Source: Actinocorallia sp. API 0066
Lineage (GTDB): Bacteria; Actinomycetota; Actinomycetes; Streptosporangiales; Streptosporangiaceae
Direction of reading: 5' to 3'
Assembly (NCBI RefSeq): GCF_020991275.1
Contig: NZ_JAJLQY010000001.1
Span: forward strand, 372,001-436,000
Length of the DNA: 64,000 nucleotides
The position numbers and the translations under genes are program-made. Numbering within the stretch: position 1 is the first letter of the stretch; each line of letters begins with the position of its first letter. Below, in pieces: positions 1 to 64,000 of this stretch. The notes beneath the pieces are model-generated. The model did not search any database. It saw only the letters and a program-made list of their open reading frames with translations, and had not been told where the DNA came from.

Positions 1-146
1 TTGCCCGAGCCGGACGGGCCCATGACGGCCGTGAACGTGCCGCGGGCGAGTCGGAGAGAGACGTCCTGGAGGGCGACGACCCTGTTGTCGTCGTCGCCGT
101 GTACCTTGCGCAGCCCTTCGAGCCGCAGTACTTCGGTTGAGGTCAT
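1..146 (-). CDS. ABC transporter ATP-binding protein, 5' fragment (MacB/LolD-like)
   Basis: Only the first 48 codons are inside the window; the gene continues past the left edge. The reading frame starts at an ATG (146-144) and begins MTSTEVLRLEGLRKVHG, followed about 20 residues later by ALQDVSLRLARG and the start of a Walker A loop, GPSGSG, at the cut. That N-terminal layout is typical of ABC ATPases of the MacB/LolD/FtsE type that power membrane permeases. No Shine-Dalgarno is visible; a GACGGT hexamer 6 bases before the ATG could be the -10 of a leaderless transcript. The substrate cannot be told from this fragment. Confidence 0.85.
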   Translation of the reverse strand, partial: MTSTEVLRLEGLRKVHGDDDNRVVALQDVSLRLARGTFTAVMGPSGSG

Positions 147-167
147 GGCCGTACCGTCGCGGGGCGC

Positions 168-211
168 GCTGACCGTCCGCTGACGGCGTGCTGACGGTGG
201 GCTGACCGTCC
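168..211 (-). promoter_or_regulatory. Array of four 11-bp direct repeats (response-regulator-type operator)
   Basis: GCTGAC recurs at 168, 179, 190 and 201, exactly one helical turn (11 bp) apart. The four units are GCTGACCGTCC, GCTGACGGCGT, GCTGACGGTGG and GCTGACCGTCC. OmpR/PhoP-family response regulators bind such 11-bp direct repeats. The array lies 22-65 bases upstream of the ABC ATPase ATG and overlaps the expected -35, the usual place for an activator. The regulator is not in the window. Confidence 0.55.
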
Positions 212-233
212 CCTCCGCGGACGGTCAGCCCAC
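197..233. repeat. Perfect 15-bp inverted repeat
   Basis: GTGGGCTGACCGTCC (197-211) is repeated inverted at 219-233 with a 7-base loop. The left arm contains the fourth unit of the direct-repeat array. It could be a strong dyad operator or an RNA hairpin; no U-tract follows on either strand, so it is not an obvious terminator. Confidence 0.6.
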
Positions 234-238
234 GCGCC

Positions 239-270
239 CGACGGCCCCCCGGGGTGGAGAAGGGCCGTCG
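239..270. repeat. Second inverted repeat, 9-bp arms
   Basis: CGACGGCCC (239-247) pairs with GGGCCGTCG (262-270) around a 14-base loop. It lies next to the 197-233 dyad in the gene-free stretch. Its function is unknown. Confidence 0.45.
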
Positions 271-741
271 TGGGGGGAGTGGATCGCGTCCTCGTCCCAA
301 GCAATCACCACCACATCATGCGAAGACGACCTTCCGATAACACCTCCGTCACTTCCCATCCATCACGGATTTACCTGGACGAACCAGATAGGCGGGGAGA
401 AACCTTCGGGCCGCCGAATGCCGCGCCGAGCCTCACACCTGTGTCCGGCACCGCCACACCGGGGTGTCCCGGAGTTATCCACAGGCTGCCCGGCGCGGTG
501 ACGGAAAGTGTGTGAGGGTGATCGGGACGGACGTGATCGAGACCGCGACGTTATGAGATGGGAGTGATTGTCATGGTTCGGTGTGGTTGGTGTGGAGTCT
601 GTGGGTAGTGCGACATGCATAAGCGCGCGCCGAGACTGGGCATCTTGGACTGTCGCTGGAAGAATCTCTCGAGTGGCTACGCTTGGGGCCACGTGAACAC
701 GGAAGAGCGTCGGGATTCGGGCGCATTAGGCGGAGGCGTGC
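271..741. other. Gene-free stretch upstream of the secretion operon
   Basis: No convincing coding sequence was found here: short open frames lack codon bias and recognisable motifs. The part from about 290 to 370 is less GC-rich than its surroundings. A single TTATCCACA at 475-483 matches a DnaA box but stands alone. TACGCT at 678-683 is a possible -10 for the downstream operon, without a good -35. The GGCGGAGG just before 742 is the probable ribosome binding site of the first operon gene. Confidence 0.5.
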
Positions 742-1692
742 ATGGCTCGCAGGTCGGCTGTGGAGGAAGAGCCGGACATCGGCTCCGCCGCGCTCGACGA
801 AGCCTGGGACGAGCCCGCGCGACCCGCCAAGAAGCCGTGGGGCGGCGGGGGCGGCCGCTGGTGGATCTGGATCGGACGCGCCCTGCTGTGGGCGTTCGTC
901 CTCGTTGTTGTGGTGAACGGTATCCGTGCCCCGTTCGAACGGTTCACCGCGGACACGCCCGCGGCCCCGGGCGGCGGCGGGCAGCAGGAACCGGGCTTCC
1001 CGGTGACGGCCGGCTCCGCGTTCGCCGTGCAGTTCGCGCAGGTCTACCTGAACTACGACGCCTCGACGTCGGGCGGCAGGCAGGAGCAGCTCGCACGCTT
1101 CCTGCCCGAGGGCGCCGACGCCCAGTTCGGCTGGAACGGGCTCGGCCAGCTGTCGGCCGACCACCTCCAGGTCTTCGAGGTGCACGTGCGCGACAAGGAG
1201 AACGCCGTCGTCGACGTGGTGGCCAAGGTGGGCTCGCGCTGGGTGCGGCTCGCCGTCCCCGTGCACGCGCGCGGCGGCGGCTTCGTCATCGCCGAGCAGC
1301 CGGCGTTCCTGGAGCCGCCCACAAAGGCGGCGCGGCCCGCCGAGCCGTCCTACGAGCACGACACCGAACTGGAGACGCGGCTGCAGACGGAGCTCACCGG
1401 GTTCTTCCAGGCGTACGCCAACAGCGACGATGTCAACCTCCAGCGGTACACCGAGGGAAGCGACATCGAGGGCCTGGACTCGGCTGTCGTCTTCGACGCC
1501 ATCGTCGAGGTGGACGCGCCCAAGGGCGACGCCGACGAGCGCACGGTCACCGCCACCGTCAGGTGGAAGGTCCCCCCGACCGAGTCCCGCGGCGAAGAAG
1601 GGCTGATGACCCAGACGTACGAACTCACCGTGGTGAAGCGCGACCAGTGGAACGTACGCTCGATCCGCGGCGCCGTGCGGACCGGGTCCTAG
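742..1692 (+). CDS. TcpC-like (VirB8-type) conjugal transfer protein
   Basis: 316 residues. A charged cytoplasmic N-terminus (1-40) is followed by one membrane helix (about 43-62, IGRALLWAFVLVVVV) and a large C-terminal part that would lie outside the membrane. This is the layout of TcpC/VirB8 proteins, which carry NTF2-like domains and scaffold the type IV secretion channel. It is the first gene of a seven-gene run ending at 13941 in which neighbours overlap or nearly touch. The order TcpC-like, small membrane protein, TcpE-like, VirB4-like, VirB6-like, wall hydrolase matches the tcp region of plasmid pCW3. Family assignment rests on architecture and context. Confidence 0.75.
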   Translation: MARRSAVEEEPDIGSAALDEAWDEPARPAKKPWGGGGGRWWIWIGRALLWAFVLVVVVNGIRAPFERFTADTPAAPGGGGQQEPGFPVTAGSAFAVQFAQVYLNYDASTSGGRQEQLARFLPEGADAQFGWNGLGQLSADHLQVFEVHVRDKENAVVDVVAKVGSRWVRLAVPVHARGGGFVIAEQPAFLEPPTKAARPAEPSYEHDTELETRLQTELTGFFQAYANSDDVNLQRYTEGSDIEGLDSAVVFDAIVEVDAPKGDADERTVTATVRWKVPPTESRGEEGLMTQTYELTVVKRDQWNVRSIRGAVRTGS

Positions 1693-1705
1693 AAAAGAGG
1701 TTGCA

Positions 1706-1993
1706 GTGCTGTTCCACCACCTGGCGGCGGCTCTCCCCTGGGAGACGCTGGCAGCGCCCGAAGACGGGCTGAACACCGAGGATCTGGCCACCTGGCTGCG
1801 GAACCTTTTTGGTCCGCTGTTCCTTGTGGTCGTCTCGATCGTCGCGCTGTTCTTTCTCTTCACCAGGGAGATCACCCGGTTCGCGCAGTTCATCCTGCTG
1901 GCGATCGGGATCGGGATCATCTTCTACGTCCCGAACATCATCGAAGTGACGGCCAAGGCCATAGCCACGGCGCTGGGCGTCGATCTGAACTAG
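1706..1993 (+). CDS. Small two-helix membrane protein of the T4SS-like operon
   Basis: 95 residues from a GTG start; AAAAGAGG lies just upstream. Two hydrophobic helices (about 38-52 and 60-77) follow a short acidic N-terminus. Position between the TcpC-like and TcpE-like genes, plus size, suggests the TcpD/VirB2-like slot, but there is no diagnostic motif and this remains inference. Confidence 0.6.
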   Translation: MLFHHLAAALPWETLAAPEDGLNTEDLATWLRNLFGPLFLVVVSIVALFFLFTREITRFAQFILLAIGIGIIFYVPNIIEVTAKAIATALGVDLN

Positions 1994-2042
1994 GGAAGGG
2001 GTCGGAGCACACCGGGCGGCTGATCAGCGAGGGGAGCGGCGC

Positions 2043-5000
2043 ATGGATCTGCCCACGTACACCAACGTCTGGAGCATCGAGAAGCGGCTGTACAAGCTGT
2101 ACGACCTGCGGCTGCCGATGCCGTTGCCGCTGGTCACCATCGGCGTGTACGCGGGGTCGTTCCTGCCGTGGATCGTCTTCCTCCAGCTACTCGGCGTGCC
2201 CTTCGGCGCGCCCTGGCACGTGCTGTACCTGGTGCCGCCCGGCCTCGTCGCCTGGCTCGCGACCCGCCCCGTCATCGAGGGCAAGCGCCTGAACGAGCTG
2301 CTGCAGTCGCAGCTGCGCTACCTGTCCGAGCCGCGCACCTGGTGCCGCCTCACCCCGCTCCGCGAGCCGCAGCGCGTCGTCGTCGTGGCCCGCGTCTGGC
2401 GCTCCCCGGACCAGGCGGCCCCCGCCCTGGAACGCGTCGTCACGCCCCGCCGCCAGCCCGCCCCCGCCCCCACCCCGGCCACCTCCCCGACCCCCCAGCC
2501 CCTCGCCGAGTACGCCGCCGAACACGCCCCCGACTACGCCACCGCCCACCAGGAGGCCGTCGCCCGAGTCCGCGCCCGCATCACCTCCCCCTCCTACACC
2601 ACCCCCACCCCCCTCCCCGGCGACTACCCCCCCGAGACCACGCCCGGCCCCGCCACACCCGCGGCACCCCACGGGAGCCTCCGCACAAGCGACCCCGTTC
2701 CCGAGGACGCGTCTTCCACCCCCGTCACCAAGCCAGAGCCCCCCGACACGACGCCGCCGCCGCAGACCGCGCCGCGCACCGCCACACCCGCGGCACCACG
2801 CGGGGACCTCCGCACAAGCGGCCCCGTTCCCGAGGACGCGTCTTCCGCCCCCGTCAACGAGCCGGAAGTTCCCGGCGCGAGGCCGACGCCGCCCGAGGCC
2901 GTGCCGGGTGCCGCCGCACCTGCGGCACCACGTGCGGGCCTCCACGCCAGCGGGCTCGTTTCCGAGGACGCGTCTTCCGCCCCCGTCAGCGAGCCTCCGG
3001 CTCCTGGCACGCGGCCGGGGTCGCCTGAGGCCGCGCCGGGTACCGCCGTGCCCAGGGCGACGCGTGGGGATCTCCGCGCGGGTGAGCCCGTTTCCGGGGA
3101 CGTGGCTTCCGCCTCGGTCAGCGAGTCGGTGGCTCCTGGCACGAGGGCGGGGTCGCCTGAGGCCGTGCCGGGTGCCGTCGTGACCGGGGCGAGGCGTGGG
3201 GGTTTCCGCGCGGGCGGGCCCGTTTCCGAGGGCGCGGCTTCCGCGTCCGCCGACGAGCGGGAGGCTTCCGGGGCCGGGCCGGAGACGCCGGGTGCCGATG
3301 CGCCCGGGGCGCGCGAGGGCTTCCGCGCGGATGAGCCCGTTGCCGAGGCTTCGGCTACCGGTAGCGGGTCGGAGGCGTCCGCTGTCGGGTCGCGTGCGGA
3401 CACGGACGGCGAAGTGTGGGAGCCGGCCCGGTGGGTCTTCCGGGCGAGGGGCCGCGCGGGATCCGGCGGCAGCGCGGAAACGCCCGCGCCCGGAGCCGAG
3501 TCCGCCCAGGCCGTCGAGACCGGCACGACCCCCGCCGGGCCGGTCGCCGGTGCGGAAGGCGATGTTCCGGCGTCGAGGCGGGAAGACCTGCGCGGTGCCG
3601 AGCCTGAACGGAAAGACACGCGCGTGACGCCTGCCCTGTTGGGTGACGACGGGGAGGGCGGCGTTCCGGCGTCCGGCCGGGAAGACCTGCGCGGTGTGGA
3701 GCCTGGGCGGGAGGACGTACGCGATACGCCTGCCGTGTTGGGTGGCGACGGGGAGGGCGGCGTTCCGGCGTCCGGCCGGGAAGACCTGCGCGGTGTGGGG
3801 CGTGAGCGGAAGGACGTGCTTGGGAGGGCCGCCGGGTCGGGTGACGACGCGGAAGGCGGTGTCTCGGCGTCCGGGTGGGAGGACCCGCGCAGGGCGGAAC
3901 CTGGGCGGGACGACGTATGGGTGGCGGAGGCCGGTGCGGTCGTGGGCCGGACCGGGCCGGAGGCAGGGGCCGGGGGGGCCGTTGTGGAGCGTTCTGAGGT
4001 GCGGCAGGGCACGGCCAACGTCGTCGGCGGCGCCGTGGACGGCGGTGCGGTGGAACGGCCCGAGCCGGAAACGGAAGCCGACCACCCGCCGGTAGGGCCG
4101 CCCCCGGCCACCGCCCCCGACATCCCGCAGGTCCCCGCCGCCTTCGGCGCCCTCGGCCGCCCCCACCCCACCAACCACCCCCCGACCGAGACACCCCAGC
4201 AAGAGCCCACCGACAAGACACTTCAGCAGGACCCCGCCGACGAGGCGCTCCCGAATCAGCCCGCCAACAAAACGCCCCAGCAGTACCCCGCCGACGAAGC
4301 GCTTCCGAAGCAGCCCGCCAACAGAGCACTCGAGGACGAGCCCGCCGCCGACGTGTTCGGTGACGCGCCCGCGAACGAGGTGCTCGGGGGGAAGCCCGCC
4401 GACGAGGTGCTCCCGGAGGAGCCCGCGAGCGAGGTGTTCCGGCAGGAGACCGCCAACGCGGTGTTCCAGGACGAGGCCGCCGACGAGGTGCTCAGGGACG
4501 CGCCCGTGAGCGAGGTGCTCAGGGACACGCCCGTGAGCGAGGTGTTCGGGGAGGAGACCGCCGACGAGGCGCTTCCGGCCGGGGCCGTCGCGCCGGTGGC
4601 GCCCACGCGCACCGACATCCCCGTCGCCGCGAGCACGCGGCGGCCCGAATCCGAGGTCCGGCCCGCCGACTCGGTCGCGTACCGCACCGACCACCAGGTC
4701 TGGCCCCCGGTCCCCGCCCCGTCGCGCCCGTCCGCGCCGCCCCCGGCCACCGCCCCCGACATCCCCATGGTCGGCCCCCGCCCCGCCCCCCTGCCCTTCG
4801 CCGAGCCCGCCCCTCCGCCGCCCACCCCCCACCGCGCCCAAGTCCCGCCCCCCGCCGTCCCGCCGCCTGCCCCGGCCCCGGACAACCCCACCCCGCGCCC
4901 CCAGGCCCACCCCACCCTGCCCACCTTCCCCCGCCCCACCACCCCCGCCGGAGCCGACCGTTCGGCCGCGCCCGGCCCGGCGGATCCCGGTTCGTCTCCC

Positions 5001-7694
5001 TCCGGCGCCTTCACCCCCGGACGCTCCGGCGTGCCCATAGGCGACGACGCCGGAATCGAGCGCCCGGCAGCCCCAGCCGCCACTGAGCCGGACCCGGGCC
5101 ACACGGGCGAACACGCGACTCGCCGTGAGCCCGGCGTCGAGCAGGTCTCCCACGAGCCCGGCCCCGCCCGCCCCGCTCCGCCGCCCGCTGCCCCCGGTCC
5201 GGTGCGCCCCGGCTCCCACGCCCCCCGACGTCCCGGCACACCCGTCCGCGACGACGCCGCGCCCGGCCGCCCGGCCTCACCCGGCCCGGAAGACCCCGGT
5301 TCACAAGCCTCTGGTGCCCTCGCTCCTGGGCGTCCCGGTATGCCCGTCGGCGATGACGCCGCGACCGGGCGCCGGGTAGCTCCGGCTGCGGCTGAGCTGG
5401 ATCCGAGCCGCGCAGGTGAACCAGGGGCTCGCCGTGAGCCCGGCGTCGAGCAGGCTTCGCACGGGCCCGGCGCCACGCGGCCAGCCGCGACTCCCAGCGT
5501 GGAGCATCCCGGTTCGCAAGCCTCGGGTGCCTTCGCCCCTGGACGCCCCGGCGTGCCCATAGGCGACGATGCCGCTACCGGGGGCCCGGTGGCTCCGGTT
5601 GCTGCTGGGTTGGACCCGAGTCGCGCGGGTGGACTCGGGGACCGGGCTGAGTCCGGTGTCGAGCAGGGTTCGCTGGAGTCCGGCCCGGCGTCGCCGGCTG
5701 TGGCTCCGGGGGCGGAGCGTCCCGGTTCGGACGCCTCCGGCGTCGGTGCTCGTGGGTGGCCCGGTGTGCCGGTTCGTGGTGGCGCCGTTGGCGAGCGTTC
5801 GGCCTCGTCCGGGCTGGAGGATCCTGGTTCGTCGGCGTCTGGTGGCTTTGCCGCTGGACGCTCTGGTAGGCCCGTGGGGGATGGTGCCCGAGCGGAGCGT
5901 CCGGCGGCGCCGGCTGCGGCTGAGTCGGGCACGGGTCGTGTGGGCGAGGGCGGGGCTCGGCCTGGGCCTGGTGTGGAGCCGGGGGCTGACGAGCCCGGCG
6001 TGGTGCGTCCTGCTTTGCCGCCTGTTGCTTCTGGCTCGGGCGCCTCCGGCGCCGGCGTGCCTGGACTGCCGGGTGCGGCGGGTCGGGGTGCTGGTGCCGG
6101 AGCTGGTTCGCGGGCCGCTGGCGTGCCCGACGCCGGGCGTTCCGGAGTGCCGGTTCGGGGTGACGGTGTTGGGGAGGGGGCTGGTTCGCGGGCCGCTGGT
6201 GTTCCTGCGGCCGGGCGCCCGGTGGTGCCGACTGCCGGGGGGGCCGTTGGTTCGGGTTGGGGGGATGAAGGCGTGGTTCGTGGTGAGGACGGGGTTGGGG
6301 GGGCCGTTGGCTCTGGTTCTGGGGCTGCGGGGGATGTGGCGGTTGCCTGGGCTGGGAGGGATGAGACTGGTGCTGGTGCTGGTGCTGGTGCTGGTGCTGG
6401 TGCTGGTGCTGGTGCTGGTGCTGGTGCTGGTGCTGGGGAGAGGGGTCGGGGTGCTGGGGAGGGTGTTGAGGGTGAGGGGGCGTTGGGGGAGGGGCCCGGG
6501 GAGCGGCCGGGGAGTTTTGGGGGGCGGGTGGGGAGGCCGCGGATTACGGCGGTTGAGGGGAATGTTGGGTTCGCGGGGGGGAGGAGTCCCGATCGGTCGG
6601 TTTGGCCGGGGGGGCAGGACAGGCTGCCTGAGCCCGTCAGGGGGCGGGCGGTCAAGCCGGAGGCGCCCAGTGTGGTGCCGCCGGAGCGGCCGGAGAGGTA
6701 CGCGGAGCCGCCTCGGGAGGTGCGGTCGTCGCCCGCGTCGCCGGTGCGGCCTCGGCCGACGCCGGTGCCGCAGCCGCAGGCGCCGCCGGACAGGCAACTG
6801 GCCATCACGCCGCCCGAGCAGGTGGAGGACTCCGGCGGGGGCGGGCTGCGCAGGCTGTTCGGCAGGGGCAACCCCGTCGACCAGGACTACGTGGAGCGGC
6901 TGCAGCGGCCCTTCCAGGGGACGCGGCACATCGTGGTGCTCGGCTGCACCGGCGGCGCGGGGCAGACCGTGACGAGCCTGATGATGGGCCACACGTTCGC
7001 CCAGTACTGCGGCGAGCCGATCGTCGCGCTCGACGTCAACCCCGGCCCCGGCGCGCTCGCCCGCCGCACCAGGATCGACACCGACGAGACGCTCACCTCG
7101 CTCATCGCCAACGCCGAGCAGATCGGCAGCCTGGGCGCGATCCGCCGGTACACGAGCCGCGCCAAGTCCGGCCTCGACGTCGTCGCCCCCGGCAAGTACC
7201 CCGTCACCGCGCTCGACGACAGGGACTACGCCGAGGCCATCCGCACGCTCGACAGGTTCTACAGCGTCACCCTGCTCGACGCGGCGGCGGGCGCCGTGAG
7301 CCGGGTGCTGCCGCACGCCGACCAGGTCGTGCTCGTCGCACCGGCCAGCGCCGACGCGCCACGGGCCGTCGCGATGACGTTCGAGTGGCTCGACGGCCAC
7401 GGGTACACCGACCTGCGGCACCGGGCCGTCACCGTCATCAACGGGGTGAGCCGCCGCAGCCAGGCCGACGTGGAGCAGGCCGAACAGGTCGCGCGGGGGC
7501 AGTGCCGCGCGCTGGTGCGCATCCCGTGGGACGATCACCTCAGCCTCGACCGCGCCCCGCGCAACGAGCTGAAGGCGTTGCGTCCGCCGACCCGCAGGGC
7601 CTACCTGGCGCTGACGGCGGTCGTCGCGGGCGGCTTCACGGTTCTTCCCGAGCGTTACCACGACAGGTATGCAGATCAGGAGAGGGTGCAGTGA
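2043..7694 (+). CDS. Giant TcpE-like membrane protein fused to a MinD/ParA-like domain
   Basis: 1883 residues. Residues 1-125 resemble TcpE-family conjugal transfer membrane proteins, with two helices at about 27-48 and 57-75. Residues about 130-1610 form a low-complexity linker rich in Pro, Ala, Gly and acidic residues, with internal repeats such as SGREDLRG and PADEVL and a (GA)11 tract. The C-terminal 250 residues have the MinD/ParA order: P-loop region at about 1632, VALDVNPG, and VTLLDAAAG. The P-loop reads CTGGAGQT where active enzymes have KGGxGKT, so both lysines are missing and ATP hydrolysis is doubtful. TcpE relatives are normally only 100-200 residues. The stop overlaps the next GTG. 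Confidence 0.8.
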   Translation: MDLPTYTNVWSIEKRLYKLYDLRLPMPLPLVTIGVYAGSFLPWIVFLQLLGVPFGAPWHVLYLVPPGLVAWLATRPVIEGKRLNELLQSQLRYLSEPRTWCRLTPLREPQRVVVVARVWRSPDQAAPALERVVTPRRQPAPAPTPATSPTPQPLAEYAAEHAPDYATAHQEAVARVRARITSPSYTTPTPLPGDYPPETTPGPATPAAPHGSLRTSDPVPEDASSTPVTKPEPPDTTPPPQTAPRTATPAAPRGDLRTSGPVPEDASSAPVNEPEVPGARPTPPEAVPGAAAPAAPRAGLHASGLVSEDASSAPVSEPPAPGTRPGSPEAAPGTAVPRATRGDLRAGEPVSGDVASASVSESVAPGTRAGSPEAVPGAVVTGARRGGFRAGGPVSEGAASASADEREASGAGPETPGADAPGAREGFRADEPVAEASATGSGSEASAVGSRADTDGEVWEPARWVFRARGRAGSGGSAETPAPGAESAQAVETGTTPAGPVAGAEGDVPASRREDLRGAEPERKDTRVTPALLGDDGEGGVPASGREDLRGVEPGREDVRDTPAVLGGDGEGGVPASGREDLRGVGRERKDVLGRAAGSGDDAEGGVSASGWEDPRRAEPGRDDVWVAEAGAVVGRTGPEAGAGGAVVERSEVRQGTANVVGGAVDGGAVERPEPETEADHPPVGPPPATAPDIPQVPAAFGALGRPHPTNHPPTETPQQEPTDKTLQQDPADEALPNQPANKTPQQYPADEALPKQPANRALEDEPAADVFGDAPANEVLGGKPADEVLPEEPASEVFRQETANAVFQDEAADEVLRDAPVSEVLRDTPVSEVFGEETADEALPAGAVAPVAPTRTDIPVAASTRRPESEVRPADSVAYRTDHQVWPPVPAPSRPSAPPPATAPDIPMVGPRPAPLPFAEPAPPPPTPHRAQVPPPAVPPPAPAPDNPTPRPQAHPTLPTFPRPTTPAGADRSAAPGPADPGSSPSGAFTPGRSGVPIGDDAGIERPAAPAATEPDPGHTGEHATRREPGVEQVSHEPGPARPAPPPAAPGPVRPGSHAPRRPGTPVRDDAAPGRPASPGPEDPGSQASGALAPGRPGMPVGDDAATGRRVAPAAAELDPSRAGEPGARREPGVEQASHGPGATRPAATPSVEHPGSQASGAFAPGRPGVPIGDDAATGGPVAPVAAGLDPSRAGGLGDRAESGVEQGSLESGPASPAVAPGAERPGSDASGVGARGWPGVPVRGGAVGERSASSGLEDPGSSASGGFAAGRSGRPVGDGARAERPAAPAAAESGTGRVGEGGARPGPGVEPGADEPGVVRPALPPVASGSGASGAGVPGLPGAAGRGAGAGAGSRAAGVPDAGRSGVPVRGDGVGEGAGSRAAGVPAAGRPVVPTAGGAVGSGWGDEGVVRGEDGVGGAVGSGSGAAGDVAVAWAGRDETGAGAGAGAGAGAGAGAGAGAGAGERGRGAGEGVEGEGALGEGPGERPGSFGGRVGRPRITAVEGNVGFAGGRSPDRSVWPGGQDRLPEPVRGRAVKPEAPSVVPPERPERYAEPPREVRSSPASPVRPRPTPVPQPQAPPDRQLAITPPEQVEDSGGGGLRRLFGRGNPVDQDYVERLQRPFQGTRHIVVLGCTGGAGQTVTSLMMGHTFAQYCGEPIVALDVNPGPGALARRTRIDTDETLTSLIANAEQIGSLGAIRRYTSRAKSGLDVVAPGKYPVTALDDRDYAEAIRTLDRFYSVTLLDAAAGAVSRVLPHADQVVLVAPASADAPRAVAMTFEWLDGHGYTDLRHRAVTVINGVSRRSQADVEQAEQVARGQCRALVRIPWDDHLSLDRAPRNELKALRPPTRRAYLALTAVVAGGFTVLPERYHDRYADQERVQ
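6367..6432 (+). repeat. Hexanucleotide microsatellite (CTGGTG)11
   Basis: Eleven perfect tandem copies of CTGGTG encode an alternating Gly-Ala stretch inside the linker of the 2043-7694 protein. Slippage in whole units would change length without shifting the frame. Confidence 0.95.
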
Positions 7695-10156
7695 GCCGGA
7701 CGAAGACGAGCCGGCTGGCCGTCCGCTACTTCGACGACAGGATCCTGCTCGCCGAGCAGGCCGCGTGGGCGTACTTCAGGCTGCCGACGTTCAGCTACGA
7801 GTTCACCACCAACGAGGAACGCGAGTCGCTCGCCACCAACATCACCATCGCGCTGGCCGCGATCCGGATGCAGGACGCCGAGGTGCACCTGCGGATCGCG
7901 CACCGCACCTACCCGGCCGCCGAGTGGGCGCTGAAGCTCGACAAGACGAGCGACGGCGGCGCGGGCTGGCGCGGGTACCTGGAGGAGATGTACGGGCACG
8001 TCTGGGCCAAGGACTTCTGGTCCAAGGAGGTGTACCTGGGCGTCCGGCTCGGGAAGCGCGGCGCGCAGCTCCAGGGCTCGCTCGGCACCCTGTTCGGCTT
8101 CTACCGGAAGTCGGAGCGGGCGCTCGGCCTCACCGACGACGCGATCGACGAGCGCGAGGTCAAGCGCTGGACGGAGCAGGCCGAGCGGCTCGGCCGGGCG
8201 CTCGGCGGCGGCGCGCTGCGGGCCAGGCACGCGACGTCGCGGGAGGTGGCGTGGCTGTTCCAGCACGCCGTCACCGGGTCGCTGGCCGATCCGCCTCCGT
8301 CGGCGGTGGCCAAGCGCCGGTGGGGCGCGGGCGAGATCGAGGCGCTCATCGAGGGCGCCATCCACAACGGCAGGTCGAACCTGCGGATGGAGCAGCCGGG
8401 CGGCGAGTCCTTCACCGCCTACCTGTCGTTCGCGCGGTTCCCCGATCTCATGCCGTTCCCGGACGGTGAGCCCTGGCTGCACTACAGCGACTCGCTGTCC
8501 TTCCCGGTCGAGATCAGTTCGAGGATGCGGCTGATCCCTCCGGCGATGGCCTCCAAGGACGTCTCCCGCAAGCTCGCGCACGCCCGCGACATGGACGCGC
8601 ACATCCGCGAGGCCGGGGCGGAGGCGCCGATCGCGCTGGCGGAGCAGATCGACGCGGCGCGGATGCTGGAGCACGGCATCACGAAGGAAAGGCTGCCGTT
8701 CGTCTACGGGTGGCACCGGCTCATCGTCACCGCGCCGACCGAGGAACTCCTCGTGCAGCGGGTGGACGCGGTGGTCGAGCACTACCGCGACATCGGCATC
8801 GACGTCGTCAACTCCACCGGCGACCAGTTCTCGCTGTTCAACGAGTCGCTTCCGGGCGACCGCCTGCGCCTCAACGCCTACGCGCAGCGCCAGCCGCTCC
8901 GCACGATCGCGGGCGGCATGCCCGTCGCGACCGTCGACCTCGGCGACCGCACCGACGAGAACGGCGGCGGCTGGACCGGCCCGTACGTCGGCGAGACGCT
9001 GGGCCGGGCGCGCAGCATCGTGCACTTCGACCCGCTCGTCGCGGCGGCCCGCAACCGTCCGACGGCCGTCGCCATCACCGGTGAGCCGGGCGGCGGCAAG
9101 ACCACGCTCGCGCTGCTCCTGCTCTACCAGATGGCGCTGCGCGGCGTGACGATCGCCGCCATCGACCCCAAGGGCGACGCCGAGGCCCTGGTTCAGCTCC
9201 TGCAGGCCCGCGGCCGCCGGGCCCGGGTCCTCCCCCTCGGCACGGCCGCCCCGGGCCTCCTGGACCCGTTCAGCTTCGGCGACGACCTCGCCGCCAAGCG
9301 CACCATGGCCACCGAGACGCTCAGGCTGCTGCTGCCGCGGATGTCCGAGGAGCGCGAGTCCGCGATGATCCAGGCGGTCGGCGCGGTCGCGAGCGGTGAG
9401 CGGCCGTCGCTCGGCAGGGTCGTGGACTACCTGGAGGCGGCGGAGGATCCGGCGTCCAAGAACCTCGGCGCCGTGCTCCGCTCGATGTCCGAAATGCGGC
9501 TTGCGTCCCTGTGCTTCGACCCGTCCGGCGGCGAGCGCATCGACACCGCGGGGTGGACGACCGTCTTCACCCTGGGCGGCCTGACGCTGCCGGACGTGAC
9601 GATCAGCCGCGAGGACTACTCCTACGAGCAGCGCCTCTCGGTGGCACTCATGTATCTCGTGTCCCAATTCGCCCGAAGGCTCATGCACGGGCTCGACCGG
9701 AGGCTGCCGAAGGCCATCTTCCTGGACGAGGCGTGGGCCATCACATCGACACCCGAAGGCGCCAAGCTGGTGCCGGAAGTGTCGCGCATGGGCCGCTCCC
9801 GCAACACTGCGTTGATCTTGGTTTCGCAGAACGCCGGAGACCTGTTGAATGAACAGGTGACGAACTGTCTCTCGTCGGTGTTCTCGTTCAGGTCCAGCGA
9901 ACGGGTGGAGGTCGGGCACGTGATGTCACTGCTCGGCGTGGAGGCGTCCGAGGAGCACATGGCGGTGCTGCGCAACCTCGGCAACGGCGAGTGCGTTTTC
10001 CGGGATCTGGACGGCCGGGCGGGCCGGATCGGCGTGGATCTGATCTCCGAGGAACTCCAGCGCTGGCTCGACACCAACCCGACCCGGCAGAAGCCGGTGC
10101 TGTCCAAGACGGGGGCGATCACGGCGGGGGCCGACTCAGAGGAGAACACGGGATGA
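7691..10156 (+). CDS. VirB4/TcpF-like secretion ATPase
   Basis: 821 residues from a GTG that overlaps the previous stop (GTGA). The C-terminal half carries a Walker A loop, GEPGGGKTT (about 465), and a Walker B, AIFLDEAW (about 675), followed by SRMGRSRNTALILVSQN, typical of HerA/VirB4-type ATPases that energise type IV secretion. The N-terminal 400 residues are the family-specific region that contacts the channel. No membrane helix is evident. The flanking TcpE-like and VirB6-like genes support the role. Known members are hexameric cytoplasmic ATPases; whether this one moves DNA or protein cannot be told. Confidence 0.85.
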   Translation: MSRTKTSRLAVRYFDDRILLAEQAAWAYFRLPTFSYEFTTNEERESLATNITIALAAIRMQDAEVHLRIAHRTYPAAEWALKLDKTSDGGAGWRGYLEEMYGHVWAKDFWSKEVYLGVRLGKRGAQLQGSLGTLFGFYRKSERALGLTDDAIDEREVKRWTEQAERLGRALGGGALRARHATSREVAWLFQHAVTGSLADPPPSAVAKRRWGAGEIEALIEGAIHNGRSNLRMEQPGGESFTAYLSFARFPDLMPFPDGEPWLHYSDSLSFPVEISSRMRLIPPAMASKDVSRKLAHARDMDAHIREAGAEAPIALAEQIDAARMLEHGITKERLPFVYGWHRLIVTAPTEELLVQRVDAVVEHYRDIGIDVVNSTGDQFSLFNESLPGDRLRLNAYAQRQPLRTIAGGMPVATVDLGDRTDENGGGWTGPYVGETLGRARSIVHFDPLVAAARNRPTAVAITGEPGGGKTTLALLLLYQMALRGVTIAAIDPKGDAEALVQLLQARGRRARVLPLGTAAPGLLDPFSFGDDLAAKRTMATETLRLLLPRMSEERESAMIQAVGAVASGERPSLGRVVDYLEAAEDPASKNLGAVLRSMSEMRLASLCFDPSGGERIDTAGWTTVFTLGGLTLPDVTISREDYSYEQRLSVALMYLVSQFARRLMHGLDRRLPKAIFLDEAWAITSTPEGAKLVPEVSRMGRSRNTALILVSQNAGDLLNEQVTNCLSSVFSFRSSERVEVGHVMSLLGVEASEEHMAVLRNLGNGECVFRDLDGRAGRIGVDLISEELQRWLDTNPTRQKPVLSKTGAITAGADSEENTG

Positions 10157-12243
10157 GGCTCCGCCGTCGCGGAACGGGCCGCCGCAGGTCGCTGTGGCTG
10201 CTGCTCTGCATGGCTTTGTTCGTGTTGTTCAGCCCGGTGGCGAACGCTGCGCCGACGCCGCCGTGGAGCACCAATCCCAACGACGCCTGCGCCCCGGCGA
10301 CGGCACCGGCCCCCGAGGCCTACGCGTCGGGCACCGACGGGCTCATCCACCAACCCGGCTACCCCTCCGAGCAGCTGAAGGCGACCCCGGCCGAGCAGCT
10401 CACCTACTACGACCGCTACGGCACCGCGGGCCAGACGTGGTACGCCGTCGACATGGGCTGCGGCGACGCCATGGCGCTCATGGGCAACTCCGTGGCCAAC
10501 ACCGTGTTCACGCTGGTCCGCGCCATCGACCGGACCACGATCAGCGTCTACCAGTCGGCCGCTTCCGAGTCCCTGCTCGGCTGGTTGAAGACCACCGTCG
10601 ATGACGTCATCACCGGCATCGGCGAGACGTTCAACGCCCGCTACTGGACGCCCGTCGTCATCCTCGGCGCGATCACGCTCGCCTGGTGGGGCCTGGTCCG
10701 CAAGCGCACGTCCAAGGTGGCCGAGGGCACGATCTGGATGGTCGCGGCGATGGTCGGCCTGATGTGGCTGATCGCCCGCCCCGGCGACTTCACCACGCTC
10801 GGCACGACGGTCTCCAACGCGACGAGCGCGGCGTTCAACGCGGCGCTGCCGCAGAGCAACGCGGGCACGACGTGCATCCCGGCGCCGGAGGGCCAGCCGA
10901 CCCTCGACCAGTCCGGGCTGGACGCGACGACCCGCAACGCGAACGGCCTGTGGGTCGCGCTGGTCTGCAAGCCGTGGCTGATGGGCGAGTTCGGCACCAC
11001 CGACCCGGAAGCCGAGATCGTCAAGAAGCACGCCGACCGCCTCCTGTACGCGCAAGCGGTCGACCTCCCTGAGACGTACGGGACGGCGGCGCCTGATTTC
11101 GGCGCCAAGGCCGACGCGTACAAGGAGGTCGCGAAGGACATCAAGGAGAACTACGCGGGCGTCTACCCGGTCTTCCAGGGCAAGCAGTGGACGTCGCGGC
11201 TGGCCGTCGCGTTCGGCGCGCTGTTCGCCGCGCTGGTGGCGGGCCTGCTCATCCTCGTCATCTCGGTGACGCTCATCATCGTGAAGATCGCGTTCCTGCT
11301 GCTGCTGGTGGCGGGGCCGATCTTCCTGGGCATCGGCATCCATCCGGGCATCGGCAGGGTGATCGCGGTCAGATGGTTGGAGCTGCTGCTGTCGATGCTG
11401 CTCAAACAGGCGGCTCTGATAGGTGTGTTGGCGCTTCTGCTGTGGGCCTACGGGTTGATCCTGGGCGAGGGCTTGCCCTGGGGTCTGCAGATCATGCTGC
11501 TTGCGCTGGTGACGGGTGCCGCGTTCGTCTATCGGAAGCCGTTCCAGCATCTGTTCGCGTCGGTCGGCTACTCGGCGGTGTCGCGCGGCAGGTCGCAGGA
11601 CGAGTTGGAGAAGTCGATAGCGACGGTCCGCAAGAACACGCTGACGGTGGCGCAGGGCGCGGCCGCGCCGGGCGCCGCGCTGTCCCGGCTGGTCCGCCGC
11701 GAGGGCGGCGCGCCCGCGCTGGGCATCGGCGGCGACGAGCCGGGCACGACGGGCGGCGGCGTCGCCAAGACCCGCACGGGTGACGCCGGTTCCGGCCGCG
11801 CGCCCGACACCGCGCCGCCGCTCAACCTGCCGACGCGGCGCACCGGTGGCGGCTCCACCGGAGGCGGCGGCGGAGCGGCTGCGGGAGGTGGCGGCGGTGC
11901 CGTCACCACGGGCCGTGGCCGGGGCTCAGGCGGCGGCAGGACCCCGGCGGCCACCGGCGGCGGAGGCGGCAAGCCGCCCGCCCCGCGCAAGCTCGCCACC
12001 GCGCCGAAGCGCCCACCCTCGGGCACCTCGGCGGGCACCGCCAAGCCGGTGTCGTGGGGCGAGCGCACCGGGCCCGCCCCCAGGAGCGGCGACGTGCCCG
12101 CGCCGCGCACCCCCGGCGCGAGCCCGCCCGCGCCCAGGCCCCCCGCCCCCTCGCGCGACCAGGCGCCGCCCCTGTGGGCGCGCAGGGTCGCCGACACCGA
12201 GCCGCCCGCCCCGTTCTGGCTGAAGCCCACCGACGACGACTGA
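10153..12243 (+). CDS. VirB6/TrbL-like polytopic channel protein
   Basis: 696 residues; the ATG overlaps the preceding TGA (ATGA). An N-terminal signal peptide (SLWLLLCMALFVLFSPVANA, about 13-32) is followed by an exported region with cysteines. Several membrane helices then lie between about 165 and 470. The last 200 residues are cytoplasmic-like, Gly/Pro-rich and repetitive. The signal peptide, central helices and position after the VirB4-like ATPase fit the TrbL/VirB6/TcpH group, which forms the inner-membrane pore. Confidence 0.75.
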   Translation: MRLRRRGTGRRRSLWLLLCMALFVLFSPVANAAPTPPWSTNPNDACAPATAPAPEAYASGTDGLIHQPGYPSEQLKATPAEQLTYYDRYGTAGQTWYAVDMGCGDAMALMGNSVANTVFTLVRAIDRTTISVYQSAASESLLGWLKTTVDDVITGIGETFNARYWTPVVILGAITLAWWGLVRKRTSKVAEGTIWMVAAMVGLMWLIARPGDFTTLGTTVSNATSAAFNAALPQSNAGTTCIPAPEGQPTLDQSGLDATTRNANGLWVALVCKPWLMGEFGTTDPEAEIVKKHADRLLYAQAVDLPETYGTAAPDFGAKADAYKEVAKDIKENYAGVYPVFQGKQWTSRLAVAFGALFAALVAGLLILVISVTLIIVKIAFLLLLVAGPIFLGIGIHPGIGRVIAVRWLELLLSMLLKQAALIGVLALLLWAYGLILGEGLPWGLQIMLLALVTGAAFVYRKPFQHLFASVGYSAVSRGRSQDELEKSIATVRKNTLTVAQGAAAPGAALSRLVRREGGAPALGIGGDEPGTTGGGVAKTRTGDAGSGRAPDTAPPLNLPTRRTGGGSTGGGGGAAAGGGGGAVTTGRGRGSGGGRTPAATGGGGGKPPAPRKLATAPKRPPSGTSAGTAKPVSWGERTGPAPRSGDVPAPRTPGASPPAPRPPAPSRDQAPPLWARRVADTEPPAPFWLKPTDDD

Positions 12244-12250
12244 CCGTGCC

Positions 12251-12892
12251 ATGGATCTGAGCAACGACCGCCAGCGCCGCCTCGTCTTCGCCGGGATCGC
12301 GGCGGCCCTGGTCGTCCTCGGGCTCTGGCTGGCCTGGCCGCGCCCCGACACGTCGCGGACGGGCCAGGCCGCGCGCCCCTCGACGCCGCCGCCCGCCGCC
12401 CCCGCGGTCCCGGCGACCCCGCCGCCGGGCATCTCGGGCGAGGTGGACCCCGACGCGTTCGACATCTACCGGCTGTTCCCCTTCGGCCGGAAGGACTTCG
12501 CGACGGCCGCGACGGTCGCCCAGCAGTTCGTGAGCCGTTACGGCACCTACCGTCACGACGAGGACCCGCAGACCTACCTGGACCGGCTCCGCCCCCTGGT
12601 GAACGACATGGTGTACCACGACCTGCGCGCGGGCGCCTCCAGCGCCGGAGTACTCGAACAGCGCCGTCTCGACCGGACCGTCGCGACGGGCGGCGCCTCC
12701 CTCGACGCGATCCGGACGGTCGGCGCGACCTCGGTGACGTTTGTCGTCACCGGCATCCAGGAGGTCGCCTCCGCCGGAACCGACAAGACCGAGTCGAAGT
12801 CCTGGGCCGTCACGGTGCAGGGCGACGGCGGCGCCTGGCGGGTGTACTCGTTCGGTCCGGCCGACGAGGGCCAGGACGGTGAGGTCAGGTGA
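12251..12892 (+). CDS. Membrane-anchored protein of the T4SS-like operon, unknown function
   Basis: 213 residues. One membrane helix near the N-terminus (about 12-29), a Pro-rich spacer, then an extracytoplasmic domain of about 150 residues ending in SWAVTVQGDGGAWRVYSFG. The final strand pattern resembles NTF2-like domains of VirB8/TcpC proteins, so it may be a second scaffold subunit. That is a suggestion from layout only. The stop overlaps the next gene's GTG. Confidence 0.6.
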   Translation: MDLSNDRQRRLVFAGIAAALVVLGLWLAWPRPDTSRTGQAARPSTPPPAAPAVPATPPPGISGEVDPDAFDIYRLFPFGRKDFATAATVAQQFVSRYGTYRHDEDPQTYLDRLRPLVNDMVYHDLRAGASSAGVLEQRRLDRTVATGGASLDAIRTVGATSVTFVVTGIQEVASAGTDKTESKSWAVTVQGDGGAWRVYSFGPADEGQDGEVR

Positions 12893-13941
12893 GGCGCAGG
12901 CTGCTGGCGCTGGCCGCGGTCGGTGTGTTCGCGGCGCTGTTCTTCGCGCTGCTGGTCGTGCCGACGTTCTTCGGCGCCACCCAGTTCCTGTTCGGCGGCG
13001 GGGGCGGCAACGGCAACTGCGTGGACACCTCGACCGCCGGTAACCAGCCGTCGGAGGACGAGGCCGCCAAGGGCATCCCGGCCGACTACCTGGAGCTGTA
13101 CAAGAAGGCGGGCGAGGAGTACGGCATCCCCTGGAACGTGCTCGCGGGCGTCGGAAGGGTCGAGACGATCCACGGCACCCTCCAGGCCGACGGCGTGCTC
13201 AGCGGCGAGAACTACGCGGGCGCGGGCGGCCCGATGCAGTTCCTCAAGGCGACCTGGGACGCGTTCGGCGTCGACGGCGACGGCGACGGCGACAAGGACA
13301 GGTACGACCCCCGCGACGCCATCCCTGGCGCGGCCGCCTATCTGAAGCACAACAAGGCGCCGGAGCGGATCCGTACCGCGCTGTTCATGTACAACCACAG
13401 CTGGGACTACGTGGACCTGGTCCTGGACTGGGCGGACAAGTACGCGGCGGGAGAGTTCCAGGTCGTAGGCAACGCGGCGGCCCTGCCCGACTGCAAGGAG
13501 ACCGACGGCCTTCCCCCCTACACCGACGACCTCGTGAAGCGGATCATCGATTTTGCGCTCGCCCAGCGTGGCAAGCCCTACATCTGGGGCGGCACCGGCC
13601 CGGACGGCTTCGACTGCTCCGGTCTGCTCCAGACGGCCTACAAGCAGGTCGGCCTGACGGTCCCGCGCGTGACGTTCGACCAGTGGCCGTTCGGCAGGCG
13701 GGTGAAGGACGGCGAGGAACGGCCGGGCGACTTTGTGTTCTTCAACTCGGGCCCGAACACCGCGCCGGGGCGTCCCGGGCACGTCGGCATGGTCATCGGC
13801 GACAACAGGATGATCGTCGCGCGCTGCGCCACCTGCCGTCCGGCGATCGGTGTCTTCCCGTACCGGATCTCCACGCTCGTCGGGTTCACCCGGCCGATGG
13901 CCAACCCGGCGGTCATCGCGCAGATCGAGGCGCTCGGCTGA
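12889..13941 (+). CDS. Bifunctional lytic transglycosylase / NlpC-P60 endopeptidase
   Basis: 350 residues, GTG start overlapping the previous stop. A membrane anchor (about 5-30) precedes a transglycosylase-like domain with putative catalytic Glu92 in GRVETIHG and the GAGGPMQF motif. A C40 NlpC/P60 domain follows, with Cys243 in FDCSGL and His298 in GHVGMV. Such two-domain enzymes (TcpG, VirB1-like) open peptidoglycan for the type IV channel. Residues about 129-143 (DGDGDGDKDRYDPRDA) look like a calcium-binding loop. It is the last gene of the secretion operon. Confidence 0.9.
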   Translation: MRRRLLALAAVGVFAALFFALLVVPTFFGATQFLFGGGGGNGNCVDTSTAGNQPSEDEAAKGIPADYLELYKKAGEEYGIPWNVLAGVGRVETIHGTLQADGVLSGENYAGAGGPMQFLKATWDAFGVDGDGDGDKDRYDPRDAIPGAAAYLKHNKAPERIRTALFMYNHSWDYVDLVLDWADKYAAGEFQVVGNAAALPDCKETDGLPPYTDDLVKRIIDFALAQRGKPYIWGGTGPDGFDCSGLLQTAYKQVGLTVPRVTFDQWPFGRRVKDGEERPGDFVFFNSGPNTAPGRPGHVGMVIGDNRMIVARCATCRPAIGVFPYRISTLVGFTRPMANPAVIAQIEALG

Positions 13942-13993
13942 CCCGCGCGGTCGCGGCGCGGGACGGGGCGCGGGCTCTGGCAGACTGGGGCAG

Positions 13994-14764
13994 GTGCTGT
14001 CCGATGACCTGTTCCACCCGCTCGACCTCGACGACGCCCTTGAGGAGGCCGCCGAGGTAGGCGGCCGCGAGGCTGTCGTCGACCTGCTGCTGCGCGCCCT
14101 GGACGATCCGAGGGCCAAGGGCGACGAGGCGGTGCCGGAGTACCTCGACGAGTTGATCGACCAGCTCACCGCGCTGAACCGCTACGACGAGGCGATCGCG
14201 GCGGCCTACCGGCTGATCGAGGTGGACGAGGCGTCCCGCCTGGAGGAGCTCGGCGCGATCGCGCACCTGCACGCGCTGAACGGCGACGCCGAGACCGCGC
14301 GCGGCCTGTTGGAGCGGCTGCGCGGCCAGGTCGAGCCGCTGGAGGGCCTGATGAACACGCTGGTCCTCGCGGGCGACCTGGGCGACCGGGAGACGGCCGT
14401 CCGCTGGCTGGCCGAGGATCTGCGCCGGGGTGTGGTGGAGGGCTGGGATCCGGATCTTGTGCTCGTCCTGCGCGGCCACTTCCGTCGGCTGGGCGGCACG
14501 GATCCGCAGTTGGAGGCGGTCGTCGGCGCCTACCTGCCGCAGACGGGGCAGGAGGTTCCCGGCAAACGGATCCCGGCGGGCCCCAGGTTCGTCTATCCCG
14601 GTACCGACAAACTGGACATCGAGCGGGGTATGCGGGCCGACCTGTCGGCGCGGATCGTCACTCCCGAGGGGGAGCTGGTGCCGTGGCCGCCGGAGCGCAA
14701 CGACGCGTGCTGGTGCGGTTCCGCCGCGAAGTACAAGAAGTGCTGCGGACGGCCCGCCGTGTGA
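13994..14764 (+). CDS. SEC-C motif protein with helical-repeat N-terminus
   Basis: 256 residues from a proposed GTG; CAGACT about 7 bases upstream may be the -10 of a leaderless transcript. The first 200 residues are helical and TPR-like. The C-terminus is a SEC-C zinc motif, ACWCGSAAKYKKCCG, as at the end of SecA and in many small proteins of unknown role. It is 50 bases from the secretion operon, so it could be co-transcribed or a separate housekeeping gene. Confidence 0.8.
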   Translation: MLSDDLFHPLDLDDALEEAAEVGGREAVVDLLLRALDDPRAKGDEAVPEYLDELIDQLTALNRYDEAIAAAYRLIEVDEASRLEELGAIAHLHALNGDAETARGLLERLRGQVEPLEGLMNTLVLAGDLGDRETAVRWLAEDLRRGVVEGWDPDLVLVLRGHFRRLGGTDPQLEAVVGAYLPQTGQEVPGKRIPAGPRFVYPGTDKLDIERGMRADLSARIVTPEGELVPWPPERNDACWCGSAAKYKKCCGRPAV

Positions 14765-14785
14765 GTCCCGGAGGAGGAGAGGCGA

Positions 14786-15190
14786 TTGGCTGAGGTAGGC
14801 GGTCCCGTCGTGGTGGGCGCGGCGATCATCGAGGACGGGCGGCTGCTCGCGGCGCAGCGCGCCGAGCCGTCGTCGCTGGCCGGGGGCTGGGAGCTGCCCG
14901 GCGGCAAGGTCGATCCGGGCGAGGCGGACGAGGCGGCGCTGATCCGCGAGTGCCGCGAGGAACTGGGCGTGACGGTCAAGCTGGTGGACCGGATCGGCGC
15001 CGACTGGCCGATCGGCCCGGCGGGCGTGCTGCGGGTCTGGACGGCCCGGCTGATCGAGGGCAGGCCGAGCGCGTTGGAGCACATGGCCCTGCGCTGGCTC
15101 GGCCCGTCCGAGCTGGACGACGTCGCCTGGCTGCCCGGCGACCTGCCCGTGGTCGACGCCGTCCGCCCGTATCTGCTGCGCGGACGCTAG
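14786..15190 (+). CDS. Nudix hydrolase, MutT-like
   Basis: 134 residues from a TTG start supported by a strong GGAGGAGGAGA 5 bases upstream. The Nudix box is intact (GGKVDPGE then RECREELGV). A MutT-like size and N-terminus suggest a (deoxy)nucleoside triphosphate pyrophosphatase, possibly 8-oxo-dGTP sanitising; the substrate is inferred. The 3' end overlaps the convergent NlpC/P60 gene by 4 bases. Confidence 0.88.
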   Translation: MAEVGGPVVVGAAIIEDGRLLAAQRAEPSSLAGGWELPGGKVDPGEADEAALIRECREELGVTVKLVDRIGADWPIGPAGVLRVWTARLIEGRPSALEHMALRWLGPSELDDVAWLPGDLPVVDAVRPYLLRGR

Positions 15191-16074
15191 AGCCGGACCG
15201 CCCCGCTGTAGTCGCGTCGGTCGGTCAGCTGTGTGATTTTCACGACGTCGCCGGACGACGGGGCGTGCACGAACCTGCCCTGGCCGACGTAGATGCCCAT
15301 GTGGCTGCGTCCGGAGTTGAAGAACACCAGGTCGCCGGGCTTGAGCGCGGACCTGGCGATCTTTGTCCCGAGGTCGTAGAGGGCGCCGGTGTAGTGCGGC
15401 AGCCCTGGGCGTCCGGCCTGTGCCCAGGCCCAGATGACCAGCCCTGAGCAGTCGAAGGAGTCGGGGCCCGCCGCGGCCCAGACGTAGGGGTCGCCGAGCT
15501 GGTCGAGGGCGGCCCGGGTGGCGACGGCGGCGGTGCCGGAGCCCCAGATGGTGACGCCCTGGTAGGTGTAGGCGTCGCGCAGGTCGTCCTTGACGTCGCG
15601 GACCTGGGCGGTCGTGCGGGCCCGCAGGTCGCGGGTGTGCCCGACCCGGTCGACGGCGTCCTGGAAGGCCAGGCGGGCGGTCTCGGCGTCGGCGGCGGCC
15701 CGTGCGGCGACGTTTCCGGCGGCGTCGCGGCGCTGCTCCAGCTCGTCGGTGGGGGAGCCGGTGATCCGCAGGAACGCGGCCTGGAGCAGGTTGACGGGCT
15801 GGGGCGCGGCCGCGACCTCGGCGACGAGCGCGTCGTGGGCCGCCTTGCGCAGGTCGGCCTGGGCGGCCGCGCTGAACGCGGCGCTCTGCGCGGCGACGAG
15901 TGCCTTCTCCTCGGCGGCGAGCCGCTGGTCGAGCCCGTCGACCGTGTCCTGGAGGCCGTCGAGGCGCTTCTGCAGGACGTCGGGTGGGGGCGCGGCGGCG
16001 GCGGGCGACGCGCACAGGGGGGCGGTGACGCCGACGAGCACGGCGGCGGCCAGCGTGCGTCTGGCACCCTTCAC
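15187..16074 (-). CDS. Secreted NlpC/P60 peptidoglycan endopeptidase
   Basis: 295 residues. Signal peptide 1-28, a coiled-coil rich region (30-165, Ala/Arg heptads) and a C-terminal C40 domain with Cys209 (FDCSGL), His258 (SHMGIY) and a third polar residue near His270. This is the RipA-like layout of actinobacterial cell-wall hydrolases, in which the coiled coil restrains or localises the enzyme. A good promoter and an inverted repeat lie upstream. Confidence 0.9.
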   Translation of the reverse strand: MKGARRTLAAAVLVGVTAPLCASPAAAAPPPDVLQKRLDGLQDTVDGLDQRLAAEEKALVAAQSAAFSAAAQADLRKAAHDALVAEVAAAPQPVNLLQAAFLRITGSPTDELEQRRDAAGNVAARAAADAETARLAFQDAVDRVGHTRDLRARTTAQVRDVKDDLRDAYTYQGVTIWGSGTAAVATRAALDQLGDPYVWAAAGPDSFDCSGLVIWAWAQAGRPGLPHYTGALYDLGTKIARSALKPGDLVFFNSGRSHMGIYVGQGRFVHAPSSGDVVKITQLTDRRDYSGAVRL

Positions 16075-16111
16075 GGGGGTCTCTCCTCTCGGCTGACCTC
16101 GGGACGGGCGC

Positions 16112-16140
16112 AGACTACGAAAACCGGCAAACTATGACAA
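16112..16140 (-). promoter_or_regulatory. Promoter of the NlpC/P60 gene
   Basis: On the minus strand TTGTCA (16140-16135) and TAGTCT (16117-16112) are separated by 17 bases, close to the housekeeping consensus. It lies about 40 bases upstream of the start codon. Confidence 0.7.
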
Positions 16141-16143
16141 ATA

Positions 16144-16159
16144 TCCCGAAAGATCGGGA
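16144..16159. promoter_or_regulatory. Inverted repeat abutting the NlpC/P60 promoter
   Basis: TCCCGA-AAGA-TCGGGA sits 3 bases upstream of the -35 element. The position suits an activator or repressor site; no binding protein is known to me. Confidence 0.4.
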
Positions 16160-16209
16160 ATAGGGCCGAGTGGGGGCGGGTGACCCGACCGGCACCCGCC
16201 CGGACCCAC

Positions 16210-16215
16210 TAGAAT
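16210..16215 (+). promoter_or_regulatory. Probable -10 element for typA
   Basis: TAGAAT is a near-consensus -10 about 90 bases upstream of the typA start. No strong -35 is visible at 16-19 bases. Confidence 0.45.
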
Positions 16216-16306
16216 CAACGAGTACAGCTGTTCTGCCGCCGCCGGCTCGTGAATCTTCCGGTCTTCTCCAATGCGGCGAATCCAACACGAAACCGAGCGT
16301 GCCTCC

Positions 16307-18157
<1,851 letters not shown>

Positions 18158-18163
18158 CATTAC

Positions 18164-18182
18164 CCGGGGGTAGTCCCCCCGG
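18164..18182 (+). repeat. Hairpin after typA
   Basis: CCGGGGG-TAGT-CCCCCGG starts 7 bases after the typA stop. It lacks a T-run and is followed at once by the stronger terminator at 18188. Confidence 0.45.
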
Positions 18183-18187
18183 ACAAC

Positions 18188-18223
18188 AAAGGGCCCGGTG
18201 ACCTGCGAAAACCCGGGCCCTTT
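18188..18223 (+). terminator. Rho-independent terminator of typA
   Basis: AAAGGGCCCGG (18188-18198) pairs perfectly with CCGGGCCCTTT (18213-18223), giving an 11-bp stem that ends in T residues. Confidence 0.85.
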
Positions 18224-18302
18224 CTGTTGATTCCGCCTACCCTTGTCACTGAGATTCCCTACGCTGAGACCGGAGCTGAACGTGCAGGAAGAGGTGCGCA
18301 AA

Positions 18303-18983
18303 GTGACAAGAGTCATGATCAAGGAATTTCCGTTCGACCTGCCCGACACGCCCTACAGCCTCTGGGTCAGCGGAGAACTCAACGACCATCTCCCGCTCCC
18401 CGAGGACTTCCGAGCCGAGATCGTCAACGGGGAGATCACCGTGTCGCCAGCGCCCGTGGTGGGCCACAACCGGATCGTCTATGCGATCCACTTCGCCTTC
18501 ACCGAGGCGCGGGTGCTGAACCGTCAGTACCCGTGGATCGTGGACACCGGGTCCGGGACGGATCTTGTGGGCGTGGGGGACGGCTACATCCCCGACCTGA
18601 TCGTGCTGGACAGCCAGATCTGCGCGGAGGCGGAGGCCGCACAGGTCGCCCTCTGGGTGGCGGACCAGGTGGAGCTGGCCGTGGAGGTGACGTCGAAGTC
18701 CAACGCGGCGCAGGACCGGAAGGCGCGTCCGGGCGGCAGGCAGACCAAGTGGTCCGGGTACGCGCGGGCCGAGGTCCCCTACTACCTGCTGGTCGACCGC
18801 GATCCGAAGGTCGCCCGGACGACTCTGTACTCGGTGCCGGACGCGGCCACCGGAGCCTACCTCCAGGAGGAGGTCTGGGAGTTCGGCAAGCCGGTGGTGC
18901 TGCCCGAGCACTTCGGCGTGACCATCCCGACGGACAACTGGCGGCCGTGGGGCGCGGGCTCGGACCGGGCCGACGGCCGCTGA
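18303..18983 (+). CDS. Uma2-family (DUF820) PD-(D/E)XK nuclease-like protein
   Basis: 226 residues from a GTG with AGGAAGAGG 8 bases upstream; an ATG at 18315 is an alternative. The Uma2 core is visible: an acidic residue in FRAEIVNGEI, YIPDLIVL, and VELAVEVTSKSN with the E-x-x-x-K arrangement, then GYARAEVPYYLLVD. The family is structurally a restriction-endonuclease fold and is abundant in actinobacteria and cyanobacteria, but its role is mostly unknown. A second member lies at 48174-48872. Confidence 0.85.
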   Translation: MTRVMIKEFPFDLPDTPYSLWVSGELNDHLPLPEDFRAEIVNGEITVSPAPVVGHNRIVYAIHFAFTEARVLNRQYPWIVDTGSGTDLVGVGDGYIPDLIVLDSQICAEAEAAQVALWVADQVELAVEVTSKSNAAQDRKARPGGRQTKWSGYARAEVPYYLLVDRDPKVARTTLYSVPDAATGAYLQEEVWEFGKPVVLPEHFGVTIPTDNWRPWGAGSDRADGR

Positions 18984-19008
18984 CGCGCTCGACTGACCCG
19001 TCGCGACT

Positions 19009-19041
19009 GCACGGCCCGCTCCGGTTCGGGGCGGGCCGTGC
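19009..19041. terminator. Bidirectional terminator hairpin between convergent genes
   Basis: GCACGGCCCGC (19009-19019) pairs with GCGGGCCGTGC (19031-19041), an 11-bp perfect stem between the Uma2 gene and the secreted-protein gene, followed by TGTTGT on the plus strand. Confidence 0.65.
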
Positions 19042-19046
19042 TGTTG

Positions 19047-20051
19047 TCACAGGAGGGGTTTGCCCTTGGTGTCTACCTTGAGGGTTCTGGAGTAGGCGCG
19101 GAAGGTGTCGGCGGTGCCGTCGAAGACGACCTGGAACTTGGCGTCGCACCAGGTCTTGGGGCGCAGCGTGAAGGTTCCCTTTTTGGTGGTCTTGGCGGTG
19201 ACGGCGCTGTACCACGAGTCGCCGTGCGCGCACTTGAAGATCGCGGTGACCTTGCGGCCCGCGTACGGGACCGGTTTTTTCTTGTTCTTCGCGTTAAAGC
19301 GCTTCAGTGTGCCCGTGATGGTGATCTTCTTGCCGACCTTGAGCTTGCGCGGCGTCACCTTCAGGCCGGTGATCGACGTCTTCCACCGCCACACCTTGAC
19401 GACCTTGGTGACGGCCGGCGCGTACTCGGCGCTGCCCGGGAACGACATCCGCCACCAACCGGGCGCCGCCTGCCGGAACGAGGCGGCCAGGCGGCCCTCA
19501 TGGTCGGGCCGCAGCGCCTGGACCGTGCGCCACACCTTGCCGTCCGGCGAGAACTGCAGGTTGACGGTGTAGGCGGCGCCCTCGCCCCGGTCGGAGCCGA
19601 GCTTGAAGCGGGCCTTGGCGGTGACGACCTGCTTGGTGTTGTGCTTGACGGCGAAGTCGAACAGCAGCGCCTTGGCCAGCACCCGCACCGCCACCGGGCG
19701 GCTGAACACCTGCTCGTCCGCGAGCGTGAACACCGCCTCCCAGGTGACGGTCCAGCGCGGCGCGGCGGTGACGGTGAACCTGCCCTGCGCGTCGGTGGTG
19801 GCGGTGAGCGCCTCGGTGCTGCCCGACACGTCCTGGACGGTGACGGCGCGCTCGGTGAGCGGCACCGTCTCGCCCTCGGCCGTCTTGCCGCGCAGCGTGC
19901 CCGACAGCGTCACCGTCGCGCCGGTGGCGACGGACTTGGCGTCGGCGGCCAGGGTCAGGCTCGCGGACACCACGGGCGGGTCCGCGGCCAGGGCCGGGAC
20001 GGGGAACAGCACCAGGGCCAGGACGGCCAGGGCCGCGACGATGCGACGCAC
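19047..20051 (-). CDS. Secreted Ig-like repeat protein, unknown function
   Basis: 334 residues from a GTG preceded by GGAGG 10 bases away. A signal peptide (about 1-22, ending in PALAA) leads into beta-rich segments: VATGATVTLSGTL, a mid section, then LKVGKKITITGTLKRF and a Lys-rich C-terminus. The pattern is that of bacterial Ig-like or carboxypeptidase-regulatory-like beta sandwiches. It is probably an exported surface or wall protein. Signal peptide and repeats are seen in the sequence; the function is not known. Confidence 0.75.
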   Translation of the reverse strand: MRRIVAALAVLALVLFPVPALAADPPVVSASLTLAADAKSVATGATVTLSGTLRGKTAEGETVPLTERAVTVQDVSGSTEALTATTDAQGRFTVTAAPRWTVTWEAVFTLADEQVFSRPVAVRVLAKALLFDFAVKHNTKQVVTAKARFKLGSDRGEGAAYTVNLQFSPDGKVWRTVQALRPDHEGRLAASFRQAAPGWWRMSFPGSAEYAPAVTKVVKVWRWKTSITGLKVTPRKLKVGKKITITGTLKRFNAKNKKKPVPYAGRKVTAIFKCAHGDSWYSAVTAKTTKKGTFTLRPKTWCDAKFQVVFDGTADTFRAYSRTLKVDTKGKPLL

Positions 20052-20068
20052 TACGATCTCGCCTCCAC

Positions 20069-20082
20069 TCACGATGGCGTGA
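20069..20082. promoter_or_regulatory. Short palindrome before the secreted Ig-like gene
   Basis: TCACG-ATGG-CGTGA lies about 20 bases upstream of the start at 20051, next to a possible -10, TACGAT, on the minus strand (20085-20080). It may be an operator. Confidence 0.3.
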
Positions 20083-20170
20083 TCGTACAAAAGCCGTGTG
20101 ACATTCCGCTCCAAACGAGAGGCCGGTGACCTGTCCGGTCCGCAACCGTCACCCACCCGTCGCCGAAACC

Positions 20171-20267
20171 TGTGTTCGATGCGGCCTGGGGCCGTGCCCG
20201 ACGGCCCCGCGCTGTGTTCGATGCGGCGCGGGTCAGCCGCTTTGCGAGCCCGACTTCGTCGGGAGCG
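20171..20267. repeat. Structured intergenic region with a 15-bp direct repeat
   Basis: TGTGTTCGATGCGGC occurs at 20171-20185 and again at 20213-20227. Between the copies is a perfect 8-bp hairpin (GGGGCCGT, 20188-20208). After them a nested hairpin has an outer GCCGCT/AGCGGC and inner CCCGAC/GTCGGG stem. It lies just downstream of the FHA operon on the minus strand and may end it; no T-run is present. Confidence 0.45.
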
Positions 20268-20289
20268 GCTGCCCCGCGCCGTCGCCGGG

Positions 20290-21678
20290 TCAGGTGAGGT
20301 GGACGGTGCCGGTGACGTCGGCGGCCAGCCGTAGCGAGTCGCCGTCCTGGAGGAACGCCTCGACGCCGGGGGAGAGCCGCTCGCCGTTGACGAACGTGCC
20401 GTTGGTGGAGCGCTCGTCGCGCACCTTGGCGACGCCGGACGGGTCGAGCCACACCGTCGCGTGCTTGCGCGACACGTTGTCGTACTGGGTGAAGGTCGAG
20501 GCGGCGGGTGACTGGCCCGCGTCCCGGCCCAGGATGAGCTGCTGGCCGATGGTCACCTTGAGCTCGCCGGTGGGGAACGCGAGGCGCAGCGTCGGGCCTC
20601 CGCCGCCGGGCCGCAGCGGCTTCAGGCAGACGTTGCACTGGGTGGCCGCGGGGTTGACCAGCACGCTCTCGCAGTGCGGGCACATCGCGGCGGTGCTGTC
20701 GCCGTGCGGGGGCTGCTGGCGGTGCTCCGGCGGGACGAGCGTGCCGTCCCGCGCGGGCGGCGGGTCGAGCGGGCCGCGGCGGCCGTACGGGTCCTGGGGC
20801 TGGCCGTAGCCGCCGCCCTGGGGCGGCTGCCCGTAACCCTGCTGGGGCTGGCCGTAGGGGTCGGCGGCGGGCTGCCCGTAGCCCTGCTGCGGCTGCGCGT
20901 ACGGGTCCTGCCCGCCCTGCGGGGGCTGGCCGCCGTAGCCGCCGCCCTGCGGGGGCTGCCCGTACCCCTGCTGCGGCTGCGCGTACGGATCCTGGCCCTG
21001 GGCGTACGGGTCCTGGCCCTGCGGGGGCTGGTTGCCGTACTGGCCGCCCTGGGGCTGCTGCCCGTAGCCCTGCTGCGGCTGTGCGTAGGGGTCCTGCCCG
21101 CCCTGCGGGGGCTGGCCGTAGCCGCCGCCCTGCTGCGGGGGCTGGCCGCCGTAGCCGCCGCCCTGCGCGGGCGCCGCGTACGGGTCCTGGCCGCCCTGGG
21201 GCTGGCCGTAGGGATCCTGGCCCTGGGGCTGGGCGTACGGTTCCTGGCCCTGCGGGGGGGCCGCGTACGGGTCCTGGGGCTGCTGCTGGCCGTAGCCGCC
21301 CTGCGGGGGCTGCCCGTAGCCCTGCTGGGGCTGGCCGTAGGGGTCGGCGGCGGGCTGCCCGTACCCGCCTCCCTGCGGCTGCGCGTAGGGGTCCTGGTTA
21401 CCGTACTGGCCGCCCTGGCCGCCCTGGCCGCCCTGGGGCTGCTGCCCGTAGCCCTGCTGCGGCTGTGCGTACGGGTCCTGCCCGCCCTGCGGGGGCTGGC
21501 CGCCGTAACCGCCGCCCTGCGGGGGCTGCCCGTACCCCTGCTGCGGCTGGCCGTAGGAGTCGGAGGGCTGCTGCGGGCGCCGCCGCCGGCCGCGGGTGAG
21601 GTTGTTCCCGCAGGTCAGGCAGATCAGATCGCCCGGGTTGTGCGGGGTCTGGCAGACCTCGCAGGTCAGAGTCTCCAT
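20290..21678 (-). CDS. FHA-domain protein with two zinc ribbons and a Tyr/Gln/Gly/Pro-rich linker
   Basis: 462 residues, last gene of the five-gene operon; it overlaps the radical-SAM gene by 13 bases. An N-terminal zinc ribbon has CxxC pairs at 6/9 and 20/23. A 250-residue low-complexity part repeats units like [19 protein letters not shown] second ribbon (MCPHCE ... CNVCLKPL) precedes a C-terminal FHA domain ([26 protein letters not shown]). FHA domains read phosphothreonine, so a Ser/Thr kinase in the same operon is its natural writer. The role of the linker is unknown. Confidence 0.9.
20810..21560 (-). repeat. Degenerate tandem repeats coding the FHA protein linker
   Basis: Units of roughly 20-60 bases coding for combinations of [13 protein letters not shown] and [11 protein letters not shown] are repeated in frame across 750 bases. 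This is a coding repeat and not a CRISPR array: units vary in length and there are no unique spacers. Confidence 0.85.
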
Positions 21679-22355
21679 GACGCCTCCCCGGCTCGTACTC
21701 CGGCCCCGTCCAGCACCGCGCTCAGACGATCCATGTCGCCTCGGCGCGGGATGCCGATGTAATACACCCGCCGTCCTTCCGCACCGTCCTCGACGCACAC
21801 CTGCATGCGCCGCCCGTTGTGTCCCTCGTGTTCGTACCGTTTCCTGCCGAGCGCAGTCAGCGGGACGAGCCTCTGGTTCGCCGACCCCCGGAGCGGGGAG
21901 CCGTCGTCGAGCCGTTCCACGTACGGCCCCGTCACCACAGCGTCGCACAGTTCCAGGATGTTCCGCGACTCCGGGACGCGGGACAACCGTGAGCTTACAT
22001 ATCCGGAAAAAACGAGGATGTCCAACTCGCGTGACCCGCGCCACACGTGGATGCCCCGCAACAGCGCCAACAGGGCCGCTGGCTGCTGGAACGGCTCCCC
22101 GCCGGAGATCGTGACCCCGTCGACGGGCGGGAGTCCGTCGAGCCAGCCGAGCACCTCCGCGACGGGCAGCAGCCGGCTGTCGTCGGCGGGCCACGTGTCG
22201 GTGGACAGGCACCCGGGGCACGCGAGCGTGCAGCCCTGGAACCAGATGCCCGCCCGGACTCCGGGGCCCAGCGCCGTCACCGGGTGGTGCGTCTTCGCGA
22301 GCCGCAGAAGCACGTCCCCGGCGTCGGGAGGGTCGGCGGTGGACGGCCCGGTCAT
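21666..22355 (-). CDS. Radical-SAM activating-enzyme-like protein (NrdG/4Fe-4S single-strand type)
   Basis: 229 residues. The cluster motif GCTLACPGC supplies Cys42, Cys46 and Cys49 (CxxxCxxC), and GGEP (85-88) is the SAM-binding motif. Size and pattern match the small glycyl-radical activating enzymes such as NrdG. No anaerobic ribonucleotide reductase or other glycyl-radical enzyme is near, so the usual partner is missing. It overlaps the AAA+ gene by 4 bases and the FHA gene by 13, which points to a role within this operon. The radical substrate is unknown. Confidence 0.85.
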
Positions 22356-24175
22356 GGGGCGATGTCGAGTTCGGCGATGCTGCCCTCACGCTTGATCCCC
22401 TGCACGGTGATCTCCTCTCCTGCCTGAAGGTCCCGTTCGAACAGCGCGCGCGCGAGCGGGTTGACGAAGTGGGCCTCCAGGGCCATGCCGATGCCCCGGC
22501 CGCCCTTGTCCAGCTCCGCCGTGCACCACTCGCGCAGCGTCCCCAGCACCTCGGACTTGACGGCGAGGGAGACGCGGTGCTCCTCGGTGACGCGGCGGCA
22601 GATGTTCTCCAGCTGGAGGTCGAAGATCTTCGACGCGGCCTCGGCGCCGATGAAGTTGAACACGATGATGTTGTCGCCGAGCCGGTTGAGCAGCTCGGGC
22701 CGGTTCAGCACGGCGGTGAAGTGGTCGGAGATGGCGCCCTTGATCCGGTGCTCGATCTCCGCGTACCCCAGGCCGGGGATCACCTTGGACGACCCCAGGT
22801 TCGAGGTGAAGATGAGGATGGACTCGGAGAAGTGGACGGTGTGGCCGCGCCCGTCGGTGAGGCGGCCGTCCTCCAGGATCTGGAGGAACTTGTCGAGGAT
22901 GCGCGGGTGCGCCTTCTCGATCTCGTCGAAGAGGATCACCCGGAACGGGTCCTCCCGCACGGCGTTGGTGAGCTCGCCGCCCGCCTCGTGTCCGACGTAG
23001 CCGGGCGGGGAGCCGATGAGCCGGTCGCCGGCCTGCTCGGCGGAGAACTCCGACATGTCGAACCGCAGGTAGGCGCCGTCGTCGCCGAACACCAGCGAGG
23101 TGATCGCCTTGGCCAGCTCGGTCTTGCCGGTGCCCGTCGGCCCGGCGAAGAACAGCACGCCGCGCGGCCGTGAGCCGGACTTGGTGGCCTGCGCGCCCGA
23201 AAGCCCGAGCACGGCCCGCTTGAGGATGTCGAGGGTCTTGGTGACGGCCTGGGGCTGCCCCAGGACCCGTTCGGGGACCCGCTTCTCCCCGTCCAGGACG
23301 CGCTTGCGCAGGTGGCCGCGCGACCACGGGTTGTCCAGCACGCCGAGCTTGTAGGTGCGGACGGCGTCGGGCAGGTCGGCGAGGTCGACGTTCTGCTCCT
23401 TGGCCAGCCGGGTGACCTCGATCATCGACTGGAGGGTGAGGCCGTCGGCCTGCTCGGCGAACGCGTCGCAGGCGTCGGCCGCGGCCTGGTCCTCGTTGGG
23501 GTCGGCGGCGAAGGCGCGGGCCAGCAGCCGTGCGGTCTGCTGACGGTCGCCCAGGTGCGGCCGAGGTAGGGCGATCTCGCGTATCGCGTCGTTCCCGGCC
23601 ACCAGCCAGGACGGCAGGTCGCCCGGCCGCTCGGCCAGCCAGATGATCGGGTTGTAGAACGGCTTCGGCCTGATGCCGGGCGCCCGGACCGGCCGCGCGG
23701 TGCGGGCCAGCTTCTCGCAGAACCGGAAGAAGTCGCGCTCGGCGGGCTGCAGGTCGGTCGCCGACGCGGCGATCCGCGACGCGCCCTCGATGAGGAACGC
23801 GGCGCGCACCTGCTCGGCGGGGCGCGCCAGCGCCGCCAGATGCTTGGTGAGGCCCTCGAGCGACGGCTTGGGGTCCCACTTGCCGAGCAGCTTCCCGGCG
23901 GCCTCCAGCGCGTCCTCGTCGTCCGGGTGGACGCGCAGGCCGTCGACGGGGTCGTAGCTGAGCAGGCAGGACATGCCGCTCGACTGGAGCGCCTCCCACA
24001 GCAGCTCGCGCAGCGGCAGGAGCGCGATCTCGCCGCCGTTGGGGAACAGGAAGCTGTCGTAGAGGTTGCCCGACAGGACGTACTGCGAATGCACGGACAG
24101 GGTGGCGTCGAGTTCGCGGATGAACGGAGGCCAGCCCGTCAGTCGGCCGCCCAAGGTCGGCTGTTCATTGCTCAA
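22352..24175 (-). CDS. Clp-like AAA+ ATPase with an atypical N-terminal half
   Basis: 607 residues from a TTG start with AAGGA 8 bases upstream. The C-terminal half is a ClpA/ClpB D2-type module: Walker A GPTGTGKT (345-352), pore loop GYVG (392-395), Walker B VILFDE (413-418), sensor-1 FTSN and a Clp C-terminal subdomain. The N-terminal 290 residues resemble a second AAA+ core without Walker [10 protein letters not shown] at 32, FLIEGA at 128 and [15 protein letters not shown] at 176. The pore loop suggests threading of a protein substrate. The N-terminal reading is inference. Confidence 0.85.
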
Positions 24176-25277
24176 CGTGGCGTTCCTTCGGCTTCTGCCG
24201 CTTGCGGCGTGCTTGTGTCACTGATTCTCCCGTGACGGGAAGCTGTTCCGCGCCGGGTTCCAGCCGCCAGGTGACGGCCATGCCGAGGCCGCCCGCGGCG
24301 AGCCGCTCCCTGGCCTCCTCGAACGCCTCGCACCAGGCGCGTTCCCGTTCGGCGTCCCTGCGGCGGTCGTCCTCGCTCTCGGGGGGACGGGTGCGCAGCA
24401 TCTTGGCCCGCAGCGTCCCGTCCTCCAGGCGCATCCTGACCGCCTGGTCCGGCCACTCACCGCGGGTGAGGACGAGGCCGCCGTCGTCGGCGGTGCGCGT
24501 CTCGAAGCCGGTGTCCACCTCGTAGCCGAGGTCCTCGAACGCCTTGGTGACGCTCTCCAGGACGTACCGCCTCTCGGCCTCCGCCTGCGCGACGCGTTCC
24601 TGTTCGGCCATCCACGCCTTCACGCGCGCGCGCTCGGCCCGGGTGTTCTCGTTGGCGTCCTGCACGCGCAGCCTTACCTCGCTGAGGAGGCTCTCGGCTT
24701 CGGCGTCCGTGGGGGCTCCGGCTACTCGGGCGGCGGCCTCGTGGACCCGTCCCCGGTCGGCGTCGGACGCGTCGGGCAGCAGCCGGGCCAGGACCCGCGC
24801 CAGATCGGCGGTGCGGTCGGCGGCGCGGTCGCGCGGCGCCGCCGTCTCCCGCGCGACGAGATCGGCCGCGACGACGTCGGCGAGCCTTGCGGCGAGGGCT
24901 TTCTCGGCCTCGTCGAGCGCCCGGTCCACGGCGGCGCACCACTCGACGACCTCCTCATAGGACCTGTCCATGAGGTCGAGCTCTTCGGGCAGCGGCAAGG
25001 CGACCGCGGCACCGTGCGCGCGCGCTGCCTCGTGCACGGTGTCGCGCAGGGCGCGCACCCGCGCGTTGCGGTCCACCGCCTCGCGCAGCGCCCGCTCGTG
25101 GCGTTCCAGGGCGGCGAGCGCCTCGGCGCGGGCGCCCGCCTTCTTCTCGGCGAGCGCGGCGAACGCCTCGGCGCCCTTGGCCGCGGCCCCCGCGCCCGCG
25201 CCGAGCAGCCGGTTCGTGCCGAGACTGGCGATCACCGCCGCGTCCAGCACGATCTCGGCTTCCACACCACTGCTCAT
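24165..25277 (-). CDS. Coiled-coil protein of the kinase-AAA-FHA operon, unknown function
   Basis: 370 residues, rich in Ala, Glu and Arg, with predicted long helices over about 30-250 and a smaller alpha/beta C-terminal part (YEVDTGFETRTADDGGLVL and following). No known catalytic motif is visible. It overlaps the AAA+ gene start by 11 bases and follows the kinase by 44 bases. It may be an adaptor or substrate for the other operon products; I do not recognise a family. Confidence 0.75.
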   Translation of the reverse strand: MSSGVEAEIVLDAAVIASLGTNRLLGAGAGAAAKGAEAFAALAEKKAGARAEALAALERHERALREAVDRNARVRALRDTVHEAARAHGAAVALPLPEELDLMDRSYEEVVEWCAAVDRALDEAEKALAARLADVVAADLVARETAAPRDRAADRTADLARVLARLLPDASDADRGRVHEAAARVAGAPTDAEAESLLSEVRLRVQDANENTRAERARVKAWMAEQERVAQAEAERRYVLESVTKAFEDLGYEVDTGFETRTADDGGLVLTRGEWPDQAVRMRLEDGTLRAKMLRTRPPESEDDRRRDAERERAWCEAFEEARERLAAGGLGMAVTWRLEPGAEQLPVTGESVTQARRKRQKPKERHVEQ

Positions 25278-25321
25278 CTACCGCTCTCTCCCTGGGACGG
25301 CCGCCTCATGATTCCGTCCGG

Positions 25322-26893
25322 TCAGTCTCCTATGACTTCGGCGCGGCGTGCGGAGTTCGCGGTCCGCCAACGGTGCGCGCGCAGACCGCCGCCCACGGCG
25401 TGCGCCACGGTGCCGACCGCGATCGCCAGAAGCCAGAGCATCCAGGCGAGCGCGCTCAGGGCCGACAGCAGGAGCAGGAGCAGCAGAAGCGGGATCGTCG
25501 CGGCCAGCAGGGCGAGCCCGCACCCGCGCGCGCCGGTGCGCTGCGCCGTCGCCGACATCGCCCGCGACGTCTTGGACAGCCCGCCCCCGGTGAGCCGGGC
25601 CGCCTTCGCCAGCGTCGCCCACGGCCCCTCGACGAGGTAGTCGCTGCCCTGCCGGGACGCCAGCGCGACCTCCACCGCGCAGGACACCAGCCACGCGGCG
25701 ACCGCCGCGGTGAGGAGCAGCCCGAGCGGGACGGGCATCTTCTGCACCTCGTTGACGGCGCGCACCCGGTCCGGCTCGCCGCCGAACAGCGCCTCGACGG
25801 CGACGCTCCCGGCCGTCCACAGCGCAAGGAACGGCAGCGACCACAGCACCGCCCGCACGCGTGCCCTACCGGCGCCCGCCTTACGGGCGCTCTCCTTCTG
25901 CTCCCACAGGGCGCGCCGTCCTTCGGCGCGGTAAGCGTCCTCGGCCGCTTTCAGCTCCGGAGACGGCGCCACCCGCTGCGGTTCGGGAGGCCGCGCCTCG
26001 GGCACCCGGACGACGGGCGCGGCCGCCTCGGCGTGCACGGGCGGGGTCTCGCCGCGCAGCCACGCGGTGACCTCCGGGTACCCCCAGCGGTGCCGCGGGT
26101 CGCGGGTGAGCAGGCCGCGGCACAGCAGCCGCAGGTGCGGGTCGTCGACGTCGGTGTTGTCGATCGGCCGGGTCGCCAGATGGTCGACGACGACCGTCTC
26201 GCTCATCCCGTCGAACGGCGCGCGGCCGGTGACGAGCTCCCGCGCGATCATCCCGAGCGACCACCAGTCGCGCGCGGGGGAGACCTGCCCTGACAGCGAC
26301 TCGGGCGCCGCGTAGGCGAGCGTGCGCGACGACGACGCGAACACGACGCTCTGCTCCAGCACCCGGCTCAGCCCGAAGTCGGTGATGACAAGATCGGCGC
26401 CCCGCACGAGCACGTTCTCCGGCTTCAGGTCGCGGTGCACGATGCCCGCGTCGTGCAGCGCCTTCAGCCCGTCGGCGAGCTGTGCTACGACGGCGGTCGG
26501 ATCGACCCTGGCCGCGCGGGTGAGCCGTCGGAGGTTCCCCTCCGGCAGGTACTCCATGATCTCGTAGTCGCGCCCGTCGGCGTGCCCGGTCTCCAGCACC
26601 CGCACCACGTGCCGCGACCGCAGCCGCGGCACCTGCTCCCACACCGCGGGATCCGCCCGGTACCCCCGCCGGTAGATCTTCACGACGTACCGGCCGTCGG
26701 CGTCCCCGACGTCCCTGACCAGCAGCAGATCCGACTCGGCCCCCTGGACCGGCAGTTCCCCCTCGGCCCTGAACCGTCCCGCCAACACCCCCGGCAGCCG
26801 GATGAGCCCTTCGCCGGGAGCGCCCGCCTCCGGGCCGGCTCCGTCCCGACTGGTAACCCCCGGATCCCGTCGCGTCCACTGCGGGTCGTCCAC
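25322..26893 (-). CDS. Membrane Ser/Thr protein kinase, first gene of the operon
   Basis: 523 residues from a GTG. Kinase motifs: Lys72 in VVKIYRR, catalytic loop HRDLKPEN (153-160), DFG at 172-174 and APES. The glycine-rich loop is poorly conserved. After the kinase domain (to about 285) come a Pro-rich linker, a charged helix and about four hydrophobic helices in the last 170 residues, so the catalytic domain should face the cytoplasm. A TAGGCT hexamer 6 bases before the start suggests a leaderless transcript. It is the likely writer for the FHA domain encoded at the operon's end. Confidence 0.9.
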   Translation of the reverse strand: MDDPQWTRRDPGVTSRDGAGPEAGAPGEGLIRLPGVLAGRFRAEGELPVQGAESDLLLVRDVGDADGRYVVKIYRRGYRADPAVWEQVPRLRSRHVVRVLETGHADGRDYEIMEYLPEGNLRRLTRAARVDPTAVVAQLADGLKALHDAGIVHRDLKPENVLVRGADLVITDFGLSRVLEQSVVFASSSRTLAYAAPESLSGQVSPARDWWSLGMIARELVTGRAPFDGMSETVVVDHLATRPIDNTDVDDPHLRLLCRGLLTRDPRHRWGYPEVTAWLRGETPPVHAEAAAPVVRVPEARPPEPQRVAPSPELKAAEDAYRAEGRRALWEQKESARKAGAGRARVRAVLWSLPFLALWTAGSVAVEALFGGEPDRVRAVNEVQKMPVPLGLLLTAAVAAWLVSCAVEVALASRQGSDYLVEGPWATLAKAARLTGGGLSKTSRAMSATAQRTGARGCGLALLAATIPLLLLLLLLSALSALAWMLWLLAIAVGTVAHAVGGGLRAHRWRTANSARRAEVIGD

Positions 26894-26899
26894 GCCGAG

Positions 26900-26905
26900 A
26901 GCCTA
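26900..26905 (-). promoter_or_regulatory. -10 element of the kinase-AAA-rSAM-FHA operon
   Basis: TAGGCT on the minus strand ends 6 bases before the GTG at 26893, and no ribosome binding site lies between. This is the leaderless arrangement. Confidence 0.5.
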
Positions 26906-27134
26906 TCGCGCCCCACCCCCGCCCCCCGGCTCACTTCCCCGACATCCCACACTTCCCCGGCACTTCTGGAGCGGCCCGTCGAGATGGGGATTGTCGGGAA
27001 TGCGGGGTAGCGGGAGGGGTGGGTGGTTAGGGTGGGAGCGGGCGTCCGGGATGTGTGACGTGGCGGGCCGCGTCGGTGTTCCGGGTGGGGACAGGGCGGG
27101 CCGGGGGTGGCGGGCAGATGGCTTGGCGGCGGCG

Positions 27135-28247
27135 ATGAGGGTGCTGTACGTGAGTCCCTACGAGGCGTCCGATCCGCGGGGGCCGCATGACGACGTCGCC
27201 GGGTACACGCGGGTGTTGGCGCGGGCGGTGGAACGGCTCGGGCACACCACCGGGGTGCTCGCCGTGCGGGAGCCCGTAGGGGGACGGGCTCCGGAGGTGG
27301 TCGGGGTGCTCGGCCAGGACGTCGTCGACGGGTTCCGGCCCGACCTCGTGCACGTCCAGTTCACCGCTGGCGCCTACGCCGGGCGGTACCGGGCGCTGCT
27401 GCGGCTGCTCGACCTGCTTGCCGAGCGGGGCGTCCCGGTGGTGCTGACCGCGCACGCCGTCGGCCGCGACCTCGGCGTGCTGCGCCTGCCCGGCCGCGTC
27501 CTGTACCGGAGGATCGCCGCCCGGTGCGCCACGCTCGTCGCGCACTCGCGGGACGCCGCACGGCAGCTCTCCCTGCTCGATCCGGCGGTGCCCGTCACCG
27601 TCGTGCCGCACTTCTGCCTGCCGCCCGAGCGGTCCGCCGTCACCGCCGACGCCCTGCGCGAACGGCACGGTCTGGGCGACGCGCCGGTGCTGCTCGCCTT
27701 CGGCTTCCTGCACCCCGACAAGGGCCTCGCCGACCTCGTCAGCGCGCTCGGCCTGCTCGGCGGCGACGCCAGGCTCGTCGTCGCGGGCGGCGTGCGGCGG
27801 CGCACCGGCCCGGCCCGCCTCGCCGAGGCGCGCGACCTGCTGCACGTGCGCCGGGTGCGGCGGCTCGTCGCGCGCGAACGGCTCGACGGACGTGTCGTCT
27901 TCACCGGGTACGTGCCGCCGGCGGAGGTCGGCGCCTGGTTCGCCGTCGCCGACGTGGTGGTGCTGCCGTACCGCAGGGCGGTCCGCACCGGCGTCGCCCG
28001 GCTGGCGCTCGCCGCGCACCGGCCCGTCGTCGCCACCACCGTCGGGGCGCTGCCGGAGCTGTTCGGCCGCCGCACCGTGCCGCCCCGCTCGCCCGCCGCG
28101 CTCGCGGAGACCGTCAACGGGCTGCTGTACGCGCCGGGCCTGCCGCTGCCCGAGCTGGGCCCCGGACCGGACGAGGCGGCGGCGCGCACCGAGACGCTGT
28201 ACGAGCGGACGCTGCGGCCCGGTGAGGAACCCCTTGCGCGGAGGTGA
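27135..28247 (+). CDS. GT4-family glycosyltransferase
   Basis: 370 residues from an ATG giving MRVLYVSPYE. Two Rossmann-like halves are visible, with LVAHSRDAARQ mid-protein, GFLHPDKGLADL before the second half and VVATTVGALPEL near the donor site. The GT-B fold and order match GT4 (GPGTF) retaining transferases that use nucleotide sugars. The usual EX7E pair is not clear, so activity on a standard donor is uncertain. It is divergent from the kinase operon across 241 bases that hold no other gene. Confidence 0.8.
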   Translation: MRVLYVSPYEASDPRGPHDDVAGYTRVLARAVERLGHTTGVLAVREPVGGRAPEVVGVLGQDVVDGFRPDLVHVQFTAGAYAGRYRALLRLLDLLAERGVPVVLTAHAVGRDLGVLRLPGRVLYRRIAARCATLVAHSRDAARQLSLLDPAVPVTVVPHFCLPPERSAVTADALRERHGLGDAPVLLAFGFLHPDKGLADLVSALGLLGGDARLVVAGGVRRRTGPARLAEARDLLHVRRVRRLVARERLDGRVVFTGYVPPAEVGAWFAVADVVVLPYRRAVRTGVARLALAAHRPVVATTVGALPELFGRRTVPPRSPAALAETVNGLLYAPGLPLPELGPGPDEAAARTETLYERTLRPGEEPLARR

Positions 28248-28303
28248 CGGAGTACGCAACGGAGTCGACCGACAGCGGTCCGCACCCCTAGGATGCGCGG
28301 TCT

Positions 28304-28597
28304 ATGAGCGATGAGGGGACCGCCCACCACGGGTACAGCGCGAGCGGCAGCGCGCACCGGCCGAACTACGACGCCGTCCTGGAGCTCATCCGCTGCAAGG
28401 CTCCGGGCTGCGGCTTCCGCGGCGACCGCACCGCGTTCGGCGCGCATCTGGCCGAACTCGGCCTGTGCCGGGACTGCTGGGGCCTGGGCGTCATCAAGAT
28501 CCGCCGACTGGCCAGCTACGACCACGACTGCGCGACGTGCGGCGGCACCGGCCGCCGCGCCAGGGCCCGCAGACGCCGCCTCACCCGGCGCGGCTGA
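28304..28597 (+). CDS. Small cysteine-rich zinc-ribbon-like protein
   Basis: 97 residues. Cysteine pairs C(x4)C, CRDC and CATC followed by GGTG resemble half of a DnaJ-type zinc finger, and the C-terminus is strongly basic (RARARRRRLTRRG). TAGGAT lies 9 bases before the ATG. It may be a nucleic-acid or chaperone-associated zinc protein; the function is unknown. Confidence 0.7.
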   Translation: MSDEGTAHHGYSASGSAHRPNYDAVLELIRCKAPGCGFRGDRTAFGAHLAELGLCRDCWGLGVIKIRRLASYDHDCATCGGTGRRARARRRRLTRRG

Positions 28598-28603
28598 CCC
28601 GCC

Positions 28604-29179
28604 TCACCGCTGCCCGGTGCTCCGCCGGATCTTCTGCAGCTCCTCGGTGATCTTGAACTGGTTGATCACGAACTCCAGCGCCAGCCTGACCATGACGACC
28701 TGGAAGATCCAGGTGAGCGGGGCGACGACGCACGCGATGACGAGCGGCCAGGCCGAGGCGTCCTCGTACGGGTTGTTGCCGCCGAGTCCCCAGATGAACA
28801 GGAACAGCCCGATGCTGAAGAGCGTGATGATAACGAGCGACAGTATGTAGAAGCCCCGGATGAGCATCGGGGTGACCATCGCGTCGAACCTGGTGTCCAG
28901 CAGCGAGCCGAAGAAGCCCCTGCGCCGGACGGGCGGCGGCCCCGCGGGCGGGCGCGGGTCGCCCTGCGGCGGGAGGACGGGCTGGGGCCCGGTGTGCTGG
29001 GGGCCGCCCTGCTGCCACTGCGGCGGCGGGCCGGGGGGCCGCTGCGGCCCGGGGGGCGTCGGCCCGGGGGGCGTCGGCCCGGGGGGCGCCTGCGGCGGCG
29101 GCGTCTGCTGCGGTGGCGTGTCGGGGCGGACGCCGTACTGGTGCGGGTTGAAGCGCGGCTGCTCCGGCGGGGTAGTCAC
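28604..29179 (-). CDS. DUF4282-family membrane protein
   Basis: 191 residues from a GTG, with TAAGGT 6 bases upstream. An 85-residue Pro/Gln-rich N-terminus precedes GFFGSLLDTRFDAMVTPMLI, two membrane helices (about 107-130 and 144-166) and RLALEFVINQFKITEELQKI. This is the DUF4282 layout found widely in actinobacteria. No function is established. Confidence 0.8.
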   Translation of the reverse strand: MTTPPEQPRFNPHQYGVRPDTPPQQTPPPQAPPGPTPPGPTPPGPQRPPGPPPQWQQGGPQHTGPQPVLPPQGDPRPPAGPPPVRRRGFFGSLLDTRFDAMVTPMLIRGFYILSLVIITLFSIGLFLFIWGLGGNNPYEDASAWPLVIACVVAPLTWIFQVVMVRLALEFVINQFKITEELQKIRRSTGQR

Positions 29180-29277
29180 CCCCCAACCTTAGGACGCGCG
29201 GGCCCGGTGGCGGGTTAGGTAGGGGAGCGAATAGGTAGTCACGGATGTCCGGAAACAATGCCGGGGTGGCTCGCTGT

Positions 29278-29296
29278 CCATAGCCCGGGGCTATCG
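29278..29296. promoter_or_regulatory. 19-bp palindrome upstream of the Sdh1-type operon
   Basis: CCATAGC-CCGGG-GCTATCG. The same element, CCATAGC-N5-GCTATGG, occurs upstream of the second SDH operon at 37133-37151. Two copies in the two sdh control regions suggest a shared transcription factor. Confidence 0.6.
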
Positions 29297-29313
29297 AAGT
29301 GGGCGAAGCCCGC

Positions 29314-29329
29314 TGTGATGAGCATCACA
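29314..29329. promoter_or_regulatory. CRP/GlxR-type binding site
   Basis: TGTGA-TGAGCA-TCACA is a perfect match to the TGTGA-N6-TCACA consensus of cAMP-receptor-type regulators. It is centred about 58 bases upstream of the proposed -10, TAGGGT, at 29377-29382. Confidence 0.7.
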
Positions 29330-29376
29330 TTGGCCCGACCTGTTGTTAACTGTGTCACGTTTGTGAACGGCAGGCG

Positions 29377-29382
29377 TAGGGT
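29377..29382 (+). promoter_or_regulatory. Possible -10 of the Sdh1-type operon
   Basis: TAGGGT lies 28 bases before the ATG, leaving room for a short leader with GAGGAGG. The -35 is not clear, which fits an activator-dependent promoter. Confidence 0.4.
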
Positions 29383-29410
29383 CGCCATCCTGCACCCCGA
29401 GGAGGCGGCG

Positions 29411-30241
29411 ATGGCGACGGTCGAGGCGCCCGCGAAGACGCGCGCGCAGATCAAGGAACGCACGTTCCGTACGGACGACTGGCGAAAATATCCCGTACTC
29501 ACCTTTGTCTTCTTCACGGCATGGGTGGTGTACGCCACGGTTCGGGCGATGTGGGGCAGTGCCTTCTTCGTCCCGGAATACCACTACCTCACCCCCTTCT
29601 ACTCGCCCTGCCTCAACGACGCCTGCTCCAGCGTGACGCTCGACGGGTACACCGGCAGCGCCGCCCTGTTCGGCACGTTCATCCCGGCGGGCGCCCCGTT
29701 CTTCATCCCCTACGCCCTGCTCTCCCTGCCGTTCCTGCTGCTCTTCCGGCTGACCTGCTACTACTACCGGAAGGCGTACTACCGCGCGTTCTGGCTCTCC
29801 CCCCAGGCGTGCGCAGTCCGTGAGCCGCACGCCAGGTACACGGGTGAGACCAGGTTCCCGCTGATCGGGCAGAACCTGCACCGGTACTTCTGGGTCGCCG
29901 CGGTGCTCATCTCCCTCATCAACACCTATGACGCGATCCTCGCGTTCCACGGCAAGGACGGCGGATTCGGCGTCGGCCTGGGCACGGTCATCCTCTGGGC
30001 GAACGTGACCCTGCTGTGGCTGTACACGCTGTCCTGCCACTCGTGCAGGCACGTGATGGGCGGCCGCCTGAAGAACTTCTCGAAGCACCCCGTCAGGTAC
30101 CGGCTGTGGACCTGGATCTCGGCGATCAACACGCGGCACGGGACGTACGCGCTCATCACGCTCGTCTCCCTCGTCGTCGCCGACTTCTACGTGATGCTCG
30201 TGGCCAGCGACACCATCAACGACTTCCGCTTCTTCAACTGA
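29411..30241 (+). CDS. Succinate dehydrogenase membrane anchor, Sdh1 type
   Basis: 276 residues from the ATG that follows GAGGAGG. Five membrane helices at about 28-48, 96-116, 158-178, 191-208 and 244-264. It does not resemble the di-heme SdhC at 36386. Cys67 and Cys72 and the motif CHSCRH (209-214) offer Cys/His ligands at membrane ends. From memory, the mycobacterial Sdh1 structure has a membrane-embedded Rieske-type cluster in place of heme, and these residues could serve that. It is followed in 8 bases by the flavoprotein gene. Confidence 0.85.
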   Translation: MATVEAPAKTRAQIKERTFRTDDWRKYPVLTFVFFTAWVVYATVRAMWGSAFFVPEYHYLTPFYSPCLNDACSSVTLDGYTGSAALFGTFIPAGAPFFIPYALLSLPFLLLFRLTCYYYRKAYYRAFWLSPQACAVREPHARYTGETRFPLIGQNLHRYFWVAAVLISLINTYDAILAFHGKDGGFGVGLGTVILWANVTLLWLYTLSCHSCRHVMGGRLKNFSKHPVRYRLWTWISAINTRHGTYALITLVSLVVADFYVMLVASDTINDFRFFN

Positions 30242-30249
30242 AGGCCCTC

Positions 30250-32133
30250 ATGACTGAACTCGAACGACACTCCTACGACGTCGTCGTCATCGGAGCCGGC
30301 GGCGCGGGACTGCGCGCCGCGATCGAGGCGCGGCTGCGCGGCAAGAAGGTCGCGGTCATCTCCAAGTCGCTGTTCGGCAAGGCGCACACCGTCATGGCCG
30401 AGGGCGGCGCGGCGGCGGCGATGGGCAACGTCAACTCGAACGACAACTGGCAGGTCCACTTCCGCGACACGATGCGCGGCGGCAAGTTCCTCAACAACTG
30501 GCGGATGGCCGAACTGCACGCCAGGGAGGCGCCCGACCGGGTCTGGGAGCTGGAGGCGTGGGGCGCGCTGTTCGACCGCACCAAGGACGGGCGGATCTCC
30601 CAGCGCAACTTCGGCGGCCACACCTACCCGCGCCTGGCGCACGTCGGCGACCGGACGGGCCTGGAGCTCATCCGCACCACCCAGCAGAAGATCGTCGCGC
30701 TCCAGCAGGAGGACCACGCCGAGACCGGCGACTACGAGGCCCGTATCAAGGTGTGGGCCGAGACGACCGTCACCCGGCTCCTCAAGGACGGCGACCGGAT
30801 CTGCGGCGCGTTCGCCTATGTCCGCGAGACGGGCAGGTTCGTCGTGTTCGAGGCGCCCGCGGTGGTGCTGGCGACGGGCGGCATCGGCAAGGCGTTCAAG
30901 GTGACGTCGAACTCCTGGGAGTACACCGGCGACGGCCACGCGCTGGCCCTGCTGGCCGGGGCGACCCTCCTGAACATGGAGTTCATCCAGTTCCACCCGA
31001 CGGGCATGGTCTGGCCGCCGTCGGTGAAGGGCATCCTGGTCACCGAGTCGGTGCGCGGCGACGGAGGCGTCCTCACCAACTCCGAGGGCAGGCGGTTCAT
31101 GTTCGACTACATCCCGGACGTCTTCAAGGAGCAGTACGCGACGACGGAGGAGGAGGGCGACCGCTGGTACACCGACCCGGACAACAACCGCCGTCCGCCC
31201 GAGCTGCTGCCCAGGGACGAGGTCGCGCGTGCCATCAACGCCGAGGTGAAGGCCGGTAGGGGATCCCCGCAGGGCGGTGTCTTCCTTGACGTGTCGTCGC
31301 GGCTTCCGGCCGAGCAGATCATCAGGAAGCTCCCGTCGATGCACCACCAGTTCAAGGAGCTGGCGGACGTGGACATCACGAAGGAGCCGATGCAGGTGGG
31401 CCCGACGTGCCACTACGTCATGGGCGGCATCGAGGTCGATCCGGACACGGGCGCGGCGTCGGTGCCGGGCCTGTTCGCGGCGGGCGAGTGCTCGGGCGGC
31501 ATGCACGGCTCCAACCGGCTCGGCGGCAACTCGCTGACCGACCTGCTGGTGTTCGGCAAGCGCGCGGGTGACGGCGCGGTGGACTACGTGGACGGGCTCG
31601 GCGCGCGCCCCGCCGTCCCGGAGGCCGAGGTCGAGGCGGCGACGGCCGAGGCGCTCGACCCGTTCACCCGCCCGGACGGCGAGAACCCCTACGCGGTGCA
31701 CGCCGACCTCCAGGCGACGATGAACGAGCTGGTCGGCATCATCAGGACGGCCAAGGAGCTGGAGACGGCGCTGGAGGGCCTGGTCGGGCTGCGGCGGCGG
31801 ATCGCGGAGGTCGGCGTGAAGGACGCCGGTCCCGGCGGGCGCGGCTACCACCCGGGCTGGCATCTGGCGTTGGACCTGCGCAACATGCTCATCGTCTCCG
31901 AGTGTGTCGCGAAGGCGGCGCTGGAGCGCGAGGAGTCGCGCGGCGGCCACACCCGGGAGGACTTCCCGGGCATGTCGCCGGAGTGGCGCAAGGTCAACCT
32001 GGTGTGCGAGCTGGCCGGGGACGGCGGGGTGGCGCTGCGCCGCCAGCCGATGCCGGCGATGCGGTCGGACCTCCTGGAGCTCTTCGAGACCGCGGAACTG
32101 AAGAAGTACCTCACCGAGGAGGAGCTGCCGTAA
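30250..32133 (+). CDS. sdhA: Succinate dehydrogenase flavoprotein subunit, Sdh1 type
   Basis: 627 residues. The FAD fold starts with VVIGAGGAGLRAA. The covalent-FAD histidine lies in KAHTVMAEGG. Substrate-site residues lie in EFIQFHPTGM and in HGSNRLGGNSL. It oxidises succinate to fumarate and passes electrons to the Fe-S subunit. Its sequence differs clearly from the second SdhA at 34434, so this is a separate complex and not a recent duplicate. The stop overlaps the next start (TAATG). Confidence 0.95.
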   Translation: MTELERHSYDVVVIGAGGAGLRAAIEARLRGKKVAVISKSLFGKAHTVMAEGGAAAAMGNVNSNDNWQVHFRDTMRGGKFLNNWRMAELHAREAPDRVWELEAWGALFDRTKDGRISQRNFGGHTYPRLAHVGDRTGLELIRTTQQKIVALQQEDHAETGDYEARIKVWAETTVTRLLKDGDRICGAFAYVRETGRFVVFEAPAVVLATGGIGKAFKVTSNSWEYTGDGHALALLAGATLLNMEFIQFHPTGMVWPPSVKGILVTESVRGDGGVLTNSEGRRFMFDYIPDVFKEQYATTEEEGDRWYTDPDNNRRPPELLPRDEVARAINAEVKAGRGSPQGGVFLDVSSRLPAEQIIRKLPSMHHQFKELADVDITKEPMQVGPTCHYVMGGIEVDPDTGAASVPGLFAAGECSGGMHGSNRLGGNSLTDLLVFGKRAGDGAVDYVDGLGARPAVPEAEVEAATAEALDPFTRPDGENPYAVHADLQATMNELVGIIRTAKELETALEGLVGLRRRIAEVGVKDAGPGGRGYHPGWHLALDLRNMLIVSECVAKAALEREESRGGHTREDFPGMSPEWRKVNLVCELAGDGGVALRRQPMPAMRSDLLELFETAELKKYLTEEELP

Positions 32134-32903
32134 TGGGTTACCTGGCCAAGTTCCGCGTGTGGCGCGGAGACAGCGGGCGAGGGGCGCTGGAGGACTTCGA
32201 GGTGGAGGTCAACGAGGGCGAGGTCGTCCTCGACGTCATCCACCGGCTCCAGGCGACGCAGACCCCCGACCTGGCGGTCCGCTGGAACTGCAAGGCGGGC
32301 AAGTGCGGCTCGTGCTCGGCGGAGATCAACGGCAAGCCCCGGCTGCTGTGCATGACCCGGATGTCCACGTTCACCCAGGACGAGGTGATCACCGTGACGC
32401 CGGTGCGGACGTTCCCCGTCATCCGCGACCTCGTCACCGACGTGTCGTTCAACTACGCGAAGGCGCGCGAGGTCCCGTCGTTCGACGGCGGCGACGTCGG
32501 GCCGGGCGAGTTCCGGATGAAGCAGATCGACGTGGAGCGCTCGCAGGAGTTCCGCAAGTGCATCGAGTGCTTCCTGTGCCAGAACGTGTGCCACGTGATC
32601 CGCGACCACGAGGACAACATGCCGGCCTACGCGGGTCCGCGTTTCCTCATGCGGGTCGCCGAGCTGGAGATGCACCCGGCCGACGTGCTGGACCGCCGTG
32701 AGATCGCCCAGGACGACTTCGGCCTGGGCCTGTGCAACATCACCAAGTGCTGCACCGAGGTCTGCCCCGAGCACATCAAGATCACCGACAACGCGCTGAT
32801 TCCGATGAAGGAGCGCGTGGTGGGCCGCAAGTACGACCCCCTGGTGTGGCTCGGCAGCAAGATCGGCATTGTCCGCAAGCCCGACGACACACTCCCCGCC
32901 TGA
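32133..32903 (+). CDS. sdhB: Succinate dehydrogenase iron-sulfur subunit, Sdh1 type
   Basis: 256 residues. An N-terminal plant-type [2Fe-2S] motif (CKAGKCGSC then C) is followed by CIECFLCQNVC and CNITKCCTEVCP for the [4Fe-4S] and [3Fe-4S] clusters. It links the flavoprotein to the membrane anchor. The start codon shares an A with the preceding TAA, so translation is coupled. A strong terminator follows at 32919. Confidence 0.95.
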   Translation: MGYLAKFRVWRGDSGRGALEDFEVEVNEGEVVLDVIHRLQATQTPDLAVRWNCKAGKCGSCSAEINGKPRLLCMTRMSTFTQDEVITVTPVRTFPVIRDLVTDVSFNYAKAREVPSFDGGDVGPGEFRMKQIDVERSQEFRKCIECFLCQNVCHVIRDHEDNMPAYAGPRFLMRVAELEMHPADVLDRREIAQDDFGLGLCNITKCCTEVCPEHIKITDNALIPMKERVVGRKYDPLVWLGSKIGIVRKPDDTLPA

Positions 32904-32918
32904 CCCTCCGCGACGCCG

Positions 32919-32953
32919 AAGGCCCCCGGTTCGCCGTGTTCACCGGGGGCCTT
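32919..32953 (+). terminator. Terminator of the Sdh1-type operon
   Basis: AAGGCCCCCGGT (32919-32930) pairs perfectly with ACCGGGGGCCTT (32942-32953), followed by TTCTC. Confidence 0.85.
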
Positions 32954-32973
32954 TCTCGTGCGCGCGTCGGGCC

Positions 32974-33492
32974 TCAGCGGGCGGCGACGGAGAGGGTGAT
33001 GATGAGGTTGGCGAGCTTGCCCGCGGTGCGCTGGCCCTGGGCGTCCTTGAGGAGGGCGTCGAGGGTCCAGGCGACCTTCTTGTTCTGCACGGCGGTGGGG
33101 TCGCCGGGGGCGCGCGCGGCGGCCGGGTCGGGCTGCGGGGCGGTCGGGTCGGTGGGCAGCGGCCCGCCGATGATCTCCTCGATGACCCGGGTGACGATCA
33201 CCTGGAGCTCGCCGAAGATCGCGTTCAGCTGCTCGGGCGGCAGCGTGAAGACGGCCTCGACGAGCAGGAAGAGCTGGGTGTAGTCGCCCGCGAGGATCTG
33301 CCGGGCGTACGCCTGGATGTCCGCGGGGAGGACCGCGAGGACCTCTTCGATGATCGCGTTGACGTCCGGTGCCGCGGCGGGCGCGCCGACCGGAATCCGC
33401 GGCGCCGCCTGCACCGGCGCGACCGCCGTCAGGGCGGGCGTGACGGCCAGGACCGCGGTGGCGGCCAAGAGCGCGGGCTTGCGAACCTTCAC
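32974..33492 (-). CDS. Small secreted protein, unknown function
   Basis: 172 residues from a GTG after GAGGAG. A clear signal peptide (1-29, ending APVQAAP) precedes a helical acidic domain of about 90 residues, a Pro/Ala-rich linker and a C-terminal amphipathic part. There are no cysteines or catalytic motifs. It lies between the two convergent SDH operons with its own promoter and is probably unrelated to respiration. Confidence 0.7.
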   Translation of the reverse strand: MKVRKPALLAATAVLAVTPALTAVAPVQAAPRIPVGAPAAAPDVNAIIEEVLAVLPADIQAYARQILAGDYTQLFLLVEAVFTLPPEQLNAIFGELQVIVTRVIEEIIGGPLPTDPTAPQPDPAAARAPGDPTAVQNKKVAWTLDALLKDAQGQRTAGKLANLIITLSVAAR

Positions 33493-33532
33493 AGGGGGCT
33501 CCTCGTAACGAAGGGGGGGAGAGAGCCCGCCA

Positions 33533-33562
33533 AGCGTAGTGACAAGATCAGATAACAGGCAA
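33533..33562 (-). promoter_or_regulatory. Promoter of the small secreted protein gene
   Basis: On the minus strand TTGCCT (33562-33557) and TACGCT (33538-33533) are 18 bases apart, 41 bases before the GTG start. Confidence 0.6.
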
Positions 33563-33618
33563 TACCTGCACGTTAACGGTACGGCCGCGACAGAAGCCAC
33601 AAAGCTCAACAGAAGTGA

Positions 33619-33652
33619 CAAAAGGGCGCCCGACCCGAAGGCCGGACGCCCT
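33619..33652 (-). terminator. Terminator of the di-heme SDH operon
   Basis: On the minus strand a 13-bp stem with two G-U pairs closes a TTCG tetraloop (33640-33652 with 33623-33635), followed by TTTTGT. It starts 26 bases after the sdhB stop. Confidence 0.9.
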
Positions 33653-33677
33653 GACGCCCTGGACGGGCCGGAGAGCC

Positions 33678-34418
33678 CTACTTGCCGGAGGCGCTCAGCC
33701 AGTCCTTGTTCATCCGGCCGATGAACTCCAGCGGGATGCCCTTGGGGCAGGCCACGGTGCACTCGCCGGTGTTGGTGCAGCCGCCGAAGTCGAGGTCGTC
33801 GTGGGTCCGCACCATGTTGACGACGCGGTCGTCCCGCTCGGGCTGGCCCTGCGGGAGCAGGCCCAGGTGCGAGATCTTCGCGGACATGAACAGCGCGGCC
33901 GAGCCGTTCGGGCAGGCCGCCACGCAGGCGCCGCAGCCGATGCACTCGGCCGCGACGAACGCCTTGTCCGCGTCGGCCTTGGGCACCGGGGTGGCGTGCG
34001 CGTCGGGCGCGGTGCCGGTCGACGCGGAGATGTAGCCGCCCGCCTCGATGATCTTGTCGAACGCGCCGCGGTCCACGACCAGGTCCTTGACGACCGGGAA
34101 CGCCTTGGCCCGCCACGGCTCGATGTCGATCGTCTCGCCGTCCTTGAACTTGCGCATGTGCAGCTGGCACGTCGTGGTGTTGCGCTCGGGGCCGTGCGGC
34201 TGGCCGTTGATGACCAGCGAACACATGCCGCAGATGCCCTCGCGGCAGTCGTGGTCGAACGCGACCGGCTCCTCGCCCTCGACGGCGAGGCGCTCGTTGA
34301 GCACGTCGAGCATCTCCAGGAACGACGCGTCCTCGGAGATGTCGTCGACCTCGTAGGTGACCATCCGGCCCTTGTCAGCCGCGTTCTTCTGACGCCAGAT
34401 GCGGAGCTTCAGCTTCAT
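33678..34418 (-). CDS. sdhB: Succinate dehydrogenase iron-sulfur subunit, di-heme type
   Basis: 246 residues. Motifs: CREGICGMC ... C for [2Fe-2S], [12 protein letters not shown] and [15 protein letters not shown] for the other clusters. It is the last gene of a minus-strand sdhC-sdhA-sdhB operon, 15 bases after sdhA, and ends at a strong terminator. It is a distant paralogue of the 32133 subunit. Confidence 0.95.
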
Positions 34419-34433
34419 GGGGTTGCGCGCCTC

Positions 34434-36385
<1,952 letters not shown>

Positions 36386-36386
<1 letters not shown>

Positions 36387-37075
36387 TAGTCGACCACCCC
36401 CAGGGTCACGGAAATCGGAACGATCAGGAAGCCGACGGTGATCAGCGCGGCGAAACCGGTGGCGATGACGTTCAGCGCCTTGTCCTGTCGGGGGTTCTTC
36501 AGGCCGAGCGTCTGGACGGCGCTCACGAGGCCGTGCCGCAGGTGGAAGCCCAGCGAGACGACGGCCAGCACGTAGAAGAGCGTGATGTACCAGCGGTCGG
36601 GGGCGAAGCCCGCGACGACGTTCTGGTACGCCTCGCCGTGCACGCCGTGCGGGTTCACGGTGCCGACGGTGAGGTCGAGGATGTGCCAGACGATGAACAG
36701 CAGGATGATGACGCCGCCCCAGCGCATGGTGCGCGCGGCGTAGGAGCCGTTCACCTTGGCGCGGTGCTGGTACTTGACGGGCCGCGCGCGCTTGGCGCGG
36801 ACGGTCAGTTCGGCGGCGGTGCTGAAGTGCAGGACGACGGCGGCGAGCAGCCCGAACCGCATGACCCACAGGAACCAGCCCTCGTGGAGTGCGGGCGCCC
36901 CGAGCGTGCGCAGCCAGGCGGCGTAGCCGTTGAACTCTTCGAGCCCGAAGAAGATCTTCAGGTTCCCGACCATGTGTCCGATGAGCCAGAGGACCATGAG
37001 CACGCCGGTGACGGCCATGATCGCTTTTTTGCCTACCGTCGAGCGGTAGAGGGAGGGGATCGACGCGATAGCCAC
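36386..37075 (-). CDS. sdhC: Succinate dehydrogenase cytochrome b subunit (di-heme, single-subunit anchor)
   Basis: 229 residues from a GTG. Five membrane helices carry conserved histidines (GHMVGN, VLHFSTA, VWHILD, GFHLRHG), the pattern of B. subtilis-type cytochrome b558 with two hemes. It anchors SdhA and SdhB and reduces the quinone. There is no Shine-Dalgarno before the GTG, and the -10 ends 8 bases upstream, so it may be leaderless. Confidence 0.92.
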
Positions 37076-37083
37076 GGTCGGGA

Positions 37084-37113
37084 ACCGTACAAATCCGGCA
37101 ACGGTTCGTCCAA
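37084..37113 (-). promoter_or_regulatory. Promoter of the di-heme SDH operon
   Basis: Minus-strand TTGGAC (37113-37108) and TACGGT (37089-37084) with an 18-base spacer, just upstream of the sdhC GTG. Confidence 0.6.
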
Positions 37114-37132
37114 GTCATCGAACATCTGGTTT

Positions 37133-37151
37133 CCATAGCCTGAAGCTATGG
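37133..37151. promoter_or_regulatory. 19-bp palindrome upstream of the di-heme SDH operon
   Basis: CCATAGC-CTGAA-GCTATGG is a perfect 7-bp dyad, 19 bases upstream of the -35. It is the same element as at 29278-29296 before the other SDH operon, with the same 5-base spacing but a different spacer sequence. Confidence 0.65.
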
Positions 37152-37194
37152 TCCCTTGCCCAGCGGGACTTTGGACCCTCGTGATCTTCCGGCC

Positions 37195-37210
37195 GGTGAC
37201 GGAACTCACA
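37195..37210. promoter_or_regulatory. CRP-like site upstream of the di-heme SDH operon
   Basis: GGTGA-CGGAAC-TCACA differs by one base from TGTGA-N6-TCACA. It lies about 125 bases from the likely transcription start, so its effect is less certain than that of the perfect site at 29314. Confidence 0.4.
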
Positions 37211-37238
37211 GGTCACGGGGGAACCTTCCGATCACTCT

Positions 37239-37267
37239 ACACTGCGTAGTACTACGACGCGTAGTGT
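37239..37267. repeat. Cluster of alternating CGTAGT/ACTACG half-sites
   Basis: CGTAGT (37245-37250), ACTACG (37251-37256) and CGTAGT (37260-37265) lie in alternating orientation, and the outer ACACT/AGTGT also pair. Half-sites of this kind (ACTAC/GTAGT) occur in operators of BlaI/MecI-type repressors. The cluster sits at the end of the S9 peptidase gene. Confidence 0.4.
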
Positions 37268-39339
37268 CACGGCGCGGGCGGCAGGGACTCCCTGAGGAAG
37301 GCGACCTGGAGGTGGAGCAGGTTCTCGGCGACGATCTCCTGGGGCGTCATGTGGGTGACGCCGGACAGCGGGAGCACGGTGTGCGGGCGGCCCGCGGCCA
37401 GCAGGGCGCTGGACAGCCGCAGGGTGTGCGCGGCCACCACGTTGTCGTCGCCGAGGCCGTGGATGAGCATCAGCGGACGCTCCAGGGCCGGGGCGTCGTC
37501 GATCAGGGAGTTGGCCTTGTAGACGTCAGGCTCCTCGCCCGGGTCGCCCAGGTAGCGCTCGGTGTAGTGGGTGTCGTAGAGCGTCCAGTCGGTGACCGGC
37601 GCGCCCGCGACGGCGGCGTGGAACACGTCGGGACGGCGCAGCACGGCCAGCGCGGCGAGGAACCCGCCGAACGACCAGCCGCGGATCGCGACCCGCGAGA
37701 GGTCCAGCGGATACCGCTCGGCGGCCGCGTGCAGCGCCGCGATCTGGTCCGCCAGCACGACGTCGCAGAAGTCGCCGGCGATGGCGCGCTCCCAGCCGGG
37801 GCCGCGCCCCGGCGTGCCCCGGTTGTCCGCGACGATGACCGCGAACCCCTGGTCGGCGAGGTACTGGGCCTCGCAGAAGGCACGGCCCGCCGCCAGCACC
37901 CGCTGCGCGCCCGGCCCGCCGTACGGGTCCACGAGGACGGGCAGCCGCTCCCCGGACGCCGGGTCGAACCCGCTCGGCAGCAGCACCGCCGTCCGGATCG
38001 CGCGGTCGCCCGCCGCGAACAGCTCGACCTTCGGGGTGATCACCGGGGTCTCGGCGTGGTTGGCCACGGTGACGTCGGTGCCGTGCACCCAGGTCCGCGA
38101 GCGCGTCGCCTCCAGCGTGGTGCCGGACAGCACGACGGTGCCGCCGCCCCGCACCGCGCCGAACACGCCCGAGCCCTCGGTGAGCCGGGTCAGGCCCTCG
38201 GGCGTGTACTCCCACACGTGGATCTCGGTGGGCTCCTCCGACGCCGTGAACAGCACCGAGGAGCCGGTGACATCGAGGACGGCCCGCACCTGGAGGCCGG
38301 GCGGCGTGACCGGCTCGCCGCCGACGGTGAGCCGCCGGGTGCCGTCGTCGTCCAGCGTCCAGACGAGCGCGCCGGAGCCGGTGCGCGCGGGCACCCCCGC
38401 GACGATCTCCAGCCACGCCGCGTCGTGCGCGTTGTGCGCCATCCTCGTCTCGCCGTTCAGCGGGTCGACGCCGAGCACGCGCAGGCTGCGCTGGTCGCGG
38501 GTCTGCACCACGATGAGCGGACCGCGCCCGTCCCACAGGGCGGTGACGAGGTACGGGTACATGCCGCGGTCCCAGGAGACCGACGCCTTCTTCTCGCCCT
38601 CGGCCGTGACGATGGTGAGCGACACGATCGCGTTGGGCGTCCCGGCGGCCGGGTAGGCGACCTTCTGGGCGGGCCGCTCCGGATGCGCCGGGTCGGCGAT
38701 GTGCCAGCGCAGCACCGGGGTCTCGTCCACCCGGGCGACGAGCAGGGCGTCGCCGCGCGGCGACCACCAGAAGCCGCGCATCCGGCCCATCTCCTCGGCC
38801 GCGATGAACTCCGCGAGCCCGTAGGAGACCTGCTCGCTCTCCGACCGCGCCACCACGGTGTCCGCGCCCGACGCCACGTCGATGACGTGCAGGGACCTGC
38901 CGCTCACGTAGGCGACGCGGGCGCCCTTCGGGTCCAGCCGGGGGCCGAACACGGGAGTCTCAGCCGGGAGCTGGCGTACCGCGCCGGTGGCCAGGTCCGC
39001 GACGAACAGCTGGCCGCCGAGCGTAAAAGCGGCGGTCCGCACCGCCTCGTCGGTGCTGTAGGCGACGATGCCGCCCGCCGACTCCCTGGCCCGCTCGCGT
39101 CTGGCCCGCTCCTCGGCGGGCAGGTCGCGCTCGTCGATGTCCAGCGCGACCGGATCGGCGAGCAGCCGCTCGGCGCCGGTGGCCGGATCGAGCCGCCACA
39201 GGCAGGTGACGGGGTCGGCGCCGCTCTTGCTCCGCAGGAAGATCACGGACGAGCCGTCCGGGGAGACCGTCACACCCCTGGGCGCGCCAAGGGTGAACCG
39301 CCGGGTCCTGGCGCTCTGTCGCGGAAAGCTCGTCGTCAT
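37267..39339 (-). CDS. S9 prolyl oligopeptidase / dipeptidyl peptidase IV family
   Basis: 690 residues without a signal peptide, so cytoplasmic. The N-terminal 430 residues are DPP IV-like beta-propeller sequence (repeated YVS.., WSPRGDALL). The C-terminal alpha/beta hydrolase has Ser in GWSFGGFL, Asp in HGLGDDNV and His in SGVTHMT, all expected for S9. It would cleave dipeptides or oligopeptides, often after proline. TAGGCT (39352-39347) lies 7 bases before the ATG, so it is probably leaderless. The divergent LysR gene is a possible regulator. Confidence 0.92.
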   Translation of the reverse strand: MTTSFPRQSARTRRFTLGAPRGVTVSPDGSSVIFLRSKSGADPVTCLWRLDPATGAERLLADPVALDIDERDLPAEERARRERARESAGGIVAYSTDEAVRTAAFTLGGQLFVADLATGAVRQLPAETPVFGPRLDPKGARVAYVSGRSLHVIDVASGADTVVARSESEQVSYGLAEFIAAEEMGRMRGFWWSPRGDALLVARVDETPVLRWHIADPAHPERPAQKVAYPAAGTPNAIVSLTIVTAEGEKKASVSWDRGMYPYLVTALWDGRGPLIVVQTRDQRSLRVLGVDPLNGETRMAHNAHDAAWLEIVAGVPARTGSGALVWTLDDDGTRRLTVGGEPVTPPGLQVRAVLDVTGSSVLFTASEEPTEIHVWEYTPEGLTRLTEGSGVFGAVRGGGTVVLSGTTLEATRSRTWVHGTDVTVANHAETPVITPKVELFAAGDRAIRTAVLLPSGFDPASGERLPVLVDPYGGPGAQRVLAAGRAFCEAQYLADQGFAVIVADNRGTPGRGPGWERAIAGDFCDVVLADQIAALHAAAERYPLDLSRVAIRGWSFGGFLAALAVLRRPDVFHAAVAGAPVTDWTLYDTHYTERYLGDPGEEPDVYKANSLIDDAPALERPLMLIHGLGDDNVVAAHTLRLSSALLAAGRPHTVLPLSGVTHMTPQEIVAENLLHLQVAFLRESLPPAP

Positions 39340-39346
39340 GGCCCCA

Positions 39347-39352
39347 AGCCTA
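39347..39352 (-). promoter_or_regulatory. -10 element of the S9 peptidase gene
   Basis: TAGGCT on the minus strand, 7 bases before the ATG with no ribosome binding site. Confidence 0.5.
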
Positions 39353-39433
39353 AGCGTCGCCGCCGACAGTCCGGGTTCCGGCTCCGGCGCGGGCGGCGGC
39401 GCCGCCGGAAAGGCGTGCGGGACAATGGCCGGT

Positions 39434-40372
39434 GTGCAGTTGCAGCAGCTGGCCTACTTCGTCGCGGTGGCGGAGATCCGCCACTTCACGCAGGCGGCCG
39501 AGTCGCTCGGCGTCGCCCAGCCTTCGCTGTCCAAGCAGATCCGGGCGCTGGAGAAGGAGCTGGGCGCGCCGCTGTTCAGCCGGGCGCGCGGCAACATCAC
39601 GCTGACCCCGGCCGGTGACGTGCTGCTGCCGCTGGCCAAGCGCATCCTCGCCGACGTGGACACCGCCCGCCTTGAGGTGCGGGAGCTGGCCGGGCTGGTG
39701 CGCGGCCGGGTGCGGCTGGGCGCGACCCCGTCGCTGTGCGCGGGGCTGCTCGCCGACGCGCTGCGCCGCTTCCACGACGCCTACCCCGGCATCGACCTGA
39801 CCGTCGAGGAGGGCGGCTCACGTGATCTCGTCCGCGACCTGACGCGCGGCCTGCTCGACCTCGCCCTGGTGATCCTGCCTCTGGCCGACGACACGCCGCT
39901 GGTGACGACGCCGATCCTGCGCGAGCACCTCGTCGTCGCGATGCCGTCGGAGCAGCGGCCGCGCCGCCCGTCCATGACCGTCGAGGATCTCCAGGGCCGC
40001 GACCTCGTCATGTTCCGGGTCGGCTACGACCTGCGCGACTCCACGATCGCCGCCTGCCGCGAGGCCGGGTTCGAGCCGCGCTACGCGGTGGAGGGCGGCG
40101 AGATGGACGCGGTGCTGCGGTTCGTCGAGGCGGGCCTGGGCATCGCGGTGGTGCCCAGCATGGTGCTGGCGGGCCGGCCGGGCCTGCGCGGCGTCCCGCT
40201 CACGCCCACCCAGAACGGGACGCCGGGCCTGGAGCGCACGATCGCCATCGCGCACCGCAAGGACGTCGCCCCCACCCACGCGGCCCGCGCCTTCCGCGAG
40301 ACCTTGGAGTCCTACCTTTCGGAGGCCGCCCGCGACGGCTCGCTCCCGCCCGGCGTCCGCCACCTCACCTGA
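39434..40372 (+). CDS. LysR-family transcriptional regulator
   Basis: 312 residues. The chosen GTG gives the typical start MQLQQLAYFVAVAE and lies 7 bases after GACAAT, a -10-like hexamer; an ATG at 39425 inside that hexamer is the alternative. The HTH (HFTQAAESLGVAQPSLSKQI) and a LysR effector-binding domain of normal length are present. It diverges from the S9 peptidase gene with only 94 bases between, the usual LysR-target arrangement. The effector is unknown. Confidence 0.92.
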   Translation: MQLQQLAYFVAVAEIRHFTQAAESLGVAQPSLSKQIRALEKELGAPLFSRARGNITLTPAGDVLLPLAKRILADVDTARLEVRELAGLVRGRVRLGATPSLCAGLLADALRRFHDAYPGIDLTVEEGGSRDLVRDLTRGLLDLALVILPLADDTPLVTTPILREHLVVAMPSEQRPRRPSMTVEDLQGRDLVMFRVGYDLRDSTIAACREAGFEPRYAVEGGEMDAVLRFVEAGLGIAVVPSMVLAGRPGLRGVPLTPTQNGTPGLERTIAIAHRKDVAPTHAARAFRETLESYLSEAARDGSLPPGVRHLT

Positions 40373-40387
40373 CGCCCGACGCCCGCC

Positions 40388-42079
40388 TCAGCGGGTCCAG
40401 GTGGACCAGAGGTCGGCGTAGGAGCCGCCGCGGGCGACGAGCTCGTCGTGGGTGCCGAGTTCGGTGACGCGGCCGTCCTCGACGACGGCGACGCGGTCCG
40501 CGTCGTGCGCGGTGTGCAGCCGGTGCGCGATCGCCACGACCGTCCGGCCGCGCAGGACGGCGCCGAGCGAGCGTTCCAGGGCGCGGGCCGCGCCCGGGTC
40601 GAGCAGGGACGTCGCCTCGTCCAGGACGAGGGTGTGCGGGTCGGCCAGGACGAGTCGGGCCAGCGCCACCTGCTGGGCCTGGGCGGGGGACAGCGTGTGC
40701 CCGCCGGAGCCGACGACCTCGTCGAGGCCGGGGCCCGCCCACCCGACGACGTCGAGGGCGGCGCGCAGCTCTTCGTCGGGGGCGTCCCGGACGAGCGTGA
40801 GGTTCTCCCGCAGCGTCGTCCGGAAGACGTGGTGCTCCTGGGTGACGAGCGCTATCCGGTGCCGCAGCGTGTCCAGGGGGAGGTCCGTCAGCGGGACCTC
40901 GCCGAGCGTCACCCGGCCCGCGCGCGGCCCGTCGATGCCCGCGAGCAGCCTGCCCAGCGTGGACTTGCCCGCGCCGGACGGCCCGACGACGGCGAGGGTC
41001 TCGCCGGGCCGCAGGTCGAGGTCCACCCCGTGCAGCACGTCGCGGTCGGCGTAGGCGTAGCGCACCTCGCGGGCCGAAAGCCGGGCGTCGGAGGGTTCGG
41101 CGCCGGTGGGGGAGCGATCCGGCGGCACGTCCGCGACGCCCAGGAGACGGGCCAGGGAGGCGGCCCCCAGTTGGAACTCGTCGAGCCGCATCAGGAGGAC
41201 GCTCAGCGGATACCCGAGTTGCTGCACGTACAGCGTCGCCGCCGTCACCTGGGCGAGGGAGGCGTGCCCGTCCAGGTAGAGGAACCCGCCGAACAGCAGG
41301 GTGCCGACGACGGGCAGCGCGTAGCTGAGTTCGAGCACGGGGTACCAGCGCTGGCGCAGCCCCAGCGTGTACTTCTCGGCGGTCCAGCTCGCCCGGATGG
41401 CGTCGTCGGCGGCCCGCGCCCGCTGCTCCTCGCGGCCGAGCGCCGCGACGGTCCTGGCGCCGGTGACGGTCTCGGTGAACCCGTCGAGGAGCTGGGCGAA
41501 CCGCTCCTCCTCGGTGAGGTAGCCGCGCAGGGCGCGCCGCAGGTACCAGCGGGTGGACAGCCACAGCAGCGGCACCACCGCGAGCACCGGCAGCAGCAGC
41601 GGCGGCGCGGTGAGCGCGAGCGCCACCCCGGTGAACAGCACGGTGACGGCGGAGACGAGCACCTGCGGGACGGCGTCGCGCACCGCCTCCTCCAGCAGGT
41701 CCACGTCACGGGAGGAGCGGGCGAGCAGGTCGCCCGTCCCGGCCCGCTCGACCGTGGACAGCGGCAGCCGCAGCGCCCGCGCCACGAACTCCTCGCGCAG
41801 GTCGGCGAGCACCCGCTCGCCCAGCGCCGCCGACGCGGCGAACGCGGCGCGCGTCAGCAGCGCCTGGAGCACGACGAACGCGGCGATGGCGGCGGCGACG
41901 GCGTCGATCCGCCGCCCCGGATCGGCGACGAGCTGGGCGAACAGCCACGGCACCGTCAGCCCGGACGCGGTGGCGAGCGCGTGCAGCGCCACCGTCCGCG
42001 CCAGCGGCCCCGGATAGCGCAGCACGAGCCTGCGCGCGTAAGCCTTGACCTGCGCTCCTCTCGCTACAGGCAGCTTCAT
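40388..42079 (-). CDS. ABC exporter half-transporter with functional Walker motifs
   Basis: 563 residues: six-helix exporter domain (to about 320) then an ATPase domain with GPSGAGKST, LVLDEATSLLD and an H-loop (IAHRL). The signature loop reads LSPAQAQQ where LSGGQ is usual. Its partner at 42076 has a good signature but no Walker A. The two should form a heterodimer with one active ATP site, as in TM287/288-type exporters. The genes overlap by 4 bases. Substrate unknown: drug, lipid or peptide. Confidence 0.92.
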   Translation of the reverse strand: MKLPVARGAQVKAYARRLVLRYPGPLARTVALHALATASGLTVPWLFAQLVADPGRRIDAVAAAIAAFVVLQALLTRAAFAASAALGERVLADLREEFVARALRLPLSTVERAGTGDLLARSSRDVDLLEEAVRDAVPQVLVSAVTVLFTGVALALTAPPLLLPVLAVVPLLWLSTRWYLRRALRGYLTEEERFAQLLDGFTETVTGARTVAALGREEQRARAADDAIRASWTAEKYTLGLRQRWYPVLELSYALPVVGTLLFGGFLYLDGHASLAQVTAATLYVQQLGYPLSVLLMRLDEFQLGAASLARLLGVADVPPDRSPTGAEPSDARLSAREVRYAYADRDVLHGVDLDLRPGETLAVVGPSGAGKSTLGRLLAGIDGPRAGRVTLGEVPLTDLPLDTLRHRIALVTQEHHVFRTTLRENLTLVRDAPDEELRAALDVVGWAGPGLDEVVGSGGHTLSPAQAQQVALARLVLADPHTLVLDEATSLLDPGAARALERSLGAVLRGRTVVAIAHRLHTAHDADRVAVVEDGRVTELGTHDELVARGGSYADLWSTWTR

Positions 42080-43755
42080 TCCCGTCCCCTCGTGACGGCG
42101 GCCCGGTAGTCGGGGGCCTCGGCCAGCAGTTCGGTGTGCCCGCCTTCGGCGACGACCTTGCCGCCCCGCACGTGCACCACGTGGTCGGCCTCGGCGAGCA
42201 CCAGCGGGCTCGACGTGAACACCACGGTGGTGCGGCCCGCCCGGTGCGCGGCGAGCCTCCCGGCGATGCGGGCCTCGGTGTGCGCGTCCACCGCGCTGGT
42301 GGGTTCGACGAGCACCAGCACCTCGGGTTCCGCCGCCAGGGCGCGGGCCAGCCTGAGCCGCTGCCGCTGGCCGCCGGAGAACTCACGGCCGGCTTCGGCC
42401 ACCCGCCCCCGGTCGAGGCCGCCCGCCTCGGCCACGACGTCCTCCGCGCACGCGGCCCTGACGGCGGCGGCCCTGCGCGCGGCGTCGTCGCCGGGGAGGA
42501 GTTCGGCCGCCAGCGGCCCGGTGAAGAGGGTGTCCTCGTTGGTCGTGAGCAGGACGCGGCGTCTCAGGCCCGCCAACTCCGGCAGAGGCACCCCGCCGTA
42601 GCAGACGCCGCCGTCGTCGGTGTAGCCGGTGATCCGGTCGGCGAGCGGGCCCGCCTCCGGCCCGGCCACCACCGCGGTCAGCACGCCGGGCCGGACGCGC
42701 AGGCCCGAGCCCTCGTCGGCCAGCTCGCCCCCGGTCGGCGGGAGGGTGCCGGCGCCGGGATGGTCGGGCGTCATGCCCAGGACGTGGCTGACCCGCCGGG
42801 CCGCCACATGGCCCTTGGTGAGCGCGCTGGCCGCCTCGCCGAGCACCCACAGCGGGGTGACGAGGAAGGCCGCGTACCCGTAACACGTCACGAGCTGGCC
42901 CACGGTGATCTGCCCTGAGGCGGCATAGCGGGCGCCCATCCAGGTGACGAGCGTCAGCAGCAGGCCGGGGAACAGCAGCGCCGCCGCGTTCAGCCACGAC
43001 TCGGCCCGGCCCGCCCGCGTCCCGGCCCCGCGCACCCGCTGCGACTCCGCCCGGAACCGCCGTTCGAACAGCTCCTCGCCGCCGATGCCGCGCAGCACCC
43101 GCAGCCCGGCGACGATGTCGGAGGCCGTCGCCGTCATCGTGCCGGTGAGGTCGCGGCGCTCGCTCTGACGGCGGTGGATCGGGGCCAGCAGCGGCCCGCT
43201 CAGCGCCAGCACCAGCGGCACCCCGACCAGCAGGACCAGGCCGAGCCGCACGTCGATGCCCAGCAGCACCACGGTGACGACGACGATCGACAGGGCCGAG
43301 CCGACCGCGCGGCCCGCCACCTCGGAGAGGTCGCCGATCCGCGTCACGTCGTTGGTGCCGACGGCCAGGACCTCGCCCGCGCTGATCCGCCGCGCCAGCG
43401 TGTCGCCGAGCCGCCCGGCCTGCCTGGCGACGAGCTGGACCGTCCGGTAGGCGACGCCCAGCCACGCCGCGACCGAGGCGCGGTGCTCCAGCAGCCGGGC
43501 CACCGCCAGCAGCACGCCGAGCCCGAGCAGCACGGCCGCCCATCGGAGCAGCTCACCGCCCTCCCGCGCGGTGACGCCCTCGTCGATCGCCCGGCCGAGC
43601 GCGGCGGGCATCAGGGCCTGGGCGACCATGCCGCACAGGCTCCACACCGTCACCGCGGCCAGCGCCGGGGCGTGCCGCGCGGCCATCCACGCGAGGAAGC
43701 GCCACGGCCCCCCTTCGGGTGGTTCGCCCGGATCGTCGATCGGCAGCTCGCGCAT
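42076..43755 (-). CDS. ABC exporter half-transporter with a destroyed Walker A
   Basis: 559 residues from the ATG 6 bases after TACGGT (43767-43762). A six-helix exporter domain is clear. In the ATPase domain Walker A reads [10 protein letters not shown] in place of GxxGxGK[ST], and Walker B reads [11 protein letters not shown] with Asp replaced by Val, while the signature FSGGQRQRL is intact. It therefore cannot bind ATP normally, but it supplies the signature that completes the active site of the 40388 partner. Confidence 0.9.
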
Positions 43756-43761
43756 CCCCCG

Positions 43762-43767
43762 ACCGTA
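43762..43767 (-). promoter_or_regulatory. -10 element of the ABC exporter operon
   Basis: TACGGT on the minus strand, 6 bases before the ATG; a TTGGCG lies 19 bases further upstream. Confidence 0.45.
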
Positions 43768-43914
43768 GGCAGACACCCCGCGAACACGCCAACGATTTTC
43801 CGCGCGACACCCCGTCACCTCACCGTCGGCGCACGGAGATCGTCACCTGGATGTGAGGGTCGGCACGGCCCCTGGTGGGCCGCGCGGGGTCCGGGGATGG
43901 TTACCCTGCTTGGC

Positions 43915-44766
43915 ATGAGCGACCGTCGCATCCTGTTCGTGCACGCCCATCCCGACGACGAGTCGATCGGGACGGGTGCGACCATGGCCCGGTATGCGGC
44001 GGAAGGAGCCCATGTCACCCTCGTCACCTGCACCCTCGGCGAGGAGGGCGAGGTCATCCCGCCCGAGCTGGCCGACCTCGCCGCCGACCGCAGGGACGAG
44101 CTGGGCGCGTACCGGATCAGCGAGCTGGACGCCGCGATGGACGCCCTCGGCGTCACCGACCACAGGTACCTCGGCGGGCCCGGCCGCTGGCGCGACTCCG
44201 GCATGGCCGGGGTGCCGTCCAACGAGCGGTCCGAGGCGTTCTGGCAGGCCGACCCCGACGAGGCCGCCGCCCAGCTGGAGGAGGTCGTCCGGGAGGTCAG
44301 GCCGCAGGTCATGGTCACCTACGACGACAACGGCTACTACGGCCACCCCGACCACATCCAGGCCCACCGGGTGGCCAGGCGCGCCTTCGACAACGCCAAG
44401 GGCACCGACTGGGAGGTCGCGAAGTTCTACGCGACGGCGATGCCCCGCTCGGTGATCGCCCGCTCCGTCGCGGTGCTCCAGGCGGGCGGGCCCTTCCGCG
44501 GCCCCGCCTCCGTCGACGAGGTCGCCTACGGCGTCCCCGACGACCAGGTCACCACCGCCATCGACGCCCGCGCCTACCTGCCGCGCAAGCTCACCGCGTT
44601 GGCCGCGCACCGCACCCAGATCACCGTGGCGGGCTCGCACTTCGCGCTCTCGGACAACGTCGGCCAGCAGGCGTTCGGCGTCGAGTACTACACGCTGCTG
44701 GCCGGGCCGATGGGCCCGCTCGGCCCGGACGGGCGCGAGCACGACCTTTTCGGCGGGATAGCCTGA
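43915..44766 (+). CDS. mshB: MshB, N-acetyl-GlcN-Ins deacetylase of mycothiol biosynthesis
   Basis: 283 residues. The zinc motif AHPDDE (12-17) and the distal HPDH in [11 protein letters not shown] mark the LmbE/PIG-L fold; overall length and the start [18 protein letters not shown] are those of MshB. It removes acetate from GlcNAc-Ins to give GlcN-Ins, to which cysteine is later joined by MshC. The paralogue Mca cannot be excluded outright, but its size and the DUF6113 neighbour favour MshB. TACCCT lies 7 bases before the ATG. Confidence 0.9.
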
Positions 44767-44772
44767 ACGACC

Positions 44773-45165
44773 GTGGACGGTAGGGGAGGCGCCGCGAAGG
44801 GCGCGCTGTACGGGCTGCTGGCGGTCGGCGGAGCCCTCGTAGGGCTGATCGGGGCCTTCCAGTACAACCGGTCGATCCTGGTGTGCCTCCTGGTAGTGGC
44901 CTTCACGTTCCTCGCCGTGCGGGGCGCGGGCTGGGCCTCGGGCGCGCGGACGGGGGCGCTCGTGCCCGCCGTCGCCTGGGTCGTCACCACCGGCGCGCTG
45001 TCGGTCTCCCGCCCCGAGGGCGACGTGATCGTCACCAACAGCACGGGCGGGCTGCTCTTCCTGTTCGGAGGTGTCGTCGCCGCTCTCGCCGCCGTCCTCC
45101 TCACCCCCGCGAACGCCTCCTTCCTCACCGGACTGCCGTATGACGCCCCCACCAGACCCCGCTGA
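44773..45165 (+). CDS. DUF6113-family membrane protein
   Basis: 130 residues from a GTG 6 bases after the mshB stop, with no ribosome binding site, so translation is probably coupled. Three to four hydrophobic helices (about 8-28, 33-52, 58-76, 92-112). A protein of this type commonly follows mshB in actinobacteria. Function unknown. The 3' end overlaps the next gene by 26 bases. Confidence 0.75.
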   Translation: MDGRGGAAKGALYGLLAVGGALVGLIGAFQYNRSILVCLLVVAFTFLAVRGAGWASGARTGALVPAVAWVVTTGALSVSRPEGDVIVTNSTGGLLFLFGGVVAALAAVLLTPANASFLTGLPYDAPTRPR

Positions 45166-45637
45166 GTTCCGCAGGGTCGTCGGCCGCTTCCCCACCGGCG
45201 TCACCGTCGTCACGACGGTCGCCGACGGGGTGCCGCACGCGATGACCATGAGCGCCTTCACGTCGGTCTCCCTCGACCCCCTCCTCGTGCTGTTCTGCGC
45301 GGAGAAGAAGGCGCGCTTCCACGACACCGTCCTGGCACAGGACACCTGGGCCGTCTCCATCCTCGGTGAAGGCTCCCAGGACGCCTCCGCGTGGTTCGCG
45401 ACGCGGGGGAGGCCCCTGGAGGGGCAGCTCGACCCTTGGGCGCACCACCCCGGCGCGGTGACGGGCGCGCCCATCCTGGACGCGGCCATCGGCGCCCTGG
45501 AGTGCCGGACCCACGCCGTCCACGACGGGGGCGACCACAGCATCGTCCTAGGCGAGGTGCTCGCCGTCAGCGCCCCGGCCGAGGGGGAGCCGCTGCTGTA
45601 CGCGGGCGGCGCCTACCGGACGCTCCACCCCCGCTGA
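45140..45637 (+). CDS. Flavin reductase-like FMN-binding protein
   Basis: 165 residues. The flavin-reductase split-barrel pattern is clear: RRVVGRFPTGVTVVTT at the start, MTMSAFTSVSLDPLLVLFCAEK for flavin binding, and WAVSILG. Members reduce FMN/FAD with NAD(P)H for partner monooxygenases or bind flavin in other oxidoreductases. No monooxygenase is adjacent, so its partner is unknown. Confidence 0.88.
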   Translation: MTPPPDPAEFRRVVGRFPTGVTVVTTVADGVPHAMTMSAFTSVSLDPLLVLFCAEKKARFHDTVLAQDTWAVSILGEGSQDASAWFATRGRPLEGQLDPWAHHPGAVTGAPILDAAIGALECRTHAVHDGGDHSIVLGEVLAVSAPAEGEPLLYAGGAYRTLHPR

Positions 45638-45643
45638 CGCCGC

Positions 45644-46081
45644 CTACAGCGAGTCGATCAGCCTCGACAGCACGATCGACGTCTTCGTCTGCACGATCAT
45701 CCGGTCGGCCCGCAGCCGCTCCAACGTCCGCTCCAGGTGGGTGATGTCGCGCGCGCGCAGGTGCACCAGCGCGTCCGGCTCGCCGCTGACGGTGTAGCAG
45801 GCGACGGCCTCGGGATGGCGGCTCACGCTCGCCCTGATCTGCGCCGCCGACGTGCCGCCCGCGCAGAAGATCTCCACGAACGCCTCGGTCGTCCAGCCGA
45901 GCGCGGCCGGGCTGACCTGGGCGCGGTACCCGGTGATCGCGCCGTCGGCCCGCAGCCTGTCCACCCTGCGCTTCACCGCGGGCGCGGACAGCCCCACCCG
46001 AGCGCCGATCTCCGCGTAGGAGGCGCGGGCGTTCTCGATGAGTGACGCAAGGATGCGCCGGTCGATATCGTCAATTTGCAA
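45644..46081 (-). CDS. Lrp/AsnC-family transcriptional regulator
   Basis: 145 residues from a proposed TTG giving LQIDDIDRRILASLIENAR, the usual Lrp start. The HTH (ASYAEIGARVGLSAPAVKRRVDRL) is followed by the RAM/AsnC effector domain. It is divergent from rocD with 67 bases between and is the likely local regulator of ornithine/arginine catabolism. Two inverted repeats in the gap, one covering the start codon, suggest autoregulation. Confidence 0.88.
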   Translation of the reverse strand: MQIDDIDRRILASLIENARASYAEIGARVGLSAPAVKRRVDRLRADGAITGYRAQVSPAALGWTTEAFVEIFCAGGTSAAQIRASVSRHPEAVACYTVSGEPDALVHLRARDITHLERTLERLRADRMIVQTKTSIVLSRLIDSL

Positions 46082-46114
46082 TGAATTGCCGTTCCGGGTG
46101 CACAATCCGCATTG
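46078..46114. promoter_or_regulatory. Two Lrp-type inverted repeats between lrp and rocD
   Basis: GCAAT-GA-ATTGC (46078-46089) and CAAT-CCGC-ATTG (46103-46114) are centred 25 bases apart. Lrp/AsnC proteins bind weak palindromes in phased arrays. The first dyad covers the TTG start of the regulator. Confidence 0.45.
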
Positions 46115-46135
46115 GAGTGGTCTCCACCGCGAGCC

Positions 46136-46141
46136 TAACCT
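46136..46141 (+). promoter_or_regulatory. -10 element of rocD
   Basis: TAACCT ends 7 bases before the ATG; the gap holds only a weak GAGG. Confidence 0.45.
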
Positions 46142-46148
46142 GAGGTGC

Positions 46149-47339
46149 ATGACCGTCTCCGCCGAACTGCGCACCCTGTCCGACGAGCACGCCGCGCACA
46201 CCTATCATCCCCTGCCGGTCGTGATCGCCACCGCCGAGGGCGTCTGGGTCCACGACGCCGACGGACGCCGTTTCCTGGACATGCTCTCCGCCTATTCGGC
46301 GGTGAACTTCGGGCACCGCAACCCGCGGCTCGTCGCCCGCGCCAAGGAGCAGCTCGACCGCGTCACCCTGGTCAGCCGCGCGTTCGACCACGACCAGTTC
46401 GGCCCGTTCGCGGCGGAGCTGACGGCGCTGTGCCGCAAGGACATGATGCTGCCGATGAACTCCGGCGCCGAGGGCGTCGAGACGGCCATCAAGACGGCGC
46501 GCAAGTGGGGCTACGAGGTCAAGGGCGTGCCCGCCGGGCAGGCCAACGTCATCGTGTTCGCCGGCAACTTCCACGGCCGCACCACGACGATCATCTCCTT
46601 CTCCGACGACCCCGAGGCGCATGAGCACTACGGCCCTTACACGCCCGGCTTCCGCACCGTGCCTTACGGGGACATCGACGCGCTGCGGGCCGCCGTCGAC
46701 GGGTCCACGGTCGCCGTCCTCATCGAGCCGATCCAGGGCGAGGCGGGCGTGAACGTGCCGCCGCCCGGGTTCCTGCGGGCGGTGCGCGAGCTGTGCACCG
46801 AGGCGAACGTGCTCATGATCGACGACGAGATCCAGGCGGGCCTCGGCCGGGCCGGCACCACGTTCGCCGCCGACCACGAGGGCGTCGTCCCGGACGTCTA
46901 CATCCTCGGTAAGGCCCTCGGCGGCGGGATCATGCCCGTCTCCGCGGTTGTGGCCGACCAGGACGTCCTGGGCGTGTTCAAGCCCGGCCAGCACGGTTCC
47001 ACGTTCGGCGGCAACCCGCTGGCCTGCGCGATCGGGCGCGAGGTCGTCACGATCCTCAAGGAGGGGACGTACCAGAAGAACTCCGCCGAACTCGGGGCGT
47101 ACATGCACGAGCGGCTCGCCGGGTTCCCGGGCGTCTCCTACGTCTCGGGACGCGGCCTCTGGGCGGGTCTGCACCTGGACCGGAAGGCACGGCCCGTCTC
47201 CGAACGGCTCATGGAACTCGGCGTCCTGGCCAAGGAGACCCACGAGACGACGATCCGGCTCGCGCCGCCCCTGTCGATCACCCGGGAGGAGCTGGACTGG
47301 GCGCTGGAGCGGGTCGAGCGGGCCCTCGCCGAGCACTGA
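46149..47339 (+). CDS. rocD: Ornithine aminotransferase
   Basis: 396 residues. Class III PLP aminotransferase with the Schiff-base lysine in [13 protein letters not shown] (about 254), [11 protein letters not shown] for the cofactor Asp, and [13 protein letters not shown]. The conserved [14 protein letters not shown] and [13 protein letters not shown] segments are those of ornithine-oxo-acid aminotransferase. It converts ornithine and 2-oxoglutarate to glutamate semialdehyde and glutamate. It is controlled, by context, by the divergent Lrp. Confidence 0.93.
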
Positions 47340-47341
47340 GG

Positions 47342-47353
47342 TACCCGCGGGTA
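47342..47353. promoter_or_regulatory. Perfect palindrome upstream of rraA
   Basis: TACCCG-CGGGTA lies just after the rocD stop, overlapping the expected -35 region of the rraA promoter whose -10 is TACGAT (47374-47379). Confidence 0.3.
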
Positions 47354-47385
47354 ACCCCCCGGTGGCCACGGCTTACGATGCGGCC

Positions 47386-47871
47386 ATGACCTTCGCGACG
47401 GCCGACCTCATCGATGACTTCGACGCCGAACTCCAGAGCTGCGAGACACAGTTCCGGCAGTACGGGGGCAAGTCCACCTTCTCCGGACAGATCACAACGA
47501 TCCGCTGCTTCCGCGACAACGGGCTCGTCAAGAAGACGCTGAACTCGCCCGGCGAAGGCCGCGTCCTAGTCGTCGACGGAGGCGGCTCCCTCGCCTCCGC
47601 CCTGTGCGGCGACCTCATCGCCAAGGCGGCCGTCGACAACGGATGGGCCGGCCTCGTCATCAACGGCGCCATCCGCGACAGCGTCACCCTCGGCACCCTC
47701 GCGCTCGGCGTCAAGGCGCTCGGCGCCAACCCGCGCAAGAGCGCCAAGGACGCCGCGGGCGAGACCGACGTCACCGTCGGCTTCGGCGGCGTCGAGTTCA
47801 AACCCGGCTCCTGGCTCTACAGCGACGCCGACGGCATCGTCGTCGCCGACCGGGACGTCCTCGCGCCCTAG
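47386..47871 (+). CDS. rraA: RraA-family protein (HMG/CHA aldolase or RNase E regulator fold)
   Basis: 161 residues. The RraA core [20 protein letters not shown] then AIRDS is intact, including the Arg and Asp that bind substrate and metal in the 4-hydroxy-4-methyl-2-oxoglutarate aldolase members. In E. coli the relative inhibits RNase E. Which role applies here cannot be told. TACGAT (47374-47379) 6 bases before the ATG suggests a leaderless transcript. Confidence 0.9.
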
Positions 47872-48095
47872 AGGTTCGCCTTCTGCAGGAACGCGGCGAA
47901 CTCGCCCAGCGTGATCCTGCCGTCCTTGGAGACGTCGGCCGCCACCATGACCTCCACCACCCGCGCGGTGCCCGCCTCCTTACCGAGCGCCCGCATGAGG
48001 CCGCCCAGCTCGGCGACGTCGATGTAGCCGTCGCCGTCGGCGTCGATGAGGTCGAAGGTGGCCTTGTACTCGGCTGTGTTGATCTCGTTCGTCAC
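47868..48095 (-). CDS. Small EF-hand calcium-binding protein
   Basis: 75 residues from a GTG with TACGGT 7 bases upstream. Two EF-hands: [12 protein letters not shown] has all ligand positions, and [12 protein letters not shown] is also near-canonical. The calmodulin-like spacing suggests a cytoplasmic Ca2+ sensor or buffer, as found in several actinobacteria. Overlaps the convergent rraA stop by 4 bases. Confidence 0.88.
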
Positions 48096-48160
48096 GTCCG
48101 GCACGGTATCGAATCCCAGGCGGCGGCGAGAAGAGCACCTTTTGTCATCGCTCCGCGACG

Positions 48161-48166
48161 TAAAGT
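48161..48166 (+). promoter_or_regulatory. -10 element of the second Uma2 gene
   Basis: TAAAGT ends 7 bases before the ATG at 48174; no ribosome binding site. Confidence 0.4.
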
Positions 48167-48173
48167 GACCGGC

Positions 48174-48872
48174 ATGGTGTTGCACTCGCTTCTCCGCCGG
48201 GAGCCCCGGGGCCTGCTGCGCCGACCGCCCACCGCGCCCACCGCCGAGGGCGTCCACCGGGAACTGCGGCTGCCCAAGGGCCGCACCGCCCGGCTCGCCG
48301 ACGGCAGGGTCCGGATCGACGGCGGCTGGAACGCCCGCTGGCTCGCCGCGCGCCTCACCGGGGAGCTGCCCGCCTCCGTCCGGGTCGAGCAGTACAACGC
48401 GGAGATCGTCATAGCCGGAGCCGCGTCGCGCGCGCACGACAGAGCCGTCGAGGCGCTCGCCGACAGACTCGCGCCGCTCGCCAAGGAACGCGAATGGGCC
48501 GTCCGGCGCGACGCCACCGTGCTCATGCCCGGCGGCGGCGCCTACGTGCGGCCCGACATCGTGTGCGTCCGGGCCGGATCCGCCTGGCAGGGCGAGGTCG
48601 TGCTCGGCTCCGACCTCGCCCTCGCCGTCGAGGTGGCCGCCGCCCCCGACGCCGCCGACGACCGCACCCTGAAGCGGTCCTTCTACGCCACCGCCGGAGT
48701 GTCCTGCTACGTCCTGCTGGACCTGGAGCGCGCCTCCGCCGTCCTGTACGACATCCCGTGCGAAGGCGACTACCAGCAGCGTCACGAGGCGGTCCTGGGC
48801 GACCCGCTCCCACTGCCCTACGACACCGCGCTGGAGACGGCGGTGCCCCGGCTATACCGGGGCGGCATGTGA
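48174..48872 (+). CDS. Uma2-family (DUF820) nuclease-like protein, second copy
   Basis: 232 residues. A basic N-terminal extension precedes the Uma2 core: ASRAHDRAVEALADRL, YVRPDIVCV, LALAVEVAAAP, then LKRSFYATAGVSCYVLLDLE. The acidic residues of the PD-(D/E)XK fold are present, but the E-x-K element is altered (EVAAAP), so activity is less certain than for the 18303 copy. Confidence 0.75.
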   Translation: MVLHSLLRREPRGLLRRPPTAPTAEGVHRELRLPKGRTARLADGRVRIDGGWNARWLAARLTGELPASVRVEQYNAEIVIAGAASRAHDRAVEALADRLAPLAKEREWAVRRDATVLMPGGGAYVRPDIVCVRAGSAWQGEVVLGSDLALAVEVAAAPDAADDRTLKRSFYATAGVSCYVLLDLERASAVLYDIPCEGDYQQRHEAVLGDPLPLPYDTALETAVPRLYRGGM

Positions 48873-48909
48873 GCTGCGGGACGCACCACGGTGATCGCAC
48901 CATGTGTAC

Positions 48910-49191
48910 ATGAAGCGACTCATGGTGATCGGCGTGCTGCTGTGCGCGCCGCTCACGGCATGCGGGGGAGGCGGACCCGAGAAGGCCCCGCCTCCCGCCG
49001 CCCCCTCCGCCCCCGCCACCCTGCCCTTGGCGCCCGTGCCTACAGCCGCGCAAGGCGACGTCCGTAAAGCGACCCCACCCGCGACGCCCTCGGTGAACCC
49101 GACAGGCAGTGCGATACCCGTCGTTCCACCACCCCTGCCCGCCCTTCCCGGCCTGACGGCGCCCGCCCTGCAGCCCGGTGACCTCCCGTGA
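48910..49191 (+). CDS. Small Pro-rich lipoprotein
   Basis: 93 residues from an ATG; a GTG two codons upstream is also possible. MKRLMVIGVLLCAPLTACGG is a lipoprotein signal with lipobox LTAC. The mature part is Pro/Ala/Val-rich and unstructured, ending in LPALPGLTAPALQPGDLP. No domain recognised. Confidence 0.65.
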   Translation: MKRLMVIGVLLCAPLTACGGGGPEKAPPPAAPSAPATLPLAPVPTAAQGDVRKATPPATPSVNPTGSAIPVVPPPLPALPGLTAPALQPGDLP

Positions 49192-49271
49192 GCGCGTAAT
49201 GCGTCGATCTTGTGGCCTGGACGTGATCAACCGCTGGTTATCGTGCCGTCACCGGAGAGAGGAAAGAGACG

Positions 49272-49487
49272 ATGACCGAGCAGGGAACGTCGAAGGGCCG
49301 CCGGATCTCCGGCGACCAGAGAGAGGAACTCGCCCGCATCGCCGTCCAGCAGTACGCGGCAGGGCGCAGCATACGGGCACTCGCCGCCGAGCTGGGGCGC
49401 TCGTACGGCTTCATCCACAAGCTGCTCGTCGAGTCGGGCGTGGAGCTGCGCGGCCGCGGGGGCAATAACCGCACCAAGAAGGACTGA
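49272..49487 (+). CDS. Small helix-turn-helix protein, copy 1
   Basis: 71 residues with GAGAGAGGAAAGAG upstream. The core GRSIRALAAELGRSYGFIH is an HTH followed by KLLVESGVELRGRGG and a basic tail. It is a clear paralogue of the gene at 57763 (GRSIRQLAAETGRSYGAVH, LRGRGG). Probably a DNA-binding protein; targets unknown. Confidence 0.85.
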   Translation: MTEQGTSKGRRISGDQREELARIAVQQYAAGRSIRALAAELGRSYGFIHKLLVESGVELRGRGGNNRTKKD

Positions 49488-49508
49488 CGCTCGGCACGTG
49501 GTGATTGA

Positions 49509-49549
49509 CACGGTCCATACGGCCGGAAAGCCTCACCGTATGGACCGTG
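49509..49549 (+). promoter_or_regulatory. 14-bp perfect hairpin over the AI-2E gene start
   Basis: CACGGTCCATACGG (49509-49522) pairs perfectly with 49536-49549 around a 13-base loop. The loop holds GGAAAG (49525-49530), a plausible ribosome binding site, and the right arm holds the ATG (49540). No T-run follows. It looks like an RNA element that could gate translation. Confidence 0.55.
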
Positions 49550-50583
49550 CCCGCCCACTCGCGCCCGGACTGCTGGTGCTGCTGGGGCTCGCCGCATCGG
49601 CCATCGTCCTCACCTTCCTCCAGAACGCCTCCGGCTGGGTCGGCCCCGCCGTCCTGGCACTCCTGCTCACCATCGCCGTCCAACCCCTGCGCGCCTGGCT
49701 GAGCCGTCTCGGCGCCCCCGACTGGGTGCTCTTTGTCGTCCCGCTCCTCGTCGTCCTGGTCTTCCTCGTCTTTATGGGCGTGGCCATCTCCCTGGCCATC
49801 ACCCAATTGATCTCGCTGCTGCCCGCCCACTCCCAGCAGTTCGTCGACCTGCTGAACCGGGGCGTCGCCTGGCTCGGCCACCTCGGTGTCGACACGTCCG
49901 ACCTGTGGTCCCGCCTCAGCAAACTCGACCCGGCGAACCTCGTCCCCTACCTCCAGACGGCCCTGAACGGCCTCCTGAGCGTCGGTTCCGCCGGTGTCCT
50001 CCTGGTGACGCTCCTGGTGGCGATGTCCCTGGACGCCAACGCCCTGGGCCGTGAACTCACCGCCCTGGAACCCGCCAAACCCGAACTCGTCCGCGCTCTC
50101 CGCGGCGCCGTCCGCGACACCTACAGCTACCTCAAGGTCTCCACCATCTTCGGCGCCCTCATGGCCCTCCTGGACGTAGGAGTCCTCTACCTCCTGGGCG
50201 TCCCCCTCCCCTGGCTCTGGGGCCTCCTGGCCTTCATAGCCAACTACATCCCCACCCTGGGCTTCCTCCTAGCCCTGATCCCCCCCGCCCTCTTGACCCT
50301 CCTAATCTCCGGCCCAGCCAAAGCCTTGGCAGTAGTAGCCGCCTACATAGTCATCAATTTCATCACCCAATCCCTCCTCCTCCCCAAGTTCCTAAGCACC
50401 GCCGTAGGTCTCTCCGTAACCCTGACCATGCTCTCCCTAATAGTCTGGACCTCCGTCCTAGGCCCTTTGGGCGCCCTCCTAGCCGTCCCCCTAACCCTCA
50501 TGGTCCGAGCCCTCCTCCTAGACCCCGACCCCACCAAACGCTGGGCCGTCCGCCTACTAACCGGCCCCACCCCCCACCCCTAA
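49540..50583 (+). CDS. AI-2E/PerM-family membrane transporter
   Basis: 347 residues from the ATG at 49540; a GTG at 49498 would add 14 residues. About seven to eight membrane helices. A central soluble stretch (about 90-145) leads into LRGAVRDTYSYLKVSTIFGAL and later FIANYIPTLGFLLALIPP, the family's signature region. Members export AI-2, or act as Na+/H+ antiporters. From about 50150 the codon usage changes to many CTA, ATA and GTA codons. The 3' end overlaps the next convergent gene by 4 bases. Confidence 0.88.
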   Translation: MDRARPLAPGLLVLLGLAASAIVLTFLQNASGWVGPAVLALLLTIAVQPLRAWLSRLGAPDWVLFVVPLLVVLVFLVFMGVAISLAITQLISLLPAHSQQFVDLLNRGVAWLGHLGVDTSDLWSRLSKLDPANLVPYLQTALNGLLSVGSAGVLLVTLLVAMSLDANALGRELTALEPAKPELVRALRGAVRDTYSYLKVSTIFGALMALLDVGVLYLLGVPLPWLWGLLAFIANYIPTLGFLLALIPPALLTLLISGPAKALAVVAAYIVINFITQSLLLPKFLSTAVGLSVTLTMLSLIVWTSVLGPLGALLAVPLTLMVRALLLDPDPTKRWAVRLLTGPTPHP

Positions 50584-51341
50584 CCAAACCTCCGCAACTG
50601 CTCCCCCAACAACTCCGTAGCTTTGTCTTCAAGCGGCTTCGACTTCTTGTCCGGCTCCAACCGCTGCCAGTAGTAGGACGTGAAAATAACGTTCCCCCGC
50701 AACGCATAATCCAGCACAAGCACCCGAAGGTTAATCCTGCTGATGCTGGGCGAAGTTACGGCTTCCTCTACCGCCCGCACATGCCGCCAGCCAGAAGTCT
50801 CCCCTTCGGTCAACTTCCACGTATCCTTATGGGGGAAGTAGTATTCCTTATCTTTGGTTGGATTCACATCTTTGCGCTCTGTGGCCGGAACATTTTGTTT
50901 TGCTGGGCACTCGGCTAGCTTCTTGTATAGTTCGTTGAAGCTGCTGGCGGCAGTTGGGGGATCGTCATAAACTGCGATAAGGCGGGCAAAATTTGCGCCG
51001 GTGAACAGATAGTTGGGTGCGCCAAACTCGTCAATTACAAGTTCCGGACTGCCCTTGAGGGCAACCTCAGAAATTGAGCATGATAGGACCTTTCCTTTCT
51101 TTAGTGCATCGATTTGGACATCGGTGGTCTTCCATTTTGGACCAATGTGTTTGGCGTTGATCAGCAAACCCTGAACTTGTTTTGCTGTGTATGTTGGCGG
51201 CGGCTCGGTGGGCTGGCCTGAGGGTGCGCCCAGATTTTTTGAAGGTTTTTCCTGGCTGTTACCGCAGGCGGCTACGCTGGATGCGGCAAGAGTAACTATT
51301 GTGGCAGTTATGGCAAATTTTCGTGTGAATGCTCGGTGCAC
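50580..51341 (-). CDS. Lipoprotein of unknown function, low GC
   Basis: 253 residues from a GTG that directly follows the stop of the upstream gene (TGAGTG). Signal with lipobox VAAC. The mature part has VQGLLINAKHIGPKW near its start and a long alpha/beta domain with two cysteines, resembling the sensor-type lipoproteins common in actinobacteria; no firm family. Codons are far more AT-rich than in its neighbours. It is the third gene of a lipoprotein-secreted-lipoprotein set. Confidence 0.75.
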   Translation of the reverse strand: MHRAFTRKFAITATIVTLAASSVAACGNSQEKPSKNLGAPSGQPTEPPPTYTAKQVQGLLINAKHIGPKWKTTDVQIDALKKGKVLSCSISEVALKGSPELVIDEFGAPNYLFTGANFARLIAVYDDPPTAASSFNELYKKLAECPAKQNVPATERKDVNPTKDKEYYFPHKDTWKLTEGETSGWRHVRAVEEAVTSPSISRINLRVLVLDYALRGNVIFTSYYWQRLEPDKKSKPLEDKATELLGEQLRRFG

Positions 51342-52175
51342 TCAATCTCCATTGCTTGCTTCGCTCTGTATCTCGTCCACGGTCAGTTCTGCCTCTCCGG
51401 TGACTTCGACGTCTGCGAGGTCGTCGCCCAGGTCGGTGCAGTTGGGAGCTGGGGCACATACCCAGGCGACCTCATAGACAACTGTGGCCGAGATCGTATA
51501 GGTGCCACCGGGCTGGTTCGCGGACCCTTGCTTGTAGGAATATTCACATTCGACTCCGGGACCGACACCCTTGACCTTTCCGGGGCCAGGGCACTGAACC
51601 TCATCTTCGACGAGATTCCAGAGGACAAGTTTCGGGGTCGCGGTGGCTGTAACGGTCTGTGGTGCTATTCCGGTTCCCGGGCCGCCAACAGATGCTTGGG
51701 AAACGACTACCTCGAACTGCTCCTGGTCGATCCAGAAAGCCGTTTTCAAACGGACATAGGTTTCGTCTTCCGGAGCGTAGTGGATCACCGGGATGAGGAA
51801 CTGGGCGGCGTCAAGTGCAGCGTCTACCAATGGTCCTGTGGGCACGATGGCAGGGGGTGGTGGGACATTGTCGCCATCACCGAAGCACCCGCCGCCTACG
51901 CCGCCACAGTTCGCCGGGCCGTTGCCTGGGCCGCCGCCGTTTCCGCCGCCTCCGCCGCCCGGGCCGTTGCCTGGGCCGTTTCCGCCGCCGCCGTTGCCGG
52001 GGGTTTCGCCGTCGGCGGCGCAGACGACCTGGGGTTGGCCGTTGACGGTGATGGTGATGCAGCCGGCGAGAGCGGGGGAGGGAGCGGCGACGAGTCCGAT
52101 GGCGACCAGGACGGTGACCAGGATGGCTGCGGGTAGGCGTCTTCTGGGACGGGGCTGTCCGTGGGGGGTCAGCAT
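51342..52175 (-). CDS. Secreted Gly/Asn-rich protein, module copy 1
   Basis: 277 residues. A signal peptide (about 15-37) is followed by a Gly/Asn/Pro-rich stretch (about 62-100) and a C-terminal domain containing ATATPKLVLWNL and VVYEVAWVCA. The C-terminal domain matches that of the protein at 58472 (RPTRIVWDL, TVEYRVAWRC). The ATG overlaps the upstream lipoprotein stop by 7 bases (ATGCTGA). Probably a surface protein; function unknown. Confidence 0.75.
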   Translation of the reverse strand: MLTPHGQPRPRRRLPAAILVTVLVAIGLVAAPSPALAGCITITVNGQPQVVCAADGETPGNGGGGNGPGNGPGGGGGGNGGGPGNGPANCGGVGGGCFGDGDNVPPPPAIVPTGPLVDAALDAAQFLIPVIHYAPEDETYVRLKTAFWIDQEQFEVVVSQASVGGPGTGIAPQTVTATATPKLVLWNLVEDEVQCPGPGKVKGVGPGVECEYSYKQGSANQPGGTYTISATVVYEVAWVCAPAPNCTDLGDDLADVEVTGEAELTVDEIQSEASNGD

Positions 52176-52747
52176 GGCTTGCCTCTCCGTGCTTCTGTGA
52201 TCTTCCAGGTGGTCCCGTCGAACCGGAAGCGGGCCTGATAGTCGAAGGTGGTGCCCGGGACGCTCTTCAGCTTCTTGCCGGTCTTCGCGTCGAAGGTGTG
52301 GGCGGCGATGGTGCGGACGCAGTCGCGGACCACGACCGACGTGAAGTCCACCGCCCGGCTGATCACCTTGGGGTTGAGTACGTTGGTGAAGCGGAGGACG
52401 GTGCCCTTGGTGTTCATGGCTTCGACGTCGTCCGTCACGATCGTGAGGAGGGGGTCTGCCGCGACCTCGGCGAGGTCGGAGGCGTTGCCCGTGGCGTACG
52501 CCTTGCGGTAGAGCTGTTGGTACTTGCGGTACTGGGCCAGCACGATCTTGTCGACCTGGCGTTTGCCCAGCGTCGGCGTGGTGAGGGGGGAGGCGACGGA
52601 GACCGGGGACTGAGGTGGCGGGGACCCGGACGGCGCGAACGCCCCGTTGCCGGTCGGGTCGTCCGCTCGGCCGCAGCCGGAAATGGTCAGGGCGAGGACG
52701 AGCAGCACTGAACCGCTGGTGAATTGGCGGAGCCGGGCATTCGTCAT
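52169..52747 (-). CDS. Lipoprotein with NTF2-like domain, module copy 1
   Basis: 192 residues with lipobox ISGC. The mature part (VLAQYRKYQQLYRKAYATGNASDL then FDYQARFRFDGTTWKITEARRG) has the helix-then-strand layout of NTF2-like domains. It is a paralogue of the lipoprotein at 59098, and both end in Cys-stop. It overlaps the next gene by 7 bases and is divergent from the kinase at 52904. Confidence 0.78.
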   Translation of the reverse strand: MTNARLRQFTSGSVLLVLALTISGCGRADDPTGNGAFAPSGSPPPQSPVSVASPLTTPTLGKRQVDKIVLAQYRKYQQLYRKAYATGNASDLAEVAADPLLTIVTDDVEAMNTKGTVLRFTNVLNPKVISRAVDFTSVVVRDCVRTIAAHTFDAKTGKKLKSVPGTTFDYQARFRFDGTTWKITEARRGKPC

Positions 52748-52789
52748 TTCGCCTGCTCAATCCGTCGTCACGGGGTGGACCCGAGCGGG

Positions 52790-52820
52790 AGCCTACTAAT
52801 CCGTCAGACCGCACGGTAAC
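52790..52820 (-). promoter_or_regulatory. Possible promoter of the lipoprotein module copy 1
   Basis: Minus-strand TTACCG (52820-52815) and TAGGCT (52795-52790) are 19 bases apart, 42 bases before the ATG. Confidence 0.4.
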
Positions 52821-52903
52821 CCCTGTGCCGCAAGTGTTATGGACGGAATCCTGACTTGTGTGGAAGCATTCGTTGATCATGCTCCGGCGCGGAGGGATCA
52901 CCG

Positions 52904-55228
52904 ATGGGCGAGGTCTGGCGCCTTCGCGGATTCACCGAGCTGGCGGAACTCGGTTCGGGCGCCCAGGGTCGGGTGGTGCTGGCGCGGCGCGACGGTGAAG
53001 ACGGGACCGTCGCGATCAAGTACCTGGCGCCGGAACTGTTGGCGGACGCGGCTTCTCTCGCCGTTTTCCGTGGTGAGGCGACGGTCCTGGCGCGTATAAC
53101 GGATCCGCACGTGGCGACGCTGTACGGATACGTCGAGGAGGCAGCGGGCGCGGCCATCCTCATGGAGGCCGTCGACGGGACGTCCCTGCGCCGGATTCTC
53201 GACGCGCACGGCGCCCTGAGCCCCGAGGCGGCACTCGTTGTGCTGAAGGGCGCACTGCTCGGCTTGGCCGCGGCGCACCGGTCGGGGATCGTCCACCGGG
53301 ACTTCAAGCCGGCGAACGTCATGGTGGAGCCGGACGGGAACAGCAAGCTCATCGACTTCGGGATCGCGGTGCTCCGGGGCCAGGGGGGACGTTCCGGAAC
53401 ACCTGCTTACATGGCGCCGGAGCAGTGGCAGGGCGCCGCGGCCACATCGGCGACGGACCTGTACGCGGCGACCTGCGTCTTCTTCGAGTGCGTGACAGGA
53501 CGCCCGCCTTACCGGGGCGTGAGTATCGAGGCCCTGCGCGCGCAGCACGTGTCCGGGCCTCCACCGACGGAGGCGCTGCCCGAGGCTCTTGCCCCCTTGG
53601 CGCTGCGAGGCATGGCCAAGGATCCGGCCGAACGATCGGCGGACGCCGAGGAGTTCGTCTCGGAGCTGGAGGAGGTCGCGGCGGGCGAGTACGGCCGGGA
53701 CTGGGAGGCCGTCGGGCTGCGGGCGCTGGCCGGATCGACGGCGGCCCTGGCGACGGGTGCGGTGGCGGTGGTCGGCAAGTCGGGGATCCTCGCGAAGATC
53801 GGGGGCTGGAAGGTGGCCGCGGGCGTCGCGGCGGCCGGATCGGTGACCATCGCCGTCACCGGGGTGGTCTTCTGGCCGAGCGACGATCTCGCCCCCGCGT
53901 GGGACACGCGCGCGGTCAGACCGGCGAGCGGCGTGGTGGCGGTCGACGGGGGCTTTGTGCTCTACGGGCACGACGGCCTTGGCGGTTTTGAGGCGGTGGG
54001 CCTGGAGGCGGAGAGCGGGCGGGTCCGTTGGCGGGACTCCGCGACGCCCTCGGCCAACGTGCACGGGGTCGGGCTGTATATGCGGGCGACCGAGCGGACG
54101 GCCTACTACATGCGTCCGGTGGGGCCGCCTGCGACACGGATGGCGGAACTCGTCGCGGCGGACGCCGGGACGGGTAGGCAGCGATGGACGTACGGCTCCG
54201 AAGGGCTGCTGTTCGTGGCTCCGCCCTCGCTGTGCGCGGCCGGGAGGATCTGCGTTTCGGTGTTCCGTGGTCCGTCGGCGCGCAGCGAGGTGCTGGACGC
54301 GGAGAGCGGGCGCCTGCTCAGTTCGTCTCCCACGGTCGATGGTCGCGCGCTCGGCCGGGTGGATGACGGCGAGACGGCCGGTGTCCTTTACGTGTCCCGG
54401 GAAGGCGGTGATCTGATGCTCGTGTCGGTCGACGGCCGGGTCCGATGGCGGAAGCCCGCGGCGGAGCTGTTCGGCACCGAGGTGACGCCCGACATGGGAT
54501 GGCACATCCAGGACGAGGGAGGGGTCTTCGCGGGGCAATTGGGGAGGCCGGGCTTCCTGGACCGGGGGACGGGTGTGCTGAGGCTGGATCACACGGTGAC
54601 CGCGGGCTTCGACGTGCGGTCGGGGACCCCGCTCTGGTCCGACTCCGGCAGCACGGTGTTCTGCGGAGCCGTCGACTACGACATCGCCCATCCGGTGCGC
54701 TGCCGGAAGAAGGGGACGTCGGAGGGCGGAGAGCTGAGCGGCCTCGACGTGACCCTGGAGGGATTCGACCCGAGGTCGGGCGCGGTCCGTTGGTCGTGGC
54801 ACGCGGGGCGGGTGGAGGGGCTGGCGGAGAGTTCGGGTTCCGGCGTGCTGAGGATCAGCGATGTCGAGTACCTGATCCGCAACGAACAAGGCGCGTGGGT
54901 GCTGCACCTGGATGAGGGGGTGCGCCCGCTGCGGTCGGAGCCCCCGGTCGGCTGGTGCTCGGGTGCGGGGAAGGTACCCGGTGTCCCGGGAACGACGGTC
55001 CCGTCCGGGGGTGAGAACGCCTACCACCTGGAGACGCAACGGCCCTGTACGGCTGACGGCGCGACGGTGAAGGTGCCGAGGACCGCGCCGCTTTTCGCCG
55101 GGGCGCGGTCGGGGGGTGTTTTTGTGTGGGTTGATGAGGGGGTGGTGCGGGCGGTCAGGGTTGGGTTAGGTGGGGCGTCGACGGGGGAGGTGGGGGCTGG
55201 CATGGTGGGGGTTTGGGTTTGTGGGTGA
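52904..55228 (+). CDS. Ser/Thr protein kinase with extracellular PQQ-like propeller
   Basis: 774 residues after GGAGGGA. PknB-type kinase domain: GSGAQG loop (17-22), Lys39, HRDFKPAN (131-138), DFG (151-153) and APE. After residue 280 there is one membrane helix (about 308-326), then repeated beta-propeller blades (GFEAVGLEAESGRVRWRD, AADAGTGRQRWTYG, GFDPRSGAVRWSW). This is the layout of receptor kinases that sense outside the cell. Divergent from the lipoprotein-secreted-lipoprotein set, whose products might be its ligands or partners. Confidence 0.92.
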   Translation: MGEVWRLRGFTELAELGSGAQGRVVLARRDGEDGTVAIKYLAPELLADAASLAVFRGEATVLARITDPHVATLYGYVEEAAGAAILMEAVDGTSLRRILDAHGALSPEAALVVLKGALLGLAAAHRSGIVHRDFKPANVMVEPDGNSKLIDFGIAVLRGQGGRSGTPAYMAPEQWQGAAATSATDLYAATCVFFECVTGRPPYRGVSIEALRAQHVSGPPPTEALPEALAPLALRGMAKDPAERSADAEEFVSELEEVAAGEYGRDWEAVGLRALAGSTAALATGAVAVVGKSGILAKIGGWKVAAGVAAAGSVTIAVTGVVFWPSDDLAPAWDTRAVRPASGVVAVDGGFVLYGHDGLGGFEAVGLEAESGRVRWRDSATPSANVHGVGLYMRATERTAYYMRPVGPPATRMAELVAADAGTGRQRWTYGSEGLLFVAPPSLCAAGRICVSVFRGPSARSEVLDAESGRLLSSSPTVDGRALGRVDDGETAGVLYVSREGGDLMLVSVDGRVRWRKPAAELFGTEVTPDMGWHIQDEGGVFAGQLGRPGFLDRGTGVLRLDHTVTAGFDVRSGTPLWSDSGSTVFCGAVDYDIAHPVRCRKKGTSEGGELSGLDVTLEGFDPRSGAVRWSWHAGRVEGLAESSGSGVLRISDVEYLIRNEQGAWVLHLDEGVRPLRSEPPVGWCSGAGKVPGVPGTTVPSGGENAYHLETQRPCTADGATVKVPRTAPLFAGARSGGVFVWVDEGVVRAVRVGLGGASTGEVGAGMVGVWVCG

Positions 55229-55245
55229 TGAGGAGGAGGAGTGGG

Positions 55246-55920
55246 ATGAGTGGGGTGGCTCGGCATGGGGTGGGGGTGGTTTTGGGGGTGGTTTTGGGGG
55301 TGGTGGTCTGGGGGCCGCTGCTTCTGGGGCTGGCCTTTGGGATGGAGCAGGTGCGGCGGGCGGCGCTTGTCTCGCTTGGGGTGGGGGTTCGGCCTGAGTT
55401 CTGGGGTGGGGCGGTGACGCTTGTGGGGCTCGGGGTGGTTGTGGGGGTGTTGTGTGGGTCTCGGGTGTCGCCGCTCGCGTCGCTGGTGCCCGGGGTGTTG
55501 AACCTGCTGGTCGCGGTCGTGTGGCTCGTCGACGCGCGGGCGGTGTACTCGCTGGTGTTCGACTTCGCGCCGCGCCGGATCGGGTCCGGGCTGGTGACGG
55601 TGATCGGCGGTGGGACGCTGCTGCTGTTCGGGGTGCTGCTGGTGGCGGCGTCCGTGCCGCCGTCGCGGTGGCGGGCCGGGGTGCGGGCGGCGCGACCGCC
55701 GCTGCCCGGGGTGCCGCCGATCCCGTTCGGCGGCGGAGCCGGTGCCGTGCCGCCCCCGCACGTCCCCGGACCCGCGCAGCCGTTCGCGCCGGGCGGCGAG
55801 GCTCCGCACGCGCCGTCGTACGGGCCCGCGCAGGGGGGGCCGTACGGGGCCGGGGTGCCGCCGGAGGGGCCGGCGCCGGAGGGGAGTCGGTGGATGGAGC
55901 CGGGGAAGGGGGAGCGGTGA
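55246..55920 (+). CDS. Membrane protein with Pro/Gly-rich tail, unknown function
   Basis: 224 residues from the ATG after GGAGGAGG; an ATG at 55228 overlapping the kinase stop is also possible. Four hydrophobic helices (about 10-30, 55-72, 80-95, 112-132) and a Pro/Gly/Ala-rich cytoplasmic-like tail. Between the receptor kinase and a STAS gene it could be part of a signalling operon; nothing diagnostic is visible. Confidence 0.65.
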   Translation: MSGVARHGVGVVLGVVLGVVVWGPLLLGLAFGMEQVRRAALVSLGVGVRPEFWGGAVTLVGLGVVVGVLCGSRVSPLASLVPGVLNLLVAVVWLVDARAVYSLVFDFAPRRIGSGLVTVIGGGTLLLFGVLLVAASVPPSRWRAGVRAARPPLPGVPPIPFGGGAGAVPPPHVPGPAQPFAPGGEAPHAPSYGPAQGGPYGAGVPPEGPAPEGSRWMEPGKGER

Positions 55921-56267
55921 AGGGGAGGAGGGAGCTTCCGGTGGGGGTGCGGGAGGTTGAGGGGGCGGTCGTCGTGCGGCCTCGGGGGGAGGTGGACATG
56001 TCGACGGCGCCGGGGTTGCGGGAGGAGCTGGACCGGTTGATCTCGGGCGGGGCGCGCAGGGTCGTCGTGGACCTCGCGGAGGTGACGTTCCTGGACAGCA
56101 CGGGGCTCGCGGTTTTTGTCGGGGTGTGGCAGCGGCTGCGGAACGAGGGCGGGTCGTTCGCGCTCGCCGCCGCGCCCGCGCACGTGGCGTCGCCGATGCG
56201 GCTGACGGGGCTCGACAGGTCGCTGAACCTGCGGGAGACGGTCGAGGACGCGCTCGCCGAACGGTGA
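55917..56267 (+). CDS. STAS-domain anti-sigma factor antagonist
   Basis: 116 residues from a GTG overlapping the previous stop (GTGA). PRGEVDMSTAPGLREEL and VTFLDSTGLAVFVG are the SpoIIAA/RsbV hallmarks; Ser in DSTGL is the residue phosphorylated by anti-sigma kinases. It should bind and neutralise an RsbW-type anti-sigma factor when dephosphorylated. No such kinase or sigma factor is in the window. Compare with the altered copy at 58018. Confidence 0.9.
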   Translation: MKGRRELPVGVREVEGAVVVRPRGEVDMSTAPGLREELDRLISGGARRVVVDLAEVTFLDSTGLAVFVGVWQRLRNEGGSFALAAAPAHVASPMRLTGLDRSLNLRETVEDALAER

Positions 56268-56325
56268 TCGAACTGGCGTTCGGTCGGTTTGTGGGATAAA
56301 CCGGACGTATGTTCGAAGGTGTGGG

Positions 56326-56655
56326 ATGCCGGTTCCTCCGGTAGTGCGCTACCGGGGGGCCGGTGGCATCGCCTATCTGCTGGCCTGGGGGCGCCGTCCT
56401 GACGGCTCGTGGTGGGCGCTGCTGGTGTGGTTGGAGACGTCGCCCGACGGGTGCCGGGGCTCGCGCGCCTGGGTGGACGCCGCCGACGTCGAGCGACTGC
56501 CGGGCGAGGACTACCGCCGGGTGCCGCGCCGCCCGCTGCCCGACCACCCACGGGACCGGGCCCGCGACCGCACCGACCCCCGCGACCCGGGCCGCGTCGG
56601 CCGCGCCGCCGACCGCGCCCGCCGCACGGCCCGCCGCCCCGACCCCGACTTCTGA
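56326..56655 (+). CDS. Small basic protein, unknown function
   Basis: 109 residues. The first 65 form a compact stretch (GGIAYLLAWGRRPDGSWWALLVWLE, then AWVDAADVERLPGEDY); the C-terminal 40 are almost all Arg, Asp and Pro. GC-biased codons and spacing fit a gene, but no family is recognised. Confidence 0.5.
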   Translation: MPVPPVVRYRGAGGIAYLLAWGRRPDGSWWALLVWLETSPDGCRGSRAWVDAADVERLPGEDYRRVPRRPLPDHPRDRARDRTDPRDPGRVGRAADRARRTARRPDPDF

Positions 56656-56686
56656 CCTTTGACGACCCGTGCCCCACCCAAGCCCG

Positions 56687-57643
56687 TCAGTACCCCGCCC
56701 CGGCGTCCACCAGCCCCTCCAGGGGTTTGCCAAGCCCGAACCGCCGCACGTTCTCCGCGATCCGGGCACAGAGCATCTCCGCCACGTACTCAGAAGAGTC
56801 CGCGCAGTGCGATGTCACAAGCACCCGGTCGCGGCTCCACAACGGATGCCCGTCCGGCAAGGGCTCCGGCGAAGTGACGTCCAGCCCCGCCGCTCCCAAC
56901 CTCCCGGTATCCACCGCCGCGACAAGCGCCTCCGTGTCCACGTGCCCCCCTCGCGCCACGTTCACCAGAACCGCCCCCTCGGGCAGCAAAGCGAACTCCG
57001 GCGCCCCCACCACATGCCGTGTCTCCGGTGTCAAAGCCAACGCCACCACCAACACCTCGGTAGACGGCAGCACCGAGTGCAACGAAGAGAGCGGAAGCGT
57101 CACATCAGCCCCGGGCACCGGCGTGGAAGACCGACGCAAGGCCGTGACACGGCATCCGAACGGCTGAAGCAGCGCGATGAGTTCGGTCGCGATCCCGCCC
57201 CCGCCCAGGATCGTCACCGAGCGGCCGCCGAGCGAGCGCGGGTCGATGGGCAGCCACGAGGGCGTCCGGGCGTGCCGGACAAGATCTCGCAGGCAGGCGA
57301 GGATCAGCATCAGCGCGTGCTCGCTCACCTGTTTGGCAAAGCTTCCCTTGGCGCAGGTAAAGGTCTGCGGCCGGGTGAAGGCGGGTCCGAAGTGCTCGAC
57401 CCCGGCCCACGGCAGTTGGACCCAGCGGATGTCCGGGTGGGCGTCCAGGGTGTCCAGGAGGGGCTGAGGGCCGCCGGGGAGCAGCCAGACCAGGCCCTCG
57501 GCCTCCGCCAGCGGGACGACCTCTCCGCCGCCCCGTACGACGGCCTCGGCGACTCTGGCGCGCAGCGGGCCGACCCCCACGTCGGTGGGCCGCCCGACGC
57601 CGTCGATGGCCTTTTCCGGGGCGATGCCGATCTTCACCTTCAT
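56687..57643 (-). CDS. D-isomer-specific 2-hydroxyacid dehydrogenase
   Basis: 318 residues. The NAD-binding core is visible (VTILGGGGIATELIALL). Catalytic Arg lies in NVARGGHVD, Glu in DVTSPEPLP, and His in VTSHCADSS. The His context is unusual for the family, where SPH or TPH is normal. It reduces a 2-oxoacid or oxidises a D-2-hydroxyacid; the substrate is unknown. Codon usage in its 3' third is more AT-rich than nearby. Confidence 0.88.
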   Translation of the reverse strand: MKVKIGIAPEKAIDGVGRPTDVGVGPLRARVAEAVVRGGGEVVPLAEAEGLVWLLPGGPQPLLDTLDAHPDIRWVQLPWAGVEHFGPAFTRPQTFTCAKGSFAKQVSEHALMLILACLRDLVRHARTPSWLPIDPRSLGGRSVTILGGGGIATELIALLQPFGCRVTALRRSSTPVPGADVTLPLSSLHSVLPSTEVLVVALALTPETRHVVGAPEFALLPEGAVLVNVARGGHVDTEALVAAVDTGRLGAAGLDVTSPEPLPDGHPLWSRDRVLVTSHCADSSEYVAEMLCARIAENVRRFGLGKPLEGLVDAGAGY

Positions 57644-57762
57644 ATCGTGCAGTCTCTCAGTTCCCGCCCGTGACAGATGACGCACGGATTGGCGTGGAAT
57701 GTCCGATCTTCGCGAGTTACTGTGATCTAGAGGAGCCGAATCGTCACCAGGAGGAGGACACC

Positions 57763-58014
57763 ATGTCCGAAGCCGTGAAGAAGGGCGAGCGCCTGTCCGG
57801 AGAGCGTCGTGAGAAGCTCGCGAAGGAGATCGCCGAGGGCTACCAGGAAGGGCGCAGCATCCGGCAGCTCGCCGCTGAGACGGGCCGCTCTTACGGCGCC
57901 GTGCACCGCCTCCTCGTCGACAACGGGGTTCCGCTGCGCGGCCGGGGCGGGGCGCGCAGGCCCAAGAGCGCGCAGGGTTCTTCGACGACCCCCGGCAACC
58001 AGCAGAAGGGCTGA
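57763..58014 (+). CDS. Small helix-turn-helix protein, copy 2
   Basis: 83 residues with a strong GAGGAGGA upstream. GRSIRQLAAETGRSYGAVH then RLLVDNGVPLRGRGG is the same HTH plus LRGRGG motif as the 49272 copy, with a longer Ser/Gln-rich tail. TACTGT (57718-57723) may be the -10. Confidence 0.87.
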   Translation: MSEAVKKGERLSGERREKLAKEIAEGYQEGRSIRQLAAETGRSYGAVHRLLVDNGVPLRGRGGARRPKSAQGSSTTPGNQQKG

Positions 58015-58017
58015 CCC

Positions 58018-58368
58018 CTAACGCTGTCCGATCAACCCCTGTACGGCTTCGGCGACGGTGTCGTACAGGGGGATCACCTTGTCCAGCCGGGTGATCTCGA
58101 ACGTCTTGCGGACGCGCGGGATCGCCCCGGCCACCGCCACGCCGGGGCCGAGTCCCCGGGTCATCCGCTGGGTCGCGACGATCGAGTTCAGCCCTGCGGC
58201 GGCGCAGAACCGCACCTGCCGCATGTCCACGATGACGGCCCTGTCCCCGAAGCCGATCGATTCGAGCAGCGCCCCCCGGAACCACGGCTCGGACGCCACG
58301 TCGAGTTCCCCGTGCACGTTGACGAGCACGTACGGCCCGCAGTCGGCCACTTCCGCCCCATAGTCCAT
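58018..58368 (-). CDS. STAS-domain protein lacking the phosphorylation serine
   Basis: 116 residues. VLVNVHGELDVASEPWFRGAL and AVIVDMRQVRF define the STAS fold, but the DS[ST]GL loop reads CAAAGL, so both the Asp and the phosphorylatable Ser are absent. It could act as a constitutively active antagonist or bind a different partner. Convergent with the HTH gene, 3 bases apart. Confidence 0.85.
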   Translation of the reverse strand: MDYGAEVADCGPYVLVNVHGELDVASEPWFRGALLESIGFGDRAVIVDMRQVRFCAAAGLNSIVATQRMTRGLGPGVAVAGAIPRVRKTFEITRLDKVIPLYDTVAEAVQGLIGQR

Positions 58369-58471
58369 GGAACGCCCCTTCCCCGTGACAATTCAGAGTC
58401 GCGCGGGTGCGCGGCGTTGCCAAGGGGGAGGGCGCGACAAATTACCGATCTTTGGGGGTGTCCAAGCTGGC

Positions 58472-59104
58472 TCACCTGCCTGTTCGCGTCTGGGCCTCGT
58501 GCACGACGACCGATGTCGTCCCCGACGCGGGCACGGAGAGCTCGCCGGAAGCCTCGTCGCATCCGCCGGTGCAGCGCCACGCCACCCGATACTCCACCGT
58601 CGCGACGACGCGCAGTGGGTCACCTGACGCGCGCGTCCAGGTGTGGACACAGCGCGCGCGCGGAAGGCACGCCTTGCGCCCTTCGGGGCCGAGGTCCCAG
58701 ACGATCCGCGTAGGCCGTCCGACGAGCTCGACCCGCCTGCCCGCGACGGCCGCCGACGCCCTGCGGGTGCGCCACAGGCCGTCCTGGACGACCAGGTCGG
58801 TGGGCATGTTGACCAGGGTCCTGGGCGCGGGGGCCGTCCGGGGGCGGGGCAGCGGAAGCCGGAGCGCGGCCTTGGCCATCCCGACGAGGTCGGCGGTGGT
58901 GATCAGCGGCGTGTCGACGAGCGCGGTGCCGCAGTAGTCGGCCGCCTCCGGACAGGCGGCGACGTTCCTGACGGGCGCGGAGCGAGGCCGTCCGCCTACG
59001 CCGCCATCCGAGAGGGTCTCCAGGCAGGTGATCACGGACCCGGTGTCGCAGACCGGCTCGGAGGGCTGCACGGGCAGCAGGATCAAAGCGAGCGCACTCA
59101 GCAC
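58472..59104 (-). CDS. Secreted protein, module copy 2
   Basis: 210 residues from a GTG overlapping the upstream lipoprotein stop by 7 bases (GTGCTGA). A short hydrophobic start (LSALALILLPVQ) is a probable signal peptide. The C-terminal domain with RPTRIVWDLG and TVEYRVAWRCTGGC parallels that of the 51342 protein. Six or more cysteines suggest disulphides outside the cell. Confidence 0.72.
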   Translation of the reverse strand: MLSALALILLPVQPSEPVCDTGSVITCLETLSDGGVGGRPRSAPVRNVAACPEAADYCGTALVDTPLITTADLVGMAKAALRLPLPRPRTAPAPRTLVNMPTDLVVQDGLWRTRRASAAVAGRRVELVGRPTRIVWDLGPEGRKACLPRARCVHTWTRASGDPLRVVATVEYRVAWRCTGGCDEASGELSVPASGTTSVVVHEAQTRTGR

Positions 59105-59577
59105 GTGCCCTCCGCCCTGACGGACGCGACCTTCCACGTCCCGTCGAGGACGAGCCGCGTGTGCAGGACGGCCTGCTCCGGCCGTGGCCCCGGCGGGCGG
59201 CGCCTGCCGGAGGCGGCGTCGAAGGTGGTGAACCCCGGCGAGCTGACGCAGTCGGCGACCAGCGCCGTCCCGCCCTTGATCCACGCGACCGACGGGTTCA
59301 GCGCGGTGTGCGTGCGCCGGACGACCGAGCGCCGCGCCTGCGCCCGCACCACGCCGTCCAGCCGGGACGTGAGCGGTTCGACGGTGACCGCGCCGAGCCC
59401 CGAGGTGTCGTTGCCGCCCAGCGCCGTCTGGAAGGCCCGGTGGAAGTCCAGGTAGGCGGCGAGGACGGCGGGCCGCTGGTCGGGCGCGGGGGGCGCGGTG
59501 CCGGACGGCTGGAAGATCCCGGCCGCCGCGTTGGTGCAGGCTGTCGTCAGCAGGAGGCAGGCGAGTGCGGGACGCAT
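59098..59577 (-). CDS. Lipoprotein with NTF2-like domain, module copy 2
   Basis: 159 residues from the ATG 8 bases after TAGGCT (59591-59586). Lipobox TTAC. LAAYLDFHRAFQTALGGNDTSGL and LVLDGTWKVASVRAEG correspond to segments of the 52169 lipoprotein, and the C-terminal Cys is shared. Transcribed with the 58472 gene. Confidence 0.78.
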   Translation of the reverse strand: MRPALACLLLTTACTNAAAGIFQPSGTAPPAPDQRPAVLAAYLDFHRAFQTALGGNDTSGLGAVTVEPLTSRLDGVVRAQARRSVVRRTHTALNPSVAWIKGGTALVADCVSSPGFTTFDAASGRRRPPGPRPEQAVLHTRLVLDGTWKVASVRAEGTC

Positions 59578-59662
59578 GCCGGGGAGCCTAAGCACCCCGG
59601 CGGCCCCGCGTGGTCACTCCGAGAAATCGTGCCGGTTCATGCCGTGCGCATGCTCCGACATC

Positions 59663-60715
59663 TCAGGACAGCAGGTCGACCAGCAGCGCGGACGGTTCCC
59701 CGCCGCCCTCCACCGGGTCGATGAGCGCCGCCGTGTCGATCCGGTCGAAGCCGGGGCCGACCATGACGTGCTGGGCGAGCACGTGTTCGGGCCGGTAGCC
59801 GCGACGGCGCAGCGCGTCGCCCAGCAGCGGCCCGAGGACCCGCCCGACCGGGAACAGCTCGGGCGACTCCGCGCCCGCCTTGCGCAGGATGTCCGCCGCC
59901 CTGCCCTGACGGACCAGCGCGACGACGTCCGCGCCCAGCACCACCGGATGCCCGAGGAACTCCGCCGCCGCGCCCCGGATCCGCACCGCGCACCGGGCCG
60001 CCGCGTCCTCCCACACCGTCTCGTCCACGCCGTCGAACGTGACGCCGCGCAGCCCGGCGGGCTCCCGGCGGACGGCGGCGGCCAGCCGCTGCGACGTGGG
60101 GCACCCGGCCGACACCGGACACATCTCGGGTGGCGCGGCGCTCGCCAGGCCCTCGGCCAGCGCCTTGGCGAACCCCGCCTCCACCTCGACGGGCAGGGGC
60201 CGCAGCGGCACCGGACGGGCCGCCCGCTCGCGCTGGACGCGGCCCGCGCGCCACGCGTCCCAGAGGTCGACCGGGTACCACCCGGCGGCGGCCAGCGGCC
60301 CCACGTACTGCAGGACGAACCGCTCGAAGGTGAACGCCAGATAGGAGGCGTGGACGAGCGCGGAGGCGACCGACTCGGGCGAGACGACCAGGGCCTCGGT
60401 GACGGAGGCGCGTCCCCCGGCGTGGAAGGCGAGCGGCCGGGAGGCGACGGCCTGCGGCCGGGCCAGCTCGTGCGCGACGACGGCGGCGAGCTCGTCGGCG
60501 GGCAGGCCGAGCACGTGCGGGAGGCCGAGCAGCAGGACGCCGGGCGCCGCGGTGACCTCGGCCCGCGGGTGGAGGCCGACCGCCTCCGGCGCGGCGACGC
60601 CGAGCCTGGCCGCGGTGTCCTGGACCAGCAGCCAGAGGTCCGGCTGGCTCTCGGCGGTGACGGGCACGGCCGCGCCGTGCCCGTCCAGGCCGCCCGATTG
60701 CGCTGTGTTCCTCAT
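59663..60715 (-). CDS. M48-like protein with a degenerate zinc motif
   Basis: 350 residues. The region GLPADELAAVVAHELARPQA (about 70-89) aligns with the LAHELGH zinc helix of M48 peptidases, but the second His is Arg (HELAR), so zinc binding and proteolysis are unlikely. There is no clear membrane helix. A cysteine pair (CPVSAGC) lies near residue 200. Function unknown; possibly a non-catalytic relic or binding protein. Confidence 0.6.
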   Translation of the reverse strand: MRNTAQSGGLDGHGAAVPVTAESQPDLWLLVQDTAARLGVAAPEAVGLHPRAEVTAAPGVLLLGLPHVLGLPADELAAVVAHELARPQAVASRPLAFHAGGRASVTEALVVSPESVASALVHASYLAFTFERFVLQYVGPLAAAGWYPVDLWDAWRAGRVQRERAARPVPLRPLPVEVEAGFAKALAEGLASAAPPEMCPVSAGCPTSQRLAAAVRREPAGLRGVTFDGVDETVWEDAAARCAVRIRGAAAEFLGHPVVLGADVVALVRQGRAADILRKAGAESPELFPVGRVLGPLLGDALRRRGYRPEHVLAQHVMVGPGFDRIDTAALIDPVEGGGEPSALLVDLLS

Positions 60716-60810
60716 GAGAACCGGAGGCTACCAACCGCCTCTGACATCACTTCGGGGGCCGGGAGATCACCGGGCGCCGACGGAAGATCACCCGCGCGTA
60801 AGGTGGGGAC

Positions 60811-61452
60811 ATGCTGCGACTACGTGAGGCCCGGACCGGACAGGTCGTCGGAGTCCGGTCCGGGCCCCTGAGACTCTATGTCCAAGTGCCCGGTGACCTG
60901 CGCGTCTGCCTCACCGCCGATCTGCTCCGCCGGCTGGCCCCCCGGCTGCGCAGGCCGACGCTGTCCACCGCAGCTCAGGACGCGGACCACACGCCCTGGA
61001 ACATCCCTCCGCTGGACGCCGGAGACCCCCTCCCGGGGGCGTTGAGTGTGGGAAACGTCACGTCGGGCGGCGACGTCGTCTGCGGCCCCTGGACGGCGCC
61101 GTCGGACGTCCCCGGCGATCCCCTGGCCCTCCGCCTCGCCCTCTTCGCCCGCCACTACGCCGACGAGGTCGAGATCACCCCCGATGACCTGGCCGTTCAC
61201 GCCGGAACCCTCGACCGCTGGCGGCGCGCGCTCGCCCGCTGGGCCACCGAACCGTCCAAAGCCCCGGCCCCCGCCTACGCCGAAGGCACCCTCGCCGCCC
61301 TCTGCGACGATCTCGACACCCCGGCCGCCCTGACCCTCCTCGACCGGCTCACCGAGGACGTCACGATCCCGCCGGGCGCCAGGCTGGAGACGGCCCTCCA
61401 GCTCGACCAGATCCTCGCCCTGGACCTCCCCCGAGCCATCGGCACCCTCTAG
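60811..61452 (+). CDS. Truncated cysteinyl-tRNA synthetase / MshC-like protein
   Basis: 213 residues, about half of MshC. The start MLRLREARTGQVVGV and LRLYVQVPG parallel CysRS/MshC (LYVCGPT), but the zinc-binding Cys is Gln. The HIGH part of the catalytic core is gone. LSVGNV at 78-83 may be the remnant of the KMSKS-SLGN region, followed by DPLALRLALFARHY and LDRWRRALARW, then CDDLDTPAALTLLDRL, which are the helical C-terminal features. Aminoacylation or mycothiol ligation is not possible with these losses. TAAGGT 6 bases before the ATG suggests it is transcribed. Confidence 0.65.
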   Translation: MLRLREARTGQVVGVRSGPLRLYVQVPGDLRVCLTADLLRRLAPRLRRPTLSTAAQDADHTPWNIPPLDAGDPLPGALSVGNVTSGGDVVCGPWTAPSDVPGDPLALRLALFARHYADEVEITPDDLAVHAGTLDRWRRALARWATEPSKAPAPAYAEGTLAALCDDLDTPAALTLLDRLTEDVTIPPGARLETALQLDQILALDLPRAIGTL

Positions 61453-61474
61453 CGATACGACCCGACGCCGTCGC

Positions 61475-62278
61475 CTACAGCAGGCCCAGGGTCGGGATCG
61501 TGGCGGCCGGGGGAGGGGTGCCGCCCGCCTTGCGGACGGCGGCGAAGCGGAGCCTGACGTAGTCGGCGACCCAGCCGGACTCGCGGCGCAGCGCCGGGGC
61601 GGCCAGGTCGTTCACCCGGGCCAGCAGCGCGGGCGTGATCTCGGCGGGCACCTCGCGCAGCGGCTCGGCGGCGAACACCCGCACCCAGTCGGCGGCGCCG
61701 TTGGGCCCCTCGGTCATCCGGGTCGGACGGTCGAAGTACTCGAGGATCCGGACGGTGAACCCGGCCTCCTCCAGCCGTGCCGCGTACCCGGCGGGGGTCG
61801 GGAAGTACCAGGGCAGTTCCGGCTCGGTCAGCCCGAACTCGCGCCAGGCCGTCTGCATCGCGGCGATCAGCTCGGCGCAGTTGCCCGCGCCGCCCATCTC
61901 CGCGACGAACCGCCCGCCGGGCCGCAGCGCCGAGTAGACGCGGGCGATCACCGCGTCGGGGTCGCGCGCCATCCAGTGCAGCGCCGACATGGAGATCACC
62001 GCGTCGTAGGGGTCGGAGACGGTGAAGTCGTGCGCGTCGCCCAGCGCGAACGACAGCTCGGGGAAGTTGACGGTGGCCTGCGCGATGAGCAGCGGGTTGC
62101 CGTCGATGCCGAGCGGGTTGGCGCCGCGCGCGTGCAGCTCGGCGGTGAGCAGGCCCGCCCCGCAGCCCAGGTCGATGACGCGCTCGCCCGGCTGCGGGTC
62201 GAGCAGGTCGATGAGGGGGGCGCCGTGGGCTGAGACATATCCGAAGGCGGAGTCATATGTCGCCACGGACCAGTTCAT
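61475..62278 (-). CDS. SAM-dependent methyltransferase (Tam/UbiE-like)
   Basis: 267 residues. Motif I VIDLGCGAGLLT, an acidic motif II in GIDGNPLL, LGDAHDF, and MSALHWMARD, which resembles the LHWV of trans-aconitate methyltransferases. Probably a small-molecule O-methyltransferase; the substrate is unknown. Minus-strand TATCTT (62290-62285) 6 bases before the ATG suggests a leaderless transcript. Confidence 0.88.
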   Translation of the reverse strand: MNWSVATYDSAFGYVSAHGAPLIDLLDPQPGERVIDLGCGAGLLTAELHARGANPLGIDGNPLLIAQATVNFPELSFALGDAHDFTVSDPYDAVISMSALHWMARDPDAVIARVYSALRPGGRFVAEMGGAGNCAELIAAMQTAWREFGLTEPELPWYFPTPAGYAARLEEAGFTVRILEYFDRPTRMTEGPNGAADWVRVFAAEPLREVPAEITPALLARVNDLAAPALRRESGWVADYVRLRFAAVRKAGGTPPPAATIPTLGLL

Positions 62279-62344
62279 GCAGCGAAGATATCCGACCAAT
62301 GCGACCTGGCGGGGGCTGTCCGGACACCCGGCGCGACCCCGTCC

Positions 62345-62350
62345 TAGAAT
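62345..62350 (+). promoter_or_regulatory. -10 element of the crotonase gene
   Basis: TAGAAT, 35 bases before the ATG at 62386, is close to consensus; the -35 is weak. Confidence 0.4.
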
Positions 62351-62385
62351 CAGATTCGACATCACGCGCGAGAAGGCGGGGACCC

Positions 62386-63267
62386 ATGAGCTACACGGAG
62401 ATCGGCTACGAGGTCGACGAGGGCGTCGCCACGATCACCCTCAACCGGCCCGCGCGGCTCAACGCCTACACCAACACGATGCGGCTGGAGACCCTGGACG
62501 CCTTCGACCGGATCGACGCCGACGACGCGGTGCGCGCCGTCGTCGTCACCGGGGCGGGCCGCGCCTTCTGCGCGGGCGCCGACCTGGAGGGCGGCGCGGA
62601 CACCTTCAACCACGAGAAGGCCCTCGACATGTTCGCCGACGAGGACACCCTCGCCGACGGCAAGACGCCCCGCGACGGCGGCGGCACCGTGGTCCTGCGG
62701 ATCGCCCGCTGCCTCAAGCCGGTGATCGCCGCGGTGAACGGCCCGGCCGTGGGCGTCGGCGCGACCATGACGCTGCCGATGGACGTCCGGATCGCCTCCG
62801 ACACCGCGAAGTTCGGCTTTGTCTTCGCCCGGCGCGGGATCGTCACCGAGGCCGCCTCGTCCTGGTACCTGCCGCGCGTCGTCGGGATCTCCCAGGCGAT
62901 GGAGTGGGCGATGACGGGCCGGGTCTTCCCCGCCTCCGAGGCGCTCGCCGGACGGCTCGTCTCCCGCGTCGTCCCCCCGGCGGAACTGCTTCCGACCGCC
63001 TACGCGCTCGCCAAGGAGGTCGCCGAGAACACCTCGGCGGTAGCCGTCGCGTCGATCAGGAGGCTCATGTACGCGGGCCTGTCAGCCGAGACGCCGTGGC
63101 AGGCGCACGCCAGCGACTCGAAGCTGATGGCCGCGCTCGGCCAGGCCGCCGACGCCGCCGAGGGCATCAAGTCGTTCCTGGAGAAGCGGCCCGCGGAGTT
63201 CCCGATGGCCGTCTCGCGCGACCTGCCCGAGGCGCTGCCGGAGTTCCCGAAGCGGCGCGAGGACTAG
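62386..63267 (+). CDS. Enoyl-CoA hydratase/isomerase family protein
   Basis: 293 residues. Crotonase fold: ITLNRPARLNAYT, oxyanion-hole segment GRAFCAGADL, and AAVNGPAVGVGATMTLPMDVRIAS. In the second catalytic region FVFARRGIVTEAASSWYLPRVVG has a Glu at the site usual for one of the two hydratase glutamates; the first is less clear. It could be a hydratase or isomerase in fatty-acid or amino-acid catabolism. Confidence 0.9.
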   Translation: MSYTEIGYEVDEGVATITLNRPARLNAYTNTMRLETLDAFDRIDADDAVRAVVVTGAGRAFCAGADLEGGADTFNHEKALDMFADEDTLADGKTPRDGGGTVVLRIARCLKPVIAAVNGPAVGVGATMTLPMDVRIASDTAKFGFVFARRGIVTEAASSWYLPRVVGISQAMEWAMTGRVFPASEALAGRLVSRVVPPAELLPTAYALAKEVAENTSAVAVASIRRLMYAGLSAETPWQAHASDSKLMAALGQAADAAEGIKSFLEKRPAEFPMAVSRDLPEALPEFPKRRED

Positions 63268-63506
63268 CGCGGCCTGCGCGGCGGCGCGGGCGGCACGACC
63301 TTGCCCGCGGCGAGGATCGCGGCGGGCACCTCGACGACCTCGTCGGTGCGCCGCCGCACCCGCAGCACCCCGTCGGCCCACGACTCCAACACCCCGACGA
63401 CATCGGAGTACTCTCCGGTGGGGAGGCGTCGGCGCAGCGAAACCCGCCTGCCGACGTCCGCTGGTGTGACGGTCACGGCAAGACGCGCGGCGAACTGGGA
63501 TGACAA
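63264..63506 (-). CDS. Stand-alone N-domain of a Rv0428c-type acetyltransferase
   Basis: 80 residues from a proposed TTG; a GTG at 63560 gives 98. VTPADVGRRVSLRRRLPTGEYSDVVGVLESWADGVLRVRRR and EVPAAILAAGKVVPP match, from memory, the N-terminal barrel-like domain of actinobacterial GNAT proteins next to fdxA. The GNAT catalytic domain that usually follows is absent: the frame stops at PPAPPRRPR. It may be a natural small protein or a truncated gene. Confidence 0.65.
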   Translation of the reverse strand: MSSQFAARLAVTVTPADVGRRVSLRRRLPTGEYSDVVGVLESWADGVLRVRRRTDEVVEVPAAILAAGKVVPPAPPRRPR

Positions 63507-63543
63507 GTGGGTACCCCCACGTCGAAAAGACTGCCCTGCGCCA

Positions 63544-63556
63544 GCAATACTATTGC
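63544..63556. promoter_or_regulatory. Palindromic -10 region between the acetyltransferase-like gene and fdxA
   Basis: GCAATA-C-TATTGC reads as TACTAT on plus and TAGTAT on minus, so one element could serve both divergent genes. Confidence 0.35.
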
Positions 63557-63619
63557 CCACAAGCTTACGGTGAGCCGTGGCTGACGGCGGGGCCGGGGAA
63601 GTACTGAGAGGAGTACGGC

Positions 63620-63940
63620 GTGACCTACGTCATCGCGCAGCCTTGCGTGGACGTTCTCGACAAGGCATGCATTGAGGAGTGCCCGGTCGACTGCATCTAC
63701 GAGGGGCAGCGCCAGCTCTACATCCACCCGGACGAATGCGTCGACTGTGGTGCGTGTGAGCCCGTGTGCCCCGTGGAGGCCATCTACTACGAGGACGACC
63801 TTCCGGATCAGTGGAAGGACTTCTACAAGGTCAACACGGAGTTCTTCGACGACATGGGGGCCCCCGGCGGGGCGTCCAAGGTCGGCAAGATCGAGCGTGA
63901 CCACCCGATCGTCGCCGCGCTGCCCCCGCAGGGCGAGTAA
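63620..63940 (+). CDS. fdxA: Seven-iron ferredoxin
   Basis: 106 residues from a GTG after GAGAGGAG. CVDVLDKACIEECPVDCIY and CVDCGACEPVCPVEAIYYE provide the cysteines for a [3Fe-4S] and a [4Fe-4S] cluster, in the order of mycobacterial FdxA. It carries low-potential electrons to partners such as cytochromes P450 or oxidoreductases. Normal length; a terminator follows. Confidence 0.95.
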   Translation: MTYVIAQPCVDVLDKACIEECPVDCIYEGQRQLYIHPDECVDCGACEPVCPVEAIYYEDDLPDQWKDFYKVNTEFFDDMGAPGGASKVGKIERDHPIVAALPPQGE

Positions 63941-63949
63941 GACGCCACG

Positions 63950-63995
63950 GCTCCCGTGTCGCGGCCCAGGCGAGGCCGCGGGGCGGGAGCTTTTT
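63950..63995 (+). terminator. Two-tier terminator of fdxA
   Basis: Outer stem GCTCCCG/CGGGAGC (63950-63956 with 63984-63990) encloses an inner CGCGGCC/GGCCGCG stem and is followed by TTTTT. Confidence 0.85.
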
Positions 63996-64000
63996 CCTCT

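Follow-up and report, generated by a model that had tools for sequence, protein, structure and literature searches.

The window, i.e., the whole stretch of 64,000 nucleotides of Actinocorallia sp. API 0066 that was analysed, carries on its minus strand five adjacent genes encoding a kinase, a coiled-coil protein, an AAA+ protein, a radical-SAM protein and an FHA protein. These genes, their diagnostic parts and two neighbours are located as follows.

25322–26893, minus strand: Ser/Thr protein kinase, 523 aa (Pfam Pkinase, 2e-33), kinase domain at about aa 39–275
24165–25277, minus strand: coiled-coil protein (CC), 370 aa, without a Pfam family
22352–24175, minus strand: double-AAA+ Clp-type protein, 607 aa, TTG start (AAA_2, 5.3e-45; ClpB_D2-small, 1.3e-6)
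23321–24139, minus strand: degenerate N-terminal AAA+ ring, about aa 13–285, without Walker A, aligning to the first-ring region of ClpB and diagnostic of the family
22991–23008, minus strand: pore loop PPGYVG, aa 390–395, of the second ring, active by motif
21666–22355, minus strand: NrdG-like radical-SAM protein, 229 aa (Fer4_12, 6e-25)
22209–22232, minus strand: 4Fe-4S motif CxxxCxxC, aa 42–49 of the radical-SAM protein
20290–21678, minus strand: FHA reader, 462 aa (FHA, 6.6e-13), with two zinc-ribbon-like Cys pairs, a linker and a C-terminal FHA domain
20326–20532, minus strand: FHA domain, aa 383–451 (Pfam)
28604–29179, minus strand: DUF4282 membrane protein, likely associated (PF14110, 3.6e-17)
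16307–18157, plus strand: typA/BipA, adjoining the operon, a synteny marker and not a component (Pfam BipA_C, 4.2e-45)

The shared strand and coordinates given in an earlier, sequence-only reading of this DNA were confirmed, as were its overlaps of 11 (CC/AAA+), 4 (AAA+/radical-SAM) and 13 bases (radical-SAM/FHA); the kinase and CC genes are separated by 44 bases. The 11-base overlap is real only if the TTG start of the AAA+ gene is used. Alignments with relatives begin at this same residue, which in most of them is Met or Val, and the gene caller's choice, an internal start at 24154, would abolish the overlap. The mechanical open reading frame at 22389–20290 (699 aa) exceeds the FHA gene, which encodes 462 aa when read from the ATG at 21678.

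A pattern-based scan via the N-terminal half of the AAA+ protein gave 131 confirmed places, of which the best 80, mostly from Actinomadura, were compared. Among these best 80 of 131 places, all five genes were present in order at 64 loci, contig ends cut eight and eight deviated; the kinase was likewise the first gene of the set at 64. One locus (L125) was scored as contig-cut though its FHA gene directly follows the AAA+ gene, its radical-SAM gene lying on another contig. The deviating genomes that were followed up had kept the missing genes elsewhere, as split operons, and the homologues, whose possible scattering the sequence-only reading had raised, were not scattered across genomes. The AAA+ gene was present in all three genomes of the window's genus and in 60/60 genomes of an Actinomadura-type genus, in one of which (G895) the match falls into three pieces, one with a stop. 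Its occurrence across the phylum was patchy (6/396, own genome counted). The conserved order, together with Ka/Ks values of 0.12–0.43 across all five genes relative to two congeners, places the operon beyond chance. The five genes are one inherited, selected unit and almost certainly one functional unit. A typA/BipA homologue adjoins 60 of 81 loci (the window plus the best 80 of 131 places), and the NUDIX and NlpC/P60 neighbours are syntenic as well, as would be expected of an accidental grouping within a conserved chromosomal segment. However, Streptomyces and Amycolatopsis have the set without these neighbours, the core is found again in Bacillota and Pseudomonadota, and the genes are retained when the operon splits. 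A chance neighbourhood, which is refuted by the distant loci, is scarcely credible and was rejected.

The kinase–FHA write/read pair proposed earlier is intact. The window kinase carries the catalytic K, HRDLKPEN and DFG motifs, and the FHA protein the phospho-binding SRKH and NGT motifs. Hydropathy further revealed four C-terminal membrane segments (aa 348–496) in the kinase, which is about 260 aa shorter than the Actinomadura forms of roughly 780 aa. HRD was found in 62/70 and DFG in 67/70 kinase relatives; the misses were fragments (L103, L079, L115), unrelated kinases (L116, L123) and three full-length proteins without the HRD pattern (L129, L131, L132). SRxH was present in 76/77 FHA relatives, the remaining one being a 63-aa fragment. 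The linker of the FHA protein is repetitive and rich in Q/P/G/Y, and its DZR match lies below the Pfam cut-off. The system is likely to be gated by phosphorylation.

The AAA+ protein resembles ClpB and ClpC in its second ring, which has Walker A, Walker B, an arginine finger and a GYVG loop, and in its whole-length alignment, in which the model (aa 13–607) matched ClpB 181–857 (Z 21.9, rmsd 9.9, 460 aligned residues) at a middling model confidence (pLDDT 74.7). The window motifs are GPTGTGKT (Walker A), LFDEIEK (Walker B) and PPGYVG. Within the family, Walker A of the second ring was found in 103/103 members, Walker B and the pore loop in 102/103 each and the arginine finger in 100/103. In contrast, the first ring lacked Walker A in 103/103 members, window included, and is considered dead; no Clp N-domain match was obtained, and the scores against the ClpB model (251.7 bits; curated cut-off 1232.1) and the ClpV1 model (199.9 bits; cut-off 884.95) fell far short of the Clp equivalog cut-offs. 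An ordinary ClpB or ClpC was therefore rejected. The second ring is threading-competent by motif, in line with the sequence-only reading, and the protein very probably threads its substrates. The IGF/IGL-type loop is the ClpP-binding motif, and none was seen by eye after sensor 1 in the second ring of the window protein; a protease partner is thus not favoured. A DNA search of E. coli genomes with the AAA+ gene gave 1466 matching records, none covering 80% of the query, a search that diverged relatives would escape; the 15 matches listed were clpB or another Clp subunit. None of 149 matching phage records covered 80% of the query, the eight listed reaching residues 209–616 at most, and PHROGs gave general matches only.

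The radical-SAM protein resembles NrdG and the PFL-activating enzyme in its single CxxxCxxC domain, a motif conserved in 99/99 family members, although one protein (L103) is shortened and lacks the GGE motif. It aligned to the NrdG model TIGR02491 over residues 28–164 (80.6 bits, 1.1e-22; cut-off 126.1), and the family profile matched the PFL-activating enzyme in the PDB (5.7e-17). The Pfam Radical_SAM match (1.8e-4) was below its cut-off. The protein is probably active, with a confidence only slightly lower than that for threading by the AAA+ protein. It differs from the two activases in an extra C-terminal segment, its sub-cut-off score, its pairing with the AAA+ protein and the lack of a detectable NrdD or glycyl-radical enzyme in the genome. 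NrdD was found in 0/31 genomes, own included (positive control: matches in 6/14), and the glycyl-radical domain PF01228 in 0/13, own included (positive control: matches in 3/14). These results bear out the earlier view of an activase without its glycyl-radical partner, and both an NrdG/NrdD pair and a canonical glycyl-radical enzyme partner, linked or unlinked, were rejected. The nearest models are nevertheless glycyl-radical activases, which could point to a hidden partner of this kind, strongly diverged and encoded at another place in the genome. Given these null results, obtained with controls that did match, and a close pairing with the AAA+ protein rather than with a barrel enzyme, this is very unlikely. 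In a second alternative, the protein makes a small molecule, a signal of nucleotide or cofactor type comparable to the products of viperin or QueE, by which the AAA+ protein or the kinase is controlled, and no protein is radically modified. Weak matches of one plasmid radical-SAM protein (L155) to prokaryotic viperin (2.5e-7) and of the family profile to QueE (3.1e-4) are consistent with it, but the best models, NrdG and PFLA, are protein-acting activases, and the window protein had no pVip match at E ≤ 0.1; we regard this alternative as improbable. The radical-SAM activases known to us take dedicated glycyl-radical enzymes or peptides as substrates, and we know of no case in which one is coupled to a ring that threads proteins. 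That the present protein works on a client of the AAA+ ring is about as likely as not.

The five-gene composition emphasised by the sequence-only reading held as an inherited set but proved to be only a local edition of an older core, made up of the double AAA+ protein, whose first ring is dead, the NrdG-like radical-SAM protein and usually CC. This core moves in the company of signalling and effector-type genes, often kinase, FHA and PP2C, which also accompany distant members. Across 32 varied loci at which the N-terminal AAA+ half is present, all 32 had the radical-SAM gene (28/28 without the four found via radical-SAM) and CC was counted in 27 (22 by one profile and five, on the helicase-PIN plasmids, by a second), both CC profiles and the radical-SAM and PP2C profiles being built partly from loci they counted. 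The AAA+ and radical-SAM trees agreed, with a warning of long branches from the tree tool, and their distances were correlated (r = 0.90; 0.784 for 26 loci within Actinomycetes) under a permutation that ignores shared ancestry and has no unrelated gene as control. The pairing is not absolute, since the radical-SAM gene was exchanged or moved in L143, L174 and L128.

In the AlphaFold model of CC (mean pLDDT 83.9), long helices lead into a small alpha/beta domain at the C-terminus (about aa 250–337). Foldseek gave no match at E ≤ 0.001, alignment against PDB sequences gave nothing significant, and the C-terminal domain had a weak KA1-like match (Z 8.6) in the range that the tool flags as middling. 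CC homologues adjoin the AAA+ gene in Actinomycetota and in the Rhizobium type, whose CC was recovered independently by the actinobacterial profile (4.5e-8). An accessory actinobacterial type (L046, L050, L173) was firmly linked (probability 98, E 2.8e-13). The protein in the helicase-PIN plasmids is a probable CC homologue by position and profile, and its tie to CC is suggestive: the two profiles were linked via the C-terminal 117 columns only (hhalign probability 59, E 9.2e-5; probability 12 under a narrower alignment). The Aristaeella CC was missed by the actinobacterial profile and assigned by position and its MSGPK start, and those of L049, L146 and L147 by position and reading by eye. 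CC belongs to a coiled-coil family that has no name as yet and by which the system can be recognised.

Whole-genome censuses covered Actinomycetota, and other phyla were seen via plasmids and one pattern-based scan (at most 80 places). On plasmids of Pseudomonadota and Bacillota, the core lies beside helicase-PIN, kinase-helicase-nuclease or kinase/PP2C/FHA genes. Copies were found on plasmids of seven genera; five adjoin homologous SF1 helicases and PIN proteins, and those of Rhizobium and Caballeronia a kinase-DUF4011-helicase-MTES-type fusion (Pfam and PADLOC were applied to the Acinetobacter and Rhizobium proteins). On the Acinetobacter plasmid (L155), the helicase matched MkoA (8.7e-96) and the N-terminus of the PIN protein weakly matched MkoB (1.1e-5). 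In other Actinomycetota, the core adjoins CHAT, TPR or GAP1/Hsp70 genes; TPR-S and a weak NACHT/NB-ARC match below the cut-off were also found among the neighbours. GAP1, kinase, PP2C, vWA and HSP70 genes all lie beside the AAA+ and radical-SAM genes at L147, and vWA also occurs at L049. Effector-type neighbours were rare and varied, and were absent from the fixed version. Like the dead first AAA+ ring and the membrane segments of the kinase, these conflict-type neighbours were not part of the sequence-only reading.

Such neighbours, the plasmid copies and the patchy occurrence in the phylum would fit a role of the whole family, window copy included, in anti-phage or anti-plasmid defence, with kinase and FHA sensing infection and AAA+ and radical-SAM preparing an effector. 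However, no effector gene accompanies the window version, which occupies one fixed chromosomal region in both genera (60/60 and 3/3 genomes), an unusual situation for defence genes. PADLOC was blank for the window radical-SAM protein, gave nothing significant for CC (best E 0.036) and matched the AAA+ protein and the kinase domain only in part; eight large neighbours had no PADLOC match at E ≤ 0.001. Defence as the function of the whole family is unlikely, while a conflict-type origin of the module is slightly favoured.

Among known systems, the phospho-control of type VI secretion combines PpkA-PppA-Fha with ClpV. The window operon is similar in its clustered kinase, FHA and Clp-type ATPase genes, with PP2C in some relatives, but has radical-SAM and CC in place of secretion genes; no TssB sheath match was found in six genomes (own plus five relatives), and type VI secretion was rejected. 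Mokosh is not known to contain a coiled-coil, AAA+ or radical-SAM component of this kind. Its likeness to the present family is confined to the MkoA-like helicase and weakly MkoB-like PIN protein of L155, whereas the window has no helicase: its kinase covers residues 8–276 of the 1112-position MkoA model, and none of the five genes has a helicase domain. The conflict systems described in the sections covered of Kaur et al. (2020; PMC7159879) likewise join an AAA+ or GTPase engine with kinase, PP2C, vWA, HSP70 and GAP1, comparable to L147. The engines used there are MoxR, FtsH or GTPases, and radical-SAM is mentioned with FtsH-ternary and FxSxx-peptide systems; those sections held no Clp-type, NrdG-like and coiled-coil set. 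Pfam identified no vWA or GAP1 among the window's five genes. In keeping with the sequence-only reading, which knew of no such system, no description of a system of this composition was found in the open-licence literature (bioRxiv preprints outside), including parts of PMC7159879 and PMC8195603. The same literature yielded no paper on the Ycf46/DUF1257/DUF2997/radical-SAM arrangement.

The joint inheritance of the five genes and the recurrence of their core beside nuclease- and immunity-type genes in distant bacteria point towards a machine, so far undescribed, that modifies proteins under the control of phosphorylation. Our main reading, to which we give a probability of roughly 45%, is that the operon encodes one phosphorylation-controlled machine that remodels and modifies a protein. 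We infer its substrate and function as follows. The membrane kinase would phosphorylate a partner, plausibly CC or the client, and the FHA/zinc-ribbon reader, with its long disordered linker, would gather the phosphorylated complex. The AAA+ protein might assemble as a Clp-like double ring, the first ring serving as a dead scaffold and the second pulling the client through the GYVG pore. The threaded or opened client would then be presented to the radical-SAM protein, a putative one-cluster activase related to NrdG and the PFL-activating enzyme. Abstraction of hydrogen from the client could leave a glycyl-type radical or start some radical-driven change, by which the client would be turned on or off. 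The nuclease, CHAT, TPR or GAP1 proteins linked to mobile versions are candidates for the client or the output. Thermomonosporaceae may have retained the module as a fixed device for stress or quality control; its client would be one of the operon proteins or the product of a gene outside the operon, no candidate client gene being linked in the window operon.

The one-machine reading draws on gene order, co-retention, split operons that keep their genes, and fixation in two genera. It further draws on the agreement of the AAA+ and radical-SAM trees and the constant presence of radical-SAM at the varied loci; on intact catalytic motifs, the Clp double-ring fold, the PFL-activase relatives and the lack of NrdD or Gly_radical matches; and on the PP2C/FHA/kinase partners and effector-type neighbours of distant members. 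Against it stand the oxygen sensitivity of radical chemistry in hosts that we take to be mostly aerobic, the rarity of effector-type neighbours, the three kinases without HRD, the weak CC fold match, the middling AAA+ model and the radical-SAM swaps.

A more far-reaching and rather doubtful proposal is that these genes represent a new class of machine, in which a Clp-type unfoldase would thread or open a folded protein for an orphan glycyl-radical-type activase, which would then place a radical, or a change made by one, in that protein, all under kinase/phosphatase/FHA control. Mobile elements would use it to arm effectors of the nuclease, protease or death type; in Thermomonosporaceae it would have been adopted as a permanent chromosomal module. 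Relatives adjoin immunity-type genes in three phyla, and two questions become open to direct test: whether radical chemistry on proteins can be gated by unfolding, and whether bacterial immune effectors are armed by such chemistry. A DUF4282 homologue lay directly upstream of the kinase on the same strand at 43 of the best 80 of 131 places, 66 of these 80 holding the kinase, and also preceded the kinase in Actinoallomurus.

The operon occupies the minus strand of the window, and its genes are as follows.

26893 to 20290, minus strand: five-gene operon; gene order kinase, CC, AAA+, radical-SAM, FHA
25322-26893, minus strand: Ser/Thr kinase, 523 aa; named by Pfam
Second gene, minus strand: coiled-coil protein (CC), 370 aa
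Third gene, start at TTG 24175, minus strand: AAA+ protein, 607 aa; Pfam AAA_2/ClpB_D2 ring
Fourth gene, minus strand: radical-SAM protein, 229 aa; Pfam Fer4_12 domain
Last gene, minus strand: FHA protein, 462 aa; Pfam FHA domain

The sequence-only reading had described overlaps of 11, 4 and 13 bases among the last four genes; these were reproduced, provided that the AAA+ gene starts at TTG 24175, and a gap of 44 bases separates the kinase and CC genes. The kinase has its catalytic K, HRD and DFG motifs and four C-terminal hydrophobic segments, and the CC had no Pfam match. In the FHA protein, two Cys-pair ribbons were recognised by eye (DZR matched only below the cut-off), and the linker is repetitive (Q/P/G/Y). 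This linker (window 20719-21576) consists of successive imperfect repeats of the [12 protein letters not shown] type; among nine relatives examined, it was Q/P/G-rich in five, S/P/R-rich in Spirillospora and short in Streptomyces, Acrocarpospora and Amycolatopsis. The Actinocorallia kinase (25322-26893) is ~260 residues shorter than its Actinomadura relatives, the gap falling between the kinase domain and the membrane segments.

A pattern-based scan of the genome_contigs collection (84,980 species, one genome each) used the AAA+ N-terminal half, a degenerate first ring diagnostic of the family, as the query; because the query was limited to this half, the other four genes are independent of the search. 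Of 131 confirmed places the 80 best were kept; among these, all five genes were found together in conserved order and strand at 64 loci, a gene was missing solely at a contig end at eight, and eight deviated, bearing out the operon first proposed from the window. Seven of the eight deviating loci were of the Actinoallomurus type (one bears the name Actinomadura sp. DC4), with the kinase and CC absent beside the AAA+ gene. In each of three such genomes searched, the CC was encoded at another place, and in the two inspected it adjoined the kinase. Beside them stood a proline-rich protein of the DUF4282 type (tested against Pfam in one genome) and, as judged by eye, a GTPase resembling TypA, surroundings that correspond to the operon's usual site. 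At the eighth locus (L128), the radical-SAM gene was relocated downstream of a PP2C gene. Acrocarpospora phusangensis carried two complementary loci: L125 has kinase, CC, AAA+ and FHA but no radical-SAM, and L043 (genome G145, contig 10) has kinase, CC and radical-SAM but neither AAA+ nor FHA. Thus, where broken operons were followed up, their genes proved to be retained. All five genes were under purifying selection (Ka/Ks 0.12-0.43 against two congeners). The five genes are one inherited unit.

The operon is fixed in the window's genus and in an Actinomadura-type genus and patchy elsewhere. The AAA+ N-terminal half was found in 3/3 and 60/60 genomes of these genera, respectively (one match in pieces), in 9/394 genomes class-wide and in 6/396 phylum-wide, the own genome being counted in both wider samples. 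A diverged second copy with different neighbours occurred in four of the 60 Actinomadura-type genomes (G121, G883, G889 and G898). A typA/BipA homologue lay nearby in 60/81 loci, the window included, and a DUF4282 protein immediately upstream of the kinase in 43/80, the kinase itself being present in 66/80.

Among 32 diverse loci carrying the AAA+ N-terminal half, radical-SAM was present in every one, or in 28/28, window included, without the four loci originally found via radical-SAM (L046, L048, L049 and L163); the two genes were not immediate neighbours in L048, L143, L147 and L174. Profiles detected the CC in 27/32 loci (general profile, 22; plasmid-type profile, 5). Among profile-negative loci, the Actinoallomurus genome encoded the CC at another place, and the CC of L046 was tied in by profile comparison; in L049, L146 and L147, inspection by eye showed, in or near the CC position, a coiled-coil protein whose C-terminus is similar. 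Several CC proteins (Streptomyces, Rhizobium, Caballeronia and Aristaeella) share an MSGPK start. Profile comparison of the actinobacterial CC with that of plasmids encoding a helicase and a PIN protein (probability 59, E 9.2e-5, 117 C-terminal columns) suggested a probable, not firm, relationship. AAA+ and radical-SAM trees built by maximum likelihood for 38 loci, for which the tool warns of long branches, were concordant in most well-supported groups, except for L143 and L174, whose radical-SAM genes are separated from the AAA+ gene and group with another clade. Distances of the two proteins were correlated across the 38 loci (r=0.896; maximum of 0.411 in permutations ignoring shared ancestry) and within 26 actinobacterial loci (r=0.784).

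Plasmids of Acinetobacter, Leisingera, Moellerella, Polaromonas and Photobacterium shared the order helicase, PIN protein, CC-type protein, AAA+, radical-SAM. Their helicases are homologous (E 6e-96 or better against that of Acinetobacter, which matched Mokosh MkoA at 8.7e-96), as are their PIN proteins (weakly in Leisingera; PIN_4 domain in Acinetobacter). In Rhizobium, AAA+ and radical-SAM were followed by a kinase/DUF4011/helicase/MTES-nuclease fusion and the CC, and Caballeronia had a homologue of this fusion in the equivalent position. An Aristaeella plasmid (Bacillota) encoded, in series, a kinase, CC-type protein, FHA, radical-SAM, AAA+, PP2C, DUF6273 protein and second kinase, with a DUF4011 protein upstream. 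Neighbours in Actinomycetota included PP2C (L126, L128, L129, L134, L135, L144, L145 and others), CHAT (L046 and L174), TPR-S (L050), vWA (L049 and L147), HSP70 with GAP1 (L147), and TPR repeats with a weak, below-cut-off NACHT/NB-ARC match (L128). PADLOC gave no matches at E<=0.001 among eight large neighbours. All of these genes are neighbours of the core, not proven parts.

The AAA+ model (residues 13-607) superposed on ClpB 181-857 (Z 21.9, rmsd 9.9, 460 aligned), a match that covers both rings but not the Clp N-domain. Among 103 family members, the second ring kept Walker A in 103, Walker B in 102, the pore loop in 102 and the arginine finger in 100, and the first ring had Walker A in none. 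The radical-SAM motifs CxxxCxxC (99/99) and GG[ED]P (98/99) were likewise intact; the best curated model was NrdG, scoring under its cut-off, and the best PDB relatives were PFL-activating enzymes, whereas QueE matched weakly. The radical-SAM protein had been read as an activase lacking its glycyl-radical partner, and this held: with positive controls detected, NrdD had no match in 31 genomes and Gly_radical none in 13, the own genome included in both. In the CC model, long helices precede a small alpha/beta domain that weakly resembles a KA1-like fold (Z 8.6, rmsd 4.2, 90 aligned).

The favoured reading, at slightly below even odds (roughly 45%), is that the operon encodes a Clp machine that is gated by phosphorylation and works together with a radical activase. 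The membrane-bound kinase would act as the writer, the FHA protein as a reader gathering partners and the CC as a connector; the AAA+ ring could thread or open a client, and the radical-SAM protein would act on the segment so exposed. Glycyl-radical activases need access to a buried loop of their target, a need that a threading ring would meet. For the mobile copies, candidates for the client or output are the adjacent nuclease, protease or death-type proteins; in the Thermomonosporaceae version, the client would have to be the product of a distant gene or one of the operon proteins.

The type VI phospho-control module combines kinase, phosphatase, FHA and ClpV, and the operon partially resembles it in bringing phospho-control genes together with a Clp-type ATPase; type VI secretion itself was rejected as a candidate (TssB in 0/6 genomes). 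The gene company also resembles that of NTP-dependent conflict systems (Kaur et al. 2020, PMC7159879). In the portions of that paper covered here, radical-SAM is mentioned with FtsH-ternary and FxSxx-peptide systems, a kinase-PP2C-vWA theme is associated with GAP1, and the operon's set is not among the systems described. No description of this set was found in the open-licence journal literature covered. We rate the AAA+ and radical-SAM pairing as new in composition, with a predicted function; it would be a variant if all AAA+/kinase conflict loci were counted as one kind. The evolutionary evidence that two enzymes form an undescribed pairing, one of them an orphan activase, is strong and can be checked.

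A second AAA+/radical-SAM arrangement was observed on plasmids of Paenarthrobacter, Rhodococcus and Paenibacillus (L164, L165, L167 and L170). It combines a protein with a single AAA module, a small protein that belongs to DUF1257 in Paenibacillus, a DUF2997 protein and an NrdG-like radical-SAM protein; the actinobacterial plasmids encode one additional protein, with a helix-hairpin-helix in two. On a Treponema succinifaciens plasmid (L168, 8899-11054), an NrdG-like radical-SAM and an AAA protein are encoded between genes whose annotations (VgrG/Pvc8-family; baseplate assembly protein V) are those of a contractile injection system. Consecutive genes of a Calothrix plasmid (L166, 3433-14132) encode Hsp70, a TPR protein, a radical-SAM protein, an uncharacterised protein of 494 aa and a protein with two AAA modules. 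Elsewhere in the window, positions 52001-56000 showed marked strand skew (GC skew 0.22, AT skew -0.18), spanning a second kinase-like gene (52904-55228) and its neighbours.
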